DNA from: a virus
DNA length: 23,282 nt
Virus record (IMG/VR): IMGVR_UViG_3300046009_003687
Span: 1-23,282 of that record
Direction: 5' to 3' (one strand)
Part shown: piece after piece, positions 1 to 23,282 of the stretch
Numbering within the stretch: the first letter of the stretch is position 1
Layout of the letters: each line of letters begins with the position of its first letter
Notes under the pieces: model-generated
Database searches by the model: none
Seen by the model: the letters and a program-made list of their open reading frames with translations, nothing else
Told to the model about the DNA's origin: nothing
Made by a program: the position numbers and the translations under genes

Positions 1-4
1 AGAC

Positions 5-247
5 TCACTGCGATCCAGCACTCGTCGAGGCTGAGGGGGGTTTCGTCAATGCCTGGCGCACGGATTCCAAGATGCGATCCCGGCCAGGGTTGTCTGGGAA
101 GCGCTCGATGGCCGCCAGCATGGATGCAGCCAGGTGCTTGTCTGGCCTGGTGCTGATGACCAGCCTGGAGCAGCACTCCACGCATTTGAACGAATACGCC
201 CCACTGTGCGGCTGTTGTTTCGATGATTCGCATTGTTTGCATGTCAT
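5..247 (-). CDS. small zinc-ribbon-like phage protein, function unknown
   Basis: An 80-residue protein. Its N-terminal third has CKQC (C3, C6) and a second CVECC cluster (C22, C25, C26), the spacing of a small zinc ribbon; the rest is probably helical and polar. The start overlaps the stop of the upstream P-like gene in an ATGA arrangement, and AAGGG lies about 7 nt before the ATG, so the two are probably translationally coupled. It is the last gene of the leftward early operon visible here. By position it sits where lambdoid phages carry small accessory (nin-type) genes after the replication genes, but I see no nin-family signature. Metal binding is an inference from Cys spacing; the function is unknown. 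Confidence 0.7.
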   Translation of the reverse strand: MTCKQCESSKQQPHSGAYSFKCVECCSRLVISTRPDKHLAASMLAAIERFPDNPGRDRILESVRQALTKPPSASTSAGSQ

Positions 248-639
248 GCCTCGCCCTTGTATTGCCTGCGAAGTTCTGCCAGTTTTGCCAGTGCGATTCT
301 TTTGTTTCGCTCAATCTCGTCTTTTTCTTTTTGTGTCAGTTGCTTTTCGATGGCCATGACTGGTTTTCTTGGGATTGCAGGGCCGGTGTTGCAAAGGTTC
401 CGAAATTTGATTGCGCTGGGCACAAATTCGCCATCCAGCTTCTCAATGGCAAAGTCCATGCTCGGCCTGTAGGTCAGGAAAGATCCGAGTTGTTTTTTCC
501 ACTCCTGCCGAACAAAGCCTGGATCAATGCCATCAAAGTGTCGGTTGAATGTGGCCCCGAAGATGGCCATCATCCTGCCGAAGATGTAATCCAGCCCCTG
601 GTCTGGTGTGCAGAAATCAGTTTCCGAGTAGGTTGACAT
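244..639 (-). CDS. lambda P-like replication protein (putative helicase loader), short form
   Basis: A 131-residue protein directly downstream of the DUF1376 replication gene. Residues about 16-85 (LDYIFGRMMAIFGATF, then a VRQEWKKQLGSF segment and FVPSAIKFRNLC) follow the order and spacing of the lambda P core, where a helical segment is followed by an RRQW-type motif and then FLPSPGQFVAWC. The C-terminal helix (IALAKLAELRRQYKG) resembles the lambda P tail ALAKIAEIKAKFG. Lambda P (233 aa) loads host DnaB at the origin; this version lacks about 100 residues of the middle region. I chose the ATG at 639 because GGAGGTGA stands 7 nt before it; an in-frame ATG at 663 has no such site. Family assignment is by eye and moderately sure. 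Confidence 0.6.
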   Translation of the reverse strand: MSTYSETDFCTPDQGLDYIFGRMMAIFGATFNRHFDGIDPGFVRQEWKKQLGSFLTYRPSMDFAIEKLDGEFVPSAIKFRNLCNTGPAIPRKPVMAIEKQLTQKEKDEIERNKRIALAKLAELRRQYKGEA

Positions 640-1333
640 GGTTGTCACCTCCGATAAGTCCACGGGTCAGGCCAGAGGCCACTCGCTGGTTCATTTGCCC
701 GGTTTGGCTTAGGTTCTTGTCTGTCACCCAATCGGCTTTGAATGACTGCCAGTTGCGGGTGATGCACTCACGAAGAGCTGCATCCAGTGGCCAACCTGCC
801 TTGTCTGCCTCTCGTTGGATGCCATCAATGACGGTCTGCGTGACCTGGGCCTTCTTTGCTTTGCGATGCTTTACAAAGTCTTGCCAAACAGAATCAGAAA
901 CGCCGTGAGGCGTTGCAACGACAGTTGCTTTCTTCTTGTGTTCTGTGTCTTGTGTTATGTGTCTTGTGTCTTGTGTAGCATTGCTTTCGCTATGCGTTCG
1001 CATTGCATTCGCATCTTTCAACTTGCTCCATCTTGCTTTTGCGCTCTCGCTGGCCTTGCTGGACTTTTCGCCGGCCTTGGAAATTTCCTGATCTGCGCGA
1101 TGGTTTGCCCATCCTGTTTCTGTGCGAATGAAGAACTCTTGCAAAACGACCGCAATGCAATCGGTATGCGTTCGCATCCTGATAAGGCGGCCTATCTCGG
1201 TGGCTTCAAGAGGTAGGGGGATTTCGTGAAGGTAGTACCAATCGAGCATTCTTCGATAGGCTAGATCTTCAAGTTCTGTCAGGTGTTCGGTATGGCTTTT
1301 GTAGTCGCCAATATTGAACTGGTAATAGTGCAT
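617..1333 (-). CDS. DUF1376 (YdaU-like) phage replication protein, O-like initiator candidate
   Basis: A 238-residue protein beginning MHYYQFNIGDYKSHT and continuing with an LEDLAYRRMLDWYY segment. This is the signature of the DUF1376 family, which includes YdaU of the Rac prophage and occurs in phage replication modules as the likely origin-binding partner of a helicase loader. Residues 1-85 are DUF1376. Residues about 90-140 are a polar, Lys/Ser/Thr/Gln-rich linker. Residues about 150-205 form a second helical domain (VWQDFVKHRKAKK, then WQSFKADWV). The longer frame reaches an ATG at 1429, adding 32 residues, but family members start at MxYYQF and AAGG precedes the ATG at 1333, so I use that. 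The linker-coding DNA contains the repeat array described as a candidate origin. It overlaps the downstream P-like gene by 23 nt. Confidence 0.8.
   Translation of the reverse strand: MHYYQFNIGDYKSHTEHLTELEDLAYRRMLDWYYLHEIPLPLEATEIGRLIRMRTHTDCIAVVLQEFFIRTETGWANHRADQEISKAGEKSSKASESAKARWSKLKDANAMRTHSESNATQDTRHITQDTEHKKKATVVATPHGVSDSVWQDFVKHRKAKKAQVTQTVIDGIQREADKAGWPLDAALRECITRNWQSFKADWVTDKNLSQTGQMNQRVASGLTRGLIGGDNHVNLLGN
899..1014. other. candidate replication origin: iteron-like array inside the DUF1376 gene
   Basis: Positions 935-976 are six tandem 7-bp units (CTTGTGT, TCTGTGT, CTTGTGT, TATGTGT, CTTGTGT, CTTGTGT), which can also be read as three 14-bp iterons. A perfect 6-bp hairpin (AACGCC, loop GTGA, GGCGTT) lies at 899-914. 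On the other side a near-palindrome TATGCGTTCGCAT (991-1003) is followed by ATTCGCAT (1007-1014), and the 13-mer recurs exactly at 1165-1177. In lambda the origin iterons lie inside the initiator gene O. The parallel placement in an O-like gene is the reason for this call; origin activity itself is an inference. Confidence 0.5.
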
Positions 1334-1439
1334 TTTTGACCTTACTTCATCGGTTCGCTTCACTAAAGAAACATCGGCAGGACGGTGAAGAATCGTCTTT
1401 TCGGGAGCTAACCTAGCCGTGTTCAACATTCACTCTATC

Positions 1440-1652
1440 TCAGACGAGAGCGTCATTCAAGGACTTTCGGAAGGCTGTGCCAAACTTCTTCTCCAGCACT
1501 GGCCGCCATTTGTGGGCCACGCCATTCACCCTCCACATCTGCACAGCTGGGCCGCTAGGCACGCCTAGAGCCTTTGCCAATTTGGAGTAGCTGCCAGCCT
1601 GCTTGTGAGCAAAGGCATAGACCTGGTTGTAATACTGATCGTCTTTTGTCAT
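1440..1652 (-). CDS. YdaS/Cro-like helix-turn-helix regulator
   Basis: A 70-residue protein. Residues about 22-50 (SKLAKALGVPSGPAVQMWRV) form a Cro-type helix-turn-helix; the remainder (NGVAHKWRPVLEKKFG) matches the usual tail of YdaS-like proteins (PVxRxxxIExxxG in outline). In the Rac prophage, ydaS lies just upstream of ydaU, the DUF1376 gene, as here. It is the first gene of the leftward operon and faces the ERF operon across a 121-bp region, the position of Cro. The frame also opens at a TTG at 1679. I prefer the ATG at 1652, which lies 7 nt after TATAGT (minus strand), a possible -10 that would give a nearly leaderless mRNA. It presumably controls the divergent promoters. Confidence 0.72.
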   Translation of the reverse strand: MTKDDQYYNQVYAFAHKQAGSYSKLAKALGVPSGPAVQMWRVNGVAHKWRPVLEKKFGTAFRKSLNDALV

Positions 1653-1773
1653 GAGCTGGACTATATCACGAACTTGCAAGACGCCTAAAAATTTATTTTT
1701 GGAAAAAGCTATAAAATTTTGTTTTGTGTTGTATGATTCATTTCACCACAATCAACCACGAAAGGTAAACACG
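1653..1773. promoter_or_regulatory. divergent early control region between the Cro-like and ERF genes
   Basis: This is the only DNA between the two divergent early operons, and it is AT-rich at 1686-1740. Candidate elements are a leftward -10 (TATAGT, minus strand 1665-1660), a rightward -10 (TATGAT, 1732-1737), a perfect 8-bp palindrome CTTGCAAG (1673-1680), AAAATTTT (1713-1720), and ATGATTCAT (1733-1741) overlapping the rightward -10. No convincing -35 hexamer accompanies either -10, so activator-dependent or AT-rich-element promoters are possible. Promoter and operator roles follow from the gene arrangement more than from the motifs. Confidence 0.45.
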
Positions 1774-2421
1774 ATGGAAAAGCAAAACGTATATCAGTTG
1801 ATCTCTGCTGTAGCAGGAGAGCTTGCACAAGTAGGCATCGGAAAAAATCAGCGCAACTCACAGGGCACTGGATATAACTTTCGAGGCATCGACGACGTTT
1901 ACAACGCGATTGGCCCATTGCTGGCAAAGCACGGGCTGAGCATCCTTCCACGCACGCTTTTACGGGATTGCGTTGAGCGGGTCAGCGGACAAGGCAAGGC
2001 ACTGTTTTACGTGACTGTCGATATGGAATTTGACTTTGTGAGCGCACACGATGGCAGCAAGCACACAGTGAAAATGTACGGTGAGGCCATGGACTCTGGG
2101 GACAAGGCTACAAACAAAGCCATGAGTGCAGCCTACAAATATGCCATGTTTCAAGCCTTCTGCATTCCAACTGAAGGCGACAACGATGCGGATTCACAAA
2201 CCCACCAAGTGGCCGCAAGAAACACCGTGCCAGACGGTTATGGTGAGTTCGAGGCTGCCACTCTGCCAGCAATGCGTGAAGCCGCCCTGCAAGGTAGCGA
2301 GGCACTGGCCGCAGCGTTCCAGGCTTTGCCAAAGTCTGCGCACAAGGCAGCCTTCTGGCAAGCCCAAGGCCCAGCCCTCAAGAAGGCAGCCAAGAGCGCT
2401 GATGAGCAGGGGGCAGCATGA
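1774..2421 (+). CDS. erf: ERF-family single-strand DNA annealing protein
   Basis: A 215-residue protein of the ERF recombinase family (P22 Erf, 204 aa), which anneals complementary single strands for phage recombination and circularisation. Residues about 34-55 (GYNFRGIDDVYNAIGPLLAK) and 107-140 (GEAMDSGDKATNKAMSAAYK, followed by an FCIPTEGDNDAD segment) are the family signature. The C-terminal 60 residues are Ala-rich and variable, as in other members. The frame extends upstream to 1651, but AAAGG stands 8 nt before the ATG at 1774 and homologous sequence begins there. It is the first gene of the rightward early operon and overlaps the exonuclease gene by ATGA. Together the pair forms a two-component recombination system, like lambda Bet and Exo. 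Confidence 0.9.
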   Translation: MEKQNVYQLISAVAGELAQVGIGKNQRNSQGTGYNFRGIDDVYNAIGPLLAKHGLSILPRTLLRDCVERVSGQGKALFYVTVDMEFDFVSAHDGSKHTVKMYGEAMDSGDKATNKAMSAAYKYAMFQAFCIPTEGDNDADSQTHQVAARNTVPDGYGEFEAATLPAMREAALQGSEALAAAFQALPKSAHKAAFWQAQGPALKKAAKSADEQGAA

Positions 2422-3044
2422 GAGTCATTACCGCAGATCAAGGCACAGAAGAATGGAAGCAGGCACGTGTCGGTGTGCCTTCTGGCTCAAAGTTTAGCGA
2501 CATCATGGCCAAGGGAGGCGGGGCAACCCGCGCCACTTACTTGACCGCATTGGCATTGGAGCGCATCACCGGAGTGCGTGAAGAGTTCAAGACCACCTTC
2601 GCCATGGAACAGGGCACAGAGCGTGAGCCTTTCGCACGATCAGCATACGAGGCGCACACTGGCCAGTTTGTAACCGAGATCGGGTTCTGTATGCACGACA
2701 CGCTACAGGTCGGTGTTAGCCCTGATGGACTGGTAGGCAAGCCTGGGATGACCGAATACAAGTGCCCGATGCCCAAGACCCATCTGGAGTATTTGCGGCT
2801 TGAGCCAGGCAAGTGCCCGACGGCTTACCGCTGGCAGGTGCAAGGCCAGCTCTGGGTGGCCGAGCGCGAGTGGTGTGACTTCGTGTCCTACAACCCAGAT
2901 TTTCCAGAAAACGCCCAGCTCATCATTCGCCGGGTGGTGCGTGACGAGAAGGCCATCAAGGAACTGGAGGCCGAGGTAATCAAGTTCCTGGAAGACATTG
3001 AGCGCGAGGTTGATTTCATTCAGTCTTACAAGGATGCAGCATGA
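2418..3044 (+). CDS. YqaJ-like viral recombinase (lambda Exo-type nuclease)
   Basis: A 208-residue protein with the ordered motifs of the YqaJ/lambda-exonuclease branch of the PD-(D/E)XK fold: GTEEWKQARVGVPSGSKFSD (residues 9-28), MEQGTEREPFARSAYE with E70 (63-78), GVSPDGL with D103 (99-105), TEYKCP with E113 and K115 (112-117), and QVQGQLWV (140-147). All predicted catalytic and metal-binding positions are present. The expected role is 5'-to-3' resection of double-stranded DNA to make the single strand used by the ERF protein. The start overlaps the ERF stop (ATGA) behind an AGGGGG stretch. Length and motif order are typical. Confidence 0.9.
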   Translation: MRVITADQGTEEWKQARVGVPSGSKFSDIMAKGGGATRATYLTALALERITGVREEFKTTFAMEQGTEREPFARSAYEAHTGQFVTEIGFCMHDTLQVGVSPDGLVGKPGMTEYKCPMPKTHLEYLRLEPGKCPTAYRWQVQGQLWVAEREWCDFVSYNPDFPENAQLIIRRVVRDEKAIKELEAEVIKFLEDIEREVDFIQSYKDAA

Positions 3045-3277
3045 GCAACACAAACACAGGCGGGTCAGCGTTTCCATTTACTGACTATGACAGCCACGGC
3101 GATGTTATGGATATTCATTCGGGCATGACCCTGCGCGACTACTTTGCTGCCAATGCAATGCAGGCGATCATCACAAATTCAGACCAAGCAAGTATTGCCA
3201 TTGATGAGGTTGGTGGTTGGGTTGGTAAATACGCATATGAGGTGGCCGACTCCATGTTGAAAGCGAGGTCGGCATGA
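3041..3277 (+). CDS. conserved phage protein with GMTLRDYFAA motif, function unknown
   Basis: A 78-residue protein. Its middle (GMTLRDYFAANAMQAII, residues 28-44) is a motif found in many small early phage proteins of unknown function, usually preceded by an N-terminal GGSAFP-type segment as here. There is no membrane segment and no Cys. It overlaps both neighbours by ATGA and sits between the exonuclease and SSB genes, so it is made with the recombination proteins. A role in that module is possible but rests only on position. Confidence 0.8.
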   Translation: MSNTNTGGSAFPFTDYDSHGDVMDIHSGMTLRDYFAANAMQAIITNSDQASIAIDEVGGWVGKYAYEVADSMLKARSA

Positions 3278-3561
3278 ACGGGCGCGACTTGCGCGACGCT
3301 GGCCTGGCACGGGTTGCCATGGGCCGCGAGGACTGGCTGGCTTATGCCAGATCGGTTGCGGTCGAGGTGGCCGAGGCCACTGGCCAAGTCACTATCAACG
3401 AGGTCAGGGAGCGTGTGGAGCTGCCTGCCGATTACCACCCCAACACATGGGGCGCGGTCTTGAAAGGTGACACCTTTGAGGCAATTGGATACTGTCAAGC
3501 AACCCACCCATCGGCCCACGCTCGGGTTGTTCGGGTTTACAAACTGAAGGAGCAAGCATGA
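3274..3561 (+). CDS. conserved phage protein, possible winged-helix fold, function unknown
   Basis: A 95-residue protein, coupled to both neighbours by 4-nt overlaps. The first half is helical (MNGRDLRDAGLARVAMGRED and following, to about residue 50). The second half (LPADYHPNTWGAVLKGDTFE, then a GYCQATHPSAHARVVRVYKL segment) looks like the beta-rich wing of a small winged-helix domain seen in lambdoid early proteins. The function is not recognised. Its place directly before SSB suggests a part in DNA metabolism. Confidence 0.7.
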   Translation: MNGRDLRDAGLARVAMGREDWLAYARSVAVEVAEATGQVTINEVRERVELPADYHPNTWGAVLKGDTFEAIGYCQATHPSAHARVVRVYKLKEQA

Positions 3562-3989
3562 AAGCACAAGGACTGGCACGCATCGGCAAAGACGCTGAGG
3601 TGCGATTTACACCAGGAGGGGCAGCGGTGGCCAATGTCACCCTGGCATTCACCTACGGCAAGAAGGGTGAGGACGGCAAGCGCCCGACGCAGTGGGTTGA
3701 TGCCTCGATATGGGGTCAACGTGCCGAGCCGATGGCGCCTTACCTGACAAAAGGCAAGCAGATCGTGGCGTACCTGGAAGATGTACACATCCAGACCTAC
3801 ACAAAAAACGACGGAACAACGAACGCCAAGATGGTCGCACGCCTGGCCGACTTTGAGTTTGTGTCTGAAGGTTCTGGCGATGGCCAACGGGCTGCACCAG
3901 CACAACGGCAGGCACTAGCACCGCGGCAAGCTCCAGCACCACAAGGTTCTGGGTTTGATGACATGGGAGATTGCGACATTCCGTTTTGA
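3558..3989 (+). CDS. ssb: single-stranded DNA-binding protein
   Basis: A 143-residue OB-fold SSB. Residues 1-105 carry the core (GLARIGKDAEVRFTPGGAAV, then FTYGKKGEDGKRPTQWVDAS, and further on GKQIVAYLEDV). Residues 106-130 are a Gly/Gln/Ala/Pro-rich tail, and the protein ends in DDMGDCDIPF, the acidic tip through which SSBs bind partner proteins. GAAGGAG stands 6 nt before the ATG, which overlaps the previous stop. It would coat the strands produced by the exonuclease and during replication. The core is a little short compared with host SSB, as is common in phages. Its stop codon overlaps the -35 of the next promoter. Confidence 0.93.
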   Translation: MKAQGLARIGKDAEVRFTPGGAAVANVTLAFTYGKKGEDGKRPTQWVDASIWGQRAEPMAPYLTKGKQIVAYLEDVHIQTYTKNDGTTNAKMVARLADFEFVSEGSGDGQRAAPAQRQALAPRQAPAPQGSGFDDMGDCDIPF

Positions 3990-4014
3990 TGATTTAATAG
4001 TTTGATGATATACT
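3985..4014 (+). promoter_or_regulatory. sigma70-type promoter with a duplicated TTTGATGAT element
   Basis: TTGATG (3986-3991) and TATACT (4009-4014) are separated by 17 bp, an apparently good -35/-10 pair in the 52-nt gap before the nuclease gene. TTTGATGAT occurs exactly twice, at 3985-3993 and 4001-4009, 16 bp apart; with one mismatch the match extends to 12 bp. The repeat covers the -35 and abuts the -10, so it could also be an operator. The promoter would give the downstream genes expression independent of the ERF promoter. Confidence 0.6.
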
Positions 4015-4041
4015 CATAGCACTCATTCAAAAGGAGAACCT

Positions 4042-4578
4042 ATGAGTATTGAATCAAATGCTTACAGTAAGCACAAGAATTTGAAAATCGCCGCAAACGA
4101 GCTAGGCATAAAGTGGCAAATTTTATATGCCAAGCTAAAAGCGCAAGGCGTTAACGTAACTGGAGACAAGTTGAGATATGGCACTGACAGAGATAGGCTT
4201 GGTGCGCTTGGTGAGCAAATGTTCAAAAACTTGGTCCCATTTGCAAAAGACCACAATCAAGATCAGTTTCAAAGCAAGGTTGATTTTGATGTGAACGGTT
4301 TAAAAGTTGATGTTAAAGCTGGAAAGCCGAGGCAGCTAAACAAACGGTTTAAGGCGCTATCTTGGTCTTTTTCTTTCAAACGTCAAGCCTTGATTGCCGA
4401 TTTTATTGTTTGCTTTTGCCTAGATGAAGAAAGCAGTATTGAACACGTATTGCTTGTGCCAAAAGAGTTTTTTGTTGGCCTGCAAACGGTATCAGTATCC
4501 CGAGAAGGGAACAGCAAATGGCTTGATTACAAAATTGAACCGCAAGAACTTGCAGAATTTTTTACTTCATACAAATGA
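4042..4578 (+). CDS. PD-(D/E)XK-like nuclease candidate with N-terminal HTH
   Basis: A 178-residue protein. Residues about 11-38 (NLKIAANELGIKWQILYAKL) look like a helix-turn-helix. Residues 52-145 follow the restriction-endonuclease-like pattern: an early acid in LGALGEQMF (E58), then VDFDVNGLKVDVKAGK with D81/D83 and D90-V-K92, then a hydrophobic strand ADFIVCFCLDEE and VLLVPKEFF. The catalytic lysine motif is DVK where EVK is commoner. The gene is visibly AT-richer than its neighbours, has its own promoter, a clean AAGGAG ribosome-binding site and flanking gaps, so it looks acquired. It could be a homing or restriction-type nuclease or a replication-associated one; the exact family is not recognised. 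Confidence 0.6.
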   Translation: MSIESNAYSKHKNLKIAANELGIKWQILYAKLKAQGVNVTGDKLRYGTDRDRLGALGEQMFKNLVPFAKDHNQDQFQSKVDFDVNGLKVDVKAGKPRQLNKRFKALSWSFSFKRQALIADFIVCFCLDEESSIEHVLLVPKEFFVGLQTVSVSREGNSKWLDYKIEPQELAEFFTSYK

Positions 4579-4594
4579 TTTTTAAGGAAAAAAC

Positions 4595-4834
4595 ATGAGC
4601 ACACGCATTTACCTGGTCACCGATGTGGAGACCAACAAGCACCGCCTGATTCGCGCAAGCAACCAGGCCCAAGCCATCAAGTACGCCGCCCAGACCCGTT
4701 TCGACATCGAGGTGGCTGGCCAGGATGATCTGGTGAGCCTGCTCACTGGCGGTACGGCCATCGAGATGGCTGGGGCTGGCGCGACCATGGATATGTTCGA
4801 GGAGGCGATCTCCAATGCCGGGGGGACTGATTGA
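4595..4834 (+). CDS. conserved small phage protein (TRIYLVTDxET family), function unknown
   Basis: A 79-residue protein starting MSTRIYLVTDVETNKHRLIR, with the following ASNQAQAIKYAA and an acidic, Gly-rich second half. I recognise this as a small conserved phage protein without a known role. AAGGA stands 8 nt before the ATG. It overlaps the Arc-like gene by one base (TGATG). No membrane segment or Cys motif. Its alpha/beta appearance and location before a DNA-binding protein do not identify a function. Confidence 0.75.
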   Translation: MSTRIYLVTDVETNKHRLIRASNQAQAIKYAAQTRFDIEVAGQDDLVSLLTGGTAIEMAGAGATMDMFEEAISNAGGTD

Positions 4835-5001
4835 TGTCCACCGAGAAGATCAAAGACCGCTACATGACGTTGCGTCTGCCTGCTGATGTGGAGATCGAGC
4901 TGCGAAAGATGGCCGAGGAGAACACCCGCACGCTGGCCGCGCAGATCCTGCATTGCATCAAGTTGGAGCTGGCACGCCAGTCTGAGAAGGTGAAAGCATG
5001 A
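4834..5001 (+). CDS. Arc-like ribbon-helix-helix DNA-binding protein
   Basis: A 55-residue protein. Residues about 10-15 (YMTLRL) form the expected beta strand that enters the DNA major groove, followed by two helices (ADVEIELRKMAEEN and TLAAQILHCIKLELARQ), the Arc/MetJ arrangement. P22 Arc has 53 residues. Proteins of this size act as dimeric repressors, often of phage genes. The start is the ATG sharing one base with the preceding stop, behind a GGGGGG run; the end overlaps the pyrophosphohydrolase gene by ATGA. The target operators are unknown; the duplicated TTTGATGAT or the hairpin at 6047-6064 are candidates only. Confidence 0.8.
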   Translation: MSTEKIKDRYMTLRLPADVEIELRKMAEENTRTLAAQILHCIKLELARQSEKVKA

Positions 5002-5546
5002 CGAACGATGAACGCGAGCTGGATATTGCACTGGCCGAGGCCGAGCAGGAGAACAGGCTTTTACGGGCACGCAATGAACGCCTGATGGCCGAGGCTGAAG
5101 TCAGCAACTTCTACCGCACCGCTTACTGGTTGAAGGCCTGCGGAAAAGAGCCTGACACCGAAAATCTGTCTGTGCAGATCGGCTGCCACCTGGAGGAGTT
5201 CTGCGAGTTCTTGGGGGCACTGCGAAGCGACTCTGAGGGTTACGGCAAGTTGCTGGAGCGCACGCGCACCGATCTGGAGTGGTTCGCTGGCAAGTTGAAG
5301 CGCCGTGAACAGTTCGTCTACATCCCGGTACACCTGCGGATTGATGCCCTGGATGCGCTGTGCGATACCGAGGTGACCGGCAATGGCGTGGCTTACCTGG
5401 CCGGCATGAACAAGCCTGGGGCAGATCGTGCTGTGCTGGACTCCAATGACGCCAAGTTGGTCGATGGCAAGCCGGTGATTCTCGAAGGCGGGAAGATCGG
5501 CAAGCCAGAGGGCTGGAAAGCGCCAGACATTCGGGGGTTCGTGTGA
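4998..5546 (+). CDS. all-alpha NTP pyrophosphohydrolase (MazG/PRA-PH-like)
   Basis: A 182-residue protein. Residues 1-35 are a charged coiled-coil-like helix. The catalytic pattern of all-alpha NTP pyrophosphatases follows: EEFCE (E66, E67, E70), then DALDALCD (D116, D119, D123) and a GNGVAYLAGM helix. The C-terminal part (residues about 147-180: LDSNDAKLVDGKPVILEGGK, then IGKPEGW and PDI) matches the phage branch that ends SNxxK...GKixKpxxxxPDi. Such enzymes split (d)NTPs to monophosphates and pyrophosphate; in phages they are thought to adjust nucleotide pools or lower alarmone effects. Coupled by ATGA upstream and GTGA downstream. The substrate cannot be told from sequence. Confidence 0.78.
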   Translation: MTNDERELDIALAEAEQENRLLRARNERLMAEAEVSNFYRTAYWLKACGKEPDTENLSVQIGCHLEEFCEFLGALRSDSEGYGKLLERTRTDLEWFAGKLKRREQFVYIPVHLRIDALDALCDTEVTGNGVAYLAGMNKPGADRAVLDSNDAKLVDGKPVILEGGKIGKPEGWKAPDIRGFV

Positions 5547-6040
5547 GGAAGGCCGGGAAGAAACGCCCGGCCCAAAGGCCGAAGCACTACACGATTCTCG
5601 ACGAGATGATGGCCAGCCCCACCGAGCCGCTGCCATTGGAGTACCGCCGCCACCAGCTGACGCGCATGTACGAAGGCTTGGCCGCGATGGAGCAAGGCGA
5701 ACACCCCACAACCGACGACTGGCGGGTGGTGTCGGATGCGGTCAATCTGATGGAGACCTTGATCGAGACCATGCAAGTGTGCGAGGACTCGTCTGGCCTG
5801 CTGATGGATGCGATCACCGCGCTGGCCATGGCTGGCCGCCGCAATTTGGCTGGGGCTGCGATCCGGCTGGATGGTGCAGGTATCCAGGCCGTGCGTGCTG
5901 TGCTGGAGGATTACGCCGCGCTGCTGGATGTGCTGCCTGCAAGGGCCATGATTCGCTGCCACCGCCTGACCGAGAAACGCCTGCATGAGCTGCTGGATGG
6001 GAAGCGCAAGCCGCATGATGTGGAGATCACTGCGATCTAA
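5543..6040 (+). CDS. conserved phage protein, function unknown
   Basis: A 165-residue, largely helical protein. It has a basic N-terminus (MRKAGKKRPAQRPKHYTILD), a conserved stretch (EPLPLEYRRHQLTRMYEGLA, then a TTDDWRVVSDAVNLMETL segment) and a basic C-terminus. I recognise it as a protein type seen in phages of Burkholderiales but not as any enzyme. It starts at GTG overlapping the preceding TGA (GTGA). The basic ends would fit nucleic-acid binding, which is only an inference. Confidence 0.75.
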   Translation: MRKAGKKRPAQRPKHYTILDEMMASPTEPLPLEYRRHQLTRMYEGLAAMEQGEHPTTDDWRVVSDAVNLMETLIETMQVCEDSSGLLMDAITALAMAGRRNLAGAAIRLDGAGIQAVRAVLEDYAALLDVLPARAMIRCHRLTEKRLHELLDGKRKPHDVEITAI

Positions 6041-6046
6041 GGGTTT

Positions 6047-6064
6047 GTCCCATGTTGATGGGAC
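6047..6064 (+). promoter_or_regulatory. perfect hairpin overlapping a promoter -35
   Basis: GTCCCAT and ATGGGAC form a 7-bp inverted repeat around GTTG. It covers the candidate -35 TTGATG (6055-6060) and is not followed by a T run, so it is more likely an operator or an mRNA structure than an intrinsic terminator. Confidence 0.45.
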
Positions 6065-6085
6065 TGTGAGATATTGTGGTAAGAT
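6055..6085 (+). promoter_or_regulatory. extended -10 promoter candidate
   Basis: TGGTAAGAT (6077-6085) is an extended -10 (TGn plus TAAGAT), with TTGATG 19 bp upstream of the hexamer. It lies in the 81-nt gap before a run of small early genes. The same TTGATG hexamer forms the -35 of the promoter at 3985-4014. Confidence 0.45.
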
Positions 6086-6121
6086 GTGGCATCGCAACAA
6101 CCAAACCAGCAAGGAGCTGAC

Positions 6122-6325
6122 ATGGCACACCAAATGCACTTAGACAAATCAGGCACTGGCTTCACAAGCCGCACCGCTTGTGGCCGCAACATTCTGCGCA
6201 CCCCGATGAGTACGGATTGGGAAAACTTCAAGATGGAAGCGCCTGCATACCGCTGCATCAAGTGCGTTGCAAGCAAACAGTTTGAAGTCAACACGCGCAT
6301 GGACGCACGCAAGGCCGCAGCTTAA
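6122..6325 (+). CDS. small Cys-containing phage protein, function unknown
   Basis: A 67-residue protein. TACGRN, then YRCIKCVASK with a CxxC pair and an N-terminal His, suggest a small metal site of the type seen in conserved phage proteins that carry a CGR motif followed by CxxC. The frame is open back to an ATG at 6086, but AAGGAG stands 5 nt before the ATG at 6122, so that start is preferred. It is the first gene after the 6055-6085 promoter. No function recognised. Confidence 0.7.
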   Translation: MAHQMHLDKSGTGFTSRTACGRNILRTPMSTDWENFKMEAPAYRCIKCVASKQFEVNTRMDARKAAA

Positions 6326-6330
6326 TCACA

Positions 6331-6364
6331 ACCGGAGCTTCGGCTCCACATTAAGGAGAACGAT
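6331..6364 (+). promoter_or_regulatory. hairpin plus RBS leader cassette, copy 1
   Basis: ACCGGAGC-TTCG-GCTCCAC followed by AAGGAGAACGAT just before the ATG at 6365. The stem is GGAGC/GCTCC (6334-6347) with a UUCG tetraloop. The layout matches copy 2 at 6553-6588. The absence of a T run argues against a terminator. Confidence 0.6.
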
Positions 6365-6547
6365 ATGAAAAAGACTGACACCATCCGCTCCATCACTGGC
6401 AAGCCTCTGGGCGAAATCTACGCCACTGGCAATTTGTTTGCTTTCCAGCATTTGGTGGCAGATGAGTTTCAAGGCGGCTTCCAAACTTGGAATGATGCTT
6501 ACGATGCGTTTCAACACTTCCACAATGACTGGTTTGAAAACCAATAA
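6365..6547 (+). CDS. small early phage protein, function unknown
   Basis: A 60-residue protein rich in aromatic residues (FAFQHLVADEFQGGFQTW, then YDAFQHFHNDWFEN), with no Cys and no membrane segment. AAGGAG stands 7 nt before the ATG, directly after the UUCG hairpin. I do not recognise a family. It sits between two genes that share the hairpin leader, which suggests that small genes here move or duplicate with their leaders. Confidence 0.7.
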   Translation: MKKTDTIRSITGKPLGEIYATGNLFAFQHLVADEFQGGFQTWNDAYDAFQHFHNDWFENQ

Positions 6548-6552
6548 AACCA

Positions 6553-6588
6553 ACCGGGGCCACTGGCCCCACCTTTTAGGAGAACGAC
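6553..6588 (+). promoter_or_regulatory. hairpin plus RBS leader cassette, copy 2
   Basis: ACCGGGGCC-ACT-GGCCCCACC followed by TAGGAGAACGAC before the ATG at 6589. The stem is GGGGCC/GGCCCC (6556-6570). Compared with copy 1 the flanking bases and RBS are the same while the stem bases differ in a complementary manner. Confidence 0.6.
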
Positions 6589-6747
6589 ATGAAGAATTAC
6601 ACAACACCGCGTAACTTTGCGGACTGCACCTGGGTGCAGGGTTATGGCCGCGCAGAGCCGCTTTGGGAGCGCGTGGCTGGCTATGCCTTGGCTTTCGCAA
6701 TTGGTGTCGGCATGGCCGCATTGCTGGTGGCATGGTGGTCGTCATGA
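6589..6747 (+). CDS. small single-pass membrane protein, function unknown
   Basis: A 52-residue protein. Residues 1-29 are polar (MKNYTTPRNFADCTWVQGYG, then RAEPLWERV). Residues about 30-50 (AGYALAFAIGVGMAALLVAW) form one hydrophobic segment, ending in WWSS. AGGAG precedes the ATG by 6 nt as part of the hairpin leader; the stop overlaps the next gene by ATGA. Possible roles include membrane anchoring or superinfection effects, but nothing in the sequence selects one. Confidence 0.65.
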   Translation: MKNYTTPRNFADCTWVQGYGRAEPLWERVAGYALAFAIGVGMAALLVAWWSS

Positions 6748-7010
6748 GCGAACAACCAAAAGCCATTTGGCTGGCTGGCCTGCTTGATGGTGATAGACCG
6801 ATGCACTGCAATGAAGCCGCCGACGAACTGCGCCGCTTGTATCAACTGGCGCAAGAGCAACACACGGTGATCTACGGGTTGCGCCTTGAGGTGCGCAACT
6901 TGTTGGATACGCTCGAACGATTGCGCGAGATTTGCTTCGACTTCGGAGCATATACAGCGTGTGACATAGCAGACGCTGCAATCGCAAAATCAACCGGAGA
7001 AACAAAATGA
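6744..7010 (+). CDS. conserved small phage protein (WLAxxLDGD...AADELRRL), function unknown
   Basis: An 88-residue protein starting MSEQPKAIWLAGLLDGDRPM, then CNEAADELRRLYQL and a long helix (RLEVRNLLDTLERLRE). The N-terminal pattern of a short acidic loop followed by AAxELRRL is common in phages of betaproteobacteria; no function is known to me. The frame extends upstream to 6663, but the ATG at 6744 overlaps the previous stop and begins the conserved sequence. Probably forms a coiled coil. Confidence 0.7.
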   Translation: MSEQPKAIWLAGLLDGDRPMHCNEAADELRRLYQLAQEQHTVIYGLRLEVRNLLDTLERLREICFDFGAYTACDIADAAIAKSTGETK

Positions 7011-7309
7011 GCTGCATGAACACCATGATGATGAACAGCCGCCAGGATGATGAGGATCGAGCCGAGAGCCTGGCCTTTGCAATCGAGGCGCGAGCTGCTG
7101 AACTGCTGACGCATGGCGAGGCGTGCGACCCGTTTGATGGGGTGAACATCTGCGAGGCGCTGGACGAGTCGAGCGCGAATGAAAAGATCGTTTTGGGCAA
7201 GGTGCTGTCTGAGCGCAAGTTCGATCAAGTGGGCATCCTGGTGATGAGTATCAGCCAGGCGTATTGGGCAAAGATGGCCGACGAGCTGGCCGAGAGGGAG
7301 CTAACATGA
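7007..7309 (+). CDS. small early phage protein, function unknown
   Basis: A 100-residue acidic, helical protein (RQDDEDRAESLAFAIEARAA and onwards). No recognised domain. It begins after ACCGGAGAAACAAA, whose ACCGGAG resembles the start of the hairpin leaders, but here no stem follows. Overlaps both neighbours by ATGA, so its expression depends on the surrounding operon. Confidence 0.7.
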   Translation: MSCMNTMMMNSRQDDEDRAESLAFAIEARAAELLTHGEACDPFDGVNICEALDESSANEKIVLGKVLSERKFDQVGILVMSISQAYWAKMADELAERELT

Positions 7310-7515
7310 TTCGAGAGCTGTGCACCTGGGTGAAGAACGCCTACACCACGCCGAGCCCCGAGGCCTTGGCATACCGAGAGCTGGACGATTGCAAACGCAA
7401 GCTGCTGGAAGCCCAGACAGCGCGTGAGTACGCCGACTCAATGGTCAAGTTCCGCGAGGCGCAGATCAAACGCCTGACTTCCTACCTGCACAAAGCCACT
7501 GAGGAGCAGTCATGA
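7306..7515 (+). CDS. small coiled-coil phage protein, function unknown
   Basis: A 69-residue protein: a short N-terminal amphipathic segment (MIRELCTWVKNAYTTPSPEA), followed by a charged helix (LAYRELDDCKRKLLEAQTAR, then KFREAQIKRLTSYL) predicted to form a coiled coil. Similar proteins with WxK...PSPEALAxREL occur in Burkholderiales phages without assigned function. The frame opens earlier at 7264, but the ATG at 7306 overlaps the previous stop and begins the conserved part. Confidence 0.7.
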   Translation: MIRELCTWVKNAYTTPSPEALAYRELDDCKRKLLEAQTAREYADSMVKFREAQIKRLTSYLHKATEEQS

Positions 7516-7880
7516 GAGAAGAATCAAAAATTGAAAAGCAATGGATCACAAAAGCCGGATATCAGGCTGAGGTGCTAGCCACTTTTATGGGACACCGCTG
7601 CGGCTACGTCACGGTTCCAGATGAACACCCCTGTGCAGGCAAAGATTACAACGAGCTGGATGTCGATGTGCATGGAGGTTTGACTTTTGGCCGGGGCCAA
7701 AAATTTGGCTTTGACTGCGCGCATCTGTATGACGCAAAAGACCCTGCTTTGATGAGCGATGAGTTTCGAAAGATCCATGAACAGTGGCCAAGGTTTGATG
7801 AAGGTGGCACGGTCAAAACGCTGGAGTTTTGCGTGGCCGAGTGCGAGAAGCTGGCGGCGCAGTTGAAGGAGTTGGCATGA
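7512..7880 (+). CDS. conserved phage protein with GHRCGYVxVPxxHP motif, function unknown
   Basis: A 122-residue protein. The conserved core is residues about 26-72: MGHRCGYVTVPDEHPCAGKD, then DVDVHGGLTFG and GFDCAHLYDAKDP. The repeated His, Cys and Asp residues (H28, C30, H38, C40, H54, C69, H71) suggest a metal site or catalytic pocket. I recognise the pattern as widespread in phages but cannot name an activity. GAGGAG precedes the ATG, which overlaps the previous stop. Confidence 0.75.
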   Translation: MREESKIEKQWITKAGYQAEVLATFMGHRCGYVTVPDEHPCAGKDYNELDVDVHGGLTFGRGQKFGFDCAHLYDAKDPALMSDEFRKIHEQWPRFDEGGTVKTLEFCVAECEKLAAQLKELA

Positions 7881-7993
7881 CCCAATGCAAACACCGCTGG
7901 CTGTTGACCCCATCGCCACATCGCACGCAATACCACTACCAGTGCGCCCGATGTGCCCAAGTGGCATGGGCCAAGCTCAAGGAGTCGTCGTGA
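7877..7993 (+). CDS. 38-residue zinc-finger-like protein
   Basis: A short protein with C4 and H6, then CARC (C23, C26) and several His, the spacing of a miniature zinc ribbon (MTQCKHRWLLTPSPHRTQYH followed by YQCARCAQVAW). It overlaps its neighbours by ATGA and GTGA, which is the main support for its being translated. No function can be assigned. Confidence 0.6.
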   Translation: MTQCKHRWLLTPSPHRTQYHYQCARCAQVAWAKLKESS

Positions 7994-8202
7994 ACTGCTG
8001 CGACGAATACGGAAACTGCAACCAGGGCCGGGACTGCCCTTTGCGTGTGGCCAAGATCGGCAAGAAACTGCACGGGCCTGAGCTTTTGCCGCAGTCTGTG
8101 TGGCGGTACATGCTTAGGCGTGTGGCATGGTGGTTTGTCATGGGCATCCTGGGGATGCTCTGGCTTGCCTTTTTGGTGGCCTGCGCTGCTTATCTGGGTT
8201 AG
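7990..8202 (+). CDS. Cys-rich N-terminus plus membrane segment, conserved phage protein
   Basis: A 70-residue protein beginning MNCCDEYGNCNQGRDCPLRV. The CCDxYGNCxQGRDCPxR motif is widespread at the start of small phage proteins and probably binds a metal. Residues about 46-68 (AWWFVMGILGMLWLAFLVAC) form one membrane segment. It starts at GTG overlapping the previous TGA. It is the last gene of the rightward operon; its TAG overlaps the holin stop codon on the other strand by four bases, with no terminator visible between the two operons. Confidence 0.7.
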   Translation: MNCCDEYGNCNQGRDCPLRVAKIGKKLHGPELLPQSVWRYMLRRVAWWFVMGILGMLWLAFLVACAAYLG

Positions 8203-8609
8203 GCTTTGCCCTTGATGCGCTCAAAGGTGCGCAAGCCGCCCAAGCCCAACATGCCGGTCAGCAAGACCATCAGTGTCTCGTTGTCGATCGGTGGCAAAGG
8301 CGGCACGGAGCCACCAAAAACGGCCACCAGCCACGGCAAAACAGGCTGCAGGAGAAACTGGTACACCAGGCCAAAAACGCACGCCCAGCCGGTCGCTGGA
8401 CGCCAGCCGCCACGGAACATGTCGGTGCCAGCCTCGACCTTGTTGACCTCAATCTGGCCAAGGGCCATTTTGGTCTCTGCGTCCAGGACGGCCAGCTCGC
8501 CTTTCTGGGCCAGCTCCATGAGCTTGATCTTGGCTTCTGCGCTGGCCTGTGGGTCGGGTAGCACCTTCTCAAGGACGGTGCCGATCACTGGAATGAGTGC
8601 TTGCCACAT
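8199..8609 (-). CDS. holin, 3-TM GTA-holin-like family
   Basis: A 136-residue protein. Residues 1-62 are an N-terminal helical part (AEAKIKLMELAQKGELAVLD and onwards). The segment RGGWRPATGWACVFGLVYQF (67-86) leads into the first two membrane helices (about 73-99), and a third spans 111-127 (TLMVLLTGMLGLGGLRTF). The RPxTGW motif before the helices is typical of the holin family of three TMs related to gene-transfer-agent holins. It would form the membrane lesion that lets the endolysin out. GGAG stands 6 nt before the ATG. It is the last gene of the late operon here and is separated from its endolysin by a foreign HNH gene. Confidence 0.8.
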   Translation of the reverse strand: MWQALIPVIGTVLEKVLPDPQASAEAKIKLMELAQKGELAVLDAETKMALGQIEVNKVEAGTDMFRGGWRPATGWACVFGLVYQFLLQPVLPWLVAVFGGSVPPLPPIDNETLMVLLTGMLGLGGLRTFERIKGKA

Positions 8610-8610
8610 A

Positions 8611-8639
8611 TTGACTCCAATTATTCTTTAGTTTAAAGT
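8611..8639 (+). promoter_or_regulatory. promoter candidate for the HNH gene
   Basis: TTGACT (8611-8616), 17 bp, TAAAGT (8634-8639), pointing toward the HNH gene and lying in the 60-nt gap between the divergent holin and HNH starts. The -35 bases are also the complement of the holin RBS region, so the match may be fortuitous. Confidence 0.4.
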
Positions 8640-8669
8640 GAACCACAATCAATTTTTTGAAAGTGCAAA

Positions 8670-9131
8670 ATGAAAATTGGCGAGTTGCTAAACAACACGA
8701 AGCGTAGTGGAGATTGCATGATTTGGCAAGGTAATGTCATGTCAGATGGCTACGGTCGTGTGTACGTTGATCACAAACCATGGCGTGTGCATCGATTGAT
8801 CATTACATTGGTTACCGGGCAACCTATTCCAAAAGGCTATTTGGTTTGCCACACTTGCGATAGACCTTTGTGCTGCAACCCTGACCATTTGTTTCTAGGA
8901 ACGCCAAAACAAAACCATCATGATGCGATGGCCAAAGGTCGCCACACAAAAGGCGAAAAGGTCAATACTGCAAAATTAACCGAGCAACAGGTCATTGAAA
9001 TTTTGCATCGATGGCATACCGCAACAAAAAAGTACGGTCTTCATTCTTCGCTTGCGCGTGAGTTTGGTGTGACATCAGCCAATATTCGAGGCCTGGTACT
9101 TGGTAAGACTTGGAAGCATCTTCAGGGATAG
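8670..9131 (+). CDS. HNH homing-type endonuclease
   Basis: A 153-residue protein. Residues 38-82 carry an HNH_3 domain: VHRLIITLVTG, then LVCHTCDRPLCCNPDHLFLG with H61, C63, C68/C69, N70 and H73. Residues 103-148 form a C-terminal helix-turn-helix (TEQQVIEIL, then SLAREFGVTSANIRGLVLGK), likely a target-recognition domain. Free-standing HNH genes of this kind spread by cutting phage genomes that lack them. It lies on the strand opposite to the late genes, splits the endolysin from the holin, is AT-richer than they are, and its last 10 nt overlap the 3' end of the endolysin gene. No strong RBS precedes the ATG. Confidence 0.88.
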   Translation: MKIGELLNNTKRSGDCMIWQGNVMSDGYGRVYVDHKPWRVHRLIITLVTGQPIPKGYLVCHTCDRPLCCNPDHLFLGTPKQNHHDAMAKGRHTKGEKVNTAKLTEQQVIEILHRWHTATKKYGLHSSLAREFGVTSANIRGLVLGKTWKHLQG

Positions 9132-9499
9132 TCTTTCCAAGGTAGCTGCCAGTGTGGTCCGTCCTTCATCTTCCAGTCACCACCCCACTCAATTGGCACA
9201 TCCATCTGCTTGGCTGCTTCCTTCATGGCTGCTGCCAGCTTATGGTACAGAGGCCAGTCCCAGCGCACCTCATCCTCAACCCAAGCGCCCAGATCCACGG
9301 CATGGCCTGTGATGTGGCGTGAGTTGAGGGTCTGGCTTGCTCCTGCCTCCATAAGCGTTTTCTGGCGCTCTGGCGTGCGTAGGCCTTCAAGCACGGTGAA
9401 GTCCACTGTGCTGATCTCGATGGCACGCTCGACGACTTTCACCAGGTCAGGATGCAGGCCTTTGAGCCGGTGTTTAGAACGTGTGCCGAGCTTGTACAT
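9122..9499 (-). CDS. endolysin, M15-type L-Ala-D-Glu/D-Ala peptidase
   Basis: A 125-residue peptidoglycan peptidase of the VanY/CwlK-like M15 family. The zinc site is SRHITGHAVDLGAW (H62, D69) plus DGPHWQL (H117). The N-terminal part (VLEGLRTPERQKTLMEAG) is the usual lead-in helix with the conserved Arg. There is no signal peptide, so export needs the holin. Its stop codon region overlaps the end of the HNH gene on the other strand, and its ATG shares one base with the stop of the upstream membrane coiled-coil gene (TGATG). Length is normal for single-domain phage M15 endolysins. Confidence 0.9.
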   Translation of the reverse strand: MYKLGTRSKHRLKGLHPDLVKVVERAIEISTVDFTVLEGLRTPERQKTLMEAGASQTLNSRHITGHAVDLGAWVEDEVRWDWPLYHKLAAAMKEAAKQMDVPIEWGGDWKMKDGPHWQLPWKDYP

Positions 9500-9741
9500 C
9501 AGTGACTCTTAAACCAGCTTAGGGCGAACCCCACACCGCTGGAGATGAACGACACGAAGGCCATACCAGCCCAAAATCCACCGCGCCCTTGGTTGGCCAT
9601 GGCCACCAGTTTCTCGACGTTCGCTTCCATCTTGTCCATTTTGTTGGACATCTCATCGAACCGGCGCTCGTAGTTCTGCACGCGCTCCCAGAGCACTCCA
9701 TATTTCACTGGGTCGATCTCATTGGCCATAACTGCATCCAT
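9499..9741 (-). CDS. coiled-coil protein with C-terminal membrane anchor (lysis cassette)
   Basis: An 80-residue protein: a coiled-coil stretch (residues about 14-48, WERVQNYERRFDEMSNKMDK and onwards) followed by a single hydrophobic segment (residues about 56-76, FWAGMAFVSFISSGVGFALS). Such proteins occur next to endolysin genes and are often labelled hemolysin XhlA-like or putative holin. A topology regulator, second holin or spanin-like part would all fit. AGGTGA precedes the ATG; an internal ATG 12 nt later (MANEIDPVKYG) is an alternative start. It overlaps the endolysin by one base. Confidence 0.7.
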   Translation of the reverse strand: MDAVMANEIDPVKYGVLWERVQNYERRFDEMSNKMDKMEANVEKLVAMANQGRGGFWAGMAFVSFISSGVGFALSWFKSH

Positions 9742-9788
9742 GATTTAGGTCACCTGATTTTAAGCATTTCGTTTCTGTTTGCAACAGA

Positions 9789-10142
9789 TTAAATGCCTTG
9801 GCCTGGCGTGACATAGACGGTGGTGGCTGCTGCTGCAAGACCGCTGAAAAAAGTGTCTTTGTTGAAGCGCAGGATCTCGATGGCGCCAGGGACCAGCACG
9901 ATGGCGTCCGATGGAGTTCCAGCCACTGGAGCAACGGCAGCTGCCTGGGCCAGTGCAGCTGTTGGGCCAGTGCCCAGAAACACGGTGTTCGTGCCTGCGT
10001 TCACAAAACGGTACTGGCCTGCGTTCTGGGGGTTGAACTTCTCAGAGACTGGAGCCTGAATGCCGGTGGGCGCTGTACCGGCAGCAGCCACGACGATGGT
10101 CTTGCCAAGTGGGGTGAAGGCAATTTGCGAGTTGGTGGACAT
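9789..10142 (-). CDS. small beta-rich virion-associated protein
   Basis: A 117-residue protein, rich in Ala, Gly, Thr and Val with alternating strands (GKTIVVAAAGTAPTGIQAPV, then YRFVNAGTNTVFLGTGPTAA). It resembles small beta-sandwich proteins encoded with phage tail or head decoration genes. AAAGGAG stands 5 nt before the ATG. It follows another small beta protein directly downstream of the tailspike. A structural role is inferred from composition and position. Confidence 0.6.
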   Translation of the reverse strand: MSTNSQIAFTPLGKTIVVAAAGTAPTGIQAPVSEKFNPQNAGQYRFVNAGTNTVFLGTGPTAALAQAAAVAPVAGTPSDAIVLVPGAIEILRFNKDTFFSGLAAAATTVYVTPGQGI

Positions 10143-10156
10143 GATGTCTCCTTTGG

Positions 10157-10507
10157 TTAAACGCCGAGGTTACCGGCTGCGATGAATGTGTTGGCAACTG
10201 GAGCAAACAGCGAGATGACGGCATATTGTCCCATGGTGCTAAACAAGCTGGAGTAGGACACCAGCGTCTGACCGCCTGCGGCCACCGTGACCTTGCCTGC
10301 GCCACCTTGGATGATGGTGCAAGAGAATGCAGCACCGAGGCCAGCAGCGCAAGTTATGGTGGTTGCTGACCCGCTGGTGCAGTAGATCACCTTTCCATTG
10401 TCAGATGCCGACAATGTGCGGGTCGTGCCTGCCTCGGTGATGATTCCATCAGGGTTGAGGATGAAGGCCGACGAAGACCCTGGTAAAAATGAGACTGACT
10501 TAAGCAT
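10157..10507 (-). CDS. small beta-rich structural protein, tail-fibre-domain-like
   Basis: A 116-residue protein. The segment from residue about 32 to the end (LSASDNGKVIYCTSGSATTI and onwards, ending in APVANTFIAAGNLG) resembles a domain found near the ends of phage tail fibres and as a stand-alone small protein. GAGG stands 7 nt before the ATG. It is located between the tailspike and another small beta protein. Possible roles are a head fibre, decoration protein or tailspike accessory; none can be chosen from sequence. Confidence 0.6.
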   Translation of the reverse strand: MLKSVSFLPGSSSAFILNPDGIITEAGTTRTLSASDNGKVIYCTSGSATTITCAAGLGAAFSCTIIQGGAGKVTVAAGGQTLVSYSSLFSTMGQYAVISLFAPVANTFIAAGNLGV

Positions 10508-10533
10508 GATGTGTCCTCGAATGTCTGAGTTTA

Positions 10534-12975
10534 TTAAACCAAGTTCGCCATTGCTGCAAAAGTTGGTGTTGCTGGTGTCAGCGTCACTCCCACGTTGCTG
10601 CTGGCTGCGTTGGCACTGACTGTAATGGTGGACGCCGTAGTGTCAATGCTGAGAATACGAACCACGCCGCTGAACCCAGTTGCTGTAATGAAGATGCCTG
10701 GACCGTAACCGTCCAAAGAACTCACGTTTGTGATGATTGGGCTGGCGTTGGTGGTGTCACCCGTTGTTGTGGCAGCAGAGCCGTATTGACCAGAGGTTAA
10801 ACAAACTTTGCCGGGCGTTTGACCAGATGCCACCGCGCTGTTCAAAGCAATGTCGTGCTTTGTCCAGATTTTTGCCACGTTTGTTCCCGGCGTTCCACCT
10901 GAAAATTCTGTGTAAACCAAGGAGTTGTCGGTGTAATTGTTTTCAAATTCCAGGCACCTGCCGTAAAACAAAGCATCACTGCCTGATGTTTCAGTAGCGA
11001 GGAATGGAGTTGTTGCATCAAAAATGCTGTTTTCGTTTACGATCAAAGACCCGCCGCGTCTGTTTGTTGCAGTAATTGTTCCGGCTGACATTAAACGAGC
11101 AGTGTCGCTAGACAAGTTTCCAGAGGCAACAGTGATACCCGCAACACCTCCGTTTACAGTGTTGTTTGTAATTTTGGAAAATGGTGTGTTTTTCAACCTA
11201 ATAGCATTTGTTGAAAAAACACCAGAAATGAAATTATTTGAAATGTCGGCATTGAAACTCAGCCATTCAATGTCAATTCCCGTGGTGTAGTTGCCACTTA
11301 TATCATTTCCAGAAACAGTCACATAATCCGAAAAAGAAGCGTTTTTGAGTATGTCGGAAATTGCTATACCAATTGTCCAATAGCCTGAAATCTTATTGTT
11401 CAGAATTGTACAGTTTCTAAGTTTTTTACCGTTGCCAACGTTAATGCCAACGCCTCGCTTTGACGTAAATTCTTCTTCAGACCTGTTAACTTCATTGCCC
11501 TCAAAAAGCACATTGTCGTTTTCAATCAGTACAGCCGCATCGCAAGCAATGTCATTGCGTCCGTAGTCCACAATCCGATTGCCTTGCACAATAATGGCGT
11601 GGTCGTTTGTCACTGGCGATGTAACAAACCCTGAAACCGTGAATGGATTGACTCGGATGACAATTGCGCCAGAAGAAGCGTTTCCGTCTGCGCCGCCAGC
11701 ACCGCATCGCTCCAAATAGTTCCCGATGACTTGAACACCGATGACAGCGCGAATGTAGATGCCAGCACCCCAAGATGCGAACACACGGTTGCCGATCAAC
11801 ATGGACGCAGAGTTGTAAGTCGGCGCGGTTCCTGGGTCTGGGAAAGAACCCCTGTAAAGTTGAAAGCCGGTAATACAACCTTTAACGATGTTGTCTGAAA
11901 CCGTGCTAGGCATCTTGTTGTAAGTTTGCGACAATACGTCAATACCGATGTCCAATCCCGGAACCTCAACGTAGTTTCCGCTGATTAAATACTGACTGGA
12001 TGGAAGATTTGCACCTGATGGCTTGTACAAGTTTGCAATTCCACCTGTTCCAGCGTAGGCGGAGAAATTCGTATAGGTTCCAGCTAAGATTTGCGCAACC
12101 GTCTTACCTGTATCGGCGTATAGCCAGTTGTTCGTAATTTGGAAGTCTTGACACTCTCGGTACAAAATTCCAAATGTGAATTGGCGAATTGTGCATTCGC
12201 GAATTGCCCAACGAGAGCAATTGAACACATCCAAACAAGTGTTGCTTGCTCCAACAGCAACGCTGGAAGTCAACGGTACAGCCAGTTCTCTGGTGCGTGT
12301 GACGTTTTTAAAATTTAACCCTTGGATTGTCCAATCGTTTACGCCGTTTGCCACAACAAGACTGAAAGCTGCTCCAGTCGCCGTTGCATAGTTCAACCGC
12401 TCAATTTGACCAACGCCGATCCAATCAACATTGGATTTTTTCTGGATGCTGGCAGTGATGGCATAAATGCCTGCGGGAAAGTACAACTCAACAGGAACAC
12501 CCAAAGACGTGGCGTAATCTTCAGCATCTTGGATAGCTGACGTATCGTCCGTCACCCCATCGCCAACAGCACCGAAGTCTTTGACGCTGACGGTCTGGGC
12601 CAGTTTTTCGCAAACTGGGTATGGCACTGCGTCGGTGAATGGTGGGTCGTATGTCACACCGCAGGCGTCTGGGCTGATGCCAGTGCCGTCTGGGAAGTTG
12701 TAGACCATCGAGCCTTTGCTGTCCTGAACCAGGATGCTGAAGTTCACGCCATCGACGTAGATCTGGGCTGGTGTGCCTGCGCGTGAAATGTAGCCGTTGA
12801 GCGTGCGCAGTGGCTGTGCTGCTGGAATGGTGAGGGCTGAGTCGAAATAGGCCACGACCGGGTTGGTCTGCGGGTTTAGATTCGGTTCGCCAATCCAGAC
12901 GTAACCGTTCTCCAGTGGCTGCCCGTCGCGGCCTTGAAAGACCGGGAAGGGGACTTGGATCGAAAGTGCGGACAT
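10534..12975 (-). CDS. tailspike: P22-type head-binding domain plus pectate-lyase-like beta-helix
   Basis: An 813-residue protein. Residues 1-100 match the P22 tailspike head-binding domain (IQVPFPVFQGRDGQPLENGY, then YISRAGTPAQIYVDG). Residues about 128-152 (VSVKDFGAVGDGVTDDTSAI) begin the pectate-lyase-3 style right-handed beta-helix. Turns of the helix are visible from about 200 to 620 as repeated GN/NN motifs (SGNYVEV, IGNRVFAS, QGNRIVDY, EGNEVNRS, LNNKISGY, SGNDISGN). The last 120 residues are Thr/Ser/Gly-rich. It binds and probably cleaves host surface polysaccharide; the substrate is unknown and no catalytic pair can be assigned by eye. AGGAG is 9 nt before the ATG. This start region is duplicated at 14107-14143. 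Confidence 0.9.
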   Translation of the reverse strand: MSALSIQVPFPVFQGRDGQPLENGYVWIGEPNLNPQTNPVVAYFDSALTIPAAQPLRTLNGYISRAGTPAQIYVDGVNFSILVQDSKGSMVYNFPDGTGISPDACGVTYDPPFTDAVPYPVCEKLAQTVSVKDFGAVGDGVTDDTSAIQDAEDYATSLGVPVELYFPAGIYAITASIQKKSNVDWIGVGQIERLNYATATGAAFSLVVANGVNDWTIQGLNFKNVTRTRELAVPLTSSVAVGASNTCLDVFNCSRWAIRECTIRQFTFGILYRECQDFQITNNWLYADTGKTVAQILAGTYTNFSAYAGTGGIANLYKPSGANLPSSQYLISGNYVEVPGLDIGIDVLSQTYNKMPSTVSDNIVKGCITGFQLYRGSFPDPGTAPTYNSASMLIGNRVFASWGAGIYIRAVIGVQVIGNYLERCGAGGADGNASSGAIVIRVNPFTVSGFVTSPVTNDHAIIVQGNRIVDYGRNDIACDAAVLIENDNVLFEGNEVNRSEEEFTSKRGVGINVGNGKKLRNCTILNNKISGYWTIGIAISDILKNASFSDYVTVSGNDISGNYTTGIDIEWLSFNADISNNFISGVFSTNAIRLKNTPFSKITNNTVNGGVAGITVASGNLSSDTARLMSAGTITATNRRGGSLIVNENSIFDATTPFLATETSGSDALFYGRCLEFENNYTDNSLVYTEFSGGTPGTNVAKIWTKHDIALNSAVASGQTPGKVCLTSGQYGSAATTTGDTTNASPIITNVSSLDGYGPGIFITATGFSGVVRILSIDTTASTITVSANAASSNVGVTLTPATPTFAAMANLV

Positions 12976-13006
12976 TTACTGGTTCTCCTAGATGGTGGAT
13001 TGTCGC
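12970..13006. repeat. 37-bp direct repeat, copy B (before the tailspike)
   Basis: Matches 14107-14143 at 34 of 37 positions, including an identical 20-bp block (GGACATTTACTGGTTCTCCT) and an 11-bp block (TGGATTGTCGC). On the minus strand it reads as the RBS and ATGTCC start of the tailspike. It also retains codons RQS of the preceding ejection-protein end, now closed by an early TAG. An 18-codon frame (13044-12988, minus) ends in it; I do not regard that as a proven gene. Confidence 0.85.
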
Positions 13007-13053
13007 TTAAGGCTGCACGGGTGGTAATGCGTTGAAAACTCCATGACTTTTCC

Positions 13054-14049
13054 TTATTTTGAAAATGCTTGGACTTCAGCATTGGTCAGACGCTGCGGCC
13101 AGTACAAGAGTTTTTGAATACGTCCATTTAAAAACCCAGTGGTACTGCTAGTTGCTCCAAGCGTAATGCGATCTGGGGTGTTAAGCGTTGCGCTTGATGC
13201 AGTGCCGCCTGTACCACCATTCAGGTTGGCGGCATAAGAGCCAGCTTTATAAGCAGATGTGAGTTTTTGTTGTGCGGACGTGACAGCAGCAGCGCCGCAC
13301 GTCACGTTAGTTGACCCATTAAAAGAAAGCCAAGTAGTGCCGTTAGAGTACACGTCTGACACGCGACCGACAGTGTTATTGGCCCCGGCTTGGCTCACAT
13401 TGAACACGCGAGTATTTGTCGCAACAGTTGAGTCAGGGGTAAACCATGCTGCAAATGCTCCTTCAGTTGCGTTGTACCAACTGCTAAAGTTTGTTCCCGT
13501 CATGTTGGCGGCATCGGCATTGCGGGTGACCGCCGCGCCAGCTGTCGGAATAAATGATGTTGCAAATGAACCAAGCTCAAGCTGGGCAAATTGAACAGTT
13601 CCTGTCACCGTCAAAGTCAAAGAACCAGCAGACGGAGTAAACGTCAGCGTCGTGCGCGTTGGGTATGAGCCAGTGCCCGTGACAGTCGCAGAAGCAGCAC
13701 CAGACAGAACGATTTCACCATTTCCGTAAAACGACAGGGTTCTTGCTGCTGCGGTAACAGTTACCGATTGTGTTGCAAGGCTGGTTCCGTCTATAAGGCT
13801 GTTCAGCAGCACATTGGTGCGAGATTCTTCAATCAACAACCCACGGCAAGCAAGTGTTGTGGGGTTGTAGTCAAAGCGTGGAACATCAGCGTTGACAAGG
13901 GCAATTACACCAGACGAATTGATGACAGTCGCCGTATTACCAGAACGAGTAAACGTCACCCGCGAGTCAAGAGTTGCTGTCGTGAAATCAAGCGTAAGCC
14001 TTGGGAGTACGCGCTCGGTGGCAGTGATTGAATACGAAGGAGAAAGCAT
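13054..14049 (-). CDS. LamG-like phage adhesin / virion surface protein
   Basis: A 331-residue protein. Residues about 20-85 hold a pattern common in phage tail or surface proteins (DFTTATLDSRVTFTRSGNTA, then VPRFDYNPTTLACRGLLIEE and SRTN). Residues about 190-330 resemble a concanavalin/LamG-type jelly roll (GAFAAWFTPDSTV and onwards, ending in GRIQKLLYWPQRLTNAEVQA). Such domains bind carbohydrate, so a second receptor-binding protein is likely. AAGGAG stands 5 nt before the ATG. The gene sits between two copies of a 37-bp direct repeat, which points to modular insertion between the last ejection gene and the tailspike. Confidence 0.75.
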   Translation of the reverse strand: MLSPSYSITATERVLPRLTLDFTTATLDSRVTFTRSGNTATVINSSGVIALVNADVPRFDYNPTTLACRGLLIEESRTNVLLNSLIDGTSLATQSVTVTAAARTLSFYGNGEIVLSGAASATVTGTGSYPTRTTLTFTPSAGSLTLTVTGTVQFAQLELGSFATSFIPTAGAAVTRNADAANMTGTNFSSWYNATEGAFAAWFTPDSTVATNTRVFNVSQAGANNTVGRVSDVYSNGTTWLSFNGSTNVTCGAAAVTSAQQKLTSAYKAGSYAANLNGGTGGTASSATLNTPDRITLGATSSTTGFLNGRIQKLLYWPQRLTNAEVQAFSK

Positions 14050-14058
14050 TTTTTCTCC

Positions 14059-14112
14059 TTAGATCAGAAACTCAATGATTGAGCACGGTGGCTTGACTTC
14101 AATCGTGGACAT
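14059..14112 (-). other. 17-codon open frame at the duplicated start site
   Basis: It reads MSTIEVKPPCSIIEFLI and starts at the ATG adjoining the ejection-protein stop (TAAATG), with the same RBS and ATGTCC context as the tailspike start; its TAA overlaps the RBS of the adhesin gene. It may be a leader peptide, a stub of a displaced gene, or meaningless. Confidence 0.3.
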
Positions 14113-14143
14113 TTACTGGTTCTCCTGGGTGATGGATTGTCGC
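14107..14143. repeat. 37-bp direct repeat, copy A (end of the ejection-protein gene)
   Basis: This copy lies in coding sequence. It encodes the last residues (RQSITQENQ) and stop of the 810-residue ejection protein, followed by ATGTCC. The other copy, 1137 bp away, lies directly at the tailspike start. Confidence 0.85.
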
Positions 14144-16545
14144 CCTGTTTGAAGTGCGCTTTGCAAAAATTGAATTCTTGCATCAAGAGATTGTGGCAGG
14201 TTTGCCTCTTTTGCGAAATCCCCAAAAGACTTGCTCATGGCAGCACTGCGAATGGCAGATTGGCTTGGTTGGCCGCCTTTGGAGGCAGCTTGAACGGCCA
14301 ATTCTTGGAACTCTGGCGAGGCAAAAAGTTTTGCCGCTTTTTGCACTCCAGCTCCTTTGGTTGCCGACATCCATTGCACAATATCTGGCGCTACCAATCC
14401 CCCGCCAGGCACCATGCTGGTTACGCCGGTGACGGCACGCTGCGCCATGCTGCTGGACATAATTCGCCCAAACAATCCATCAATTGCAGCCTCACCAAGA
14501 ATTTGGTTGGCCTTGCCGGTTGTCGGGATGCGAGCTTGAGCGTCAGCAATGCGCCTAGAAATCTCGTAAAGGTCACGCGATGCGCGATCCCACTCTGGAC
14601 CCATGATTTTGACCATCTGGGAGTAGACTGGAGGATTGGCGCGAAGACCGCGATAGACCTTGGTGAACTCAGCAGGGCTGAACACGGTCTCGGCAGCGCC
14701 GGTAGCACGGCCAGCGGCTTTTCCAGCGGTCACAGATGCAAGCGCGGTGGCTAGCGTCTCCTTTTGCAGCTCTGCTGGCACTACCTTCATCAGACGATTA
14801 AAAACGGCAGCATCACCTTTGGCAGCTGTGCTGATAGCTGTCTGCATACGTTGGGCTACGCTGCCATCAATCTCCTGGCCGAATGCCCCGACGATGCGTT
14901 TTTCCAGCGCCTTCTGCTTGGCTGTAAGCAAGTTGGCCGCACGCAACTCACGTCGAGCTTCTTCGCCAGCCAAAGAGGCTACGTTGTCAAGTTGATCTTT
15001 TGCCAATGCTCCGTATAGGCTTTTTAAAGAGCCTTTGGTCATATTCTCATATGGAGATTTACCGCCTTCAAGAGCTTGGCCAACTGCTGCTTTTTCGCGC
15101 ATAAAACCAAAATAGGTCAGCTCTCCGTTTTCGAGCATCTTTGCCAGGTTGGATTCTTGCTGAGTCATACGGCCTGCTGGGCCAAGATTTGTGCGCAGGC
15201 CATCAAGGTAGGCTTTTACATTGTTCAGGTCAACTGGTGCGTTCTTTGGAACAACCTCATCAATTCGGTCATAAATGCTTTTGGCGTCAGACTTCAGCGT
15301 TTCCCTGGTTTGTTGCAGCGTATCCACAATTTTCTGTGATGTAAGCCCTGTGGCTGGCCTGCCTTCGATAAAAGCAGCATCGAACTGTTGGGATACATCG
15401 TCGGCCCGCTGAATGGCATTGCGCACGGTTCCTTCCCATGCTGCCTCAGCTTCGCCTGCAACCAGTGCGCGGGTCAGGCCCACGGCGCTGCGCACCTGTG
15501 GGTTGTCGCTGAACACATCAAATGGCAAATCCATGCCAAGGCGCTCGGCGGCTGCACGGGCTTCTGGGTTAACTTGGGCAAGATCAACCAGTTTGGCTTT
15601 CGCCGAAGTTGAACCTGGGCCAAAACTTGATGCCTTGCGTGCCAAGTTCAAAACATCAGTAACGCCAGCTTCTGCAACATCTGCCGCAACGGGTGACGCT
15701 GCGGTTGCTGCTGGTGCGACTGGTGCGGCCTCTGGCATGGCTGTGGCCACTGGTGCTGCTGGTGGGGCTTCTGGGGCCATTGCTGTGCCCATTGAAGCTC
15801 CTGGCGCTCCTGCTGCTGGCGCAGGTGCTGGTGCACGGCCTGTGACGCGCCGCGCACCCTGTTTGACTGCTTGGACAACTGGAGGTGCCACGCGCTGCAA
15901 AATTTGACCTGCTGGGCCTGTGGCTGCTGCCAATCCAATCTCTGTTGGGCTTGCAGTTCCACCTGTACCGGCTTGGGATAACTCAATGGCTGTTTGAGTT
16001 GCGCCAGCGCCCAAAATTGCACCAGGGATAGTTGCGGCTCGGCCTGCTGGTAAGAAGGCTGCGATGCCACCAATTGCCCGTGGAATGTCACCCATCGTGA
16101 AGCCTGGTGGGATTGCGTATTCTTTTTGATCGACAGATGAACGCATCAAGTAATTGCCCTTGGCATCTTGACGAACTTGCACACCAGGAAAATTGGCTTG
16201 CAGAATCTGCACCGTTTCCTTGGGGTTGCTCATCAAAGTGCCAAGCGCTGTCTTGAACGATGCCACGCTCATTGAGTTCAGCTCTGGCATCATGGTCCAC
16301 TCTGGCAGTGTTTGAGTCTCAGGCGTTGCACGTGCGCGACCAGTAACCGACTCGGCCAAGTTCGCCAAAAATCCTGTTGGCTGTTCAGTTTGTGGTGTTG
16401 GTTGTGCTGGTGGTTCCAGTGCAGCTGCACCACCACCAGCACGAATAGAGGCCACCCGAGCTTTTAGCTCAGGCGAATCAGGTGAAACGTCATCAGGAAT
16501 GTTGTTGATGGTGATGCCATCTTTGGTCGTGATGGAGTAGGCCAT
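14113..16545 (-). CDS. large DNA-ejection (pilot) protein, P22 gp16 position
   Basis: An 810-residue protein in the place of P22 gene 16, after the other ejection genes and before the tailspike. N-terminus MAYSITTKDGITINNIPDDV; residues about 152-195 are hydrophobic and Gly/Ala-rich (PRAIGGIAAFLPAGRAATIP and on), possibly membrane-interacting. Residues about 232-300 are a Pro/Ala/Met low-complexity linker. The remainder is helical. Such proteins leave the virion with the DNA and enter or cross the cell envelope; P22 gp16 has 609 residues, so this one is longer. Its ATG lies one base after the previous stop (TGATATG) without a strong RBS, suggesting reinitiation. Assignment is from position and composition. 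Confidence 0.7.
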   Translation of the reverse strand: MAYSITTKDGITINNIPDDVSPDSPELKARVASIRAGGGAAALEPPAQPTPQTEQPTGFLANLAESVTGRARATPETQTLPEWTMMPELNSMSVASFKTALGTLMSNPKETVQILQANFPGVQVRQDAKGNYLMRSSVDQKEYAIPPGFTMGDIPRAIGGIAAFLPAGRAATIPGAILGAGATQTAIELSQAGTGGTASPTEIGLAAATGPAGQILQRVAPPVVQAVKQGARRVTGRAPAPAPAAGAPGASMGTAMAPEAPPAAPVATAMPEAAPVAPAATAASPVAADVAEAGVTDVLNLARKASSFGPGSTSAKAKLVDLAQVNPEARAAAERLGMDLPFDVFSDNPQVRSAVGLTRALVAGEAEAAWEGTVRNAIQRADDVSQQFDAAFIEGRPATGLTSQKIVDTLQQTRETLKSDAKSIYDRIDEVVPKNAPVDLNNVKAYLDGLRTNLGPAGRMTQQESNLAKMLENGELTYFGFMREKAAVGQALEGGKSPYENMTKGSLKSLYGALAKDQLDNVASLAGEEARRELRAANLLTAKQKALEKRIVGAFGQEIDGSVAQRMQTAISTAAKGDAAVFNRLMKVVPAELQKETLATALASVTAGKAAGRATGAAETVFSPAEFTKVYRGLRANPPVYSQMVKIMGPEWDRASRDLYEISRRIADAQARIPTTGKANQILGEAAIDGLFGRIMSSSMAQRAVTGVTSMVPGGGLVAPDIVQWMSATKGAGVQKAAKLFASPEFQELAVQAASKGGQPSQSAIRSAAMSKSFGDFAKEANLPQSLDARIQFLQSALQTGRQSITQENQ

Positions 16546-16546
16546 A

Positions 16547-17917
16547 TCAGTAGTTCACCGTTACGTTGCGTTGCTGAGGGGCTGGAGGATTCACAGATCC
16601 ACGACCAGCGCCACCGCCTACATCTTCAGGACCAAAGACGTTTTCTGGATTCAGTCTGTAGTTTTTGACCACAACGCCAAGCGCCTTCTTGTCTTCGCCT
16701 GCTTTTTTCTGGGCTGAATCAAGATATTGCTTGGCCAGATTGACATACTCTTGACGCTGTTTTGAATCAAGTGAAAAAAGCTGACCGCTTTGCAGTTTTT
16801 GTGATGTGTTGAGCAGTCTCTCGTAAAGTCCAGCTGTGTCGCGTGCAGTGGCAAATTCTGTCTCGCGCACGACTGAGCCTGGATCAAGCATTTTCATGAA
16901 TCCAGTAATCAAGGCAATGTCGCCAGGGCCGTTCTTGGCCTCTGACGAAGACTTGATGTTGTTGTATGTGGTGCCCAATTCGCCATACACCTTGGTGCGG
17001 GTCTGATATTCCTTGCGCAGTTTTTCTTCTTGCTCAAACGACTTTACTGGGTCGAGACCGCCAGTAGCTTTTAGGCCTTCCAGTTCGAGTGCAATCTTTT
17101 GGGTCTCTGTTCCAAGTTTGCGCGTGGTGGCCAAAGCCTGGTTTTTCTGAGCATTTGTCAAACCAAGGGCGGCTGCTTTTTGCTCTAAATCTGCTAATGT
17201 GACCTGCTCCGCAAACCTGGATTCAACAGCGGCTTTGTCTGCCTGCGCCTTTTTCAACTTTAATTCAGCATCCGATACATCCTTGGCATTGGTGGCTGTA
17301 GCCAATGCAGTTTTTGCTTCAGCTTCAGCTTTGTCGGCTGCTGAAAGTTCTTGACGTAATTTAGCTGGTGCCATCTCTGCTTTTCTGCGTTCTTCCCTTA
17401 CAGCAGTCACTCCGTCGTACCAGTTTTTTCCAAAAGCCACTCCGCTGGTGAATTCCAGCATCTCTGCTGCTTTTTTTGGATTGACATCAATGGTCTTGAG
17501 GATGGCCTCAAACGCACGTTTTTGGTTTGGGTCTTTTTCGGCTTCGGCTTTTTCCTGAATCATTGCCTTGGCGACTGGAACATCCGCCTCTAATGCCAAA
17601 AGCGCTTGAGCAGTAAAGCGCTTTGCTGTGTCTAGCTTGCGTGCCTCCATACCTTCGCCGACTTTGGTCAAAGCGTCGAACTGTTGCTTGTCAGCAAATG
17701 GCAAAAGCTTTTCTAGGTCTTCGTAAGTACGATCTGTTTTCTTGAAAAAATCGCTCAAGCCTGTTTGGAATTTTTGCTTTTGCTCGCGTGCCTGGGCCTG
17801 CGCCTGCATCTCTGCTCCTGCCTGGCCAATTTTGAAGCCGCCGATTGCTGCCTCAAATGGGCTTTGCACTTCGACTGCGTAGTTGATTGGGCCTTGGAAT
17901 GGATTGATCTGTGCCAT
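16547..17917 (-). CDS. DNA-ejection protein, P22 gp20 position
   Basis: A 456-residue, mostly helical protein. Residues 1-60 start MAQINPFQGPINYAVEVQSP and pass into a Gln/Ala-rich helix. Residues about 185-300 form long charged coiled-coil stretches (LRQELSAADKAEAEAKTALA and on). Near residue 330-355 lies GDIALITGFMKMLDPGSVVR, a motif shared by internal virion proteins of many short-tailed phages. It ends in a Pro/Gln tail. AAGGT precedes the ATG by 9 nt. It lies between the gp7-like and gp16-like genes, as in P22, and likely helps form the conduit for DNA through the envelope. Confidence 0.75.
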   Translation of the reverse strand: MAQINPFQGPINYAVEVQSPFEAAIGGFKIGQAGAEMQAQAQAREQKQKFQTGLSDFFKKTDRTYEDLEKLLPFADKQQFDALTKVGEGMEARKLDTAKRFTAQALLALEADVPVAKAMIQEKAEAEKDPNQKRAFEAILKTIDVNPKKAAEMLEFTSGVAFGKNWYDGVTAVREERRKAEMAPAKLRQELSAADKAEAEAKTALATATNAKDVSDAELKLKKAQADKAAVESRFAEQVTLADLEQKAAALGLTNAQKNQALATTRKLGTETQKIALELEGLKATGGLDPVKSFEQEEKLRKEYQTRTKVYGELGTTYNNIKSSSEAKNGPGDIALITGFMKMLDPGSVVRETEFATARDTAGLYERLLNTSQKLQSGQLFSLDSKQRQEYVNLAKQYLDSAQKKAGEDKKALGVVVKNYRLNPENVFGPEDVGGGAGRGSVNPPAPQQRNVTVNY

Positions 17918-17921
17918 ATTT

Positions 17922-18767
17922 TTAGACCTTGCTGTAATCGACCATCAAGTAGCCGCCGGACTCGGAAACAGCACCAGGGTAAATGGTCTGGACTTCTTGA
18001 GCCATGAGGCCAATTTGACGACCACCGCCCCAGACATAATCGAATTCGTAGACGTTCAAGCCATCTGGTCGTGTGCTGATCTGCTTGATGTTTTTCTTGA
18101 GGCGACGATCGCTGAACATATTGCCGAAGCCCATGCCAGCCTTACCGCCTGCGCCATACTGCATTCCGAGGAACTGCGCTGGCATGTTCAAGATCTGGCC
18201 GTAGGCTTTGGCCTGGCCGAGTTCGCCGCCTGCGAGGGCTGCGCCTTGCTGAGACAGCAAGTTGGCCACGTTTGTGCCTGTTTCCATGCCAGCAGCGCCG
18301 ACACCGGCAGCGGAGCGTTGGCCCAAGGTGGTCATGCCACCGAGTCGGCTGTATTGCTGCTCGAGGGCTTGATTTAGGAGTGCAGGGCGAAACTGTGCCA
18401 GTGCGCCCTGAATGTTGCCGCCACGCAAGCCTCCAGTGGCTGATGCGTTTTGCAAAAGTGCGTTTTCTCCCTGGCGCATGGCCTCTTGAAACCTAGCACC
18501 ACTGCTGATGCGATCAATGGCGGCCTGCTCTGCCTCTGGGCCACGGAGACCCAAGAAGGCTTGCTGTTGCTCTAAGGCTGGGACGCCTGCCTCTGTGTAG
18601 GGCTTGAGCAGGGCTTGCAGTGCGTCAAATTGGCGACGCTGTTCTGCTACGCCTTTGTCTGCTGCTCCAGCTTGAATGTTGGCTGCGTCTTCTGCTGCGT
18701 CGGCTTGCATCATGCCGCCGACGACTTGTGTTCCGCCCACAACTAGGGCCGTTACTGGATCAGGCAT
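17922..18767 (-). CDS. DNA-transfer protein with C-terminal S74-like chaperone segment
   Basis: A 281-residue protein at the P22 gp7/gp14 position. The N-terminal part is Ala/Gly-rich and hydrophobic (ALVVGGTQVVGGMMQADAAE), followed by helices with EQRRQFDALQALLKPYTEAG, the pattern of proteins labelled DNA transfer protein. From residue 219 it changes to SDRRLKKNIKQI, followed by YEFDYVW and IGLMAQEVQTIYPGAV, the signature of the intramolecular chaperone / peptidase S74 domain, in which Ser and Lys of SDxRLK cut the chain before that Ser. The segment is only 63 residues, without the usual helical C-terminal part. AAGGAG precedes the ATG; it overlaps the upstream gene by 8 nt. Confidence 0.78.
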   Translation of the reverse strand: MPDPVTALVVGGTQVVGGMMQADAAEDAANIQAGAADKGVAEQRRQFDALQALLKPYTEAGVPALEQQQAFLGLRGPEAEQAAIDRISSGARFQEAMRQGENALLQNASATGGLRGGNIQGALAQFRPALLNQALEQQYSRLGGMTTLGQRSAAGVGAAGMETGTNVANLLSQQGAALAGGELGQAKAYGQILNMPAQFLGMQYGAGGKAGMGFGNMFSDRRLKKNIKQISTRPDGLNVYEFDYVWGGGRQIGLMAQEVQTIYPGAVSESGGYLMVDYSKV

Positions 18768-19209
18768 CGCCGAACTCCTTCATGTAGTCTTCAAATTTTT
18801 CGCCGTACAGGTCCATGACCAGGTGCGCATTTTTGGTGGCAAAGCCTGGGCCATGTGTGAGTGAGACGGCCATCAAGATCAGGTCGTAGAAGCCTGCACG
18901 CCAGACGAATGATCTGGCGTCGGCTTGGCCTGCGCGTTCTGCTGTGTCGGATGCCTGCCACTTCATGATCGCGGTGGCCAGTAATGGCACCAGGTGGTGG
19001 CTGTTGGCAATAAAAAACAGATTCTGGTGGATGCCCACCAGCGTGTTCCAGATGGCGGCATTCAGGTCTTTGCGCTCAACTGTGTCGCCGTCGGCAACAT
19101 CGTCAAACACCTGAATGGCATCGTAGACCATGACAAGCCATTCAACGACTGGCGCAGGCAGCATGAAAACCCTTTGCAGGTTTTCTTTGAGCCAATCAAT
19201 ACCAGTCAT
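18760..19209 (-). CDS. conserved short-tailed-phage late protein, function unknown
   Basis: A 149-residue helical protein (MTGIDWLKENLQRVFMLPAP and onwards; VERKDLNAAIWNTLVGIHQN; WRAGFYDLILMAVSLTHGPG). I recognise it as a conserved late protein of short-tailed phages located before the ejection genes, but no function is known to me. Position would fit P22 gp14 or an assembly factor. The frame opens at a TTG at 19215, but AGGAG lies 6 nt before the ATG at 19209, so that start is used. It overlaps the DNA-transfer gene by 8 nt. Confidence 0.75.
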   Translation of the reverse strand: MTGIDWLKENLQRVFMLPAPVVEWLVMVYDAIQVFDDVADGDTVERKDLNAAIWNTLVGIHQNLFFIANSHHLVPLLATAIMKWQASDTAERAGQADARSFVWRAGFYDLILMAVSLTHGPGFATKNAHLVMDLYGEKFEDYMKEFGDA

Positions 19210-19277
19210 GTGCAACTCCTGTTTAGGGCAAGCTGCTGGCGGCTTTGTTGACTCAGCGGCTTGATTTTCTCACAAAT

Positions 19278-19307
19278 GCTTGCTTTTGCAAGCTCCTATC
19301 GTAAAAT
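19278..19307 (+). promoter_or_regulatory. promoter candidate with perfect hairpin upstream of the second HNH gene
   Basis: TTGCTT (19280-19285), 16 bp, TAAAAT (19302-19307), directed toward the HNH gene. A perfect 6-bp inverted repeat (GCTTGC, TTTT, GCAAGC; 19278-19293) covers the -35. The 184-nt gap 19210-19393 is the longest non-coding stretch in the window; nothing else clear was seen in it. Confidence 0.4.
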
Positions 19308-19393
19308 GCTCTGGCAGCTTACCCGACGGGGGACAGGCGATTCATCACCGCTTGCTGCATCTTTCGATGACTTCCACTCCGATGAGGTGCGAC

Positions 19394-19873
19394 ATGATTA
19401 CACACACACGCCTGCGCGAGCTTGCGCATTACTGCCCAGAAACCGGGCAATTTACTCACTTGCAGTCCAAAGGACGGAAAAAAGCTGGTATGCCTGCCGG
19501 GTCGCTTCGCAGCGATGGCTACGTCTACGTCATGTTTGACGGCTTTCGTGCGATGGCACACCAGTTTGCATGGCTGTACGTGACTGGCGAATGGCCAACG
19601 CAAGAGATTGACCACATTGACGGCAACAAGGCCAACAATGCATTTTCTAACTTGCGGCAGGTAAGCAGGCGAATGAACACCGAGAACAAGCACATGGCCA
19701 AGAGCACCAGCACAACTGGTTTGCTTGGGGTGATAAGGCATCGACATAAGTTTGTTGCTCGTATCGTCAGCGAAGGCAAGCGCACATATCTTGGCATCTT
19801 TGAGACGCCAGAGGCTGCTCATGAGGCCTACGTGCAGGCAAAACGACGCTTGCATCATGGTTGCACCATTTAA
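19394..19873 (+). CDS. HNH homing-type endonuclease with AP2 domain
   Basis: A 159-residue protein. Residues 55-98 are the HNH core: AHQFAWLYVTGEWPTQEIDH with D73 and H74, then IDGNKANNAFSNLRQVSRRM with D76, N78 and N86. Residues about 107-155 are an AP2-type DNA-binding domain (TGLLGVIRHRHKFVARIVSE, then TYLGIFETPEAAHEAYV). HNH plus AP2 is a standard architecture for free-standing homing endonucleases of phages. The frame is open upstream to 19280 with other ATGs at 19367 and 19382; I use 19394 because GAGGTG precedes it and homologous sequence begins there. It is opposite to the late genes; its TAA overlaps the stop of the Cys-rich late gene (TTAA). Confidence 0.88.
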   Translation: MITHTRLRELAHYCPETGQFTHLQSKGRKKAGMPAGSLRSDGYVYVMFDGFRAMAHQFAWLYVTGEWPTQEIDHIDGNKANNAFSNLRQVSRRMNTENKHMAKSTSTTGLLGVIRHRHKFVARIVSEGKRTYLGIFETPEAAHEAYVQAKRRLHHGCTI

Positions 19874-20268
19874 TCGTTCTCGTACTCGCGGCCTTCCCAG
19901 GCTTGGCATGACCTCATGTCATGACAAATAAAGTCGAACTTGTGGCAGTACCCGCGATAGCCTGCGTTTTCGTCCCATTGATTGCGTGGAATTCTTTCCA
20001 TTTTTGCTTGCATCAATGGCGTCGCCTCAAAATACTCGCAGTTGCTGCACCGACGACGACGTGCTTCTTTCTCATCGACCTGCATGGCCTTGCCCAGGGC
20101 GACCCAATACACCTTGTTGGCTGTTGGTTCGTTGCTGGGGTTCTCTGGGCCGAGCATCCAGTCGTCGATCACGACCTGGGTGTTCTTCTTGTTTTCGGCT
20201 GCGGTGATGAATTCCTCTTCGACTGGCAGGCCCATGAAGCCCTTTGGCATCATCATGAATTTGTCCAT
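19870..20268 (-). CDS. Cys-rich late protein, possible metal or Fe-S binding
   Basis: A 132-residue protein. Residues 1-70 are acidic to neutral and contain QVVIDDWMLGPENPSNEPTA. The C-terminal 60 residues carry RRRCSNCEYF (C74, C77), then GYCHKFDFIC (C108, C115) and MRSCQAWEG (C121), with nearby His 109 and 116. The CxxC...C...C...C spacing ending in an aromatic CQAW is reminiscent of HiPIP-like or zinc-binding folds. The gene lies between beta-rich structural and ejection genes in the late operon, so it may be virion-associated. AAAGGAG precedes the ATG. Function unknown; metal identity cannot be told from sequence. Confidence 0.7.
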   Translation of the reverse strand: MDKFMMMPKGFMGLPVEEEFITAAENKKNTQVVIDDWMLGPENPSNEPTANKVYWVALGKAMQVDEKEARRRRCSNCEYFEATPLMQAKMERIPRNQWDENAGYRGYCHKFDFICHDMRSCQAWEGREYEND

Positions 20269-20280
20269 GCTGTTTCTCCT

Positions 20281-20616
20281 TTAAGTGATTTCGCGGCCAG
20301 AGGCGCGGATGGTCAGCGAGGTGGCTGCGCTGGCAATGGTGCTGATGAAGCCACCAGGTTCGAGCGCCTGGCCGACCAGCTCTGGGCAGGTGTAGGTCTC
20401 GTCAGGAGCAATGGCGCGGGTGTCCAAGATGAGGTTGGAGGCGCCTGGGCTGCCGCCGCTGGTCACCAAGTTGACGCTGATCGTGACGTTGCCTGCGGTG
20501 GTGTTGGTGACGGTGAATTTGTCGATGATGGCCTTGCAGTTCACTGCTGTGTACTGCGTGGTTTGGGCATTTTCTGCCTGCTTTGCTGGGATCAGCACCT
20601 TGATTGTGACGGTCAT
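20281..20616 (-). CDS. small beta-sandwich virion protein
   Basis: A 111-residue protein of alternating strands (VNCKAIIDKFTVTNTTAGNV, then TISVNLVTSGG and FISTIASAATSLTIRASGRE). I recognise this as a short protein conserved next to tail genes in phages of proteobacteria, without known role; a decoration or tail-tip part is likely. AAGGA precedes the ATG by 6 nt. Confidence 0.7.
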   Translation of the reverse strand: MTVTIKVLIPAKQAENAQTTQYTAVNCKAIIDKFTVTNTTAGNVTISVNLVTSGGSPGASNLILDTRAIAPDETYTCPELVGQALEPGGFISTIASAATSLTIRASGREIT

Positions 20617-20625
20617 GATCTGTCC

Positions 20626-21855
20626 TTACTGTTGAACTTGGGTGACGGAAAGCACCACCGCTGGGGCAGCTGGTGCAAATGCTGTGGCTGCCACACTGTC
20701 CACGGTGATGTTGGTGCTGTCTGCTGCAAAGGCCAGCTCGACGTATTCGTTGGCGGCAAGAGATACGGTCTCGTTGAGCGCAATCGGAATGTAACCGTTA
20801 TTGATGTCTGAAGTGACCAAGCGTGCGCTGTTTGCGATGGCCGTGCCGTTCTTTTTCCACCAGACCCAGATGTTTTTGGATGATGAGCTGCCGCTGGTCA
20901 ATTGCACTGTGGCGTCGAACTGGTAGAGGCCGGACTCGGGCACGATGATTTGGCTGGTGGTTCCACCGATCGTCACGCCGTTGCTGATCTGCGTGTTGTC
21001 AAATGTCAGCAAGTATTCGGTGTTGATGACGGCAGGTGTTTGGTCTGTGGTCTTGGTGAACACGCCGTAATACTGCATCTGCGTGATGGTTGGGCGCACG
21101 AAGATGACGCCAGTCGTTGCGTTTGAGGTAACGCACGAAGCCAGTGGGATCACATTGTCTGGGGCTGTGGGCTTGACGTTTGTCAGCTCTCCGGCCACTG
21201 TAGGGCTGGCGTAAAGCAGGTCACCAACAGCAAACGCGCTGGTGTCTAAGTCGCGCACAAAGCCCCATGTGGTGCAGTAACCCTTCTCGCCGCTGTCTGG
21301 CAGGTCGTGTGTCATCACGCCTAAGATGTAGATAGTGGGCTGCGATCCATCTGCGAGATATGGCGCGACAAGAAGGGCGTTTGCTGTTGCGCCTGCGAAG
21401 CCAACGACTGTGCCATTGGGGATGGTCACTCCGGTGGTGTTGCCGACACGGGCATAGATCTCTTGGCCGATCTGCTGTGTAACGCCGTACTCCATGCCGA
21501 GGTTGACGGTCTGGTCTGTGGTGTTCCAGGACAGGCGTCTGGTTTTGTTGACTGGTGCAGGACTTTCGCTGAGGTCGATGTAATCGGTCACCACCGAGTT
21601 GTTATTCTGGATGACTGGCGCTGTGGCCAACAACTCCAAGGACTGAGCAAGTCTGCTGATCTGAGCCAGCGCCTCGTTTGCTGTGGCCGCTGCTGTGTCT
21701 GCCTGGTACTCAAAATCAGTGCCAACGATGACCTGGATCTGATCGACCGTAGCAAACAGCAGCTCAAACTGCCTAATCTGCTGCTGATCGGTCAGGAAGG
21801 CCGCGAGCTGGTCGCGGGTGAGGTTGAGCCTGCGGGATACTGGTGCGGTAGCCAT
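20626..21855 (-). CDS. multidomain tail protein with TNF/C1q-like C-terminus, at needle (gp26) position
   Basis: A 409-residue protein directly after the gp10-like gene, where P22 encodes its needle gp26. Residues 1-80 are a helical, partly coiled-coil stalk (NLTRDQLAAFLTDQQQIRQF, then an ANEALAQISRLAQSL segment). Residues about 115-262 form a beta-rich module (IPNGTVVGFAGATANALLVA, then LDTSAFAVGDLLYASPTVAG). Residues about 265-405 resemble a TNF/C1q jelly roll (TEYLLTFDNTQ, IIVPESGLYQFDATVQL, NIWVWWKKNGTAI, LAANEYVELAFA). The Sf6 needle ends in a TNF-like knob, so a needle or plug role is plausible but inferred. The start overlaps the previous stop by one base (TGATG). Confidence 0.65.
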   Translation of the reverse strand: MATAPVSRRLNLTRDQLAAFLTDQQQIRQFELLFATVDQIQVIVGTDFEYQADTAAATANEALAQISRLAQSLELLATAPVIQNNNSVVTDYIDLSESPAPVNKTRRLSWNTTDQTVNLGMEYGVTQQIGQEIYARVGNTTGVTIPNGTVVGFAGATANALLVAPYLADGSQPTIYILGVMTHDLPDSGEKGYCTTWGFVRDLDTSAFAVGDLLYASPTVAGELTNVKPTAPDNVIPLASCVTSNATTGVIFVRPTITQMQYYGVFTKTTDQTPAVINTEYLLTFDNTQISNGVTIGGTTSQIIVPESGLYQFDATVQLTSGSSSSKNIWVWWKKNGTAIANSARLVTSDINNGYIPIALNETVSLAANEYVELAFAADSTNITVDSVAATAFAPAAPAVVLSVTQVQQ

Positions 21856-23267
21856 CAGTATGCCAATGCCTCAATTTGTGCCTCAAGGCGCATAAAGGAA
21901 ACGTGCGCATCACTGTCGCCACGGAAGCGCTGGATTCGCCAGTTCCTCATGTGGCCCTGCTGAAACCATGCAAGGCGCTTGGCTGTGTTGCCGATCGTGC
22001 CCACGCTGATGCTGCGGTCTTGACTCCATGCGAGGCCGTCTGTGCTGTAGCTGGTGCTGATCTGCGGGTTGGTGCCAAGTGCCACGCTGCCGGTCAAACT
22101 GACCAGCTCAAGGCGGTTGAAGATCGCGCCGTTGCCTTCGTTGTAAGCAATGATGGTGCCGAATTCCCAGCGGACTTGCTGGCCCCAGTGGTGGCCGGTG
22201 TCTTGCACCAGGTAGCCGATGGCGCTGCTTTGTGGATCGCCGACCAGCCACTTGTCGTAAGCCCAGACCAGATTGCGTGCGCGGTACTGCGAGAAGCCGA
22301 CTACGGTGGTGGTTAGGGTAAACCAGACCTGATCTCCAAGTGCCTCGGATGCGGCTGCGTCGTAGACCAAGGTGCGGTCTGGCAGATGCACGTAGAGGTG
22401 CTGGTGCGACTTGTCGTTGCGCGCTTCCAGCTTGACCAGTGCCAGTTGCGTTTCGGTGTAGTTCAGGAGCAGCTCGTCGATCTCTTGGGTGCTGATCTTC
22501 TGGGTGGTGGCCGCAGCGCCGATGTAGATGCCTGGGGCTTCGTTGCGTCCACCGCCCAAAAAGGCGATGCGCTCCAAGTAGACGCAGCAGGCAAAGGTGC
22601 CGACCACTCCCTTTTGAACTTGTGCACCGTCGATGCGTGCAAAGGGAAACAGCTCGCCGCCTACGTTGTCAAACACCTCGATGGTGTTTCGGTTGAGGGC
22701 ATAGACCTCGTTGCGGAGCTTGAGCAGGGCCACGACTGGATCTGGGTCCACCTCGGAGCTTCCGTATTTCAGGGGGTTGACCTGCAAGGGGTCTGTCAGC
22801 TCGGTGACAATAAGAAACTCGCCATCGGTGGTCATGAAGTAACCATCGACCCAGCAGAAGTCTAGAACTACGCCAAGATCTGGGTCTGTGTTCTGCGTGA
22901 GTGTTGCTGCAACCGGATCCCAGAAATACAGTCGGCCACCGGAGGCCACGGCCAGTAGATCAAAGCTGTAGTCGAACGTCACCAGGCTGTCGACTGGTCC
23001 ACCGACATGGCCAAGCACGGTCACGGTTCCATTGCTGGCAACGGTCACGAGCTTGGTGCCCATGACTCGGTAGCAGATGCCGTTCCAGTTTACGCCGCCA
23101 CGGTCTGTGCCTGGGCCTGTGCCATTGGCCACGATGCCGTCACCAGGGCGCAGGAAGCCGTTGCTGATGCCGGACTGCTTGGGCACTGGCACCATGTTGA
23201 CCGGGTAGGCCGTGCGCAGCTCTGGGGTGGCGTCGGCGTAGATGCCGTTGAGGATTGGGATTTGCAT
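21855..23267 (-). CDS. P22 gp10-like tail accessory (packaged DNA stabilization) protein
   Basis: A 470-residue protein, close to the 472 of P22 gp10. It has the same beta-propeller-like order: an N-terminal IPILNGIYADATPELRTAYP followed by VNMVPVPK and GFLRPGDGI, then WNGICYRVMGTKLV, a central RNTIEVFDNVGGELFPFARI segment, QVQKGVVGTFACCVYLERIA, HLYVHLPDRTLVYDAA, and a C-terminal STDGLAWSQDRSI. P22 gp10 has matching segments such as VNMLATPK, NAVYRVCGGKLY, MVQKGIAGTY and LLIIHLPRHVLVYDA. It would seal the portal-gp4 channel and join it to the needle. It is the first complete late gene here; the P22 order predicts gp4, coat and portal genes beyond the right edge. Confidence 0.88.
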   Translation of the reverse strand: MQIPILNGIYADATPELRTAYPVNMVPVPKQSGISNGFLRPGDGIVANGTGPGTDRGGVNWNGICYRVMGTKLVTVASNGTVTVLGHVGGPVDSLVTFDYSFDLLAVASGGRLYFWDPVAATLTQNTDPDLGVVLDFCWVDGYFMTTDGEFLIVTELTDPLQVNPLKYGSSEVDPDPVVALLKLRNEVYALNRNTIEVFDNVGGELFPFARIDGAQVQKGVVGTFACCVYLERIAFLGGGRNEAPGIYIGAAATTQKISTQEIDELLLNYTETQLALVKLEARNDKSHQHLYVHLPDRTLVYDAAASEALGDQVWFTLTTTVVGFSQYRARNLVWAYDKWLVGDPQSSAIGYLVQDTGHHWGQQVRWEFGTIIAYNEGNGAIFNRLELVSLTGSVALGTNPQISTSYSTDGLAWSQDRSISVGTIGNTAKRLAWFQQGHMRNWRIQRFRGDSDAHVSFMRLEAQIEALAY

Positions 23268-23270
23268 GGC

Positions 23271-23282
23271 TTACCACTTGAT
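23271..23282 (-). CDS. 3' end of the next upstream late gene (partial)
   Basis: Read on the minus strand, the last bases give IKW and TAA just before the gp10-like ATG. By P22 order this would be the end of the gp4-like tail accessory gene, but only three codons are present, so the reading is a guess. Confidence 0.3.
   Translation of the reverse strand: MKW

Follow-up and report, generated by a model that had tools for sequence, protein, structure and literature searches.

Two probable tandem receptor-binding cassettes in an environmental virus, the first with a likely adaptor-gene relic

We report that the window analysed here, a single IMG/VR virus record of 23282 bases, very probably carries two tandem receptor-binding cassettes, the first of which lacks its adaptor after a deletion within the gene that kept the reading frame. 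Judged by its relatives in other contigs, the 37-bp direct repeat found in this region is a conserved receptor-binding-protein junction in a group of P22-like environmental phages, composed of an upstream gene end, an RBS and ATGTCC, and not a duplicated insertion site. Cassette 1 would originally have comprised an ejection gene, a short adaptor protein and an adhesin. Cassette 2 would be a complete adaptor-tailspike fusion with its own 76-nt leader, derived from a phage with a second class of ejection gene (EJ2). Few parts of phage genomes are swapped as often as the genes for receptor binding, and exact crossover points are seldom visible. Here, the joints can be read from a shared ~37-bp leader, from nested 3' stubs of former neighbours and from a gene reduced to its two ends.

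The genes concerned lie on the minus strand. They run from a head closure protein through smaller proteins, a P22 gp7-like protein and a 456-aa protein to an ejection-type gene of the EJ1 class (810 aa, 14113..16545), which is followed by the adhesin (331 aa, 13054..14049), the tailspike (813 aa, 10534..12975), small proteins and the lysis genes. The boundaries and strand given for the ejection gene, the adhesin and the tailspike in the initial annotation are correct. EJ1 matches phrog_6704 (unknown function), and its homologues lie directly before adaptor genes in relatives; its position behind the P22 gp7-like gene suggests a role in ejection. The tailspike consists of a P22-type adaptor (approximately residues 1-102) and a pectate-lyase-like beta-helix body (PF12708, 9e-16; PF13229, 7e-12). 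No Pfam match was obtained in the adaptor region with the window tailspike alone. Homology of the adaptor to the P22 head-binding domain is found when profile A2 is compared with the PDB (2vky, 3.6e-6; 2vnl, 4.2e-6; 1lkt, 7.4e-6), and the adaptor from contig L228 scores above the PF09008 cut-off (25.8 versus 24).

The repeat and its relatives in other contigs

The two copies of the repeat were located in direct orientation at 12970-13006 (copy B) and 14107-14143 (copy A), with starts 1137 bases apart and 34 of 37 positions identical, as the initial annotation had described. For comparison, when the window was resampled 40 times under a first-order Markov model, the best direct match of 37 bases reached 22-26 identities. 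The window matches a second IMG/VR contig (L240, 12507 bases) at 100% identity over 11162 bases, and this contig contains both copies and extends beyond the window's end. The arrangement has thus been assembled at least twice. A leader common to many environmental phages might nevertheless have joined the contigs of two co-occurring phages during assembly. We consider such an artefact very improbable, as the second contig, even if it perhaps comes from a related sample, has the same joints, and as the adaptor relic described below sits in sequence unique to this phage.

We compared the junction to related viral contigs, all of them assembled and themselves fragments. In these contigs, AGGAGAACCAGTAAATGTCC stands before adaptor genes. 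We recovered 74 distinct contexts with up to 3 mismatches, and all of them open an adaptor gene, except for copy A of the window and two chance matches. We compared 153 distinct adaptor genes. Of these, 83 immediately follow an EJ1 homologue, usually with a gap of 0, -1 or -4 (TAAATG or TAATG), and 54 lie behind EJ2, mostly with a leader of 30-70 nt; the EJ1 and EJ2 labels represent BLAST matches to three reference ejection proteins. A single adaptor gene of the 153, that of the window tailspike, is found behind an adhesin. The initial annotation had anticipated relatives in which the tailspike directly follows the ejection gene with a single junction, and the 83 EJ1 cases bear this out.

The adaptor genes are 160-882 aa in length and have highly diverse distal parts. 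Short stand-alone adaptors (160-167 aa) form a distinct class among them (36 of 128 complete genes), and mostly end in ...APPxxS[VI]IEF[LV][VI] followed by a stop. Apart from the window phage, no genome with two such junctions was present among the fetched loci. A search of 50,697 GenBank phage records with the region returned two weak matches only; isolates thus provide no parent. When bacterial genomes were searched for a host, two matches were obtained, both to short contigs, from an uncultured Burkholderiales MAG and an Anabaena MAG.

It could be argued that the 37-bp element is itself functional, combining an RBS with a coupling signal, and recurs without recombination. In line with this, AGGAG and overlapping or abutting stop/start signals are present in most genomes. 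However, EJ2-type phages keep an in-frame, non-coding copy of the EJ1-type last codons, and the adaptor phylogeny switches backgrounds repeatedly (see below). By this tree, the types of leader and adaptor do not keep to one class of ejection gene. We regard this explanation as improbable.

Copy A, the adaptor relic and the adhesin

Copy A (minus strand) consists of the EJ1 3' end, whose last codons (RQSITQENQ and the stop) fall inside it, followed by the RBS and ATGTCC. Its nearest outside relative is the leader of the short adaptor in L228 (36/37), and this match continues into the gene start (56/61). With gaps allowed, as EJ1 ends are mostly shorter by three bases, EJ1 gene ends reach at best 31-32 matches. 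Copy A thus belongs to the leader lineage of the adaptor cassette, and the EJ1 end in the window may be either the recipient or the donor of the stub in copy A.

Copy A opens a 17-codon ORF, MSTIEVKPPCSIIEFLI and stop (14059..14112, minus strand), which was overlooked in the initial annotation. We scanned both strands of the fetched DNA with the two parts of this ORF. The top matches of its first 27 nt (22-24/27) are all adaptor starts, and those of its last 30 nt (23-26/30) are all adaptor ends; L174, L157, L257 and L235 are in the top lists for both parts. The first nine codons correspond to an adaptor start of the MSTIEVQPP type located directly after the junction (24/27 nt), and the last codons together with GGAGAA correspond to the short-adaptor end ...S[VI]IEFL[VI] and stop (26/30 nt). 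From these matches, the ORF is most likely the relic of a stand-alone adaptor gene of ~161 codons, from which ~144 codons have been deleted in frame. The remaining 17 would have kept the start and the stop, with the adhesin RBS following. With 17 codons and no complete head-binding domain, the relic is not a working adaptor. Only 1-2 bases of microhomology can be argued by eye at the deletion point, and in IMG/VR the gapped relic pattern was found in this phage only (window and second contig).

The 17-codon ORF might alternatively be a functional leader peptide or a translational relay, kept by selection so that ribosomes coming off the ejection gene reach the adhesin start. In favour of this, the ORF has retained its start, its stop and its RBS spacing across an in-frame deletion. 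However, one in three random deletions would be in frame by chance, and the ORF was found in only one phage. We regard a function of this kind as possible, if doubtful. As to the origin of the ORF, it would be compatible with the deletion of an adaptor gene.

The adhesin matches phrog_5939 (tail protein, 1.8e-49) and, under the curated cut-off, PF13385 (1.1e-4). Its N-terminal part matches the RcGTA head spike fibre (PDB 6tb9 chain F3, 2.4e-9). For the C-terminal half, a structural model of the adhesin yields Foldseek matches to CBM40, pentraxins and LamG domains (E <= 1e-4), which point to a LamG/ConA-like lectin fold; the model is of low confidence (pLDDT 60), and we thus use only the fold class. 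In three relatives (L086, L275 and L268), the ejection gene is followed by an intact short adaptor and an adhesin homologue, with a single junction. The adhesin homologues share 74% (L275, where the stretch is cut by the contig end), 61% (L086) and 56% (L268) identity with the window protein. The matching ends of the relic and these intact cassettes together indicate that the window holds the remains of the same cassette. The gene before the adhesin ends in ...APPxxSxIE... in many relatives and encodes a short adaptor or another tail fibre; in other relatives, a long tailspike or an unrelated gene takes this place. The initial view of the adhesin as a mobile module is supported.

By analogy to the anchor-branched systems of Klebsiella phages, the short adaptor may be what attaches the adhesin to the virion. 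The adaptor protein of cassette 1 would then have held the adhesin on the virion, and its loss may be tolerated because the tailspike has its own adaptor. The adhesin without its adaptor would be either an orphan or mounted in another way. Its ORF is intact, and the adaptor loss may thus be recent. An intact ORF would fit continued use of the adhesin by another route as well.

Copy B and the origin of the tailspike

The tailspike is preceded by a 76-nt leader (12970..13045, minus strand), which contains an EJ2-end stub, CAACGCATTACCACCCGTGCAGCCTTAA, then an EJ1-type-end stub, the RBS and ATGTCC. Copy B is part of this non-coding leader. Its in-frame RQSTI ends at a TAG, which represents a substitution within the non-coding stub. 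The nearest outside relatives of copy B are leaders of long tailspikes in EJ2-class phages (36/37), and the entire 76-nt leader, including the EJ2 stub, is 69/76 identical to those of L006, L075, L233 and L238. The outside similarity reaches ~39 bases upstream of the repeat, a feature overlooked in the initial annotation. In the adaptor tree, the five rows nearest to the window tailspike are all of EJ2 type. From the leader match and the tree neighbours, an EJ2-type phage is the most likely source of the tailspike, which would have brought its leader along.

These findings bear on an earlier proposal, in which the present tailspike once stood directly behind the ejection gene and the adhesin was inserted with duplication of the junction. 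Phages with a single junction are indeed common, and copies A and B agree at 34 of 37 positions. However, copy B matches EJ2-type leaders for 39 bases past the repeat (69/76), and copy A shares more positions with an outside leader (36/37) than with copy B (34/37). In addition, copy A is followed by the start of a different adaptor gene, and intact cassettes place the adhesin behind an adaptor rather than behind a bare junction. The two copies thus differ in their nearest relatives and in their flanks, and each seems to be the leader of a separate cassette. The initial annotation had itself named a lack of the repeat in all adhesin-bearing relatives as evidence against an insertion, and L086, L275 and L268, with the adhesin behind ejection gene and adaptor and no second junction, go part of the way in this direction. 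The single-junction layout stands as a common arrangement, and the duplication of the junction by adhesin insertion is largely refuted; we assign it very little probability. Target-site duplication by a mobile element was also considered and was dropped, as the copies have different nearest relatives.

The stubs found in these leaders are nested. In EJ2-type leaders, the stretch after the EJ2 stop (...NALPPVQP and stop) reads ERQSTIQENQ and stop, resembling an EJ1-type gene end. In L006 and L233, both the EJ2 stub and the EJ1-type stub lie behind another EJ2 variant. The most economical reading of these sequences is that adaptor genes have changed backgrounds and have carried the 3' stub of the former neighbour along. 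The adaptor tree, which is based on 297 columns and has many weakly supported branches, calls for 21 changes from one of the two backgrounds, EJ1 and EJ2, to the other. When genes are grouped as EJ1, EJ2 or other, the starred branches by themselves already require at least 15 changes for EJ1 and at least 15 for EJ2. The transfer could also have occurred in the reverse direction, with a window-like EJ1 end as the donor of the stub in EJ2 phages.

It has to be considered whether the junction serves specifically for the exchange of receptor-binding cassettes. Its leader would then gather the stubs of successive upstream genes, first the end of an EJ1-type gene, next that of an EJ2 gene, and after it another EJ2 variant or the adhesin, and past swaps could be traced layer by layer. 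The adhesin would, in this reading, still be mounted in the absence of its original adaptor, on the adaptor of the tailspike or on another virion protein. This combined reading seems unlikely to us.

Recombination at the junction and related systems

The window encodes an ERF-family annealing protein (ORF 1651-2421, plus strand; PF04404, 1e-22) and a YqaJ-type nuclease (2418-3044, plus strand; PF09588, 1.4e-24), which form a recombination pair (1651..3044). The presence of both genes makes a crossover at such short homology plausible. Erf-type recombinases exchange diverged DNA, and 30 bp has been cited as the minimum for Red-beta (PMC3945230). We infer that Erf-type annealing recombination, acting on the short homology of the junction, brought about the cassette exchange, with the ERF and YqaJ proteins as the candidate crossover machinery. 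Parent genomes with matching flanks were not found, and the crossovers are deduced from sequence. If copies A and B recombined, the relic and the adhesin would be lost together and the common single-junction layout would be restored. In the predicted deletion form, the EJ1 end would be joined to GCACTTTCG via a single junction. Loss of the adhesin by this route, as suggested initially, is possible; an adhesin-deleted derivative representing the A-B recombinant was not found.

We compared our cassettes to known systems. Adaptor-based swapping of receptor-binding modules is already well known (PMC8262889, PMC10684548). New in our analysis are a sequence-level record of the joints, a class of stand-alone P22-type adaptors, and a genome caught with two cassettes, in one of which the adaptor is reduced to a relic. 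With more than 150 adaptor genes, the junction provides a countable system for short homology and phage recombinases in the host-range change of environmental phages.

In Klebsiella phages, modular receptor-binding proteins (RBPs) are organized as anchor systems, anchor-branched systems or intermediates, the last of which have a first or second RBP that is truncated (PMC6872550; PMC8262889). There as here, distal parts of different kinds share an N-terminal anchor, a separate protein can serve as the anchor of another RBP, and truncated leftovers have been described as intermediates between architectures. In contrast to the Klebsiella phage proteins, the anchor in the window is of the P22 head-binding type and the separate anchor is cut to 17 codons without an anchor domain. 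The distal protein here is a LamG-type fibre, not a depolymerase. The P22 tailspike head-binding domain (PF09008; 2vky, 1lkt) is homologous to the tailspike adaptor and to the short stand-alone adaptors described here. Unlike in the P22 tailspike, this adaptor is found on its own as well, in a ~161-aa protein whose C-terminus is different and has a weak DUF4183 match.

At the boundaries of phage modules, short conserved sequences have been discussed (PMC3029335); these, too, are shared stretches that can be used for homologous exchange. The boundary in the window differs from these in that it resembles a remnant of earlier upstream genes and is present twice in a single genome. The window adhesin and the RcGTA head spike fibre Rcc01080 (PDB 6tb9; PMC10218006) both resemble sugar-binding fibres. 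The N-terminus of the RcGTA fibre seats on another protein (PMC10218006), whereas the upstream partner gene of the adhesin in relatives encodes a tail-type adaptor or fibre.

Inserts and tandem spikes in related loci

Two of the related loci, L054 and L062, both carry a p117 homologue and a fibre gene of ~230-245 aa between the ejection gene and the tailspike. The class of ejection gene differs between them, and this gene pair is a further case of a common insert at the site. In three other relatives (L035, L071 and L087), spike genes bearing the P22-tailspike-type head-binding adaptor are found in tandem, two or three per relative.

Short ORF in the tailspike leader

The tailspike leader of the window contains a short ORF (13044-12986, - strand), in a frame different from that of the remnant of the second-class ejection gene. 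In leaders of the L006 type (L006, L075, L233 and L238), this ORF reads MKPSTHCHPCSLERQSTIQENQ and its stop lies at the tailspike start. The window version, MEFSTHYHPCSLKRQSTI, is shortened by the early TAG.

Other genes of the window

The P22 gp7-like ejection protein (17922-18767, -) matches phrog_6121 over nearly its whole length and ends in a Peptidase_S74 domain, an intramolecular chaperone usually located in tail fibres. A GTA_holin_3TM homologue (8199-8609, -; 8.3e-23) is accompanied by a second GTA likeness, as the N-terminus of the LamG-type adhesin resembles a GTA protein. Two free-standing HNH_3 endonuclease genes (8670-9131 and 19280-19873) lie on the + strand and so run against the direction of the late genes; one of the two has a weak AP2-like match.
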